From Telopea speciosissima (taxonomy: Eukaryota > Streptophyta > Magnoliopsida > Proteales > Proteaceae): 64,000 nt of DNA. Positions 1 through 64,000 of this stretch are shown here, one piece after another (within the stretch, counting starts at the first letter, position 1; the number at the start of each line of letters is the position of its first letter). The stretch lies in contig NC_057918.1 in the NCBI RefSeq assembly GCF_018873765.1, positions 13,462,862 to 13,526,861 of the forward strand, given 5' to 3'. Below the pieces are notes generated by a model. That model was not told where the DNA came from and did not search any database. It saw only the letters and a list, made by a program, of their open reading frames with translations. The translations under genes and the position numbers were made by a program.

Positions 1-3000
1 TCTGTGAGCTGTCCGCCTTCTTCATACCCAACGTAACCAGGTGGGGCCCCAATTAATCTTGAGACAGCATGCTTCTCCATGTACTCACTCATGTCGATCC
101 GCACTAGGGCTTCTTCAGTGTTGAACATGTATGAAGCAAGGGCCTTGGCCAGTTCAGTCTTTCCAACACCAGTGGGACCCATGAACATGAAACTAGCAAT
201 GGGACGGTGAGGATCTGAGAGACCAGCTCGAGACCGTTGGATAGCTTCTGCTACTGCCCTCACTGCTTCGTCTTGACCAACAACACGTTTATGCAGCTCT
301 TCTTCCAAATGTAGAAGCTTCTCTCTCTCAGATTGTTTCAATTTTGAGACAGGAATACCAGTCCATTTGCTAACTATTTCCGCAATGTCATCCCCTGTTA
401 CTTCCTCCCTTAGCATGGACTTCCCAGATCTCCTATATTCATCCAACTCTTTCTGTGCTACTTCGAGTTGACGCTGCAAACTGTTGAGGCTTCCGTACTT
501 TAGTTCAGCTGCACGATTAAGATCATACTCCCTCTCAGCCTGCTGAATCTCAAGACTTACCCTGTCAATCTGCACGAAAAAAAAATCAATTAAGACGACC
601 AATTAAATTCATAATAATCATGCTTCGCGACAACATAAACATTGTATGAGGGACAAAATTGGAGGTGTCAAGAATATAGCAATTGGGTGAACTTATTTGT
701 TCAGCTAGACAGCAGGCCCTAAATTCTGAAATTTGTGGTTTTACTTCTGCAAAACACAATATAGACACATCAGGATTGGGATGCATTTCAAAGGAGTTTG
801 AAATCCCACATATGTTGAAAATCCAAGTTGAGTTGGTTCCATTTTCTTCTCAAATTTCCAACTTCATGGTCAGTTTTTTCAAGGTTCTTTTATCAGTTCC
901 CACAAGCATAAGATAAATTTTCTCACTTTCCTCAAGGAAAAGAAGAGCTTTAAATACCTCTTCCTTAATTGATTGAATCCGCATCATGACAGATTTCTCA
1001 TGCTCCCATTGCTCTGTTAACTCTGCTTGCTTTTCCTTTAGGAGAGAGAGCTCAGCTTCAAGGCGATTCAACCGATCCTTTGAGGCTTTGTCTGTATCAT
1101 TCATGAGGGAAAGCCGCTCCATTTCCAGCTTCAATACAGAACGATTGATCTCATCAAGGGCAGTTGGTTTTGATGTGATTTCCATTTTCAGTTTCGCAGC
1201 TGCCTCATCAACTAGGTCAATGGCTGAAAGTGAAATGGATATATTAACATGTATGCCGTATAGAAACTAGTACTTGTTCAAAAAACCAACCCTTACAGGA
1301 AGGCTGGTATGATGGCTTCTGTTGAGAGAAGAGGGTTTTCACCATACCAATACGGCAATACAATACCTGATCCTTGGTTTCCAAGGAAGCATACAAATGT
1401 TTTGACCATTGGAGCAACAAAGGGTATTGGTTATGATGGCTTCTGTTACCATCAGAATTCAACATCAAATATGTAAGAAGTCTTTGAAAAACTGAAATGC
1501 TTATGCATACAAGTTCAATAATGATCACTGTAACTGTGACCTCAAAAGCAATGGAACATGGGCCTTCGATAATCACAAGCAAGTAGTAGGACATTTATAA
1601 AAGAAACTCCCTCCCCACCAGGGGGTTTAGTGATGTTCTATATTATTCTTCAGGCACTGCCCCCTATCCATAACAATAATGCTAATAATCATAATAATAA
1701 AACGTATTTTAGCAATATTTTTACTATTACAACCGCTTATCCCAAAAAGCTCAAGCTGTTAAGGGCAACAACAATGTATATCAACACCCCCTGCATGTGC
1801 AGGCTTGTACACACATGGCCCTGCACGTGGCACACACTCATGCAGAAGCACCATCATGTTACACCAAAGGAAGAATGTGTTGAGGAACACTGTTGCACTT
1901 CCCAGGGATTGAACACTCGACCTCCCTACTATCATACCTGTTACAACGGTATATCACAAAAGCTCGAGTTGTAAAGTAAGGGCAAGTGGGCAACAACAAT
2001 GCAATCAACATTACTGTCATAGTCTATTAGTTTGGTCCCTTTCTCCAACTTCCATCCTCTATCTGAAGTTACGTACTTTCCTATTATTCCTTTCAAATGT
2101 CATTTTCATTACAAATATTTCGTATGCTATATTGAGCAACAAATAAATGTATTTTAGGAAAAGAATTTGGAAAAATCAGAGCAAAATTAGAACATATATC
2201 ATGTTCTACATTCTAGATGATAATTACCTTGATACCTTCAGAACCATATAGAAGATAAGTTTAGATCATATCAGGTGTAGGGACCAAGAATTTGATACAT
2301 TCCAACTATAAGGTGATCAACATCATCTATTTTGTTTGCATTTCATTTGACAATACAATACAGATAATACCTAAAATTGGAAAGATTTAACAATTGGAGA
2401 GTATGGAGTTCACAAATTTCATTAAAGATAATAAAGTCTGGGGATAAATTTTTCCAGAGGAAATGTGCTGTCGTTATAGTTTGATTACCTTTGTCAGGTA
2501 AAAAGCGTCCAGTAATGTAACGATCAGAAAGAATTGCAGCCTCAACAAGTGCACTGTCAGAAATTCTGACTCCATGATGCAGTTCATATCTTTCTCGCAG
2601 CCCACGTAGTATAGAGATTGTATCTTCCACCGAAGGTTGATCAACATAAACCTGCTGGAACCGACGCTCCAAGGCTGGATCCTTCTCAATATATTTACGA
2701 TATTCATCCAGTGTTGTTGCACCAATACACCTCAACTCTCCACGACCAAGCATAGGCTTCAACAAGTTACCTGCATCCATGGCACCATTTGTGGCACCTG
2801 GAAGAGAAATGTGGAGCATGTTAATTCCTCCATGAATTATTACCACCATACCCCGTGTCCAGCTATTAATTGCATTCTGATTCTTCACAGAAAGTTCACA
2901 GTCAATTCCTCCATAATTTATTACCACCATACCCCGTGTCCAACTATTCATTGTCCGCTATTAAGTGCATTCTGATTCTCCACTGAAAATTTAGTGTCAA

Positions 3001-6000
3001 TTGAGGACCTAAACAAGAAAAGGAGAGCACTGCTACTTGAATGTGAACTAAATACTAAGATCATAGGCTTTATTACAACTTCTATATAAAATAGAAGTGA
3101 AATTACCTGCCCCAACAACTGTGTGGATCTCATCAATGAAAAGAACTATCTGCCCTTCAGATTCAGTCACTTCCTTGAGTACAGCTTTCAATCTATCCTC
3201 AAATTCTCCCCGGAATTTTGCCCCAGCAATGAGCGCACCCATGTCAAGGGAAATCAACTGCAATAAGCAAGCATAGAGGTCATTGATCAGATTGAACCAG
3301 CAGAATTTGAGGTATTAAGAACTAAATACTCCCCAGATTAATTAATGCACACCTTACGATTCATCAAAGCTTGAGGCACATCACCTTGCACTATCCGCTG
3401 GGCAAGCCTGTTAAACATATTACCAGATATAAACACCTTCATTAAATAAAGGTTTCACCACTGTGTGGAATAAATAAGCCTACCGAGCTTTCTCAGTTCT
3501 CAAGCTTGGCACAACTGAGCCTTAGCCATACAGCGTAGCTCCCATGCAGAAACTGAGCAATTAAACCCACATCTAGACTCGGAAAAGAAACACGCCAGAG
3601 CTAACTCTGTTTTTCATTTTCAGGCCAGGGGTCTATGCTTGGTCCAAGCCCATTTCATTTGAAAATGGACAGAATACAAATTACACGGTTCTTGGGTTTG
3701 GATCAACCCAAATCACCAGCAGGCTGGGAGCAAAAAAAATGAGCTTGGAAATTTCTCAGCAAGCTTCTTATAAACCAAGTGCTGGATCATAAGCCAAAAC
3801 AGAGCTGAATCATATGTGTGGGGCCTCACTTGTGTATAAACCAAACACCATAAGCACTTACCCTTCAGCAATTGCAGTTTTTCCAACACCTGGCTCACCA
3901 ATTAGTACCGGATTGTTCTTTGTTCTCCTTGACAGGATCTGTATGCATCTTCGTATCTCATCATCCCTTCCTATAACTGGATCAAGCTTTCCCTCCTTCG
4001 CCATAGACGTCAAATCTATTCCATATTTTTCTAAGGTTTCATATTTCCCCTCCGGATCTGTACCAGCCCCCTCATCAGACATCTAACCCAACAAACTCTA
4101 CGTGCCATGGTAATGTATAAGTTTTCAAATGCATGCAATAATAAATACAACATAAAGTTACCATAGAAAGGTACAAGTAGGAAGCCAAGTATAACTGTAT
4201 GTGTTAAGCATAACACGCTCAATCATCCTATCCAATACGGAAATAACTACCATAACACAAAAATTCTTACACATCAACATCTACACTACTACAAACAAAT
4301 CTAGCATCATGATGGGAGAACAAAAGTTCTCTCATGAATTATGTGTGCATCATTGTTGCTCTTGTGGAACACATTCAAATGGGTCACATCAGTGAGCTCC
4401 TACTTGATAGTTCCACCAAGAAGATCCCCTAGGCCAGAAGTCATTTAACTGGATAAATCCAACCAAAGTGAACATGGAGGATGCAGGTAAGTAGAATGAT
4501 TTTCCAACCATCTTATGAAAGTATTCCCCTACAATGGCACTATGGAAGTAATCTCATTCTGAGCAGCATAACTCTATGGGAGATTTCAAAAACTCATTTA
4601 AAGAAACTCTAAGAGATGGGATCTGAAAGATTGAAGCCATTGTCACCTTGATCAATTACTGTTTGGCGTCCCCGTACGGACTGTATAGCAGAGGTTAAGG
4701 TCTCCTTAGAAATTTGAAAATCCTTGAATAATTGTTTCCCGAAGCGCTGATCTTGTGTAAAAGCAAGTACTAAATGCTCAACCGAAACAAAGGAATCCCC
4801 ATACTCTTTCTTGTAATCCTTGGCTCGCTGAATTAGAGCTTCAAAGCCACGTCCTAACATAGAACCAGCTGGTTCACCAAGAACCTAATAGTCGTGGGAC
4901 AATTATTCAAATAAGAACAATCCGGCATTTCCGGCTAACAATATGAAAAACTGAAAAAAGTATCAAAAGAAAGGGAACAATGATATTTGCAAAACATAAG
5001 ATTAGATTGAGGGGGGGGGGATCAAGCTTATCCTACGGATGCAAAGAACAGCCTTTATAATTGGTGTTACTGGACACAGCAAATCATAAATAAAGAACGT
5101 GACATAAAGGATGATGCTGTTTCACGGAGAATGTAGGGGTGCGTCCGGAGTGTTATGTGATCAGCATATTCCTTTTAAACTAAGGAAAATTTATAGGACA
5201 ACCATACGATCGGCTATGATGTATGGTGTGGGATGTTAGGCAGTTAAGAAGCATCATATAGATAAACTTAGTGTAGTAGAGATGAGGATGTTGAGATGGA
5301 TGAGTGGCAAAACTAGGAAGGATAAAGTAAGGAACAATCATATTACAGCTGATTTGGGAGTAGCTCCAATACATGGTAAACTATGAGAAAGTCGTTTGAG
5401 GTTGGCATGGCTATGTTCAATGGAGGCCTTTGGATGCCCCAATACGGAGGAGTGATTTGATTCAGATTGAAGGAACTAAAAGAGCTAGAGGCAGACCTAA
5501 AATGACCTTAGGAGAAGTGGTGAAGAAATACATGCATAGCTTAGGCCTTGTATAAAGTATGACCTCGAATAGAGCTGATTGGAGGGAAAGGATCCATGTA
5601 GCCGACCCCAGATAGTTGGGATAAGGCTGAGTTGTAGTTGTTACACCGAATACAGCAAAGAAATGTTGATGCAGAAAAGATTCCATGTCCTGCATTCTCA
5701 TTGAGTTATTTTATAACGTAATCGAACAAGATGGCCAAATATGGGATTGAAGAAAGCAACAATCAAGACAATCGCAAACACAAGCAGATTTACGTGGTTC
5801 GGTTTCGGGATAAACCAACGTCCATGGGAAGAGCAAAGGCAAACTTTTCACTAAGCAAAACGAAGATACAAGTTATTTCGTTTAACCCTAGAATGAGAGA
5901 AAAGTGCCTTATATATACGGCTACAAAAAAATTTCAGGTAAGGTTCATCCAGGGAAGAGAGGTTATAATGATACAAGTGACATCCAATATTCCAATTGAT

Positions 6001-8990
6001 ATAACCATTTCTTCAATGTAATTCTTTCTAGAGAATCTAGCTCCATTTTTTCTATCACAAGGAGGAGCGTTAAAGAGCTGATAGAAGGAACAACCAACCA
6101 ACCAGATTCATGGTAAACAGTAATTAGTGTAGGTTAAATTGTCCTATAGAGACCTCAGGTACCCCACCCCAAAAAAATCAAAACTAAAAAAGAGAACCCT
6201 TAAAATATGAAAACTCCCTACTAGCAAGGGAATTCAGAATCCAAAACCAACATCATAGCCATTCGATAGAATATTTCACAGGCAATAAGAAAGTGTATCC
6301 TATAAATGGTCTGGAATTCCAGAAACATCCGATGTTACCTTTGGTTGCCGTTGAATGAACTTGTCAGTAGCTTCTAGAAGGCGGGAATTATCTACTCCGG
6401 CCTTGGAGAAGATGCGACGGGCAAGCCCATTTTTCTGCTCCAATAGAGCCTTCATCAAATGTTCTGTCTCTACTATCTGATGCTTGTTCTCCTTTGCCTT
6501 CTCTGGGGAAGAAACAATGGCTTGCCAAGCCATCTCTGTAAAATCTTGTTGAGTAATCTGGCATAATATTAGAAATGGGAATCAGGAGGAGGTGAACCCA
6601 CCAAATTCATCTAAATCATGCATTAGTTCTAAGAGCAAAACAAAAACAAGAATATGAATAATAGAAATTTGAAAAGGCATGTCAAACCAACATAACTATT
6701 GACCATCACACAGTAAAATAAATGGGGAGCATAATATGGTAAAAAACCCATGTAAAAGTTGCAAACATTCTATCAAAGTTTATCCAAATATTAATCAATA
6801 GGAGAGAAAACAAAAGGATGTACAAATTTTTTTAATGAAAACCAAAAGACAAGACGAAAATAAGTTTCCAGATCTTAACGAAAATTTAATCCAGAATAAT
6901 GTACATAACATTCACTTAATCTGAAAAACGAAGTTGAGAAACCGAATTCTCGTCATTGAAAACTGTGTTAACGTATATTCTAGGAGTAATCGTAGGGATT
7001 GGATTAGTAGATTTGATTAAGTAATCTTAGTGATTAGACTGAGGATTTGAGTGAGTAATCTTGGGATTGGATTGTGGATTTGATTGTAAGTAATTATAGA
7101 AACAAAGATATATACTGTACACTCCATACTCAAAAATGTACAAATACATACATTTTCATGGTATCAGAGCGACTTCGGGTGATTTTTTCTCTGCTCCTGC
7201 CCGCTGCTGTGCCCCAAATGAGCAACCTCACAGTTGGCTCCCTGCTGTCGTCTGTTCTAGTTATGTTATGGTCGCCTCCGAACTGTATTCCCATCCCCTG
7301 CAAACCAGGTTCCTGCCAACAACCACTCAGTCATACCATCATCGCCCCACCCCCTCCAACAATATCTCCGCCTCCCCCCCAACCCTCCCTACCCTGTCCA
7401 TCCATACTACCCCCAACATCTGAAACCGTTATCCCCTCGACTCTGAAACCCCCTTGCCGCAGCCCCATTGCATCTGTAACCACCCTCATCCCAGCCCTAT
7501 TGCATCACTAACCACCCTCGCCCCAGCCCCATTGCTTCTGAAAACCCCCTCACCCCAACCCCATCGCCTTTGAAACCCCCTCCCCAGCCACTTAGCCTCT
7601 GAAATCCCCCTCACCCCAACGGCCCAACCCCATCGCACCTGAAATCCATCGCCCCCTCTGCTTCACAAAGCTGCACCACCCACCTCCCTGTAATCTCCCC
7701 CACCTTCCAAATGATCACCTCTCCCTGCCCTTCCTTTGTGTGCCCCCCCCCCCCTCCTTGTGGCCATCCCTACCCCATCGCGCAGCTTCCTCTGTACTCC
7801 AGCAACCGCCCAGCCCACCCCTCCTGTCCCCCTCCTGTTTCTTCTGTGGCAACTCCCTTGTTTATTGGTGTAGTAAGGTACATAGTGTAATTGCTCATTC
7901 TAGACCAAAGCTGAGTACCCTGCTCTTGCTGATGCCACATCTGCACTTATCTGGCTTCAGTGGCTTCTTCAGGATATAGATGTCTCTATCCAAATTCCAA
8001 TACCTCTATATTGTGACAACAAGAATGCTGCTCAAATTGCTCACAATGACGTGTTTCCTGAATGCACAAAGAACACTAAGATCGATTCTCATTTTGTTTG
8101 CTATCATCTGGTTTGTGGCACTCTCCCTCATTCCATCAGTGAATCAATTTATTAGTGTCCAAACTCAAGTTGATTTCCTCCGATCCACCTTGAGTTTGAG
8201 AGGGGGGGTGGGGGAGGGGTGTTAACGTATATTCTATGAGTAATCTTAGGGATTAGATTTATGGATTTTGATTGAGTAATCTTGGGGATTAAATTGAGGA
8301 TTTGAGTGAGTAATCTTGGGGATTGGATTGTTGATTTGATTGTAAGTAATTATAAAAACAAATAGGCTATATAAACTGTACATTTCATACTCAAAAATAA
8401 AGATTGGAATACATTCATTTTCAAACTGAATAAGAAAATGAGTTTGCAGTGAAACTGCTCTATTTCAGATACACCCATGAATGAAACTGCATAATTTGAC
8501 AGCCATTCAAACATGACAAATGACCCATCTCGTCTTCAATTGATGAGGTTGTGCTAGAAATAAAACCAACTCAAAAACAGAATCAGGGTACAAATTTAAA
8601 TACAAACTGCAAAATTGCTAGGAAGTCGAAACAGTTTCTTTCCAATTATAACAAAATGAAACTCAAGCACCACAAAACACCTATAAAAAAATCACGAGCT
8701 TACTACAGCCGCAAAAGAGCTAACGAAAAAGCAATATTGGTTACCCTTCCATCCGTAGAAGCATCGCATCGAATGCTCAGTGACCGGGAACCCCTCCCTG
8801 ATCTCTCCAGTCTTCTTGTGAGAAACGCATCATTAATCTTCGAAACTTTCAGTGGTTTCAAAGTCTTTAGAGTTCTAGGATTTCCAGTCAAGCTCGGTGA
8901 GAACTCAGGCTGAGTGAACAAAGCTCTTCTGCTGCAACTCTTCGATGATGGCAGGAGACTAAGGCTAACGCCTGAGGATGTAGTTGCCAT
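1..8990 (-). CDS. CLPB3: Chloroplast ClpB3 (Hsp100/AAA+ disaggregase), 3' part off the window
   Basis: ClpB-type Hsp100 ATPase that resolubilises aggregated proteins in the plastid stroma with Hsp70. Nine exons in the window: 8745-8990, 6339-6557, 4647-4884, 3862-4057, 3353-3407, 3107-3257, 2489-2797, 958-1223 and 1-569 (open). They join in frame to about 749 codons of a family usually near 970 residues. Visible in order: Ser/Arg-rich transit-like leader (about 1-70), Clp N-repeats, NBD1 with Walker A GEPGVGKT (about 288-295) and Walker B VLFIDE (about 356-361), the coiled-coil M domain (exons 8-9), and NBD2 Walker A GPTGVGKT (about 690). The start is the ATG at 8990; the longer frame upstream has only a TTG. 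Paralogues are cytosolic ClpB1 and mitochondrial ClpB4; the match to the plastid form runs through NBD1 and the M domain. The NBD2 C-terminus is not seen. Confidence 0.95.
2821..3003. repeat. Tandem duplication (about 81-bp period) in CLPB3 intron 6
   Basis: Two copies of a block beginning near 2823 and 2904 share the core ACCACCATACCCCGTGTCCA and a following GCATTCTGATTCT segment. The second copy has a small insertion near 2945-2960. A few bases of a third copy follow. It is intronic and does not disturb the splice sites. Confidence 0.75.
5115..5650 (+). mobile_element. LINE (RTE-like) 3' remnant in CLPB3 intron 2
   Basis: Conceptual translation in shifting plus frames gives the C-terminal end of a plant non-LTR reverse transcriptase: [18 protein letters not shown] (near 5282-5335), then remnants of RLRLAW, of a GRPK-like motif and of the [10 protein letters not shown] region. 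The 3' end (GTTGGGATAAGGCTGAGTTG, near 5616) resembles the usual 3' terminus of RTE-type plant LINEs. Stops and frameshifts show it is dead. It is 5'-truncated and antisense to the host gene. No target-site duplication was identified. Confidence 0.75.
5731..6025 (+). repeat. Probable retroelement-derived fragment
   Basis: The stretch contains CAGATTTACGTGGTTCGG (near 5785), a string common in plant LTR-type repeats. It has a 96-codon open frame with no recognisable domain. It lies in CLPB3 intron 2 beside the LINE tail. Family and boundaries are uncertain. Confidence 0.3.
6966..7158 (+). repeat. 5' LTR of the copia element
   Basis: About 193 bp, TG...CA termini, with several internal near-repeats of GAGTAATCTTRGGGATT. 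The matching 3' LTR is 8220-8423 (about 204 bp). The two differ by substitutions and small indels, so the insertion is not recent. Confidence 0.88.
8220..8423 (+). repeat. 3' LTR of the copia element
   Basis: Direct repeat of 6966-7158. It begins TGTTAACG right after the polypurine tract and ends TTTTCA before the AACTG duplication. Confidence 0.88.
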
Positions 8991-9402
8991 TACCGAAATG
9001 GAATCCAGCGACTCTGTCAATCTTTCAGGCTATAATGTCGAAATTTTCCACCTTTCTACTTCTTTGTGAAAGTGAGAACGAACAACTGATATGAGCTTTG
9101 CGTGCGAATTTGAAAAGTTAAAAAGAGGATTCATTCGACAGTTCTCGCAGGCTCCTGGAGATTGCAGAAGGAAGGGGACAAAAAAAAACAGGCTTCGCCG
9201 CTACGGAGTACGGGACTACGTAGCCTGGAGAGTTCAAGAACATGGACGACCTCCCCGAAGATCATTGGGTGCGCGTGGTGCGTACTACGCACACCTGCTT
9301 GTGTTCATACACGTAAGTGTCTACCTTTGCAAGAATGAAACAAAGAAGATCAGGATGAGTGGGGACCCACATGGATGGATGGGAGACTCGATGAAGATGG
9401 GG

Positions 9403-9558
9403 TCCTTATCGCCCCCAGTAGTGGGGGGTGCAGTGCTCATGCGATGCAACAGTGTCCATGTGTGCACGGTGGGGCCCACTGTGAGTGCACACATCGGTAG
9501 TACTATGCCGCACGTGCACACAACACCGCCCTCAGTACTAGGGGGTGATAATTTTCTC
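9403..9558. mobile_element. Hairpin MITE, family A copy 1
   Basis: The left end TCCTTATCGCCCCCAGTA pairs with the reverse complement of TACTAGGGGGTGATAA near 9535-9550. The interior carries imperfect palindromes around the TGTGCAC motifs. Its termini resemble those at 9567, 54498 and 61309. It lies upstream of CLPB3. Confidence 0.5.
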
Positions 9559-9566
9559 GATGAACA

Positions 9567-9751
9567 TAGAAAATTATCTCCAGTAATTCTCTGTCCGGTC
9601 CAATTCTCTAGTGCCTATAATAAGAGGAGGGTGGACCTCACCCAGGTAGAGTGTTCGGGTAGGACTGTAGGGTTGGAATGGTCATTGCGCCCCGCCTTGT
9701 TAGGGGCACTAGGGGAACTGGATCGAACAAGGAATTGCATGGGTTAAAGAT
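9567..9751. mobile_element. Hairpin MITE, family A copy 2
   Basis: The left arm (AATTCTCTGTCCGGTCCA... AGTGCC) is the inverted counterpart of the right arm (GGGGCACTAGGGGAACTGGATCG... GAATT, 9700-9740). The centre holds GAGTGTTCGGG and AATGGTCATT, motifs shared with the copies at 54498 and 61309. It lies directly next to copy 1. Confidence 0.55.
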
Positions 9752-11155
9752 CTAATGAACATACCCACTCCACAACCAATACCAACATGTATTTTGAGAT
9801 TATCCATATCCATAATAACCATAAAGGGATTTTGATGGAGTGAGATTGTTGGGGTGAAAAAGTTATCAAAATTTTTTTCCAAAAATGTGGTATTTTGGGT
9901 TATTCGATTGTCTAGGGTTGAAAATTAAGTAAACAATCACAGATTTGTCAGATTTTAATGTTAACTTACGAGACTGACGATTTCTTCCACTTCACCCCCT
10001 CATAAAATAGACGTTGTAGAAGACTTAACAGAATAATGAACATCACATGATTCTCATCTAATCTTTTCTCTTTCCTTCTTCCATGGCATTCCCTAGACAA
10101 ACTCCAACATGTCGAGAAGCCGCCTTAAAATCATTGAATTTAGGAACACAAAGTGATCAATGAAAGTAGAGACTCAAGAGGAGAAGAAAATTAGATAGAA
10201 AACCAGTGTCTGCTGGTTGCAACTTGCAAGAGAGACCATAAGTAAATTTAACAACAGCTGATCGAGCGAGGTTATTTGACCCTTGCCCTTAACATCAGTG
10301 CCCCCTTTCTTCCTCCCTATAAACTGAAATTTGGATCTTGATGTAATCCAAAAGGTGGTATTCAACATGGATGTCAACAAGGCCTTGAGCTTCAATGGCT
10401 TGATTTAACCTTATATTATTGTCTTTTATTTTATTTTTATTCTAAAAAATTATTTAAGTTGAGACTTGAGAGTAGAAAAGGATTTTTGAAATAATTTGAG
10501 AGTGAGTAATTGCTATCTGGCTATGTGGCTCCTACACAATGAGAGAACAAACCGGGCCATCCAACAGGTGTAGAATTTTTCATTTTACAGGCATCCAACA
10601 AGTGTAGAATTTTTTATTTAACGGGGATGGGGCGGTCATTTCGCTCTTCTTGTGTTTGTGCGTTGGCACTACACAGCTTGGCAGCCTTCTTTTTCCTTTA
10701 CTAACATAATTTGTCATTCTTATTAATTGTCATTGTCTTGTACACATGTGAAATATTAGACTTTTACCTTCATTGAAAGAAAATGTATAAATTATACTAA
10801 ACCGATGTATTTAGACCTTGGTATCTTTTTTTAGTTGCCCCTAATCTTATTCCCCAAAGTTCTTTTACATAAATGTATAAAAGGATTTTCAAAAATAATT
10901 TGAAAGTTACATATCAACAAGATAATGTTATTGTCATGCATATTTATGACACTTTTAGTAGGACATAAATTTTTTTCCAATTAGGATAATAATGTCAGTG
11001 ACTCATCCCACATGTATACTTGAAAACAATTATGCATGACAATAACACCTTACCTTTTGATACTACATAATGATAAGTCATTTTTCAATTATTTTTGAAA
11101 ACCTTTTTAAATTTTCAAGTCTTCAACGACTTTTTTTTTTTTTTTTTTTTTTTTT
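9752..11155. other. Intergenic, no gene seen
   Basis: AT-rich sequence with short diverged repeats (two ATCCAACARGTGTAGAATTTTT units near 10558 and 10597) and a T-run at 11131-11157. No coding frame with a recognisable domain was found. Confidence 0.5.
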
Positions 11156-12990
11156 TTGGGTAAATTACACATCATCCCTTGGTTTTCGAACGAAACTCAG
11201 ATCACCCCCTGGTTTTTGAAAAAACTCAATTACCCCCTCTACACTAACAATGTTAGTCTGCTGTTAGTTACTAGTATGAAAGGACTATTTTACCCTTGTA
11301 CTAAATCATTAGAATTAAATTTACAATACTACCCTTTCTTCATCTTCAACATTAGTCAAAGGTAGTTTAGGGATTTAAATTTATGGGTTTTTTTATAATT
11401 ATCACCCCAAAAACTTTGATATCTACTATTGCCCCCCTAAAAACTTTCAAACAACTATTATCCTCCCCTGTTGCATACTAATAACTAACTGGCCCCCACC
11501 ATTACATACCCGTAAGGGAGAGGGTTAGTCGTGAAAGTGTGTCATTGTCATGAATTTTTTAGGACCAAAATGCCCTTTTGGGGTGGTAATTATAAAAAAA
11601 AACCACACCCCATCACCGTCCCTTCTCCTCCTCCTCCTCCTCCTCCTTCTTATTCTCCTTCTTCTTCTTCCTCCTCTGCAACCCCAACCGCCCCAATCTC
11701 TCTCTAGCTCTCTTTCCAAGACCTCCTTCTCTATACCCAAAAAACGAAAGAGAGGTTTCTGCATTAATCCAGTGAGCAGCAACCGATTAGAGAAGAGATG
11801 ACTCCATGCCTGTTCTTACCTTGAACCTTCTCGTCCATTCACCGGAACAAAATTATAGCAATCCAAAACATAATCCAATCCACCGGAAATGCTTAAAAAG
11901 GTATCCAATACGAGGAACGGAGAAGCTCAAGAGAAAAAAAAATCACCAAACATACAATCGAAGAACAAAAGGTTTCCTCCTTTTTTTTAACCTCCCTTTC
12001 CAAACCAAAAATCACCTGACTACGGACACCACTGACGAGCCAGGAAATTTTTAAATGAAAAGAAAATGCAGAGAAATAAATTAGGGAAACGCAATTCAAG
12101 GAGAAGTAAAGAGTAAAGAATTGATCATACCTTAAAGCTAAAAGAGACAAGGAAAGTAACAGAGTGGATCTGGAGAGCAAAAGAAGTGGAATTTCAGGCT
12201 TGCATTGGAAGAAAAGCTCTCGGATACTCAACCATCAATGGAGCTGAGCAATTAAGGTATTTGTTTTCTTTCTATATTTTCCCTCGCTTTTCACTTTTCC
12301 TATTTAGTTCTCTCTTCAGTAGTCGTCTTCTTCAGTTGCACAGAGAGCAAGAAAGAGAAAATGAAGGGCAAGTGAGAAGATGGAAGCAGGGGAGAAGAGA
12401 GTGTAGGAGTGAACGAGGTGGAGATGGTGGGCGTTGGGTGGGTTAAAAACTATATGCGTTAGGTGTCACTTTAAAAGGTAAAGACGCTGGGAAAAGCAGA
12501 AGCCTCTCTTTCGTTTTTTGGGTATAGAGAAGGTGGTCTTGGAAAGAGAGCTAGAGAGAGATTGGGGCGGTTGGGGTTGCAGAGGAAGAAGAAGAAGGAG
12601 AAGAAGAAGGAGAAGGGATGGTGATGGGGTGGGGTTTTTTTTTTATAATTACCAACCCAAAAGGGTATTTTGGTCTTAAAAAATTTGTGACAATGGCACA
12701 CTCTCACGATTAACCCTCTCCATTACGGGTATGTAACGGTGGGGGCCAGTTAATTATTAGTATGCAACAGGGGAGGGTAATAATTATTTGAAAGTTTTTA
12801 GGGGATAATAGTAGATATCAAAGTTTTGGGATGATACTTATAAAAAATCCTAAATTTATTTGACTGTCTGACATCATCACTTAACAACATAAAACTAAAT
12901 AGAGACTAATTTGTCATGTTAGGATCTACACCAGGGGACGATATGAGTTTCGTTTAAAAACCAGAGGGTGATGTGTAATTTATCTTTTTT
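11156..12990. mobile_element. 1.8-kb long-terminal-inverted-repeat element (MULE/foldback-like)
   Basis: The first about 610 bp (11156-11765) and last about 510 bp (12485-12990) are inverted copies of each other. The outer ends read GGTAAATTACACATCA on the plus strand and the same on the minus strand near 12985. Inner landmarks recur in inverted order: CTTTGATATCTACTATT, GTTGCATACTAATAA, TTACATACCCGTAA, a CTCCTT/CTTCTT tract and CTATACCCAAAAAACGAAAG. The left arm has roughly 90 bp extra near 11220-11390. The core (11770-12480) has no recognised protein. No transposase was seen, so it would be non-autonomous. T-rich flanks hide any target-site duplication. Confidence 0.75.
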
Positions 12991-13294
12991 ATTTTATTTT
13001 ATAGAATTCCAATACTGATGTTAGCTCTTCCTATCTTGGACTCTGTTTAAATTTATGGAATCTAGCAAGTTAGAGCTTTCTTACAAAACATTTTGTTCAA
13101 TCTTTTCGGTCAATTCAATTATATAACGTTTTTCTTTCCCTTTGAAATTAGGTAGGAATTAGGTTTAAATGATTAGCATTATCATCCAAACATGATGATC
13201 CTTTTAAGCTTTGATTTAAAATATCATGGAAGACCTATTTAGCGGTAATTCAAAATTTTTTTATGAGAAAAAGAACGTTACCTGATCGCGTGTG

Positions 13295-13425
13295 ACACGC
13301 AGCTCCTACACCTAGACACAGACCGCATGAAATGAACATTGCACATCCATGGAAAGGCAGAAATCCTTGAGGGTGCAATGATCATTTCATGCGACCCTGT
13401 GTCTAGGCATAGGAGTGATGTACCA
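13295..13425. repeat. Short palindromic (hairpin) repeat
   Basis: The arms 13297-13342 and 13375-13422 are inverted copies sharing CCTAGACACAG and CGCATGAAATGA motifs, with a loop of about 32 bp. The CAGACACAGG/ATGAAAT words recur in dispersed copies near 28960, 43690 and 49780. It is upstream of the first GH79 gene. Confidence 0.6.
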
Positions 13426-13946
13426 CAAGCGATTTATATATTTGAAATTAAGAGAATATCAGGACCAGAATGACCACCATGCCCCATGTATGGCAGAAAT
13501 TCCATCTCTTTTGTGCCACTGCGCGTGTGCTTTCATTGGCTGACGCGTGACAGCGCCCCAAATTATTATAAGCTTTCTTTTTCCGACAATCAATAGGATG
13601 AACTGTCTGAGGAAAGAAGTATTCGGGGATGGGGGGTTTGGTGATACCGTGTATACCATTTAACGTATTGTTCAAGACAAAGCTTCTGCGAACTGCGATA
13701 GAAAACGATTCTTGCTTCCTATCAGCTTAGCTTAGCTTCACAGATTCAAATTTTTTTTTTTTCCTTAGGGGTTAAAAGCTTCACAGATTCACTTGCCTTT
13801 GTTTTAGCTTCGTTTGTACAGCTACATAAAGAGCCTCTCCTGTCTTATCTCGAGCCAATTCACTGAAGCGTAGGTGAAATCTTGGCTTTATTCTTGTCTA
13901 GATGTGAGTGCCGACAATGCCGACAAATATCTGACATGGTGGGTTT

Positions 13947-13958
13947 CTTTATATAGAG
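13947..13958 (+). promoter_or_regulatory. Possible TATA box of the plus-strand GH79 gene
   Basis: TTTATATAGA at 13948-13957 is followed by a purine-rich start region. The leader would be long, and an intron acceptor (TTGGGCAG ending 14821) just before the start codon suggests a 5'-UTR intron. This is inferred from motif and position only. Confidence 0.35.
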
Positions 13959-14860
13959 GAAGGAATGCATGGTTGCAGAGTAAAAGGAGCGCAAATAAAT
14001 AGAGGAAAAGAAATCTTTTCTTTATAGTCTTTCTGTGCAAAACTTCCGCCCGGAGAAGTCACTGCAGATTCAAGGTTTGAGTGAGCTCTACGGACGCCAT
14101 TACTGATGAATTACGGTCTATTGCCTCTGGTTTCAGTTGGGTTACTCATCTGAAATGTTTATTAGGCTTTTATTTTAGTGTCTTTGACTTTGGTTTGTTC
14201 TGGACTCCTAGTTTCATAGATCTGTAAAAGACCAAAAATGGAAACCAGAGCTTTTTTTGTTTTTATGGAACAAAGAATTTAGAGACAATCTATCGTCTCG
14301 ACTCGATTATTTAGAGTTCAATCTTGAAACCGGAGTTGTCATTCTTAGAATGGACTCAGTTTGCTTTTCTCCTCTGGTCTCACTTACTAGATCTGTTACC
14401 AGGTGGAGAAACGTGTCCAAGTTTTCTCTAAACCTCAAATTTTAGGACCCATTTCTTTGGTTAAAATGGGTTTCTTGTGTGTGTGCGTGCAGGAGATTCA
14501 TTGGAGTTATTATTGACATATGTAAATTATCTGTCTTTCATTGTTGCTATACTTAGATCCACTGCAAGAGCTGGAAAAAAAAAACTCTCTCTCTGTTTTC
14601 TTTTTTGGTTCAAACATGATTTCGATAACCTTTGTTTGTGGCTGAAAGCAACCTCGTTCTTTTACTCGATTTATGTGAATTTTTTGTTTTCAACAATGGC
14701 CATATTCTTTCAGAATTTAATTTTGTTCTTATCTAAATTCATAACATGTGATAGAAGGCAAACTTCATTTTTTTTTCATATATATAACTTTGAAAGATGT
14801 TTGATTTCCTTCTTTGGGCAGTTTAAATTGATGGAGTAGCATTGGTGCTGAAACCATTGT

Positions 14861-17800
14861 ATGCATCTCAGAATGGGTTTCCTTCTCTTTTTTCTCATGC
14901 TGTCCTCTGTCCATGGGGTTTTAGCTCAAGACCTTGCAGATACAACAATCGTAGTTAAGGGGACCACAAGAATTGCCGAGACCTACCACAATTTCATCTG
15001 TGCTACTGTGGATTGGTGGCCTCCAGAGAAGTGTAACTATCAACAATGCCCATGGGGCGAATCCTCTGTCCTGAATCTGGTGAGAATTAATCATGTTTTT
15101 ATTTTTTCAAAGATTCATGTGTTCTTACTTAATCAAAGCCAGCCATTTTAATTTTTGGGACTGAACAGAAATGAAACACTTGTTTTAATGCTCTTAGGAC
15201 TTGTCTCATCCTTTGCTTACCAAGGCTATCCAAGGTTTGTGATCTTGACCATTTGAGTTTGAGTCATCTAAAAGAATGGTCTTCACAACATACTAATACT
15301 CTGAGCACTTATCTTCTGATTCTGGCTCGTGGTGTATAGCTTTCAACCCACTCAGAATAAGAATTGGAGGAACTTTGCAAGACAAAGTTGTGTATGATGT
15401 TGGAAATTTGAATTCTTCATGCCTTCCATTTAAAAAGATGGCAGGTGTACTTTTTGGATTTTCCAAGGGCTGTTTACCTATGGCTAGGTGGGATGAGCTC
15501 AACCTCTTATTTAGTAAGACAGGGTAAGTTTTATTTTTTAATATTTGAAATTTAAGTTCTTCTATAAGCAACTCTATCCTTTTGTATGTAAGCTGCATGC
15601 TAACTCTAATGTTTATACACATTTGGAAATCTCAATTGTTTATGATGACTGTATGAAGTAATTATCTGTTTTATTAAATTAGCTTTTTGATTGGAAATGA
15701 TAATGCCATTTTATTGCTCCACACCCAACAGAAATTTTAAAAATATATTTGAATGTTTCGGATTGAGTTTTGATTGCTATAAAGTGTTCCAGTCTGTCTT
15801 CTCTCCAAATCAGGAACTTCCCCCATTTGCAAGTTCAGTGGCAGTAGTAGGCCTTACAAGAAGAAGCGTTGATCCATAGCTAAGGCTGCTGATCCAGTGA
15901 CAAATCCAATGGGTTGGAACCTTTTGATTTGATGAAATAGCTAGAGTTTTTGTAGTTATAAGTAAAACAAGATAAAAAATTAGAGGCTTTGCAGTGCGGA
16001 AAATTCCAATGGTGAAGTTTCCAAATAGGGTTGTAGGCTGTCTAACCCAAGGCCTACTCGGTCATTTCCTTTCCAGGAATCCCCGTTTATTGTTTCATGC
16101 AATCTTTCCCCACCCTCTCTGTTTTGGGTGTATTTTGCTTCTGCAAAATGATGTGTATTTTGATCTGAACAATGATGGTTTTATTTTTATATTTTGTAGT
16201 AAAAATCAGCATTAATTAATCAAATATATACGTTTACCAAAAATAAAAAATAATCAGATATGTAATCAGTATTCTTGGCCTTTCAGAGCTCTTCAAGATT
16301 TTTTTTTTTGTTTGAAAATTATTTGATATTAAAAAAGTTACTGAAAATTTCCCAAGATTTCATCTTTTTATTTTAAAGGAAATGGGGATAATCCTAAACT
16401 TCTGTGCAGCTAGAACCAACGGTCACTTGAACTAGTGGTTTAATTGGTTTGCTTTTGGAATCTTTGGTTGCAGAGCATTTGTGACATTTGGTCTCAATGC
16501 ACTATATGGGAGACACCAATCCGGAAATGGCGCTTGGGTAGGTGCTTGGGACCCTAGTAATGCTCGTGATTTTATCAAGTACACCATTTCCAAGAAATAC
16601 CCAATCGATTCATGGGAATTCGGTAATGCATTTTTTTTTATAAATAAACACTTTTCCATTTTCCTAATATCATGTTTCTCTTAACCCTAGCACATTCTTT
16701 TCCTCATTCAGGAAATGAGTTGAGTGGAAATGGGGTTGGTGCAAGTGTTGGTGCTCAACAATATGGGGAAGACTTAATCAACCTTGAGGCTCTCGTCAAT
16801 GAGTTGTATGGGAAGTCCCATCGAAAACCATTGATTGTAGCACCAGGAGGGTTCTATAATCAACAGTGGTATACCAAGTTTCTTCAAGTTTCGGGGTCGG
16901 CTGTGGTCAATGTTGTAACTCATCATATATACAATCTGGGTGCAGGTGGGTGAGGTAATATAAGTTTATTCTTATATTTATGTACAATCAATATAATAGC
17001 ATGAATGTTTTTATTTAAATAGCGTGGAAAAACAATTACAAATAAATATAAAAGATCTGCATTTAGGAAGAGCTCCTTTGTGTAGTCACAGATTTCATTA
17101 TCATGCAGAAGTGTTAATCATTTGCTAAAGTTTATCTTTACTTTTGATGGAATCGTTTTTCTAGAGATTTTGTATGCAGGATTTCACATAGGCAATGGTC
17201 TTCCCTTGGTCTTGATGCTGATGCGAATTACATTCTTTTTAGCTAAATAATTAATCTATACCCATACTACTTAAAGTAATACCAACTTGACTATGTTTTG
17301 ATTCACTTTTCCTTCTGTTAAATTATAAATTATGTCTGAGGTAATCACTATAGTATGAATAGGCAAAAGGTTTTTGCATGGCTACCAAGGAAGGACTTCC
17401 TATGTGGTTCTCTTAATTTATGCCACATGGAAGGATGATTGGCAACTCCAATCATTGGATAGATAAGGCATGCCTGGATTGCTTGTGTGTCAAATTTCAG
17501 ACCTAAATTCAATTCAGTATCCCTCCATGTATTGAACTTTCTCCTGCATTCTTAATCGTTTTTTCAAAATATTATTTTTCTAGTGGATATTTAATTCTTT
17601 ATTTTGTCACATGACCTCTGTTTGGGCTGAAACTTGACATGTGAGTCCAAGAACCTGGGTCTGAATATCATCTAGTTTTGTACTTTTTTAGTTTATAATC
17701 TATTAGGGTTTATTGTAACATATCCAAATTGATTTCTAATCTTGTAGAGTTAGGACTTATAAAACAACTGAAGATGTAACCCTGAAACTGCCTATTACAA

Positions 17801-20800
17801 ACCAGCATTTGATCGTCAATCCAATTGAATTATAGTAATTTGGTAAGGTTCTAATCTGATCAAATCAAGATCCAATCTGAAAAAGAGTCAGCCGAATAAT
17901 AATCAAGTCAAACCTGCCAATGCTCTGATCCGATCCAAATAAATTAGCATATAAATATGTAATATATATTTACCATTACATACATAATATTTTAAGTAGT
18001 TATGTTCTGAAAATTTTAAGATTATATAAGTTTATTTTCTAATTGGACTGAAAATACATTTTAATGTTTCCTTTCGTTCTCATCGTATATTGTATCCTAT
18101 AAAAATATGTTAAAATCATAACCATATATTAGATTCGGATTTTGATCAGCGTTTATTCCAATCAGATCTGACCATTGACAGCCCTAAGTTGTGGTTGGAG
18201 TTTGAGGGCAACTGGTTTGCTAATTTCATTGTATAATAGTGCTGAAATAAGATCCCGTAGTAAGTTACTGAAATTCTACCTTAATAATAATACTCCACCA
18301 AATCTCTGTCTAAAATAATATAGTTGTCAACTTTTTGTTCGTTGTGTTATTGTTTTATGGGAAAAACTGTCGCATGGTCTAGGACCTTAGGTGACTATGC
18401 ATGGGCACTGGATAAATTTTAACCTTTTGCATTAAATTTTAAGGAGGGAAAGAGATTTCGACCTCATTTGTCTCTCTCCCCCCCCCCCCCCCCCACCCCC
18501 AAATACCCAATTTTGATTCTAGCTCTCCGTCCTGGTTAACTCTGGATTCTTCCTCCTCTCTGCTACTCTGGATTCTTCCTTTTCGCTGCAATTCGGGCAG
18601 AGTTTCGTCTTGCACCTCGATGGCTACCAATATTTTCATCATGGTAACAATCTCATGATACCAGCTATCACCGGAAACTCTGGCAATTCTTGTACAATAT
18701 TTTTCAAAGTGGGTTCAGCCAGCTGCTGATTGTTCAGTGGGATTTTCAATGTGGGGTTCCACTGGCCATAGTTTTTTCATAATTTGAAATTCAAGTTTTA
18801 TAGTTTTTATAGCTTAAGGTTTAAATTTATGGTTTTGGGTTTAAGGTGTCACATTCTCTGACCTTTTAATGGAGTTTCATGGCATCTTGATGAAGCTTTC
18901 TGGCATTCTCATGGTGCTTTCTAGTGGTGTATGTACTTGGTCTGACCCATCAATGGTGATGGATTTCTGGTTTATTGATTGTGTCTTATTAACTGGTTTA
19001 AGCCTTGTATCAACTGTTTTTATTGTTCATTTGGTTCACAGCATAGACTTGCCTAAATGGATGGCAGTTGAGAACCCAAGGAAAGATCAATCATGTCAAT
19101 ATTTTAAAATGTGTAGTTTCTCTGTTATATAGTTTCCTCCATTACTTACTGTAGCTCGTATGTGATCACTCTCTTTTCAGGTAATGATCCCAAACTTGTT
19201 AATAAGATACTGGATCCCCATTATTTAAGTCAAACATCACAAACTTTTGGCAATCTTGAAAATACCATTAGAAAGCATGGTCCATGGGCTTCTGCCTGGG
19301 TTGGTGAAGCTGGTGGGGCCTACAACAGTGGTGGGCGTCTAGTGTCTGACACATTTATAAACAGCTTTTGGTAAGCTTGATTCTCTCATTTATTTTTGTT
19401 TTTTTTTTCTTGTTTGGTCAGTTTCTAATTTTTTCTTTTCAGAAGAAAATAAATTTTCTTTTAATTGTAGTTAACAGATTTACTCATGGAATTCAGGTAC
19501 TTAGATCAGCTTGGAAAGTCAGCAATGCACAATACCAAGGCATACTGTAGACAGACTTTGATTGGTGGGAACTATGGTCTCCTCAACACCACCACTTTTG
19601 TGCCAAACCCTGATTACTATAGGCAAGCACATTCACATTAGATTATTGCAGACGTATATCCTTGCTGAGACCCCAAAATCTAAAATTCTGCATATGTTTT
19701 TTCCCCCTATGTTTTGCATGACCTGTGAATAGTGCACTTCTATGGCATCGGCTTATGGGAAAAGGCGTCCTTGCTGTTGATGGTGAAACATCGCCATTTT
19801 TGCGTGTTTATGCCCACTGTTTGAAAGGAAGAGTAAGGCTCATAATTTGATCATTTTTCATTTTCCAAGATTGTTCAAAAATGGGAGAAAAGTCAACAAG
19901 AAACCTGAGTCACTTGGGGCTCGTTTGGTTAGAATGGGAGTGAAGAGAAGTAAAATTTGGATAAAATAAAATAAAAAGTTATGCAATCATTACTTAGAAA
20001 AATTGTGCAACTCAACAACATACCAAATATGGTAACAATTACTTCATTTTCATTCAACTGATCATTGAAAATTTAAGTGACGTCGTAAAATTTAGCTTCA
20101 TATTTAGGATGTTGATGAGGTAGTTATACAAATTATTCTTAATAATGATTGCAAAGATTTCATTTTTTTGGTTCTAATTTTACTTCACTACAAACAAAAC
20201 AGGGCCTTAGGCAACCACAGTTTGTTACATCCCAATTTGAGACCCTCTATGTAGGTGAACCATATATGAACACTTTTTTTTCAGTGCAACATATTTGAAT
20301 AGTTATCATCACACCTATTAGTACATAAAAGTTTGTGCTATAGAACATTGTAATGTTTACACTGATTAAAAAGTTCAATATATGAGTGTCATGAAGTGCT
20401 CGCAAACTTAGGTTTTCCATTGACCAGTTGGCAGCCCATGTCACATGGAATTCCATGAAGGGATCACAAACTTTAGGTTTTCTGCTGATCCTATAGTTTG
20501 CAACCCCAAGTCTATACGGAGTACCATGAAGGGATCACAAACTTTAGGTTTTCTGCTGATCCCATAGTTTGCAACCCCAAGTCTATACGGAGTACCATGA
20601 AGGGATCACAATGTTTATTATTCTGAGAATAAACATTGCTTACCTATCTTAGAAGTTTGTAACTATGTCATTTTTCTTGTTACAGGAAGGCATAATTCTC
20701 CTTGTGATCAATCTTAGCAACAATACCGAGTTTAGAATCACTGTTCAAAATAGTATGAACATCAACCTGAATGTAAGAGAGAAGACTATTCACTGGAACA

Positions 20801-21078
20801 ATTCATTCATGCATGGTCTTAAGAGAACGGTTTCGTGGGTTGGAAGAAAAGCATCAGATGAGGAAGAATTGAGAGAGGAGTATCATTTGACTCCAAAGGA
20901 TGGATATCTCCAGAGTCAGACTATGGTTTTAAATGGGACTCCATTGGAGCTTACCGAGGAAGGAGATATCCCAAATCTGGAACCTGTTCTTGTTAATGTG
21001 AAGTCTCCTATATCCTTGGATCCTTTATCCATTGCCTTCGTAGCCTTCCCCAACTTTGAGGCTCGAGCTTGTAGGTGA
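14861..21078 (+). CDS. GH79 heparanase-like / beta-glucuronidase, copy A
   Basis: Secreted family-79 glycoside hydrolase of the plant GUS/heparanase-like group, which removes glucuronic acid from cell-wall arabinogalactan-type glycans. Nine exons: 14861-15079, 15198-15234, 15340-15523, 16474-16622, 16712-16945, 19181-19370, 19497-19622, 19733-19832 and 20686-21078. They join in frame to 543 residues, typical for the family. An N-terminal hydrophobic signal peptide (about 1-23) is followed by FICATVDWWPPEKCNY. The acid/base is Glu199 in FGNELSG and the nucleophile is Glu317 in WVGEAGG, as known for GH79. The C-terminal domain ends FEARACR. Intron 7 starts with GC (TATAG then GCAAGC), a minor donor class. 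Start: first in-frame ATG before the signal sequence; MGFLL four codons later is also possible. It is tail-to-tail with copy B. Confidence 0.93.
17860..18190. repeat. Degenerate AT-rich dispersed repeat in GH79 intron 5
   Basis: It contains CTGATCCGATCCAAAT and ATTCGGATTTTGATCAGCG followed by GACAGCCCTAAG. This word type recurs near 25560-26115 and 63340-63620. The rest of the 2.2-kb intron 5 (16946-19180) shows no gene; a C-run lies at 18479-18494. Confidence 0.35.
20392..20612 (+). repeat. 71-bp tandem repeat in GH79 copy A intron 8
   Basis: Units starting ATGAAGGGATCACAAACTTT at 20455, 20526 and 20597 (partial) repeat with a 71-bp period. A diverged unit precedes them from about 20392. 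A short palindrome (ATGTTTATT...AATAAACAT, 20612-20637) follows. All is intronic, before the acceptor at 20685. Confidence 0.85.
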
Positions 21079-21582
21079 TGGAATTCAGCTACCACTTGCA
21101 GGTTCACAAGCAATTCTGCATCTCCATTTCAGCACACCCTCAGGTAAGGGAACTGGGCCAATATAGGCCTACTGTAATTAATATCAAATCCCCCTCCACT
21201 CCACCCCCCCCACCCAATAAATAAATTAATAAAAAGAAACAATAGAGACTGCAGATTCATGGTAATTGTATTAAGATGAATTATCTATACCCAGTAATTT
21301 CAGAAGGTAGTTCTGAGGAAGAAAATAATGTATCATATGATGATTCTTTCTTTTCCTTTATGCCATCTAATATTTTGATCTAACCATTAAGTACTACTTT
21401 TTCTTGTTTCTTATTTTTGAAAGTAATTTATATTCAAAAAAGGAGGTAAGTGAAAGAAATTTTAACATGTATTCATTAGCATTGACAGTTTATGGCTACT
21501 TCAGAGAAGAGTATTTCAACTTGTACATTAAAAAAAAAAGGAAATCTAAATGGCATAATTGGATGAGGGCACACCACATTGC
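21079..21582. other. Convergent 3' region between the two GH79 genes
   Basis: 504 bp between two stop codons facing each other. AATAAA-type polyadenylation signals lie near 21216-21235 for the plus gene. It must hold both 3' UTRs, so the transcripts probably come close to or overlap each other. No other gene is seen. Confidence 0.6.
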
Positions 21583-24500
21583 TCAACTCTGAACACACGC
21601 AGGAGCCTTGAAGTCCGGCAGAGTAGCGAAGACAATTGAATCAGCAACAATCTTGATAGGAGATGAAGCATCAACCTTAATAGGATTTAGTGGGGGAATA
21701 TCTAAGGATTCACTGAGCACCAAGGGAGACCCATTCAGTAGTAACACATCACTCTGGATATTACCATCTTTGGGGGTCAAATGGTATTCTTCTCTGTAAG
21801 AGTTTTCGACATTCTTGCTTTCAGAGTCAAGATTCAAGTTTATGTCATCAGCCACCGAGACAGTGAAGGTGGTGGAATTGGACATATTTATTAGAAGTAC
21901 AGCAATTCCCTGCAACAGTCACAAAAATAAACTCAGCTTTGATTTTAGACTTAATTTTAGTGGCAATATCAGTTAGCAATAAGAATTGTTTCCATTCTAA
22001 ACTTTCACTTTTAGAATTTTACATGAATCCATATTAAAAAAAGGACCAAGTTTTCCTTCGCCATGGTGATTGGATTCTCATTCACCGCGGGCTTCTGAAT
22101 GGGCGTGAGAGGATATGGGGCTATTTTGGGAACATAATAAAATTTTAAAGGAGTTTGTGAACCATAGGATGGTGGTTGAACCTTTACTTTGCGGTGAAGG
22201 AAAACTGTCCTCAAAAATTAGGAAAAGGTTGTCTAAGTACATTAGCATCTCTCTCTTTCTTTCTAACATGTTTGTCATTTTTTATTTTGTAAAATCATTT
22301 AAAAATATTACATAAAATTATGAGCTAATTAAAATTATGCAGACTGGTATTATATGATTGTGAAAGACATATTGGGAGAGGGATACGCACACCGTTGGTG
22401 CGCGGGAAACTAGCAGGCGACATTGATGGGGTGCAGGATGAGGTATTTTTGGAAGAGAGGAAGGGGAGTCATTTCAAAGGGGAAAAGAGAGATACAATGG
22501 GCACCAATTTACGGTACAACGGCAGTGTGTTTCCCTTGAAGATTTTACAAGGGAAGATTATACAGTTAAATTACGTTTTATGGTAAAATTTTAAAAAATT
22601 TAAAAGCAAATAGAAAAAAATATATTTTACGCCAAAACAAACAAACAAACGGATTATCAAAAAAAAAAAATTGGGATAAAAAATGAATAGTGAAGATGTC
22701 TTCATCTTCCGGGGTCTCGCAATTCGGGCCTGAGAGCTCGACACATGGAAGATGCTTCAATCCAACGGTGCGAGCTAGATTGACCCAGTTTTTTTTTTTT
22801 TTCTTTCTTCTTGAGCTAGGTACCGTTGGATATCGCATCTTCCACGTGTTGAGCTCTTAGGCCCGAACTGCAAGATTAAGACACTGTAGAGGATTTTTTC
22901 CGAGAAACAAAAGGGAAAACAAACAACATGAAGATGATTTACCTTTGTTCTTGAACAATGGGAGTATGCACGCAAGTATGGAGAGCCACTGTGAGTTGTT
23001 GAGAGAACCTTTGGTCCCATTAATCGGTGCCAAAGAAGAGCACTGTTAGGAAAAAATTATCAGAAGAAAAGGGGTTAATTACAAGGCATTTCCTTAATAA
23101 CCTATCTCTGATGATTAATTATATAAACCACATACCCATAATAGTCTGGATTGGGGATGAATGTTGTGGTATTAAGGAGACCATAGTTCCCACCGATCAA
23201 AGTCTGTCTGCAGAAAGTCTTGTGGTTGTAGGTCGATGTCATACCAAGCTGATCTAAATACCTGTTACAGAACAATTGCCATTAATTCTTTGATTCTTGA
23301 GAAGAAGAAGAAGAAGGAGAAGAAAACCAATCCTCACCAGAAGCCATCAACAAAGGTATGGGACACATATTTGCCCCCACTATTGAATGCTCCACCTGAC
23401 TCCCCAAGCCAAATAGATGCCCATGGACCAAAGCTCTGGACGGTATTCTTAATGTCTTTGTACATCTGAGCTACCCTATTAAGAAAATATGGGTCTTGGA
23501 TTTTGTAGATCAGATCTAAATCTTTACCTGTTACAACCCAATTGTGTGAGTATTTTATAAAGATGATATGACCATAAGAAAGAAAATTCTAAATGTAGGA
23601 AAGCTACCTGGACCAAGATTGTAGATATGGTGAGAAACCACATCAACCACATTAGGACCTGAAACTTGAAGAAAGGTTTTGAACCATGTTTCATTATAGA
23701 AGCCTCCTGGTCCCAATATCCTTGGTTTATTAGTTTTATTATTGTATAATTCATTGATAAGATTTCTGAGAGTGATCATGTCTCTTCCATATTGATCAGC
23801 ATCTACCCTTGCAGATACTCCATCTGCGGAAAGCTCGTTTCCTGTGAGGTAAGAAATGGAAGTTTTAGAAGGTATAGATAAAGAGTAGAGTAGTTTGGAC
23901 TTTGGACATTCTCTATCTGCAAATTTTTAAGTAAGAAAAAATGATCAACAAATTAATTACCTAACTCCCATGAATCAACATTGTATCCCTTAAAGATGGT
24001 ATACTGTATCAAATCGCGAGCATTCTGTGGGTTCCAGTTGTCTCCATAGAGACCATCATCACTTAGCTTTCTTCTCCCAAATAGTGCATTCAACCCAAAA
24101 GTTACTATGGCTCTGTGTCAATGAAGAATCATGTTGTTTTATGGTTTTCTCAAGTTGCATTCTGCAAAAAAAAACAGAAGAAGATTTGGAATGTTTACCC
24201 TGTTTGTGTGAAAAGATTATTGATCTGATCCCATCTCTCCATTGTGAGGCAACCTTGGGAGAATCCAAACAATCCATTTGTGTCGTTCGTGATTTGGGGG
24301 CAATTTTTAATGTTGTTTCCCACCTTGTACAAGATCTGATCTTGCATTGATCCTCCAATTCGGATCCTCAAAGGATTGAAAGCTGAAAATTTCAATGTCA
24401 ATCACCTCTAATCAAAGCTTATCAAAAAGGGTAACTACTATACCAATATCTTCTGTAAAATCAAACTTTTTTTTCAAGTTAAAACTATGAACACAGTTAA

Positions 24501-24981
24501 GATTTTACTCTGTTTTACAGTAAACAGAGAAGCCCTGTTTGGGTTGGGATGCATTTCATACCTTTGATAGCGTTTTTGAGAATTTGGTTATTTAAATCCT
24601 GCAAAGATGAAAAAACCCATGTAAGTATTATGAACAATGAACCAGAATATTATCATAAAAAAGAAAGAAAGAGCAAATACATACCAAATTTAAAATACCA
24701 GCCATTCCCCATGGACATTGTCCATAGTTGCACTTAAAGGATGGCCACCAATCCAAAGTTGCACAGATGAAGTTGTTTTCAGTTTCTGCAATCGAAGAAA
24801 CACCTTTCACTGTCACTGTAACATGTTCTTCACCATGGCCATGTCTTTTTGGTAATTTTCCATGGTTATGTTGTTGTTGTTGATGATGGTGAGGTATGTG
24901 AGCTAAGCAGGTTAACATTAATAATTGAGAAAAGAGAAGGGAGAAGATAAAAAGCCTTCTGAAACTCATCCCCATCACCAT
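21583..24981 (-). CDS. GH79 heparanase-like / beta-glucuronidase, copy B
   Basis: Inverted paralogue of the plus-strand GH79 gene. Nine exons: 24685-24981, 24562-24598, 24199-24382, 23961-24112, 23608-23841, 23338-23527, 23136-23261, 22943-23042 and 21583-21909. They join in frame to 548 residues. Exons 2, 3, 5, 6, 7 and 8 match copy A exactly in length (37, 184, 234, 190, 126, 100). A signal peptide is followed by a His/Gln-rich stretch with nine His in 27 residues, absent from copy A. Catalytic Glu226 (LGNELS) and Glu344 (WLGESGG) are intact. The last exon is 66 nt shorter than in copy A, removing a loop before REEYHLTPKDG. The start is the first ATG (24981); the open frame upstream begins only with TTG, and ATGs at 24975 and 24969 are alternatives. 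Probably an extracellular glycosidase. Confidence 0.93.
22035..22219. mobile_element. Hairpin MITE, family B copy 1 (GH79 copy B intron 8)
   Basis: The left end AAAAAGGACCAAGTTTTCCTTC is inverted at the right end (GAAGGAAAACTGTCCTCAAAAA, 22195-22217). A related hairpin with the same GGACCAAG terminus lies at 49310-49444. Confidence 0.55.
22700..22888. mobile_element. Palindromic MITE-like element (GH79 copy B intron 8)
   Basis: The arms 22705-22760 and 22830-22886 are inverted copies carrying TTCGGGCCTGAGAGCTC, ACATGGAAGATGC and CCAACGGT. A T-rich loop of about 60 bp separates them. The structure could fold into a long hairpin in the pre-mRNA. It ends about 55 bp before the exon 8 donor. Confidence 0.7.
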
Positions 24982-25065
24982 TAGAGAAACAAACAAGTAC
25001 TTCTGAAAGTAGAAGAAGAAGAAAAAAAAAAAAGGATTAGGAATGAAAAAGAATGGTGAAAAGCT

Positions 25066-25079
25066 AGATTTATATAGAG
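25066..25079 (-). promoter_or_regulatory. Probable TATA box of GH79 copy B
   Basis: On the minus strand CTATATAAAT (TATATAAA at 25069-25076) lies about 90 nt upstream of the ATG at 24981. That spacing suits a short leader. A GA/A-rich leader (25010-25033) follows. Confidence 0.6.
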
Positions 25080-25558
25080 CAGATCAAAGTGGTTTTCTAG
25101 ATAAAATTGGATAAGGAACAAGATAATCTTTTTGATTTGGTTTCAAATCCTAAAACTGGTATTTTTCTCTTTCTATTTATATCTATTAATCTTCCAGCTA
25201 GAGGAGCTTAAGATAGTAAGACTTTCTATGTCGATGAGAGTCACGAGACAGAGAGAAGACTGGAGAGGAAAGCTCTCTTTTTATGGTCAGCTCACAGCTG
25301 GACCAGTTTTTCCAGTTTAATTGGTCAAATAAATTTCTAATAAATCCATTCCAATTCCAATTAGATTTAAATCTTGGTTATATTATATTCGGATACTGTG
25401 ATACAGCCCGACCCAACCCCGTGTTTCCTTTTCCTTTAATCATGGCTGTCCACAGACCACCAGTTTTTTCGGATCACTGGTTGTCTACTTGGCTGATCCA
25501 CCCGATCTTAGAATTAGTCTCAATTAGATTTTAAGAATCTCTAGTGGAAGTGGAACTC

Positions 25559-26115
25559 AGGATGTAAATGGATCGAATTCGATTGGATAATGGCATTATC
25601 ATATTTGCATTCAATTATATTAGTTTTTGGATGGATTCGAATATTATCTTATCTGTTGACACCTTTACCATTTTGTTGACGAGAGTTTGGGTTGAGACTT
25701 GAGAGTTCAAGAATTATCCTTTCTTTTACGCTTCTTAATTTTTGATTTTCTTATGTTTTCTACTTTTGATTTTATTTTGTATTTATTTTAATAAATATGT
25801 GATTCCATGTATCATACAATGCATAAAACAATATATATAAATCAATAGAAAATCTAGAAAAAGAATCACATTATCTTAACTTACAAAATTATAAAAATTA
25901 AAAAAAAAAAAAAAAAAAACTTAATCGGATAGACGAACAAAAAGATATATTTCAGACATTTTATTACCATCGGATTGCTAAACGAATCGAATAATAATCG
26001 ATCATATAAGGGATTATCATATTTGTATCCGATTAGTTTTCGAATGGATTCGGATCTCCTAAACGGATACAAATGCGGATCGAACACGGATTTTCAAATA
26101 TCTGTTGGCATCCTT
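25559..26115. repeat. Dispersed GGATGTAAAYGGAT...CGGATTCG repeat
   Basis: Starts GGATGTAAATGGATCG and carries inverted and direct forms of GTATCCGATTAGTTTTCG, GGATTCGGAT and CTAAACGGATACAAATGC. An AT-rich core with an A-run (about 25900-25919) lies inside. A closely similar copy is at 63344-63620. No coding capacity was seen. Confidence 0.55.
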
Positions 26116-26891
26116 AAGTGGAATAGTTAAGATGAGATCCTTATGGATTACTCACTCTCTATCAAACTTGTATTATTGGAATTCCAATATTGGGAAGATG
26201 CTATTTGTTCGAGAGTGAGGCCCCTGCACCAGCATGGGGCCAATGGGAACGCGCAAAAGCATTGTCTAACCAGCATTTTCACTTTTCATTGGGGCAAGAT
26301 AATATTAATGATGAATATTAATTCATTTTCTTTTTCCATTTTGAAACGCTACTCTATATCATATAGTTGAAATAATACCTTATTAATTGATTGGATATAT
26401 CATTAGATAAGAGGCCAAGGTGGACTAATTGGTCAGTAAAGGAAGATCACATCTCTCATAGAAAATAATAATGTTATTAAATTGGCCTTCTTATAATAAT
26501 AATAATAATAATAATAAAACTACTACCACCACAGCACCACTAACAACAACAATAATAATGAGATTCGTTTAAAGGGATTTTTTTATTTAATAACCTTTAA
26601 GATGTAATCTTATTCTTTTACCTTTTCTGTATAATTTTTTTTTTCAATGAAAATAAATATTGTCATTTCACATGTATTCTATAATAATATGTAAAATGGT
26701 GACAACTTTTGATAATAAAATAATGATAAATCATTTTCAAATTATTTTTAAAATCCATTTATACGCTAAACTTAAAAGACTTTTGGGAATAAGATAAAAC
26801 GCAATTAAAAATGGTGTTAAGTTCTAAAAACACCATTTAATGTAATTGTATTATTCCTAAAAAGTTTTTTAAGTTAAGGGTAGAAAAATAA
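26116..26891. other. Intergenic, no gene seen
   Basis: AT-rich sequence with a simple ATA repeat near 26493-26516 and ACC/ACA microsatellite-like runs after it. No recognisable frame. Confidence 0.5.
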
Positions 26892-28748
26892 AGGGAAAAT
26901 TTCTTAGATCTACTAGATAAAAAAATTAATTTTAAGATAAGTGGGTTTTAAATTCATTTTACATTCATTAGTCTTAATTTTAAAAAGATTTACTTAATCC
27001 CCAGAGTTAGTTATTAGTCATGCCACCTAAGAAGAAAAAACTAGTGAACTTCCAAAATTACCCCAACTTCACCTTAGCTGCACTCTTCGGCTTCTATTCA
27101 CCCTTGACCTCTGCAATTCTCTCTCTCTCTCTCTCTCTCTCTGTGAACTCACCGACGTTCCCTCAAGTAATAGAGAAGAGATTCTCATTAGTTCTTCGTC
27201 ACCATTTTAACCCAGTAAAATGTGCAGGGTGTAAACGTAGAAACTAGAGGCGACATATTACTTTGATAAGCTATTAATTCTAGAATCTAAATACTAGTAT
27301 AAATTCCGACAATAAGAACACCAACCCTTCACTTGTACTAGATTGAACAATATCAAATGATCCCTTTTTATTTGTTGTTACTTCCCTTCTGGATCTTACC
27401 GTATCCACTGTTGCACCGCCCAACTTTAGAGATAACAGGAAAGGGTGTTCTAGATGTCTCTCTCTCTCTCTCATATTTTCTTCTTTATAATGAAAGAAGA
27501 AGGTTAGAGCTCTTTGACGGCAACTACTGCAGCGGCATCCATTACCACTATCATAGAAGATAGAACTTCTTATGGAGAAGGAGAGGGAGAGAGGAGGAGA
27601 AGATACAGAAGAGTGAGACAAAGGCCATGGGGCAAATAGGCAGCAGAAATAAGGGGCCCACAGAAAGTTGCAACTTGCAAGGGATTCTTTGTTTAGGCAC
27701 CTTCCATACAGCAGGAGCAACTGTCAGAGCTTACGATCTGCTCTTACATTCAGAGGAAAAGTTTAACTTCAAAAAAAACGTTAGATTGAGTCCTCCAACG
27801 CCCATTTCTCCAGCTTCAAGTTGACCATTTTGGATTCTCCAGCGACCCTTTTGCCTTCTCAAATGCATAAGCAATTTATGTAGTCTCAAGTGCTTTAGCA
27901 TCAGTTAGACTTCTGACTTAACGAGAGATTACAATGAATATTCACAGTTGCTTCAGAGCTCTCTAGATTTTACAGCCCACGAGTCTGTTAGAGCAGATGT
28001 TATATTCTTCACCTTGTTGCTGCTTCGCAATCTTCACTTTCTTCTCCATCTTCTACATCGTTTTCTCTACTTTTCGATGGTCATCAATAGATGGGTTATT
28101 TCATAAATCCATAACAAAGTCGTGATCATGATGGTCGTGATGATGGTGCTTCGACACTATCTGGACGGATTCCGGTCATTATCCCTCGTCCTCTTCAAGC
28201 TAGCTGATTTTTTTATCAGATTTTTTTTTTTTTTCTTGGATTTTTTATTTCATTTCATGTTTTTATTCTCTTGTATGGTTTAGATAGAATACACGTTGAG
28301 CAATAAGCAGGTTTGGGGTTTTAATTTCTTTTTCTTTTTTTTTCTTTTCAAATTTGTAAATTTGGACACAAAAATGATTTGGCCTGTGGTTTATATCTCC
28401 ATAACATGTACGCTTGACTGGCTTATGAAGGCTGAAGAACTAATGAGAAAGCTCTTCTCTATTATTCTTGACGGAACATCGGTGAGTTCGGTGAGAGATA
28501 CAGAGATGGCACAGCAGCGTGTGAGTTGCAGAGTTCAGGGGTGAACAGATGCCAAAGAGTGCGGCTAAGGTGAAATTGGGGTAATTTTGGAAGTTCACTA
28601 GGCTTTTCTTCTTAGGTGGCATGACCAATAACTAACTTTGCGTATTAAGTAAATCTTTTTAAAATTAAGACTAATGAATGTAAAATAATTTAAAACCCAC
28701 TTATCTTGTAATTAATTTTTTTAGCTAGTAGATCTAAGAAATTTCCCC
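26892..28748. mobile_element. 1.86-kb long-TIR element carrying an AP2/ERF fragment (Pack-MULE-like)
   Basis: The left arm 26892-27204 and right arm 28430-28748 are inverted copies (over 300 bp each). They share AATTTCTTAGATCTACTAG, CATTAGTCTTAATTTTAAAAA, CATGCCACCTAAGAAG, GTGAACTTCCAAAATTACCC and CATTAGTTCTTC. The arms differ by substitutions and by a CT microsatellite in the left arm (27117-27142). No transposase is present, and the core contains a decayed piece of an AP2/ERF gene (27592-27790). Long TIRs plus a captured exon is the hallmark of Pack-MULEs. A-rich flanks (GAAAAATAA against AAAAAAAAT) leave the target-site duplication ambiguous, so the superfamily is inferred. Confidence 0.65.
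27592..27790 (+). pseudogene. AP2/ERF DNA-binding domain fragment (decayed)
   Basis: The plus strand reads RRRRYRRVRQRPWGK, a stop where the family has Trp, then AAEIRGP. After a frameshift it continues LGTFHTAGATVRAYD, and ends with traces of the FRG, LNF and NVRL positions. This is the order of an ERF domain (YRGVRQRPWGKWAAEIR ... WLGTF ... AARAYD ... LNFP). One stop, at least one frameshift and a broken middle show it is non-functional. It lies alone between the arms of the long-TIR element, with no ERF gene around it, which suggests capture rather than local decay. Confidence 0.75.
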
Positions 28749-28879
28749 AAAAAAAATTTCAAAATATTTTGAAACTAATTTATGATTATGTCATTATCAA
28801 AATTTATTATTCATTTGTTTGCTTGACAAGCCCGGTAAAAAAAAACATGAATAAGATAGATTTTTTTGGGTGCTCCAAA

Positions 28880-29100
28880 ATGTATTGCTACATCCCATGA
28901 CAATTGTTTATTCTAATTTCTTGAAGGGAAAAAGAATGCTGCTCGGTCATGTGGCCCTTGCACCCAGACACAGGAGCACATGAAATTACTGCCCCATCTC
29001 TCGTGAAATAAAAATTAAAAGTCCCATTTGTGTTGATGCCATTACATACACTTTTATTAGCCTGTGGCAATGAAGGGCCATGCGATCAGTTGCCCTTTCT
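28880..29100. repeat. Dispersed hairpin-type repeat, CAGACACAGG family
   Basis: It contains CCCAGACACAGGAGCACATG and, further on, GATGCCATTACATACAC ... GGGCCATGCGATCAG. The same block order recurs at 49740-49915, and partial copies occur near 13300 and 43680. No coding capacity. Confidence 0.5.
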
Positions 29101-29829
29101 TTAAATGTGGAGATCAAAGTCCCCTTTTCAGATGTTCAATTTCAAACTTAGATGGATTTGGTCGATTGGTATAACACAATTTTGTAAAATAGATTAAGAA
29201 AACAAATGACCAACTGAAAATTGAAGGAAAAAATTTCAGGTAAAATTTTATGCTGAAACAAACGGATAAGTTATTTCCATTTTATTATTGCAATGGAAGG
29301 ATTGTAAACCTGATTTCTTTAATTTACAGATCGTTTGATTCTAATCAGGTCAGTTATTGTATTTGACATATGGAGAGACCCATGAATTCCTGATTTAGTA
29401 TCCATTAGGGTTCATTCTTCAGTTAACAGAAGATTGGAATTTAAGGGGAAAAGATCTCTACTTGGTGGTGTTTCCTACGCCCTCTCACAGGGTACTATGA
29501 AATGACGCCTCTGACCCCTGAGTAGATACCTAGACGTGCTCCCCATTGGCTCAGACGCTTATGTAGAGACCATGCAACCAAGTTGAGATCTTTTGCCCAG
29601 AATTTAATCATCTTTCTGAGGTCATCTCCCATGGTCAACAATACTGGAATCTCCCTTTACTGCAAAGCCTCTTTTCCCACCAGATGTTCCACCAACATTC
29701 TCAAGATCAATCTGTCTTCTCTAGCACATTACAAGATATATGGCATCATTTGAACTATATCTAATACAGGTGAATTGACATCCAAGTAAGCTTATATTGA
29801 TCAAAGAAATTCAAAAGGGTGATGCTCAA

Positions 29830-30330
29830 AACCATCTGGATTTCCCATGGAGAAAGCTATCCAAGTTTTTGATATTATTGCTTTGAAAGTATGTTCTTGG
29901 GATTGTTGCAACAATGTTTTCTTTGGCAAAATTTGTACCAGTAATCACTACAGTGTGCCCTGTTTGTGGAAATGAAGACGAGTCCATGAGTTTAGGAATC
30001 GGTATCGAGTTGGTTGTATTGGCTGATTCGTATTGGAATCAGCTGTGACTGATATCAATATTTGACTGATTTTAACACAGGTCAATGAATTGGATCGGGT
30101 CTCGGTTACCGATACTAAAACCTGCAAAAAACTCTCATTTTCATTCTTTTTTCTTCATTCCTCCCTATCTCAAGTCATCCACAGCACTGGAAGCAGAACT
30201 CAAGGGACTAATGGAAGCCTTAAATCATTCATTATTCAGCAAAGTGGACATGAGGGTGCTGCTGTTATCTTGTGTTGGTTCAATTGCCTAAGAGGATTTT
30301 CCTGGTTGGCCATGGAGAAGCTTTAATCTA
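29830..30330 (+). mobile_element. LINE remnant (zinc-binding and RNase H-like pieces)
   Basis: Broken plus-strand frames give traces of a plant LINE C-terminus: a CPVCGNEDES segment near 29957-29990, like the zf-RVT zinc-binding motif, and ALEAELKGLMEALNHSL near 30185-30235, like an RNase H helix. Stops separate them. Boundaries are approximate. Confidence 0.45.
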
Positions 30331-31756
30331 GGCGAATTATTATTGTTACAAGTATCTATTATTTTTCCACACGTCCCAAGGCATCTATTTTGCCATGTGG
30401 ACAAATGATGTGTCCATTACAACCATTGGATAGAGAAGACATGGTCTAGATTAGCCACATGACAAATTTCAGAGTCTAATTCAATCAAATACCCCTCCAT
30501 GTATTAAAGAAGACCATACCAATCCAAGGTTCAAAATGAACAAATCATCCAAGTGGTGGAAATAGCTGAGATGTCAAAGTCCAGTCCAGGAGGTTCATCA
30601 CTAGAACCAGATTACAGCCTTGAATGAACCATTAGATTCTTCTTTCCCAATCATGCATCATGCATTTGCTTCACAAGTGACTGCTCAACAATAACACATC
30701 AACTACTTTATACTGATCACCAATCTCGTGAGTTATGTTTAACAAGTACTTGTGCTACCATATTTTCATAATAGTTCAAACCCTAGCAAGATAGCATGGC
30801 TGACTCAATCCAGTTCAGTGGTTGATCAGGTAAGAAAAAAGGACCAATGAAACCTATCAATGACAGTCAGTTCATAGAGTTACCAGAAACTTGAATCTCC
30901 TCAAGTCTTCCACATATTTAGTACCTTTCTCATCATTCATGAACCCAAACTCAAAGCATTATAGCTGTCGAGTATCTAGGACTGCCCTCTGCTTGCTATT
31001 TGTCTTGCTTCCATATCCAACTTGTTCACGACCGAGGGGTACGGAGAAGGCAATAAAAAACTGGGGGGAGGGGGAGAAGAGATGTTGTTTGGTAGGGCAG
31101 TGGAATACTTCAGCTCTTTCACTTGAGAAAAAAATGCTATAGAACCATGTTTGAGATTCAAGGTTCACCAACAGCTAAATGACATTTTCCCATCACATGC
31201 TTAAACTGATGTTTGAACAGGTCTCATGAACAAATCAAATTGAAAGTTTGACAGTTTTATGATTCATTTGTAATTTCAACCTTTTTACATTTTTCTACAT
31301 CTTAGCCAAAAGATGATGTTGTCCATGAAGAACGTCCCACTGGTGCAAAATTCCCATTCATTTCTCTCGTTTTAGATATTTATATTCAAAGCAGGTTTTG
31401 CAACTATAAGAAATTCATTTAAAAAAAAAATTTGATAGACTTCCTAGCATATCAATACATAAATAGTTGTCTTATGGGCTTTAATAATCAACAAATATTG
31501 CACATGCACACAAAAGCAACAGCTTCATCAAGAAGCCATAGACCTGTTTAAGAATTTGATCCACGACGAGATGTGCATTCCCACCAACCGCCAACCTTGT
31601 GTTCCACAATTTCAATCCTTAAACCAGCTTCAATACTCTATCCTAAAAGGAAATCAAGAATATTAATTAGTATTAAAGAGTTGCAAGAGATCCACAGAGG
31701 CTGAGAGGGGGGGGGGGGTGTGGCTGGTAGTGTACCTTTCCACTCAAACATGCAAG
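30331..31756. other. Intergenic; likely includes the MUB 3' UTR
   Basis: No coding frame with a recognisable domain. A G-run (31706-31719) lies just downstream of the MUB stop. Other segments resemble unclassified repeat sequence. Confidence 0.45.
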
Positions 31757-34700
31757 TTATAGAATAGCACAGACACACTTGTTCTGCTTCAATTGGTCTG
31801 ATTTCTTTTCTGTCAATTATAAACAAGCAAGCTTAGTAATACAAACATTAAAAACAAGCATTTAAAGATGATGGAATGTTAGACTCTCTGAGATAAATCT
31901 TAGGCAGCCAAGATAAGGGACCAAAATCTATTCATTAATTGATGTATATGCTCAGTCAACCCTGCTCTCGCATGTTATCCTTGTAGTCCAGTTCTTGAAT
32001 AGTATGGGTCAATGAAATCAATAGGATTCTACAAAGCAAAGGGTGAGGGAGCATAATATGTTCTTTTTTAGATAAGTATCAGATCTTCTCAAAGTATGCC
32101 CATACCTTTCTCTGAGGAAGGTGGTTGAACAACAACATGCATGGTTGTAACGCCCCCAGGAACATCACATAAGGGGCTCCTGCATTCTCCTACAGTTCTG
32201 TTGTTCTCCAAAATCCTTCCAGCACTAATTATCTTGACATCTTTCACTGTCCTTGGACCATTTTCTTTCTCTGGCCAAACAGATACCCATTGGAAATCTG
32301 AGTAAACCGTACGACGTTTGAAAAACTAATGAATTCAAAAGCTCAAGACAGTAAAAACAAATTGGTAATTCAAAAGTATTATAATGCAATGCAAGCAACA
32401 GAAAACAGAAATGGAAAATTAAATATTAAAAGCAGGGTAATTTTAACCATAATTTCCAAGAACTGGTACCAATAATGGTGCCGATTGGGGTACAACCACT
32501 TAAATCAAGTTTCAGGGGCAATTTAGTTTGGTAAGCTACCTGGTTCATTATTGGTAGTATGTATGCGTACAGTTGGGATATTCAATAATGAATTAGGAAA
32601 TATGTTGATACACAAAGATGGAAAATATAGATATGTATTTGTTACTCATTAGGTCCTTTATTATAACACATTGCTCTGTCGCCCAGTCCCCTTCGACGGC
32701 AGAATGGATGGCCTTCTGCCATTGAAGGGGACTGAGCGACAAAGCAATGTATTATAAAAGTTCCAAACTCATTTACTAGGGTTCTGAATTTTTGTTGGTG
32801 GGACCTGAAAATTGAATGCTTTGCAAATATAAGGCAGTATTTCTTGTATGGAATGAACTAATACCAGCTTAAGCATAGTTTTACAAGGACTCCTTACTGC
32901 ATGCCCTTCTTCCATTTAATTTATAAGATAGTTAAACTAAAAGCCCAAAAGGATAGAATACCATCCAAGGATAAAAAAAGGGATATGTTTCTTATTAGGA
33001 TACCGTTAAGTGGGCGCACCCAGTACACGAGGCTCCCGCCACTGCGGGGTCTGGGGAGGGTCATAATGTACGCAGCCTTACCCCTGCTTTCACAGAGAGG
33101 TTGTTTCCAGACTCGAACCCATGACCACTTGGTCACAATGGCGCAACCTTTACCGTTGCACCAAGACCCACCCTCTATTAGGATACCGTTAAAGGGGGGA
33201 AAAAGGATCTGTTTCTTATTAGGATTCCATTATAGGGAAAAAAAGGATATGTTTCTTAATTTTGGTTACATTTTTTAAAGATGGCTATAGATGAATACTG
33301 TAAAATGACGAAGTATTTAGGATCCAAAACTCTACTCCAAAGTCCAAATATAGACAGGATTTTACCAACAAAAAACCTAAGTGCTCCATGCTATATTTTC
33401 AGTAGGAACACTAAATCGGTTAATATAAATGACCACACTCACCAGAGGCATTCAGATTTTACCCTTAAAGGAATTTAGTTTAATACTCCAGCGGATACTA
33501 TACTACTAGGGATGGGAAAGCTGCTCCTGCAGTTTCTAAACCAATTAGTGAGTTAGGGCTTTGAAGTAGCCTTTCCACCGGTAACTTAGGTTGGAAACTA
33601 CTATTGATCGTTGAACTAGGGCTTAAAGAGAGTAAGCACTGTGTTCCCTTGGAATTTCAGAAACTAATGAATAGCCTGTTGATTGCTTCCACTTGGCCCA
33701 CTAAGTATAGAACTATAGATAGATACTGTCCCAACTGCCATTGGCACCAGTTCAAGGAAATGTCTCAGAAATGTACCAGAAACGTTCCGGTACCAATCCC
33801 CAGTACTGATAAAATTGGAACACAGGGAGCAAAGGCTGAAAAGGGTTACTAATGCAAATATGGTTTGAATTGCTGAGACTAGTTTATCTCCATCTACCGG
33901 TGGTCCTGTTTCAGTAAATGAGGTTCCTCACTACTCATCATATTTAAAAGTTGTGAGCTAAATGAACATCTCAAATGGATTCTGTTATTTTTTGAGCCGA
34001 TTGGAAATTAAACTATTTCTCCACAGCAATGTTATGGCACTTTTATTTGAAACCCATTTTCACATCATCTCCTCCCCAGCCTAATGAGGACAGTATAGTA
34101 ATCCATAGATCGTGATGCATAAGAATTTTAGGACCATCTACACCAATTCCCTAAAAGCATCTAGAGGACCACCTGGTTGAGAACATTTGTGAAAGAATCT
34201 TAGACCCCTCCACAATTGGAGTAACAAGAATGCCTTAATTGCCTAAGTGGGCTGCTATTATTTTACTTTGTACTGATTCCTAGAATAACTTTGCTTTGAA
34301 GAGAAAACAAAAACACAATAAAGCTCAATTCCAAGGGGCCCAAAAACCTAGAAACAAACAGGGTAATTCAAAATCAATCCCTACATGGACACTCTCTTGG
34401 CTGACTCAATTTGATAGTCTTGCTCTTAAATGCAGGGAAAGCCATTAATACACTTCAAGATTTTGTGGACAGAGCGCTAGGCTCTATAACATGGAAAATC
34501 AGTTAACCGTTTAGAGGAAGGGAATCGGCCCCAATAGGTTATCGATAAAAACCCGCTTTTCATGATAAAGAGCTAGGATAAGTGATTAGATTACAGACAT
34601 ACAACCATCTTCATCCAGCTGATATAATTCAATCCATTTAAGACATTCCTTGATTTCCTTGAATTTCAATTAATTAAAATACCAGTCAACCTAACTTGCT

Positions 34701-35048
34701 ATGAAATAGAAATACATTTACGTAAACATGAGTACATCATAAATACAGATTCTGATTAAATCAATAAATCATACCAATTTTTTTTTATTTTTATTGAACA
34801 GAATCCAACAAGAGGGAAATCTTTTGTCGCATGAACCTGGCAGATATCATTTCCAGAAGGGATGAAACAAACCCATTATAGCAGTCAAATAAACAAAGAA
34901 ACAATAAAAACTAACCTTTTGGCCATTGAGCAATTATAGTTTCCTTGAGGGTGACGATACTGGTGGCGGCAGGGAAGCTCTTGGGACCGATATCTGAGCC
35001 ATCAGTCAACCGGAACTTGATCTCTAATCGATCCTGTGCCCCAGACAT
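31757..35048 (-). CDS. MUB: Membrane-anchored ubiquitin-fold protein (MUB)
   Basis: Small ubiquitin-fold protein that is prenylated and docks E2 ubiquitin-conjugating enzymes at the plasma membrane. Three exons, 34916-35048, 32106-32270 and 31757-31809, give 116 residues, the normal length. It begins MSGAQDRLEIKFRLTDGSDIGP. Exon 2 carries NGPRTVKDVKIISAGRILEN and TTMHVVVQPP, diagnostic of the family. The C-terminus is NKCVCAIL: a CaaX box (CAIL) with a neighbouring Cys suitable for acylation, and no ubiquitin-like Gly-Gly end. The start is the only ATG before the conserved beta strand. Intron 1 (2.6 kb) holds an Au SINE and a long hairpin. The MUB paralogue number cannot be assigned here. Confidence 0.93.
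32656..32760. repeat. Near-perfect 105-nt hairpin in MUB intron 1
   Basis: The arms 32656-32704 and 32714-32760 pair almost completely (shared CATTGCTYTGTCG, CAGTCCCCTTC, GGCAGAA) around a 9-nt loop. The size fits a plant pre-miRNA-like fold or a very short MITE. No TSD was recognised. It can be transcribed within the MUB intron. Confidence 0.75.
32993..33192 (-). mobile_element. Au SINE with 17-bp target-site duplications
   Basis: tRNA-derived SINE in minus orientation, body 33010-33175. The minus strand reads TGGTGCAACGG (A-box region, 33153-33163) and GGTTCGAGTC (B box, 33110-33119), then the Au-type body (CAGGGGTAAGGCTGCGTAC, CCTCCCCAGACCCCGCAGTG). The 17-bp TATTAGGATACCGTTAA flanks it on both sides (32993-33009 and 33176-33192), with no mismatch. 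It is in the same orientation as MUB, within intron 1. Confidence 0.93.
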
Positions 35049-38000
35049 CTCCGGAGATTTCACAGCTCTTGTGAAGAAAAGTACCCACGATCTTCCCTTG
35101 GCTCTTAAAAAATAACAAATCGATAGACCAACCCAATTGGGTTTTTGTAAAGTTCAGATCCCGCTGAGATATCTGAATTTTATCTTCACTCTTTACAAAT
35201 CTATCAGAAGATAATTACCCTGAGATCTCAGTTGGTTATTCCTAATTCTGAAATGAAAAAAAGAATAAAAAAAATGAACCTTAAGCTGGCTTACACTCAA
35301 ATTGAGCAAAGAGAGACAGACCCAATTCATCAACTGGGTTTTAAGAGAAACTGTAAACCTAGCAAAATCCCAACTGGGTATAACGGAAGACAAATCGAAA
35401 ACCAAGATAGAGAATGAAAACGTCGATGGGTTGTCTTACTTGGCGTCTGAAACTGATGATCCCTTATTGTTTATTCTTTCTAATTTTTGTTTTTTTTTTT
35501 TTTTTTTTTTAATTCTGGTTCAGAAATCTAAGCAGAAGAAGACGACGCTTTTATTGGAGTCAGAAGAGATGAATAAAATCCCCAGAGACGAGGCGATATC
35601 TCGTATCGGGATTTTCAAAGTAAACGAAATCTGTGGTCAATGAATCCATCTAGCCCTTTCCCTTCTAATCTCCTATGACTATGGAACAGTTCCTAATTGC
35701 TTCTTATGGAAAATAAAGTTCTCCCATTCTCTTCTCCCTATGCCATCTTCCACAATTCACACAGAATGCTTACAGATCCTAGTACTTAACCCCTATACCT
35801 CTCTCTAAATTCGTCCAAGTATCTATGATCAATCTTACTCCGGATTCACAAATATATATTTGTTTATACACCACCATCCTCTCCACTAATCAAGAATCAG
35901 AATTGCTTGAATTGCCCCATCAATAACAGCTTGGGTGGCCCACCAAGATGCCATTCTGCCCATTTGAAGGTGCTGATGATGAGATTATACTATGATCCAT
36001 TGGGTCTCTTATGGGAGAAAAGATAACTAATCAGGTGTTCCAGCATTGAATTGTTGACAAAGGAAGATTTACCTAGTGATTTTTTAAGGCCTCCCATCTA
36101 TCATGGGTTGCTTGGGATGGACAAAGAACCATTCAGTTTCTTTCTTCCATTGGCTTTGGAAGATAACTAATCTAATATTAATAGTTGGATTAAGAAATCA
36201 TTAAAGAATGTAAAGACTTCAAAAAAGTGTAGGTTGAATCAAAGTAATCAGAGTGATTACTTTCTAACCAAGTAGTGTTATAATATATAATGGAGTAATT
36301 TAATAGTTTTCTGATAAGATAATCATAAAGAAAATATAGAAAAACCTGTCAAATGGCCAATCACTTGGGTTTTCTACTTTTTGTTGCCATTGCAATTTGG
36401 TAAATTGCTTAAGCAAGATAAGCTTCTTTCTTGTTTAAAAGTTCAAAATGGTCACTATCTTACTAATTAGGTTTGCTTGACACCTTCAACAAACACCAAC
36501 TTCTTTCATTTTTAAAAAAAAATTTAATAATGTAATTAACATCTCTTCTTGATCACAATAATAATATCATTATCTACATCTTCTACTTAGCTTCATGAAT
36601 CATGACTTATAACATAGTGTACACCCAAGCTCTAGTCTGTCGCCTTCGAGTATATTCTGCATGGTGTGTCATCTAGTCCAATCCTTAAATTAGCCTTAAT
36701 ATGATTGAGATTAGAAACCAAATTTGTTGATCCACCATTTTTTTTTGGTAAACTTGATCCACCATTTAGAACCATGTGAACCATATGAGGAGATGATCTA
36801 GTTAAACCATCCATTGAATGGGCAACATAACCCTGATTACCCACAATCCAGGTTTCAATCCCATCAGCATGGCTCCTATGCCTGTGTCTCCCTTTTTGGT
36901 TCAATCTATGGTGGGCAGGGAGGTCCTTTTACATAGAAGAGGAGAGAGACAGACACAAGGCCGGCGTAGGAGCCACACTCCCAAACTATAAACTTTTTTC
37001 TAATATATTTTTTAGGGAAAAATGCAGAAATCCCACCCCTGATGATGCTACACCAGTGTATTATTGTCCTTCACATGTTTTTTCTTTATTGTTTTCTCTC
37101 TTACCTGACCTTATGGGCCCATGTAAAAATAGTATTCCTCATGTTGTCATTGGTGTGTCGTGGGAGATTCCCCCCCCCCCTCCAACACACACATGGTGGA
37201 GAATCCTTCCCCTTTACTTTTTTGTGAACAAGGACAAAGATATCCATGGTACATAGATGGGTAGGATGATAAAGATCAACACATGACCTAACATTGAGTA
37301 ACCTCTTTGCTTGGTCATGAGCTTCTAAATTTGCTGTCCGACTTGAAAACACAATATTACAATACATTAATATCAAAGAGAGACCAAGATCAGGATCCTT
37401 CATCTTCATTTTTATCCTACATGTACAGTAGCAGCTGCTTTGGATCTTTTAGAGCTGATGCTATGGCAACTGTCTCTAGTTCCTGGAATGATGGTGCGCT
37501 CCAACAGAACCCTTCATAGATTTGATTAGCCATGCCACCAATCCTACATTCTTCTTTGAATAAAAAGCAGCATTGCCAAAGAAGTTTGTTATCATAGCAT
37601 TACAAGGTGCCTCATGCATGGGTAGTGTGACTCTTTACGTGGTAGACAAGATTATGCCATCCTTCTTGGCATTGTATACATTCCTCAACCTGCTTTGTGT
37701 GCTGTGTATATCATTGATTGAAATCACTCCCAAGTTGGGCATGTGGCTCAGGTAACAGACAATCAAAGATCAAAACCACTGAACCAGGCTTTCGGCGAGC
37801 CAGCTGACACATTCACACACCAAAGGTCTTCCACAAAGACAGTTCAGCTCAAGTGGACTGCAACCCTTTGGAGGGGTGGGGGGGAGAGAGAGAGAGACAG
37901 AGATGCCAAAAAAAGAATTATCTGCACAATTTCAATATTCTCATGAATCGTTCGTAACAAATAGCCTAAGAAAAGTTCCCCCAATGAAATGGGATCCATA

Positions 38001-38631
38001 ACACAGCAATCTCCATTACCCACTACCTATAATCAACATAATGAATACAAAAGAAAACAAAAATGGGGGTTAAGACCCAATCAAGAAGGCAAAAAAAAAG
38101 TAAAAGAAAAAAGGAGATGGGAACAGGAAACTACACCCCTCCCCCCCCCCCCCCACAAAAAAAAAGGATATCTTGGGGTTGGATTATAAAAGAACTTGTC
38201 TAAAGCAGTTTATCGCATCCATCTGCATGATTGCTCAGGCATCCAAATCAGCAGGTCTGGCCATACGTATGAATATCCTTACTAGCTCCTTCCAACACCC
38301 GACTAATAGACAAGATAATGCTAGATACCACTTGGAAGGTCAGGGAAAAGGAAAACTCCCCTTTTCCTGCCAAAAAATTAAAGCATTGATTGCTATATTG
38401 CAGAATGAAAGAATGTCTCCGGTGCCCACGAGTAACGCAGGTCCTCTTCTGTAAATGTGGGAGGCATGGCAGAAGAGTATTTGAATCCGACAGCATTACC
38501 CACACGGTCAAATCTCTTGTTTTCCTCAATTGGATGTCATCAAAATATCGCACTGCAAAACTTACGGGAACTTATCCCAGTTAAATCTCTGTCCCATCTC
38601 TCACTTTCTGTTAGCCACTTGTCCATCTCAC
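35049..38631. other. Intergenic between MUB and GAUT; includes UTRs and repeats
   Basis: The MUB leader lies just right of 35048, and the GAUT 3' UTR left of 38632. The stretch holds a T-run (35490-35511), C-runs (37171-37180 and 38138-38154), and a repeat-like block near 36885-36990. No frame has a recognisable domain. Confidence 0.45.
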
Positions 38632-41600
38632 CTATGACTCCAAGATATGGCAGTTCCTCACAAAGACGTTAGAGTAATTAACGTACTTGGTCCAAAAAGG
38701 CCGGAGATGCTCAAAGCCAATCTCTAGCCATGGCTTAGACTGGCCGTTGTAGTGAATCACTGCTGCCGTCTTCACACTCTCAATGTTGGTCTTACTCTGA
38801 TAACCCAAACCAAGCAAGTGCCAGGAGGGATCAATTGGGTGAACATGGTCTTTGAATGCGATTAGAGCAGGAGGTAGCGTGCCAAGCTTCCACAGGGTCA
38901 AGTTTGACTTCAGATTCTGCACCAAAAATCAATACCACCATTTTAAGAAACAGAAATTGTTTAATCATATCATCCCAATAATTGAACCTAAGAAGGTCTT
39001 GAATAAAGAACCCAAACAATATCATATGAATCCAAACTCAGCTAATAGACCAAGGTTTGCCAGGGTGTGAGAGCTAAGTGCAAGGTCTCAAGTCCATCAC
39101 TTAATTGACCGAGATCCAATAACAGATGAAACCTGAATATTTTTTGAGAAAATAAAAGATATTATCCTACCAAATGTGCCAGCACACCTCATGACCAATC
39201 CAAATTGGCAAGGAAAATGTCTCATTTTATCAATTTGATCATGCTTAGATGTTCATTAAAAACCCTTCCCACTGAACCCCATCCTCCCAACCCTAACCTC
39301 CCAGCAAGTAAAAAGTATAGCATGCAATAGTTTACAGGCATTTGAAATTTACCTCCTTCAACCAATAATGATATGCATCTCTGATATCTGTCTTCCTCCA
39401 AGCACGTAAATCAAAAATGTTCACACCGTATGCCCATGCACATTCGTCAGGATTTAAACTCTTTGCTATTAGAGGGTGAGAAAAATTGAAGTAGTTCTTG
39501 AAATGCTTAGACATCACCCACTCATCTTCACCTTTGCAGGTTTCTACTGCCCCATTAACCTTGCCCTTGAGGTCAATCTCCCACAACGCTGACAGATCAC
39601 GCTGAATTACCACATCATCATCTAAAAAGACCATCTTGTCAAGGTTTGGAAACAGCTGTTCACAATATACCAAAAAATGATTAGTAGGATGCTCAAGAAG
39701 CACTCATATCTAAACAACACACAATGACATGAAAACTAACACTATAATCCCACATGCTACAAACATTTATAAGTATTTGGGACGGGTACCAAGAAGATCA
39801 ACAGCTAAATACTTTGCAAGGAACCCAACAATCCCTCCATTTTTATTTTTTTTTGGTAGGGAGGGGGAAGAGAGAGAGGTATCATTATTCCTTTCCTTCC
39901 ACTAAAATCTCCCAACACAACCTGCTTCTATGCCTTCAATGTTCTTCACAAATTTTTTTTATTCTTTACTTATTGGTACCATTTTTTCCTCCTGATTTTT
40001 TCTTTGAGTTTTCATTGTTTGCTAGCAATACTTAATAGATCCCTAAATTCATGGAGTTTCTCATCAACAATAAATCAGAACACAAACTGAGACATATTAC
40101 TTAAGCAATTTCAACTTCTTCTATGTCACTTCAAGATATAAATTTTCAACATTCATTCTCATAGGTTTCAAGTCTCCATAATGAAAGAAAAAAAAGGCTC
40201 ACAGAACAAGCAATTACCTCTGGGAGGTATATGCGGATATGGTTGAGTAATAAAATGTATTTTGGGCTTCTGGCTTGTAATATGGATGCAAATGATCGAA
40301 GAGTAGTCTCACTAAGGTTGGCCCCAGCAACATGATTTCCATGGTAATAGTCCCTGATACCATGCTGGTTCTCAATAGCTTCAAGCACAGGTACATTTTC
40401 TCTTGTTAACCAGTCAAATTGGTGAACACCTCTCACCTCAACAATTGCTGGGGGAAGAGGGTTGAGTGCAAACCATGAGTGCATACCCGCATACGTCTTC
40501 TTGTCAGTGATGACATGGAAGACAATCTTCTCAGGTTTTAGAGAGGTTTTGACAGCGGAAGTGACTACAACAGAAGCTGCAAGGATATTGTCAGTCGCTA
40601 GGACAAAGTGGTGGTAAGAATTGTCAGAAAGCAAAGGAAGTAATTCTGGAGATGGCAACTGTTTCCGTGCATGAGCATTGGAGGAGTACTCATCAGTCAA
40701 ACGCAAAGAGAGACAATGGAGGCCCTTTGGAATGGAGGTTGCTGCAAAATGCTTGTTCATGAGCTCTGCAAACTTGGATTCCCTAATCTCCCTGTCAAAT
40801 TTCTCCATCTGCATAAATGACTTTCTTCAGTTGAAACCTCAAAAAGAAAACAGGGGGAAAATGTCATAAAAATAAAAAAGGTAATGTCGGGAGGGGGAAG
40901 CATTTTTATTTGAACACCTAACTGCTTGATCTATCAATATATCTATATGCATACTTTTTTTTTGATACACATATATCTATATGCATACACATGCACAAAA
41001 ACGAGTTAAAGCATGAAAATCAATTAAAAGAAAATTTAAGGGGTAGGGGAACCAAGTTCAAAAAGCTTTTAAGAACCATAGGATGGAGGATGGGAGCTTC
41101 AGAATGTGTACGCCAAGTAATTTAAGAACCATTGATTTACTCATTATATAAGCTGTTCCAGTCCAATGATGTTTTATTCTCATTTGTCCAAAATGATATT
41201 TATTAAATAAAAGACACCAGCAAATTGCACAACAGACCCATGTCAGTAAGGGAAAGTAAGGTGATACTAATATTGTTTCACAGATGAGGACCATTAAAAG
41301 AGGAATCATGTAATCCCAAATTCCCAATACAAGATATATTTGGGTCATGATTGAGCCCATTTCACCAGTGGTGGTTCAGCATATAAACAAATAAATCCCA
41401 TGAATACTTATGCCAAATTGTGCCCTTTTTGCAGAAAAGGAAATATTTCATTAATGAAGAAATGTATGAAATTTCTAGCCACCTTACTGAAATGAATATC
41501 AGGGTAAAAACACGATATTCAAGCCAAGTTGAAAATATCTGAACTCATTTATAACGAATTTTATCAGCAAATCCTGAAGTCCTTTATAATTAAATTTATC

Positions 41601-44600
41601 AACAGAACTGCATTAGATTGATAATAAACAGACACGGGCGAGTGAGCAAATATAAAATTTCCACAGCTAACCGGACTAAACGATGCAAGAGAAGCACTGA
41701 GCATGCAAATAATTGTGAGAAATTTTTGAGCCCTAGGCATTAAGGGTCCGGAAATAGAGTGCACAGAATTGTCAGAAAAAGTGCACTGAATAAGTAATGA
41801 AATGTAAAAGGATGATTCCTACAGTTAACAATCTTGTTTTGAGTTTGATTAATGACTATAAGATGTAACTTAGAGAAATAAATAAGTCCTCATGTCTCGT
41901 GCCTCATGATTAGAGATCTATATGATACAAAGCTAGGTTTATTGAGTGTGAAACTGAATATCCATAAGCTGAGACAGCTAAAATCACAGCCTTGTCACTG
42001 ATTTACAAATTAATGCAGGATCTACAGGGTTGGGCTGTTGGGCTAGGGTTTATTATAAGGTGCACTAAATAAGTATTGCAATGTAAAAGGATGATTCCTA
42101 CAGTTAACAATCTTATTTTGAGTTTGATTAATGACTATAAGAAGTAACTTAGAGAAATAAATAAGGCCTCATGCCTCGTGCCTCATGATTAGAGATCTAT
42201 ATGACGCAAAGCTAGGTTTATTGAGTGTGAAACTGAATATCCATAAGCTGAGACAGCTAAAATCACAGCCTTGTCACTGATTTACAAATTAATGCAGGAT
42301 CTACAGGGTTGGGTTGCTGGGCTAGGGTTTATTATAGTGCACAAGGAGGATTAGATGTCTCTGTTGAAGAGAATGGGCGGCTGGGATAGGGTTTATTGGA
42401 GTGCACAAGGAGGATTAGATGTCCCTGTCGAAGAGACAAATTTAAGTTCAGAGAGTGGTCATAATGTACGTGGCCTTACCCCCACTTCGCAGAGAGGCTG
42501 TTTTCTGACTAGAACCCGTGATCACTTGGCCTTAATGGAGCAACTTTACCATTGTACCAAGGTCCACCCTCTAAAAGGGCAGGTTCGGTCCGTTCAGACA
42601 CCATAGTTAACAATTTTCATATGACAAAATTAGTAGAGGAATAGTTCACGTATAAAGGTATATATTAATCAATAATACAAGTTTTAATAAAACATGGGAT
42701 CCAAAAGTGTGGTATATTTTGTAAGCACAAACCTGTAAGATAAAAAGGGAAGTGTCTAAATTTTAAATCAAAGAATAATTCAAGCTATATGGGAGAATCC
42801 TAGTAGAGCTAGGAGAAGGGTATTTAGGTAATAAATCAGCAAACAATAATAGAAAAAAGGGTAATCGATTCATACTGAGATCTATTATGAACTAATGATT
42901 AAAACAGATTTGAAAATCAGTATATTGAAGAGAAAACAAACAATAACCGAAGTACGGGTTAAAACAGTAAATTTACCAAGTCAGAATTCAGAAATTAAGG
43001 TTTGTAGTGGCCAATCGATTCAACAGCATATGACATAAGCAGTAGCTTAAATCTCAAAATCGATTTAACAAGAAAGGTTAAAACAGTAGCTACAATGGAG
43101 GGTAGGGGCAGAATGGGAAAAACAGAAATATTTCAAAATCAGATGGTCAGAATTAGGTCAAATCATATTGAGTTCACCATTAGAGTTCCTGAACATATGG
43201 TCAAAATCTTGAAGGAATCTAATGACTGGATTGCTTAAGCTCAAAAAACATGTAACATGTAATTCTAGGTAGAAAAAGAATTTGCAGAAAAATTCAAGCT
43301 CTGAACTTACTTGTTAATGGTAGAAATTTAGAATATAGATTCAATAAACCAGTATAAGAATAGCAGCACAAGAACGTGAGCAATAGAACAATCCATCCGG
43401 GCTTCACAATGAAAGGTGCTCGATTGGATCAATCACCAATCTACCTTGATCACACACAAGGGTTCTCTTGATCAAACACAAAAGATTTCTTCACAGCATC
43501 AAGAGAAGAGCAGCAAAAGCTTTTCATTAATCAAATCCACATACAATGCTGGCCTCCCTTACAAACTTAAATAAAAAAAGTCAAAAACAGACTCAAACAC
43601 TAAAAAAGAAAGGCCAAACTCAATCCTTAACTAATAAGGTAACCTAAAAGGGAGAAAGAATGCTACTTGGGGGCGTGCGGTGCGCTGCCCCTGCGCCCAG
43701 ACACAGGGACACGCAAAATGACCACCACACCCCCTGGAAAGGCGGATTAAAGTTGCCCATTACAAAGAAAAACCCATTAGACTAAAGGCTCAGCACATAC
43801 ATAACCCAACCCAAAGATTATTTCAAATAAATTAACCCATTTAAGTTATTTATCTGCATCAATTACTTACATGCTAAATCATGTGGCTACCATGTATTGG
43901 ACTTTTCCTCTTATTCTAGTTCTCCTCCTAAGATGCCACTTGACAGATTCTGGACCATAACGTCTCAGCATGGCTACACAGCCACATAGGGATATCATAC
44001 CAGCAATTATAAATATTGCACCATGCTTTAAAAAATCCACATTGTTTGCTCATTGTAAATTTTTTTTTTTTTGGGGGGGAGGGTGGGGAAGTATATTTTT
44101 TACTTACTTTTTCAGTTGTGTGCCCATTATTTTTCCTTTTTTTTTGGGGGGGGGGTAAAAACACAAGAAAGTCTACACATAGTGTACGGATTTGCTCATT
44201 AAATATTTAGGGTTTGGTCATGTAAATATTTACTTTTGGGGGGTTTATTACAGAGAAGACAAGAAACAGAACAGAACAGAACAAGGAACAAAGAATGTGT
44301 GGTAGAAATAGAAGAGATGAAAGGTGGACTAATAAATAGAATCTCCTTGCTACTTCTTGGAGCAAAGAGAAAGCATCAGTATCCTAGTTCCACCACTTAT
44401 GCAGCAATACCAAAATATAAAGGGATGAGCCCCTACTCGAGTAAGGTTCGCGACAGAACAAGCAATCAAATCCTTCCGCACCCTAACTGATCTACGACCA
44501 AAGAAGCAACAGCTGAGCTGATCGTAGAGCACTCTCTCTCAGTCTCTTGCAAATGAGTCGTATAAGGTTTGCCTCCACCGCCCCTCTGCTTCTAAATGTT

Positions 44601-47600
44601 TTGTAAGCCCATATCATGGTCGATCCCTATCGAAAACCCTTAAGGGAAACAGACCTACTCTACCGAGTTCCAAGCCTTTGGCACTGAAGTAGGGCGAGCT
44701 GCCGGTTACACCATGACGGTAGCAAAGCACGGTAAGCAGTATTATATTTGCTTTGTATAAAGAGTGTTTCCATGTCCCGAATGAATAGTGATAGAAGCAA
44801 TGGCATTTTGAGTTGCCTGCTGAGACTTGGAAGCTGGCTGAGGGAAAAGCTGACTATAGAAAATCTCAATATATATATATATATATATATATATATTTCA
44901 CACACACATTAAGTTTTCTTGATTTAAAGTGGAGGTTCCCGCTCGTGCGTTTGACCCAAAGGATTAGTCAATAACAGAGACAAGATGGCAGACATCTCTA
45001 TGGTCACACAGCAGTATACTGCTTCAGTAACAATACATCGATTTCCATATGGCATGTATCTAAACAGATGTGGGGTGCCAACCTATCATTTCCTTGTCAT
45101 TTAGTAAGGAATAAGAAGAAATATTTCTAATCCTCCTCGGATATGTGAACTCTCCTTATATTCTTGTGTCATGAATTGCTATACTAACAAACATAATAAA
45201 TAAGACCCTCTTAAAATTACGAATCAAAAGATAACATGTGTCAAAAGCAACACAGAGCTTCCTAGAAAGCATTGAGGATTATCAGGCTCATTCTGTGCAA
45301 TTTATGTGCAGCTGCAGGCTATCCTAATAACTTCAACATCCAAAAGTAAACCAGCTATTACTGAGCTATTTTAGTGCAGACCAAGCTCGCAGTTATCAAG
45401 CTAAAAGATTGTCAACAGTGCAAACAAATGCAATCCGAACCAATTCACTGGTTCTTTCAGTTTTTACATGGAGCTCTTGTTAGCCTGTAAAAAATCTGCA
45501 AAAGTAACTTTACAGCCACCTTTCTTATAGTCTACCGAAGAGCATCAATAAAATACAATTTAGGAAAAACTACATGAAAATTGAAGATGAATGCCCTTGA
45601 GAAACAATTGGAAATACAAATCTGCAAGCAGCCAGCTATAAAAATCATATTCCAATGTCCTCAGAGAGAGAGAGAGAGAGATTCTTCATCTCCTTATCTT
45701 TATTCACCTTAGTCTTCTTTCCCTTGTTAGTTCTCAAAATAAGATGTTTGGGTCTGATGAGAACTGCAGAGCCCCACTGAAAAGGTTGTGCTCATGCATT
45801 GCTATTAAGAATGACGTTTCTTCTTCCAATCCTACCCAATATTGACAATATTGACAATGTTTCAACAACATAAGAAAGAAAGAAAAAGACAACCTTTCAG
45901 GCTGGTTTTCTAACTAAATGATTGGCATTGGCTCTTCAGGTTAGAAATTGACACAGGAAACCATTTCATCAATAACCTAATTTTTAAAAAAGAGATTTTG
46001 GTAAATTAACAACATACCATTGCCTTTAGCTTCATAGCGAAAGTCTTAGCATCATAATGGGAATTCTTCATTTCAGAAACAAGTTGACTGAACGATTCCG
46101 GCAGCTTCATGTCAGCTGGGATCTGCTCAGCTTTGACATGGTTGAAGATCTTATATAAACCTTTTACTAACTTCTGCATATCACCATCCAAGGATTCACA
46201 TTAAAATAACAATATGAATAAATAGTTCATTCACCAAAAAGAGGATAAAATCCACTTTACCAAATCAACAAATATGAACTGATCACTGATCAAACAACCA
46301 TAATGAGAAGCAGATTTTTACCGTTGAATCATCAGCCCTACCAAGGAACCTCGGTCCCCATCGTCTTCCCAAACAATCTGAAGCACAGAATTACAAAATT
46401 AAAGGGTGATATAGCATCATGGAACCAGCTAAGTAAAGCACTGAATGATATTCATCAAAAAGGCTCTAGAAATTGACAACCTTTACAGTGAACTCAAGTT
46501 TTTCCAGACCCATCAAAATGATTTATGTTACAAGAAACTCCACCAAAGCAAATCTTTTCAAAGCAACTAATGATACCAAATAACATAGAGACAACAATCC
46601 AACAAAAGAAAGGAAACAAATGCAGGAGAATACTAATAATTGACTGGAATTCAGTAAGCAAGAGAAGATTTTTTTAAAAAAAATTAATGGGTCCAAAATA
46701 AAAATAGAGATCCAAGAAAATGAAATGTCTAAGGTTAAAAAATTGGTCAACTCATTAGGGATTAAAGGTGATGCAATGGTCCTAAGGGTACAAAAATTAA
46801 ACCACCCAAGTTATACAAGTGTTTCAGAGGACTCGAGCAAGGTGGAACCGGCTCCATTGCAGCTTTTGGTCCATTTTCATGCTAAAACCAAGTGTTGAGC
46901 TAGACTTTGTAACAAAAGAGGTACAAAATCTCAAATTAATATCTTGATTCAATAGACCAAATTCCAGGGAAAATAGAAGAGGGAGAAAAAATCAAATAGG
47001 AAAATCTGGGAAACAAACATCTTTGAGGCTCAAATGGAAAACAACATTTTAAAGGTACTGAATCAAACAGTTCATCCCTAATCCAATCTGTATTGAAATA
47101 TGAAACAAGAATACATCCAATACCATAGGAACTGAGACTCAAATCAATCTCAGCCAGAAAACCAAAAGAAAAATGGAAACTTGACTGAAGAAAAATATAA
47201 TTGGAAACGACTACAGCCAATTACAGATAAGAAAAGAGGAGAGAAAATATTTACAGAACCGTCGTAGGAGGGGAGTCAAGAATATATAAGGAGGGATTTC
47301 AAGAATATATAAGGAGGGGAGTCCGAAACCTGTAAAAGAATACATTTATTTGTCATAGCTGTAGACAATGTGTTACAGCTGAAAAGACTCAAATTCAAAT
47401 ACAACCAATCAAAACGAATTAACCAGATAGAACAAAAAGGAATGGCGAAAAGGAAAGGTAACCCAGCCAAAAATCAGAAGTGATGAAATCCAGTTTCAAT
47501 TCAATCCAATCGAATCTGAAAATACCCGCAATAGTCCCTTGTTGTCTCTTTGTGATCGTTCAAATACCCAAACAGCTACACACCTCAAAGGAAACAAAAA

Positions 47601-47979
47601 AGTACTATCCCAATCCGGCCAATCGTGGCGAAAAGAGAGAATCCAAAGTATGGCTAGATAGATACCTCTCTAGCCATAGATACCTCTCTCAGACAATTTA
47701 CATCCATAAGAAAGAGAGATAAAGCATGAAAGCAAAAAGTGAGTCACAACTCATAAATCAGACATTACCGAGGGAGGAGCACTTGTTGACACCTTCGAGG
47801 GTGACGACAGCGGTGAGAATGAAGACGAAGGGCAGCAGGAAGGCAAGGATGAGGATCGTGTGGAAGAGGGTCCGATAAGAGACGTGGCGAGCTGCGACCT
47901 TGATCTTCATTAAGTCAAGAAACCCATTGCTGCTCGAGATCGTGATACTTTTCATGCTAGGGGAGAAATGAAGCTGCAT
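38632..47979 (-). CDS. GAUT13/14: GAUT13/14-type galacturonosyltransferase (GT8)
   Basis: Golgi type II membrane glycosyltransferase of family GT8 that adds galacturonic acid to pectin homogalacturonan. Six exons: 47769-47979, 46322-46377, 46018-46173, 40218-40808, 39353-39655 and 38632-38916. They join in frame to 533 residues, the length of GAUT13/14. A cytosolic tail MQLHFSPSMK is followed by one membrane helix (about 39-59, ILILAFLLPFVFIL). The catalytic domain has the metal-binding DDD at 350-352 (VFLDDDVVIQ) and HYNGQSKPW at about 494-502. The C-terminus is NCHILES. Intron 3 (40809-46017) is 5.2 kb and full of repeats. The N-terminus and GRRWGP segment point to the GAUT13/14 branch; which of the two cannot be told. 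Confidence 0.95.
41786..42339. repeat. 279-bp tandem duplication in GAUT intron 3
   Basis: Two copies, with GGATGATTCCTACAGTTAAC at 41810 and again at 42089, are over 90% alike by eye. The copy junction lies near 42055-42065 (GTGCACT.AATAAGTA). The right end continues into the 64-bp duplication that follows. Confidence 0.9.
42316..42437. repeat. 64-bp tandem duplication
   Basis: GCTGGGMTAGGGTTTATT ... GTGCACAAGGAGGATTAGATG occurs at 42316 and 42380 with a 64-bp period. It overlaps the end of the 279-bp duplication and abuts an Au SINE. Confidence 0.8.
42450..42574 (-). mobile_element. Au SINE, truncated
   Basis: On the minus strand it has the Au-type tRNA-related head (TGGACCTTGGTACAATGG... 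region) and a decayed B box (GGTTCTAGTC). The TAAGGC(C/T)(A/G)CGTACATTATGACC body then follows, and the 3' part present at 33010 is missing. No target-site duplication was found. Confidence 0.8.
43370..43780. repeat. Unclassified repeat block in GAUT intron 3
   Basis: Contains TTTTCATTAATCAAATCC and CAATGCTGGCCTCCCTTACA, resembling plant LTR-type debris, then a CGCCCAGACACAGGGACAC block of the dispersed family seen near 28960 and 49780. Boundaries are unclear. Confidence 0.35.
44250..44800. other. Anomalous-composition segment, possible organelle-DNA insertion
   Basis: More balanced base composition than the AT-rich intron around it, with word use reminiscent of plant mitochondrial non-coding DNA (for example GAAGTAGGGCGAGCTGCCGG near 44684). 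No gene was recognised in it. The origin is a guess from composition and memory of style only. Confidence 0.25.
44868..44897. repeat. (TA)n microsatellite
   Basis: About 14 TA units in GAUT intron 3, followed by a short CA run. Other simple repeats: GA at 45663-45681, TTA at 50297-50325, ATA at 26493-26516 and GA near 59508-59524. Confidence 0.9.
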
Positions 47980-48320
47980 CGTCGTCTCTGCCTCCTCGTC
48001 GTCGTCAGGGCAAGAACAACCCTATAAGAAGCAACCCAGTTCAGGAAACGGTCGGTAAATACCACAAAAATCACCATCAGATCCAATAGTTCTATAGCAG
48101 CAGATCGACGAAAATTGCAAAAGAGATTGAGATCTCTTCTTGGCCTTTCTCCAGTTGGGCTTCTTGGGTCCTTCTGAATCCGGCATTTGGAGCTTTTGGG
48201 TCGATTATGAGTTCAAGAATGAAGATTCGACGAAAAAGTCCAACTGGGTCCTTCTTTCTCTCCCATAGAGAAACAGAAAACTAGAGATGAGAGAGATGGG
48301 TTTTTTTTTTTTTTTTTTTT
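47980..48320 (-). other. GAUT leader and promoter region
   Basis: Upstream of the GAUT start are GTCGTC/CTC-rich sequence and a T-run (48301-48322). No clear TATA box was found. Part of this is probably 5' UTR. Confidence 0.4.
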
Positions 48321-49309
48321 TTGGGATACCCTCCCTTCTCCTGTTGTTCTATTTTCTTAATTAGAGAGAAGAGAAGGATCTTATTTTGTTACTAATATTT
48401 ATACTTTTCTTTCTAATTTAAGCAAGTAAATTTATAATTTTTATGATTTAAATCCAAGAGAAATGGTAATTAAAACTGTTAAATGTGAATGGGTGCTTAG
48501 CATTTTGTGTTCTAGCCTGGGATCCCTCGCCCATATAGAGAATTTTGGGGAGAGAGAGGGAGGGAGTCTTTGACTATTGGGTTTGTGAGATAATAATTGA
48601 TATGGGGAGGGAGTAGTGTCTCCTAAATTTAGTTAATTTCTAGTAGATATTGGTAAATAAGAGAGGTATATGGTCATTGAGGTACTTTGCATTTTAGTTG
48701 GATAGGTTTTATCACATTTTATTATTGGGATCCCTTCATTATTATTCTCTCTTTGTGTCTCCATCTGTTATCAAAAAGGAGAACACAAATGAGAGATCTT
48801 AATAAATTATTGTTTGATGGGTGTTGTTGGTCCGGCTTAAATGTTAGGTCTAAGTTTACCTTAAAAACAAAAAAGGTCAAATATCTTGTGAAACTAAAAA
48901 ATATTAATTCAAACTTAATTCCAAAGTCAATTGCTGATTGTTTCTAGAATATGATTTTAGTCAGTTGTGAATTGAGTGAGAGAATGAAAGAAGGAAAAGA
49001 GAGGTGGAAGGATAAATGATCTACCTGAAATGTATCTTTTCAATCCCTTCTCTATCAATCAAAGAAGAAGTGGAAAGAAAGAAATAATACAGGTAGATGT
49101 GAAACACTCTAGACAACACTATTTTCAGTGATGATTTTTCTTTTAATTTGTAAGGGAATATGGAATGAGAAGAAACATAAATCAATAAAGGGAATACCAA
49201 GCCTAATCAAGATGGGGTTTTACAGTCACCAACAAGGTCATATGGTTTACATTAGATGGACTTTAGCCAAATTCCTCCATTTTGTAATGGGCAACAACCA
49301 AATACCATT
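48321..49309. other. Intergenic, no gene seen
   Basis: AT-rich sequence with short low-complexity runs. No frame with a recognisable domain. Confidence 0.5.
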
Positions 49310-49444
49310 AAGTCAAGGACCAAGTTTCCCTCCACCCAAGGTGAATGGGATTCCATTCACCGAGGGGTGGGAGAGGGCAGGAATAGGTATCGGGAGGGTA
49401 TTTCTAAACATACTACAAAACCCTAGGAAAACCTTGTCCTTGAG
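49310..49444. mobile_element. Hairpin MITE, family B copy 2
   Basis: The left end TCAAGGACCAAGTTTCCCTC is inverted at the right end (AGGAAAACCTTGTCCTTGAG, 49425-49444). Its terminus matches the copy at 22035. A one-ended fragment with the same word lies near 50140. Confidence 0.6.
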
Positions 49445-49739
49445 CAATTATTCCTTTTACATTTTTTCCCCTTAGCATATTGGATGGAAATATATTTGAA
49501 AAGCAGATCTACACACACAATCAATAAACATATTAAAGAAAAAAAAAATTGGTAAATTCTTAAATTTTTTTTTTTGGTAAATTCTTAATTACTAACTATA
49601 GTTTATGGGTCTAAAATTTTAGGTATTCGATCAATATCCAAGTTAGTTCAAAAACCACTATGACTCTAAAGCACGAAGTCAATTCCAACTTAGGACTTTG
49701 GGTAGGTTAATTTTTTTTTGGGTATGTTAACAATTAGAT

Positions 49740-50030
49740 GGGAAAAACAATGCGGTCTAGTTGCATTGTCCCTGTAGCTAAACATAGGAGCACATAAAAT
49801 TATTGTCTCCCCCCAATGGAATAAAAAATTCCATCTAAATTGATGCCCACGTGTACACTCTCATTGACCCCTGTACTGGTGCAAGGGCCATGCCACTAGG
49901 CAACGATCTCTTCCCCCTAATTAAATAGTTGTTCCCCACCCCTTGTGAAATGGCACCCTTGCCTAGCCCATCTCATGCTCCCCATCGGTGCATGCCTATA
50001 GCTTGTGTAAAGAAAGCAGTGTGCCCAACC
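49740..50030. repeat. Dispersed repeat, CAGACACAGG family copy
   Basis: GTAGCTAAACATAGGAGCACATAAAAT ... GATGCCCACGTGTACACTC ... GGGCCATGCCACTAGG matches the block order at 28930-29080. It is followed by a CCTTGTGAAATGGC ... GCTCCCCATCGG block like 29480-29560. Confidence 0.5.
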
Positions 50031-50720
50031 CTCATCCTTAATTCAAATATGCAATTAATTTGAAGCAATATAGAATCTAACCTATCAATTTTCAAGTGCA
50101 AAAGTTTCAATGTACCATAAGAAAAGATTATAAAAACAAGGACCGAGTTTCATTGTGGGTGGAGAAAAACTTTATCCTAAAAACAAACGCACTTAAGAAT
50201 AGTCATTTTTTTTTTTGGGTAAGAACATATGCTTAAGAATAGTCATTTTACTTCCAAATAAACAAGATATGAAGAAATGACTTTTTTAATTAATTTATAT
50301 TATTATTATTATTATTATTATTAATATTATTAATATTACTCTGAGTCCAAGCCCATCTCTCTGCAGCTCAAATTTAAGCATAAACTTCTCATAGGGCAGC
50401 CCAAGTTTCAAGGAATTTGATACTAATCCAAACTTGGGTTTAGAGTCCTCATATACCTTCATCCAATATTTATAGATCCCTTGAGACTAATAATCATGTG
50501 GGAAAAAATACATTAATTCAAGTAGTTGCTACAAAATATTTTATCTCTTCTTTTTTTTTGGCTTTCTCAGACAACCAACTTTTGAAGGATCTCTTGAAAT
50601 GAACAAAAGGGAGAGTATTGTCTTCGGTAACTATACTCTCCAAATGCTCAACCTAATTGATTTAAAAGCAAATCTCAGTTTTTCTAAAATGCTAAACCAA
50701 TAGAGGAAATCACAATCACA

Positions 50721-51033
50721 ATAACTTTTGGGATGAGTTCCATGTTCGGCTGCATAGCGTACGCTAACGTCTCCCTATATCTATCTCTCTCTTCCCATAA
50801 TAGGTGCAAAAATATGTCATTTCATGGGAGGGAGGGGAGAGATAGACATAGAGAGGTGCAAATGTTCGCTTCACAGCCAAAAAACACACTGCCAGGCTGC
50901 GTAGCGTACACTAACACCTCCTCTCCTCCTATAAAATGATATATCTATCCCTTATTATGGGAGGAGAGAGATAGACACATGGAGGTGCTAACGTACACTA
51001 TGCAACCAAACAAGGAACTCATCTCAAAAGTTA
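50721..51033. mobile_element. 312-bp MITE with extended inverted repeats
   Basis: The termini AACTTTTGGGATGAGTTCC (50721-50739) and its inverted partner (GGAACTCATCTCAAAAGTT, 51015-51033) differ by one base. Subterminal GCATAGCGTACGCTAACG is inverted near 50985-51005. A third copy of that block lies inside (50898-50918), so the element has a nested palindrome. No transposase. Confidence 0.75.
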
Positions 51034-51269
51034 AACGGTTTAATGATAAATTCTAGAAATAAAAACCTCAAGTCATAACAAGTGTTCAAAAGGTTAAAAT
51101 ATTGAGAAAAAGAATTCTATGGGGGAGGGTGCACACTACCCCAAATATAGAAGGGTATAATACCTTGTCAGGTAAAGATTATCAAATGAAATTTCAGGTT
51201 CAACCAAATGCTACTGGTTTTAGAAATTGTGACCAAGAACCTGCAGTAGGTGTTTTGAAAAAAAAAAGG

Positions 51270-51392
51270 ACATACCTAGTGCACGAGGATCCCGCCACTA
51301 CGGAGTCTGGGAGGGTCATTATGTAGCACTTAGCAGCCTTACCCTTGCTTTCTCAAAGAGGTTTGTTTTCTCACCAAGAAGGCCCACCCTCA
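51270..51392 (-). mobile_element. Au SINE, diverged
   Basis: Minus-strand Au body: reverse complements of CTAGTGCACGAGGATCCCGC, GGGAGGGTCATTATGTA and CAGCCTTACCCTTGCTTTC. The head is decayed (GGTGGGCCTTCTTGG). An A-run at the left (51259-51267) corresponds to the T-rich SINE tail. Confidence 0.75.
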
Positions 51393-52249
51393 AACGAATG
51401 AATTTAAATACCAACTGTTAGGAGGTCAACTGGAAACAGCAGCGAGGAGATAATCATATTACTGTAGCAATGGAATTGCAGTATCTCTGTGTCCTTTTGC
51501 TGAACGTTGGACAGAGAACTGCAAGAAACAGCAACCAAAAAGATGCCAGAAAAGCTAAAGATGGGCTCTGTATTCATACATGCCAACAATATTTATGCTC
51601 ATCGTCACTAACATGCGGTTCATCAGGAGTCCTTCCCTTGGACAGAGACGGACACGAAACATAATTTTTTCTTGGAGATGAGTGAGAACTTGTACTGTCT
51701 TTAGCAGTTCAGTTAAGTGAGCAGATAGAGAAAAAACTGTCTGGTGTCCATTTCCTTACTGTCCAATAACATGTGCATTTTTTGTTCAATCGAATCAAAG
51801 CTCTTTTCTGCTCAACTGCATCTGGACAGCTGCAGTGATTATGTGTGCCCTGTTGAGTCCTTCCCTTGGAAGGAGACCTCATTTGTTATAGCAAAAAATT
51901 TCGCTTTGCTGGGTTTGCCTTGCCGCCTCTTGTCACAACCTCGATCACCTTGGCAGTAACCCCTGGATGGACTCAACTCCTGAGTGCCATTAAGAAGAAA
52001 ATCACTCCATCGTACCATGGCTCCAATGGCTCACAAAGATATTATGGGTTCATGGTAAAGATCCATAAACAAACACAATGTTTCCCTACCAGATTAAGTC
52101 CACAGGTAGTGGATCTTTTGTTGCTCGTCAAATTTGTTCTTCTATAGCTAGTGTCCTACCAACACTCTCCAATCCAGGAATCCACCTTGATTCATCACTG
52201 GAGCGTTTTGGCTTTCAGTGGAAACACTTTTAGTCAGCAAGAGACATCA
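51393..52249. other. Downstream of the PPR gene, no gene recognised
   Basis: Less AT-rich than its surroundings, with the word GAGTCCTTCCCTTGGA twice (51630 and 51857). Open frames up to 93 codons show no known domain. Part is probably the PPR 3' UTR. Confidence 0.4.
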
Positions 52250-54292
52250 CTATGCGTTAATTCCACTTCTAACCTCAATCAAGCTGTGAGCTGGTGTTTT
52301 TCTTAATCCCATTTCACTCATCATACTTCTTATATTTTCTGCATCTTGCCACCTTCCTGCAGCAGCATAAATCTTGGCCATTAACACATAATTTCCTGTA
52401 TTGTCTGGCTCTAGCTCAAAAAGTTGCTTTGCAGCTACCTCTCCTAGCTTGGCATCTTCATGTATTACACAGGCACCTAATAGAGCACCCCATACAGCAT
52501 GACTGGGCTCAAATGGCATCATTTTAATCAGTTCGTAAGCCTCCTCTAGTCGACCTGCACGGCCAAGAAGATCAACAATGCAAGTGTAGTGATCATTTCG
52601 AGGTCTCATTCGGTGATCGTCAATCATACATTTGAACAAACGTAAGCCCTCATCCACCATCCCTGCATGGCTGCAAGCATGCAAAACAGATGTGAAGGTG
52701 ACTTCATTAGGTTTCACCTCAGACTGCACCATCTGATAAAAAAGTGAAACTGCAGCTCCACCATCGCCATGCAGTCCATACCCAGCTATGATGGCACTCC
52801 ATGCTACAGTGTCCTTAGCTTTTTCTGGGATCTTATTGAAGAGTTCATGGGCAAAATCAAGGCTTCCGCACTTTGAGTAGATATCAATCAAACCAGTTGC
52901 AGTTTCAACACTTGGATGAAATCCAGAACTGATTAAGTAACAATGTATGTTTTTGGCCTGCTGCAGATCAGCCAGATCAGCATAAGCAGGAAGGAGGCTA
53001 ATCAAGGTTGCACCATCTGGGTAGACCCCTTCTTTCATCAACAATTGTTTGAAAAGTTTTATTGCTTTGTCTGCAAGTCTGTTATGAACATACCCTGTGA
53101 TAAGGGCATTCCATGGCACTGTTCCTTTTCTTGTAGCTTTCATGAAAACTCGAAAGCTTAGGTCCATATGGTTACACTTTGCGTACATGTCAATCAGGGC
53201 AGTCTCCACCATAACATCTGCTTCAAGCCTGCACCTTATCGCCCACCCATGTAAGCACTTACCATGCTTCAGAGTCGATAAACTGGCAGAAGCAGATAGG
53301 AGAGCTACCAAGGTTACCGAATTAGGTCTTACCCCCTCCAGTTGCATCCGATGTCCAAGTGCTAAAGCACTTGTTGCATCACCATTCGAAAGGTAACCTA
53401 CAATCATGGCCGTCCATGACACCACATCCCTCTCGCCCATCTCATCAAAGACAAGTCTGGCCTCAACCAAACTACCACATTTCGCATACATATCCAGTAA
53501 CGAGTTCTTCACAGGAATGTAATTCCCCAATCCCTTCTCCTCTAGCAAATCATGAACCCCCCTCCCTCGCTGCAAATCCTTTAAGTGAGCACAAGCAGGT
53601 AACACAGAGACCAAGGTGGCATGATCAGGCTTCTCATCCACATCAATCATCCAATCAAAAATGGCTACAGATTCCTCAGCCATCCCATTCCGAAGGTACC
53701 CATTTATCATCGTGTTCCAAGAAACCACAGTCTGCTCCTTCATTCGGTCAAAAACCCGCCTGGCCATCTCCGTTTTGCCACAATTCATATACATCGTCAG
53801 TAAAGAATTCTGTACGTAAGTATCTGAATCAAACCCAGTGGCCAATGCTCGACAATGGATGGACATACCCATGTTAAGCAACGACATTTCAGCACAGGCC
53901 TTAAGGACAAAAGGGAAGGTGAAGTTGTCAGGGTTATTGTGACCAGAAGAGAGCATTTCGACAAACAGGTGGAGTGCGAGAGTTGATAGACCGTTCTGGG
54001 AGTAGACCCTGATCATGACGTTCCATAACAAAGAGTTTCTTCGAGGTAAATCGTCGAATAGAAGACGCGCATTTGTTGCGTCTCCACAGAGGGCATATGT
54101 AGCAATGAGGTTGGAACGGATGCGTGCAGAGTGGTCGAAGAAGAGGAGGCCGGAAGTGATGGTGTGGGCGTGGAGTTTCTTGGTGTTGGTGAGGGAGCGG
54201 GTGGTGCCGCAGTGTCGCAGAAGGGATCCGCATTGGGCTGCGGTGATGAGAAGGCACTTAGACTTGGACAGGGCCTGGGACGGACCATTCAT
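52250..54292 (-). CDS. E-class pentatricopeptide repeat protein
   Basis: Single-exon 680-residue PLS-type PPR protein, which binds organellar RNA for editing or processing. Repeats run from about residue 60 to 600, for example VSWNTMINGYLRNGMAEESV, VKNSLLDMYAKCGSLVEA and HYTCIVDLLGRAGRLEEAYE. An E-type region follows (AVWGALLGACVIHE, FELEPDNTGNYVLMAKIYAAAGRW, GLRKTPAHSLIEVR) and then it stops; there is no DYW domain. Order and sequence closely resemble Arabidopsis At5g39350, of almost the same length, including the start MNG. The ATG at 54292 is taken for that reason. No clear transit peptide was scored by eye. Large open frames on the other strand are shadows. Confidence 0.95.
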   Translation of the reverse strand: MNGPSQALSKSKCLLITAAQCGSLLRHCGTTRSLTNTKKLHAHTITSGLLFFDHSARIRSNLIATYALCGDATNARLLFDDLPRRNSLLWNVMIRVYSQNGLSTLALHLFVEMLSSGHNNPDNFTFPFVLKACAEMSLLNMGMSIHCRALATGFDSDTYVQNSLLTMYMNCGKTEMARRVFDRMKEQTVVSWNTMINGYLRNGMAEESVAIFDWMIDVDEKPDHATLVSVLPACAHLKDLQRGRGVHDLLEEKGLGNYIPVKNSLLDMYAKCGSLVEARLVFDEMGERDVVSWTAMIVGYLSNGDATSALALGHRMQLEGVRPNSVTLVALLSASASLSTLKHGKCLHGWAIRCRLEADVMVETALIDMYAKCNHMDLSFRVFMKATRKGTVPWNALITGYVHNRLADKAIKLFKQLLMKEGVYPDGATLISLLPAYADLADLQQAKNIHCYLISSGFHPSVETATGLIDIYSKCGSLDFAHELFNKIPEKAKDTVAWSAIIAGYGLHGDGGAAVSLFYQMVQSEVKPNEVTFTSVLHACSHAGMVDEGLRLFKCMIDDHRMRPRNDHYTCIVDLLGRAGRLEEAYELIKMMPFEPSHAVWGALLGACVIHEDAKLGEVAAKQLFELEPDNTGNYVLMAKIYAAAGRWQDAENIRSMMSEMGLRKTPAHSLIEVRSGINA

Positions 54293-54497
54293 GAATCTAA
54301 TTACTCATCCGTCTGTCTGTCTTTGTCGCCGGAAAGGCAGATACACACCTGCTTTCAAACGTGTATAAATTTTTTGGAAAAGGCTGGCACTCTGGCAGAG
54401 AGGGTTCTTTTCTCCCTCCTTCCTCTTCGCTTGAAATGGCATTGTTGCCTTTTTTGTGGAAGTTGTTCCATTGCACTTCATTGGTGCTTGCCGTTGG

Positions 54498-54677
54498 ATC
54501 ATTATCACCTCCAATTCTGATATCCTCCAATTCCCTCCAATCCCTCATATAATAGCTGAAATGATCACCTACCCACTGCCTGAACACACTGTCCAAGGTG
54601 GGGTAGGATGGTCATTTCAGCTCTTATGTAAAAGATTGGAGGGAATTGGAGGGTGTCAGAATTGGAGGAGATAAAAT
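54498..54677. mobile_element. Hairpin MITE, family A copy 3 (PPR upstream region)
   Basis: The left arm GATCATTATCACCTCCAATT ... CCCTCCAAT ... AGCTGAAATGAYC is inverted in the right arm (GGTCATTTCAGCT ... GGAGGGAATTGGAGGG ... GGAGGAGATAAAATCC). The centre has CTGCCTGAACACACTGTCC, nearly identical to the copy at 61309. It lies about 200 bp upstream of the PPR start. Confidence 0.8.
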
Positions 54678-55963
54678 CCGCTTGCCGTTTGCTTAGAGTC
54701 CTAGGGTGTCAAAATCAAATCAAAATGTTTATAAACGAACCATTTAAACCAAAATGGGTAAACCATTTATTTAATGGTTCAGTTTTAGTTTATAAAAAAA
54801 AACCTTTATTTAACCATTTATGAACCTATTACCTCAAATTGGTAATTTAACCACGACCGAAACCATTATAAACTGGGAAAGCAAGACTGTTTATATAATG
54901 GTTTTGGTTTCATAAACTAGAACCGTTTAGTAAACGGTTTGATTTTGGTTCCTACCTAATGAACTCTGGATCAAACCGCACCGTTTAACCAGAAATCCCT
55001 TATATAGATCTTTAAAAAATGACAAACTCTGACGGGTGCTGGGTTTGTGGCCTTTGTATTGTCTAATTCTTGTGGTGTTAAGGACAATGAGCTCATGCTT
55101 GATTGCTGGGGGATTCGGGGCCCATCGTCTCCGGATTACAACCCTCCCTTACAAATGTGGAGTCCAGGAATTTGCACCACCGGCTCCTATGGAGAGGCAG
55201 AGAAGGAATAAGAGCAGAAGAGATTTCAGGGTCTTAAATGCCTGCAGATATGTTGGGAGTCGAATTGGAGCTTTGGGAGGAGTGGTGTTGAAGTTGGAAG
55301 GAGGTTGATGATTGACGTTGAATTCTTAGAAGAAAGCAGAAAAAACTTTGGATCAAAGGATGGAAGGGAAGGTTTGAGAGTGATTCCTGGGCTGATTAGT
55401 TCGTCGCACAGAACCAGAAACACCTGCCATGTTTGGTTAGATCAGACAGAGAGAAGAAAGATGATGACATTTTGGCTTTAATTAAACCACCCATATTATT
55501 GTGGTTTTGATTCAACTTGAGCCTTATATCCATGTCCCATGAATCAACTAAACCAGGCCAAAAGTAAAATTACCTATCCATTGTAGGCGTTTCACATCCA
55601 AAAATGTTTTTGGCAACTAGAATTAAGACCAGAAGGAGGCTTTAGAAGCAGATCCAATTTCAGTCCAAATCTGAGCAATCGCAATTGAAATACTATACGT
55701 GAGCAGCTCTGCATTCTGCCATCTGGTACAAGTGCAGGAGGGTGGAATCATCATCGTACGCTATACACTACAAGCAGCCTACTCTCTTGACTGCGTTAAA
55801 TCAAGATTAATTTAAGGACAATTTTGGAAGCAAAATAGGCACTTCACATCTCACTCCATGATCTCTTTGGGAAAAGGAAAAAAAAAAAAAAAAAAAACAA
55901 AATCTGTGGAAGACAATGTTTCTATGTCCCTAGATGAGAAAGAAAGGATAAGATGCGATTGTA
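54678..55963. other. Intergenic between PPR and LRR genes
   Basis: 54715-55010 is an AT-rich repeat built from inverted forms of AACCATTTA/TAAATGGTT and AAACGGTTT. Beyond it, 55030-55450 has open frames up to 90 codons with no recognised domain. The LRR 3' UTR must begin left of 55964. Confidence 0.45.
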
Positions 55964-58900
55964 CTAAAACAAGAACTCCGTGTCAGAAACTTCAAGGACC
56001 CTATGGACACCTATGGGTTTTACACCTGGCCGGAAAGCATTTCCTTCAATGTACCTGCATTTAGATATTCGGCATTGAGAAAAGTAAATACAGACTATGC
56101 TAGCAGTTCAAAAAATAAGGAGATGCTTCAGTTTGAGTGGCAAAAGGGAACTTACATCTCTTTCAAGTAAGGGTGTTTATAAAAGGGCTCTGGAATCCTC
56201 CCTGTAAATTGGTTGTGATCCAAGTACCTAAAATTCAATGAAAATGGGTAATTACAAGAGATTATACATTCCAACCAATGACAATGGGTTAAGACACAAT
56301 TATATGCTTTCACTCTCCACTACTGCAGAGCAAAATGAGAGCCAACTACCATACTATCCATACATATACACTTGTCCAACACATTTCAGATTCTATGGAT
56401 GATTACTCCTAGTCCAACCATTGCTTGCCAAGTTACGGAATAAAATAAATATATTACAATACAGTCACAGGGCTACCTCATGTACCGCACAATATGCTAC
56501 AACCATGAGGTTATACTCAATCTCAGCCTCTACCTCCAAAAATAAAATAAAATGTCAACCCTTACAAGATCCCAGCTTCATATATAATATCCCAGGTTCA
56601 TAAATATAAACTGCCATTCAAAAATTTGTTCCATCTCAGAATATTTGAATCAAGACGAAAAACAGAATTCGGCAGAGACACTTAAAGAAGCTTATATAAT
56701 GATTTTTTTATTTATTTTTTTTTTTTGGGGGGGGGGGGGGGTGTTGGCCTGTGCATGAGCCATGTCAACCTAGTTAATATTAGATGTTTTTTGTAGGTGG
56801 TTCATGTGCAATTCTGGATTGAACAAATATCTATTTTCAAACAAAATTCAATCATTTGTAGATATTGTAGTTTACTTTTGGACTGAAATTTCCAACAAGC
56901 GGAGGGTGACTTGGGCTAGATGTGGACCCTTTTCATGGTCTAAATAGATTGCCAAGGGACAAAAAAAATAGTGTTCCCACCCGCTACAGTTAAAACCAAT
57001 TGTTTGTTTGCATTAAATATTTAAGATTCCTTAGTATTAGCATCTATCTCCAATTTTCCACCCTATCCCATTATATAAGCTTCTTTAATTGCTCTCAAGC
57101 AGAAACTCTGGCATCACATCACTCAAATATTTAAAGATCCTCTACGGTAAATTCATGAATGGCAATTGTCAGCCTAACAAACAGGAGTGTCAACCACTAA
57201 TTAATTACACAAAACCAAGATGAAAATAAAAATTTATCATGCCACAGCAACGATAACAATGGGCCCCATGAATCATTGGACATAAAGAAACCGCTAGTTA
57301 AATGATGGCTTCGTAGTCCTTACATGCAATTAAGCTGTCTCTGGTAAATATAATGAATACAAACAACACACTAAGAAGCACTTCTTCAAGTAACAAATGT
57401 GGCAACACCAAATTTTTCAGTTCATAACAAACAGAATTTAATGAGTTTCACAATTAGGGTGATCTTCTAGGTAAAGAATTGACTTGATATGTGTGGAATG
57501 TAAAGATCCACCATGTAATGCTGGATCATTTTACCCTTTCTCCTCTAATATTTGAGAAAAATAGTGAGTTGGACAGGCAGAATTGTGGCTTGAGTCACCC
57601 AAAAACTCCTAGGATCTAACGGATGGTGGTCCAACTCTCAACCTTATACATGTGAAAAATATGGCGGAGGCAAGGATTTTTTGTCCTCCCAACGGACAAA
57701 AATATTCTCAAGCAAGAAATACGTACAATTAGTAGATTGAGAAGTAGATGAAGACTCACAAGTAAATCAATCTAGGAATATGGGCAAGTTCTGAAGGTAC
57801 AACTCCAAACATCTTGTTGTACGATAGGTACCTATAATCAAAACAGCAATTGAATTCAAAACTATATGAATGTAAGAAAACTGAAAAAAAGAAGAAAATC
57901 ATGCCAAAATGCTACCTCACTAGACCATCATTTCAAATATTAATACTTACAAGATTTCCAACTTTGTCAAGTTTGCAAGTTGTGCAGGAACTCCTCCCGT
58001 AAAGAAATTATTATTCAGATACCTACATATAAAAATTACAAGAAACAGTACATAAATTTTCAATTCCAAAAATACAGAATACCACTTGCAATATCACAAA
58101 TCCAACAATAGGAATTGACATACAGATTTCGCAGAGCTGGAAAGCTTCCCTCAAAACGGATGAGTTCCCTTAGGGTACCCACCAAATGATTATTACCAAC
58201 ATCCCTGAGAAAATGGTACAATATATTAGCAGCTAAAAGATTCAGATGGCAGAGAAAATAGTAATGCATATATAATAAAGAGAAGTTTCTGCAATAAGAC
58301 ACCAAAATCTAAACTCAGAGCAATTATTATTATTATTATTTTTTTTGGGGATGGGGGTGGGATTGAATGATACAAATGTCGAAGGTTTTGCAGAGTCCCC
58401 AATTCTGGTGGAATTCGGCCTATGAAGCGATTCCCATGAAGATAGAGATAGCGAAGCTCTGGTAGACTTGCAAGCTCCTTAGGAATTTCACCTTTGAAGT
58501 TATTGAAGCTCAGGTAGCTACAAAAATTACAGTTAATAAATCATTAACTTAAGAAAAAAATTCACACCATAGAGATTGAGTCAAATATCATAATTGAGGT
58601 TGATACTACTCACAGATGTGTTAGTTGCTTGAGTTCACCAATTTCTGGAGGAATGGCATCTTGTAACTTATTCCATCTCAAATTGCTAACAGAATGGAAA
58701 GAAAAATGTAAACAACAAAATATAAAAATGATAAAACAAAAAATAAATCAGCTTCTTGAAAAATTACAACTGTTTGCAAACAGAACAATTTGGGCAGGCA
58801 AAAAAAGCACCTCTGCCTGAAACCTATATATTATATATCGCATGATATGTCTAGAAATTAATGATATCACCAACTGCAACTTCGGAATGCATGTTAATGT

Positions 58901-61900
58901 GGGAAATTTAACACAAGGAGTCAAGGACTACAAATGCTGACTGATGATTATTTTAGCCATAAGGACGAATGCACATAGAACAGCCACTGCATATTATGTA
59001 AGAAACAGTATATGATGATCATATAGAGACATAAGGATAATTAAGAACCACAAATCTATATATAGACATATATGCCTTTTCTGTTCCATGGACGGTAAAT
59101 GAATTTTATAAAGAGTGCTGGCAGAAAAGAAAAGCATTATATATCTGAAAGATATGGATAGAAGAGTTTGAGATGAATGCTACTAAAAGAAGAGCTCAGG
59201 CTTTATCAAATATCAGATGGCAATTAGGAGAGGAAGAATCACACAAGGTGCAGCAACTGGGGAAGAGGTGGTCAGGGAAGCCATAGACCTCTTAATTGCC
59301 GGTGTTTTGAGATCCATTTCAAGTACTTAAGATTTCAGTTGTCAGTACTATTTCTCCTTTAGATAAGTACTGAATCTTGGCTAACCTTTTAAGGAAAAAA
59401 GGGGCTTGTTCAGATTGACAATAAGGAAGACAGTAGAAAAAGACTTGCGTTTGGCTGTGCTGATCCCCTGCCTTCTTTGTGTCTTGTACACACACAAGCA
59501 AAGGCATGAGAGAGAGAGAGAGAGCTATATGCGGAACTTGATCGAGCTAACCCTATAACCCATAGTCATGCTATCACCATGACATCTGGAAAACTGATTT
59601 ACTACATCGAGAAAACTGATTTGGTTAAAAAGACAGGAGGCACCCTAGTCTCCTGATTGAGTTCAAACACATCTCTCTCCCATCTGTCAAAGAGAGTATA
59701 GGTCTGTGGTTGAGAAACATGTAGGGAAGCAGTAATAAGTCAATTTTGTTGAATTAAATGGATGCATTTGATCTTTACGAATAATACTAGGACTAGCATT
59801 CCTTTCTGGAACTTAAGTCCCATGTTTAAGCTTTTTTTCATTTTTAATGTAAATGTCTATAATCGAAAGTGGAGCTAGGATGGGTCACTGCAAGGGCTAC
59901 GAAACCTATGATCAAGTTTTGAGGGTGAAGCAGCCAAAATGAACAGTTAGTTGGAAGAGGAATTTAGCTAACAGGAACATCAGATTTTAGCATCACTGTT
60001 GAACTGCTTATTCTAATGGAACACAATATCAGTCAATTATGTGGCTGAGGGATTGGCAAAGCCAGATGTGCAAAGACTATAATAAGTTTTGGGGATACCA
60101 TATCCTTCTGACATATCTCTAATGATGTCCTTTTGTTTGTGTTTACTCTGTTTGGAGAACCATATTCTTTTCATTCTTTATCAACAAAGTTCATACTCAA
60201 TTTTGTTTTAAAAAAAAAAGAGAGTAAATAATCCACTATGAAACCAAACAAAATAATATGCTGTGTGAATATGATAACTACAGAATTATTCCAAACAAAA
60301 AATAGGCTATGGAAGAGTTTGCAACCATACAGTGTCCTAAGACGCTTTAGCCGTCCAATTTGAGGAGGGATTGGACCAGTCAACTTGTTATTGTGAAGAT
60401 CCCTGGCATTAAAATGCAGTCAAAATATTAGCCAACTCTTTCAAAGAGAAACACACACACACAATAGTGCGAATTGAACTACCTTGATTTCCTGTTGAAC
60501 TTCCAAAATATACCGTGAAAAGATCTTTCTCATATGTACACATTCAAATAAAATCAAAGGCAGCTTAGGGATTTTCTTGCAAGCAAAACATTTCCCATTT
60601 ATATGTTAACTAAAGCTTCTATGGTTCGGGGTGGGGAGGATATAAAAACTATAGCGCACAATAAATGTATTTATCAATACTGTGTGTATGATTGCACTCG
60701 AGCAAGTGTGACCAATTTTTTCCCCCTTTTTAGATGGGCCCATTCTACTACAACCAAAAAATAATGACAGCCCGAAGATCATTCTGCCACCTAATAAAAC
60801 CTTTAACCACCTTAATGATACAGACACATGCATGGGTACATGAAACTGACAAAGTGACAACAACATATCTACTGAGCTTAATGAACAAAATACAAAATGG
60901 CTTTAAGCGCACAACTGATCATTTTGAACCATTCTTAACTGACTTAAAAACTTGAAAGACGTTATGATAAAAAAATTCCTGGTCACAAAAATGGACACAC
61001 AATACCGCACTATGAGCTCAATGTAGAGGAAAATCAGATATATCGCACTTACAGCCTTGTTAGATCCAACAGATTGGTAACAGCAGTAGGGAAAGCCCCA
61101 ACAATTGATACAGCATAAACTTCCCTGCAAGGTAGAAATGATCATATTAGGGTAAAAACTAATAAGAATTAGAGGTCAACACCAAACACTGCCCAGAGAC
61201 ATTATTTCTAAGGTTGGACTCTCATGACCATGAACTATCACCATCAGTATTGATTAGCCCGTATCAATATATGAAAGATGTAATGATATTTCTAGCCCCC
61301 CCAGAAATGGGATCTTTATCCTCTCAATTTGTCTGCTCCTCAATTTCCTCAATTTCATCTAATAGAGGGGCAAAAATGACCACCCTACCCCCTGCCCGAA
61401 CACACTGCCCGGATGGGGTCCTCCTCCCTCTATTAGAGGAATTGAGGAAATTGACAGACAGGCAAATTGAGGTGATAATTTTCCCCAGAAATGAACTACA
61501 GTGAAGGTACATTTGTCACTCTTTTTCTTCTAATTATTGTGATGGCCTATTCTGGAACATTTCCATGTCTAGAGTAAATCATATTGGGAACAAAACAGAA
61601 AGATAACTTCCAAGTGCGATAGCCTCATAGCCTCAATACATAATACAGTAAACAACATTTTCAAATGATACGACAAATGCCATGGACAAGCATACCATGA
61701 AGTTACATCATACACTACTAGGCATACAATCATAGATGAATAATTGAGAGAACATTGACAAGGAGAGAGAAGTTAGCTTACAGCTCCGTCACGACCCTAT
61801 AATCTCCTTGAGTAGAACATGTGACACCAGACCAAGGTGGTAGATCACCATCTCCACAAGGATCATCTCCAACCCATGCATAGACCACCCTCCAGCCAAG

Positions 61901-62674
61901 AGATGCCTTGATTTCATTCAAAGCTTTCACTGCAAGTAGAAGAGCACTACTTCTGTTGACATGAGAAAGCACCATAAACCCTTTTACACAAAATCAAAGC
62001 CACTTCAATACTAATTATAATGCGTGAAAAAAATGCAACAACCATAGAATTCAAAAATAATTAAGTATTATCATGGCTAAGATACTTAGCAAAATCAGTA
62101 ATTTCAGAGTATTGTATGTTACATGCAGCATAATATTGAAATTAGTAATTTCAACAACTTGCAATCGAAGTTTGGCTACAATGTAACCCATTAAGAATCT
62201 TAATCAATTCACCAAGAGATTGCAATTTTTCCTGTTTTTCACTACTTTTAGTGGCTTAATTAACAATACGAAATCAGTGCGATTCATGACGATACGCTAA
62301 AAATAGCAAACTAGAGCTAAGGAAAAAAGATAGAACTCATCATAAAACAATTCCCCAATTACAAAATCTTAAAAAAAAAACTCCAAACTAAAGCGCAAAG
62401 AATTCCATAGTTTCCCATCAAAGACCAAAAGAAAAAAGAAACAAAATAGAAATCCATGCACAGTAAAACTACGAAGCTACATTACAGAAACCCCAGTTCT
62501 CAAACCTCCGTGTGTTCGACTAAACAGTCAAAATATTTGATGGAATAACAATTGAATAGATGTATTTAAAGTGAAAGATCCAAACCTACCGTCTCTTTTT
62601 AGGGTTTTGCAGTGACTGACATTGAGAATCAGAAAGAGAAAACAAATCGAGAGAAATGGCGATGGAGACGTCAT
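55964..62674 (-). CDS. Secreted leucine-rich repeat protein
   Basis: Eleven exons: 62590-62674, 61782-61929, 61053-61124, 60331-60402, 58614-58685, 58374-58517, 58124-58204, 57951-58022, 57760-57831, 56156-56227 and 55964-56054. They join to 326 residues. A signal peptide (about 1-23, SICFLFLILNVSHC) is followed by an N-cap with WVGDDPCGDGDLPPWSGVTC, then about ten plant extracellular LRRs (LDLHNNKLTGPIPPQIGRLKRL, YLSFNNFKGEIPKEL, YLDHNQFTGRIPEPF). The C-terminus is HRVLEVSDTEFLF, with no membrane helix or kinase. It is therefore an apoplastic LRR-only protein, often annotated DRT100-like; its ligand is unknown. Seven exons are exactly 72 nt and one is 144, all split in the same phase. The start ATG was chosen because it opens the signal sequence. 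Confidence 0.9.
61309..61483. mobile_element. Hairpin MITE, family A copy 4 (LRR intron 2)
   Basis: The left arm CTCAATTTGTCTG ... CTCAATTTCCTCAATT ... TAATAGAGG is inverted in the right arm (CCTCTATTAGAGGAATTGAGGAAATTGACAGACAGGCAAATTGAGG). The centre ATGACCACCCTACCCC ... CCCGAACACACTGCCC matches copy 3. It lies between LRR exons 2 and 3. Confidence 0.85.
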
Positions 62675-63340
62675 TGGAATCGAGATCTCTGAGGTGGCAA
62701 ACGTATGCGAATTCAGATCAAAACGATTTACTTATCGGTTTTAGGTTTCCAAGAATCCCATTTTCTAGATCTGCAAAACCTCCCTTCTACCGTTCAATAA
62801 ACTACTATATAACTAACTCTATTTTCTTCTCTCAAACGATTACCCGCGGTTTTGTTTCTCTTGTTGGAGACGAGTAGACGACGGTAGTGTGTGTGCTTGA
62901 CAGCTTTGAGCAGAGCATTCAGTTTAAACGTGGCAGGATCTGGACAACTTTGTTCATTTTACATAAATACTCCTCAGATGCCTATCGAACGGTTCTACTT
63001 GCTGACTGAGGCTCTGAATAAGATTGAGGAGTTTACATGGATCTGGGATAAGTTTCCATCGATTCTATTCGGGTCGGATCAGATGGGATTGATCAAGATT
63101 TGACCCAGAAACAATTGGAACCCTAGAAATTAGAATTGACAAGAAGAAGCATTTGTGATTTTTGGAGTTCTTTTTCAAAAGACTTGTAGGTCTTATTAAA
63201 TAATAAGAAGTAAGTTGCATGGATCTTGATTGGTCAGTAGTCAGTCCCTATAGACTTCTGTGCAAGGAAAAGCTAGAGCTTTTCTAGCTACCTTTTTTTA
63301 CCCTTTGTAGATTTCCCAAGATGATCTCGGGTCTAAGCCC
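62675..63340. other. LRR promoter side, no gene seen
   Basis: Includes the LRR leader on the minus strand. The open frame at 62891-63103 (70 codons) has no recognised domain. No clear TATA box. Confidence 0.4.
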
Positions 63341-63343
63341 GAA

Positions 63344-63620
63344 GGGTAGGGATGTAAACGGCTCAGATTTGGCTTGGATAGTATTATATTCACATTCGCA
63401 TCCGATTAGTTTTTGGACGGATTTGAATAGTGCTAAACGGATACGGACACGAATACGGATCGAATATTTTATCCTTTTACATGTAAATATAGCTTTCCGG
63501 ATGGCTATAACCTATCAGTATCCGCATCTATTTAATTTTCAGACGGATTCGGATAGTGCTAAACGAATTTGGATACAAATACGAAAACAGATTTTGGCTA
63601 TTCATTTACACCCCTACCTA
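63344..63620. repeat. Dispersed GGATGTAAACGG repeat, second copy
   Basis: Starts GGGATGTAAACGGCTCAG and contains GCATCCGATTAGTTTTTGGAC and a second diverged half (CGCATCTATTTAATTTTCAGAC) about 120 bp on, each followed by GGATTYGRATAGTGCTAAACG. It matches the repeat at 25559-26115. Confidence 0.6.
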
Positions 63621-64000
63621 AGGGTGTCAATTCTTAAATCGGATTCGAATTCAAATCAAATTAGCTGTTTAAAACTTAATCGAATCCAATCAATCCATTA
63701 AAAATTGGTTTGATTTTAATTTCAAAGAATAAAAATCAGTTTGGTTTTGATTGTAACAGAAAAACTATTAGTTACAAATCGGTGTTTTTAATATGAGCCT
63801 TGCTAACTTTATCTAACTTATCTAACTTTATCTAAGGAAGGGATACAATAACCCTCTTCCAATTCTTGACCGATACAGTACTGATATCGAAGGGTACTGA
63901 TCCGAATCAGTATCGTATCGGTATCGTAATCAGTATCAACTTGTGAGTGTGAATGTGTGATGCATGTAAGCCAGAGTTAAATGGGGGACCGCTGGTCCGG
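63621..64000. repeat. Diverged low-order repeat at right edge
   Basis: Contains TATCTAACTT repeats (63810-63833) and a GTATCGTATCGGTATCG tract (63910-63930). Words of that type also occur near 29998-30115. No gene. Confidence 0.4.

Follow-up and report, generated by a model that had tools for sequence, protein, structure and literature searches.

Pack-MULEs, nonautonomous Mutator-like elements (MULEs) that hold fragments of host genes between terminal inverted repeats (TIRs), are a well-known kind of element, and a close described counterpart of the family reported here is PM-ZIBP of tomato. As described (PMC3310237), PM-ZIBP is a nonautonomous MULE with 9–11 bp target duplications, TIRs of 100–500 bp and a captured gene fragment; there are 14 copies with structural variants among them, the TIRs are tandem in 13 of the 14, and the captured fragment is that of a zinc-ion binding protein. 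We analyzed a 64,000-nucleotide stretch of Telopea speciosissima DNA (the window; C3:13462862-13526861) and found an element that shares these general properties and exists in at least 10 copies, again including structural variants. The Telopea family differs from PM-ZIBP in its single TIRs, in arms whose inner ends are captured leader, and in its ERF cargo. The window element is very probably a nonautonomous Mutator-like element belonging to a multicopy Pack-MULE family with a dead ERF copy, and the family is a well-preserved, ordinary example of its kind. No title among those listed in a literature search describes this family, which does not imply absence from print.

The earlier note, made from the letters of the window, had claimed more than 300 bp of inverted terminal sequence around the element. 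This is borne out: when 26893-27197 is aligned locally to the reverse-complemented 28434-28748 (arms of 305 and 315 bp), 275 of 316 columns are identical (87%, or 90.5% once the 12 gap columns are removed), and the score is 424, whereas none of 200 dinucleotide shuffles scored above 40. The proposed extent of 26892..28748 proved right to one base, the first aligned base being 26893 and not 26892 (Table 1). The description of the whole arms as terminal inverted sequence stands for their outer ~181 bp, which are the TIR of the family and have a length within the 100–500 bp given for MULEs in the tomato report (PMC3310237); the inner part is not TIR but captured gene sequence.

Table 1. Features of the window element (positions in the window).
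Feature	Position	Strand	Remark
Left target-site duplication, candidate	26884..26892	.	AAAAATAAA; 7/9 match to right side; within A run, uninformative alone
Left TIR, family part	26893..27073	+	181 bp, starts GGGAAAATTTCTTAGATCTACTAG
Captured upstream leader of ERF gene, left copy	27118..27259	+	matches L018 3346-3500
Captured 3' part of ERF intron 1	27311..27490	+	BLAST match from 27329; 27311 by eye from alignment
Captured ERF exon 2	27491..28203	+	broken by stops and frameshifts; ends where the gene's stop falls
AP2/ERF DNA-binding domain remnant	27604..27788	+	stop at W codon 27637-27639
Captured sequence 3' of ERF stop codon	28204..28274	+	match to C1 locus
Captured upstream leader of ERF gene, right copy, inverted	28312..28504	-	matches L018 3358-3558
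Right TIR, family part	28571..28748	-	arm alignment
Right target-site duplication, candidate	28749..28757	.	AAAAAAAAT

Each arm consists of the family TIR, a junction of ~70 bp and captured "leader," a term that we use for the region upstream of the start of an intact ERF gene on C1, without reference to a transcription start site. Between the left and right arms of the window element, identity is 94% in the TIR, 77% in the junction, 91% in the next 55 bp, which are leader, and 59% in the following 70 bp. The right inner arm matches the inverted leader (about 3358-3558 of L018, the 9-kb locus of the C1 gene) in all ten elements. Overall, the leader in the arms is 67–88% identical to the C1 gene; the inner leaders of all ten elements, which are not independent of each other, are 67–76% identical to the C1 gene and 57–64% identical left to right. 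These leader identities could come from capture on two occasions, from two different donors or from a single early duplication combined with slower evolution of the gene. For the arms, both one early inverted duplication with later homogenization of the outer part and two separate captures would fit.

Outside the arms, a shorter and older inverted pair at 26704-26752 and 28757-28805 (49 bp, 84%) encloses the element, and a repeat at 10790-10916 of the window is 74% like its left flank. This outer repeat and the copy at 10790-10916 perhaps represent an older element into which the window element jumped. Aligned to the joined flanks, 10790-10916 scores 162, compared with 155 for the left flank alone, and we claim no empty site for the window copy. 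Among the surroundings, the window contains a tail-to-tail pair of GH79 (heparanase-like) genes at 14852-25083 (Pfam matches on three exons); the element lies ~1.9 kb upstream of the likely start of the minus-strand member (~24981, placed by eye). We also observed an inverted pair of ~390 bp at 11376-11765 and 12493-12858 (87%), possibly another long-TIR element, and a near-tandem direct repeat of 288 bp at 41778-42342 (95% identical). An Rfam scan of the window at gathering thresholds reported nothing, and ARAGORN found no tRNA in it.

The core of the element had been claimed to hold an ERF DNA-binding domain with a stop and a frameshift, and our reading agrees: YRRVRQRPWGK, a stop and AAEIR are followed, in another frame, by LGTF, RAYD and NVRL. 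Among solved structures, this piece, with X placed at the breaks, matches the ERF domains of 5wx9 (E 1.1e-8) and ATERF1 2gcc (E 3.7e-8). The Pfam AP2 model does not report the broken piece even at E 10, and the same model does report the intact C1 gene. The ERF copy is larger than the earlier reading and runs from inside an intron, through the domain, past the position of the gene's stop. The splice acceptor of the captured intron 1 is mutated in the window copy. On the 3' side of the domain, further stretches in changing frames match the C-terminal half of the intact ERF protein up to the stop position (28201-28203), which is TAG in the window element and TGA in the C1 gene. We recognized no transposase piece in the core by eye in the three forward frames, and what lies between the TIRs is a fragment of a host gene comprising ERF leader, intron and exon 2.

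The earlier note had proposed a search for further copies with the same TIR, for 9–11 bp target duplications and for a donor ERF gene. A search of the 822.9-Mb assembly (1,287 contigs) with the element, in which 40 of the 980 candidates were scored, gave at least 120 matches, and we retrieved 20 genomic stretches for comparison; the counts given here are lower bounds. Further copies do exist: at least 10 loci, the window included, have both arms together with the ERF core or a form derived from it by deletion. Besides the window element, the long copies are L009–L014, which measure 1,821–1,962 bp, L013 and L014 being without part of the domain; the short copies L015–L017 measure 1,395–1,421 bp and are without element positions ~708–1225, where most of the DNA-binding domain lies. 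Core identity among the seven long elements is 90–96% in ungapped columns. In addition, a block of repeated and rearranged 0.5–1.5 kb units at C1:32477500-32522400 (L022–L026) holds at least four more copies of the ERF-bearing element, each of them old, incomplete, more diverged and on the minus strand.

The intact gene on C1 (C1:2554512-2555291) resembles the captured sequence in leader, the 3' part of intron 1 and exon 2, with a core identity of ~80% in ungapped columns, and differs from it in having an intact frame and exon 1 and, across its 9-kb locus, no TIR match. Its exons 1 and 2, which are predictions only, join in frame over a GT-AG intron (L018 4246-4531). The element matches L018 at about 3346-3500, upstream of the gene, and again at about 4348-5369, covering the 3' part of intron 1, exon 2 and sequence beyond the stop; in the alignment, the intron match seems to extend slightly further upstream than L018 4348. 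Nothing in the elements matches exon 1 of the C1 gene or the beginning of its intron 1, as might be expected if a spliced transcript (a retrocopy) rather than genomic DNA had been captured. All seven long copies, however, contain intron 1 sequence that reaches the acceptor and amounts to at least ~160 bp, and with no exon 1 sequence matched, no spliced junction is seen; capture of a transcript is virtually excluded. The intron sequence in the element argues for capture of genomic DNA and not of cDNA.

The capture that the earlier note had supposed is thus upheld by an intact related ERF gene free of TIRs and by at least 10 copies of the same family, and its donor search succeeded in part. In ungapped columns, the core is 80–81% identical to the C1 gene and 80–83% identical to two decayed pieces on C3. 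A protein search of the genome with the C1 exon 2 frame (147 of 260 candidates scored) gave as best matches, among those scored, the C1 gene itself, an intact C7 paralogue (74%), the two decayed C3 pieces and then an element, and no nonelement sequence among the scored candidates was closer than 83%. Because the elements are 90–96% identical to each other and only 80–81% identical to the C1 gene, the elements did not take their core directly from the C1 gene of today, and no immediate donor was found among the scored candidates. Judged from these identities, the C1 gene is a relative of the actual donor, which would be an ancestor or a lost paralogue.

The two decayed C3 pieces lie in duplicated segments at C3:24117000-24125900 (L019) and C3:29118000-29127000 (L020), which are 86–88% alike over several kilobases. 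Each segment holds an ERF exon 2 piece beside unrelated sequence and without the family TIRs, and both pieces begin inside intron 1, close to where the element core begins. Decayed ERF pieces that lack these TIRs within a duplicated segment, at C3:24.12 Mb and C3:29.12 Mb, are what one would point to if the window core were an ordinary decayed gene copy, a segmental duplicate with unrelated inverted repeats around it by chance. Against that, the same arms and core recur at 10 or more unrelated sites with target duplications at several, and the C3 copies fall outside the element clade, making a segmental duplicate highly improbable.

The target duplications were assessed in the flanks of 16 family elements, 10 with and 5 without ERF and 1 bearing a transposase, using 9 bp and a small range of end offsets; the range was set after seeing the best offsets and was the same for the cross-paired flanks. 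One element, L036, was left out, its right end being without a TIR terminus. Perfect 9/9 duplications were present in 5 of 16 true pairs and 1 of 240 cross-paired flanks, and duplications of at least 8/9 in 9 of 16 and 19 of 240, respectively. The weaker cases with an ERF core are L014 and L016 (7 of 9 each) and L011 (4, with a damaged left end), and those without ERF are L031 (6), L032 (4) and L033 (3). The expected 9–11 bp duplication is thus seen family-wide, at 9 bp and above the control, but the window copy taken alone shows 7/9 within an A run.

The 181-bp TIR recurs widely in the genome: a search with it gave 1,002 candidates, of which 40, including ERF-bearing elements, were scored, and a search with the TIR from an element lacking ERF gave 1,056, of which 40 were likewise scored. 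All six of the ERF-free family members retrieved are without a match to the ERF locus. Two short nonautonomous examples, L034 and L035, are like the window element in their TIR matches (173–183 bp, 78–84%) and duplications (9/9 and 8/9, respectively), differing in the missing ERF locus match. At C5:25824137-25841650, a pair of family TIRs, 92% alike over 182 bp and flanked on both sides by TTTTTTATA, encloses a MULE transposase (PF10551, E 1.1e-16) and a MuDR DNA-binding domain (PF03108, E 2e-13) in broken frames. This 17.5-kb element (L037/L038), itself broken, also holds a Copia-like nested insertion recognized by eye. As its TIR pair encloses these two domains, the TIR family is Mutator-like, and together with the 9-bp duplications in the family this substantiates the MULE membership supposed earlier. 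Membership in another superfamily, such as hAT, could be argued from a TIR pair at C5:43.03-43.04 Mb that by eye surrounds hAT- and Copia-like protein pieces, but the 9-bp duplications, the TIRs of ~180 bp and the MuDR/MULE domains within the other TIR pair oppose it and render it extremely improbable.

Candidates for an autonomous partner were also considered. The pair at C5:43.03-43.04 Mb was dropped, its translation showing by eye no MULE-like piece. In a search for MULE transposase domains near family TIRs (150 of 828 candidates scored), a comparison by eye revealed a domain at C7:789118-789402, in an open frame of 667 aa, 2.7 kb from copy L009.

The copies allow events within the Mutator-like family to be ordered. 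In a tree of the core, the ten elements and three copies from the C1 cluster form one clade (support 100/100), weakly placed beside the C3 pieces (43.7/66), which branch outside it. All seven copies keeping the site have a stop in place of the AP2-domain W codon (TAG in six, TAA in one), and an 8–9-bp deletion, a 5-bp deletion and a CAG-to-TAG stop are common to all seven copies keeping those sites; these shared defects place the death of the ERF piece earlier than the main spread. Where readable, the C1 cluster is without the W stop and the 8–9-bp deletion: L022 has TGG, and L022, L023 and L024 retain the deleted sequence. Leader and intron borders in the cluster copies coincide with those in the elements, so exon 1 was lost early, and since the cluster has these borders and not the first two defects, the order was capture and loss of exon 1, then disabling changes, then the main spread. 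Differences among the seven long elements are even over the three codon positions (0.063/0.067/0.053; 21 nonindependent pairs), whereas the intact C1 and C7 genes differ with a third-position excess (0.116/0.153/0.253). A functional AP2/ERF gene has an intact AP2 domain in frame; here the W codon is a stop, the frame is shifted and the copies evolve with no third-position excess, and the ERF piece presumably has no protein function.

An action through RNA, which the earlier note had suggested, was considered as well. If hairpin or small RNAs acting on intact ERF genes had retained the family, one would value the arms as long inverted repeats and the perfect matches to the C1 gene region that are 21 bases or longer, of which 8 of 10 elements have two or more after low-complexity matches are dropped (window element, 3; L009, 5; L010, 3; L011, 3; L012, 4; L013, 4; L014, 4; L015, 2; L016, 1; L017, 0). 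In maize, captured pieces can serve as siRNA reservoirs, according to a 2026 review (PMC13317346). Yet the overall identity to the C1 gene is ~80%, with 67–88% in the arm leader, matches of this length to the C7 gene number one in 4 of 10 elements and none in 6 of 10, and the core evolves without third-position excess; retention by such RNAs seems very unlikely. The leader in both arms might act as a source of dsRNA tuning intact ERF genes from at least 10 dispersed sites, which we hold to be very unlikely.

For the Pack-MULE family, we propose that an ancestral member of the TIR family copied a segment of ERF DNA made up of the leader, a portion of intron 1, exon 2 and the beginning of the sequence that follows, exon 1 having been either skipped at capture or deleted afterward. 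The cargo may have been acquired by switching of templates in the course of repair; models of gap filling and of fork switching are given in a paper that concerns animals (PMC8277862). The leader would have ended up in both arms, the ERF copy would have gained stop codons and deletions, and MuDR/MULE transposase from other elements would have relocated the copy with 9-bp target duplications. The element most probably relies on mobilization in trans alone, with a MURA-type transposase acting at its TIRs.

The family lets one capture be set in order, from the donor segment through leader in both arms and disabling changes to spread. It also carries a warning for the building of TIR libraries, since part of a long Pack-MULE arm can be captured gene sequence. 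That the ERF piece was already defective when the main amplification took place argues that the cargo was carried along as a passenger and did not spread for its protein.
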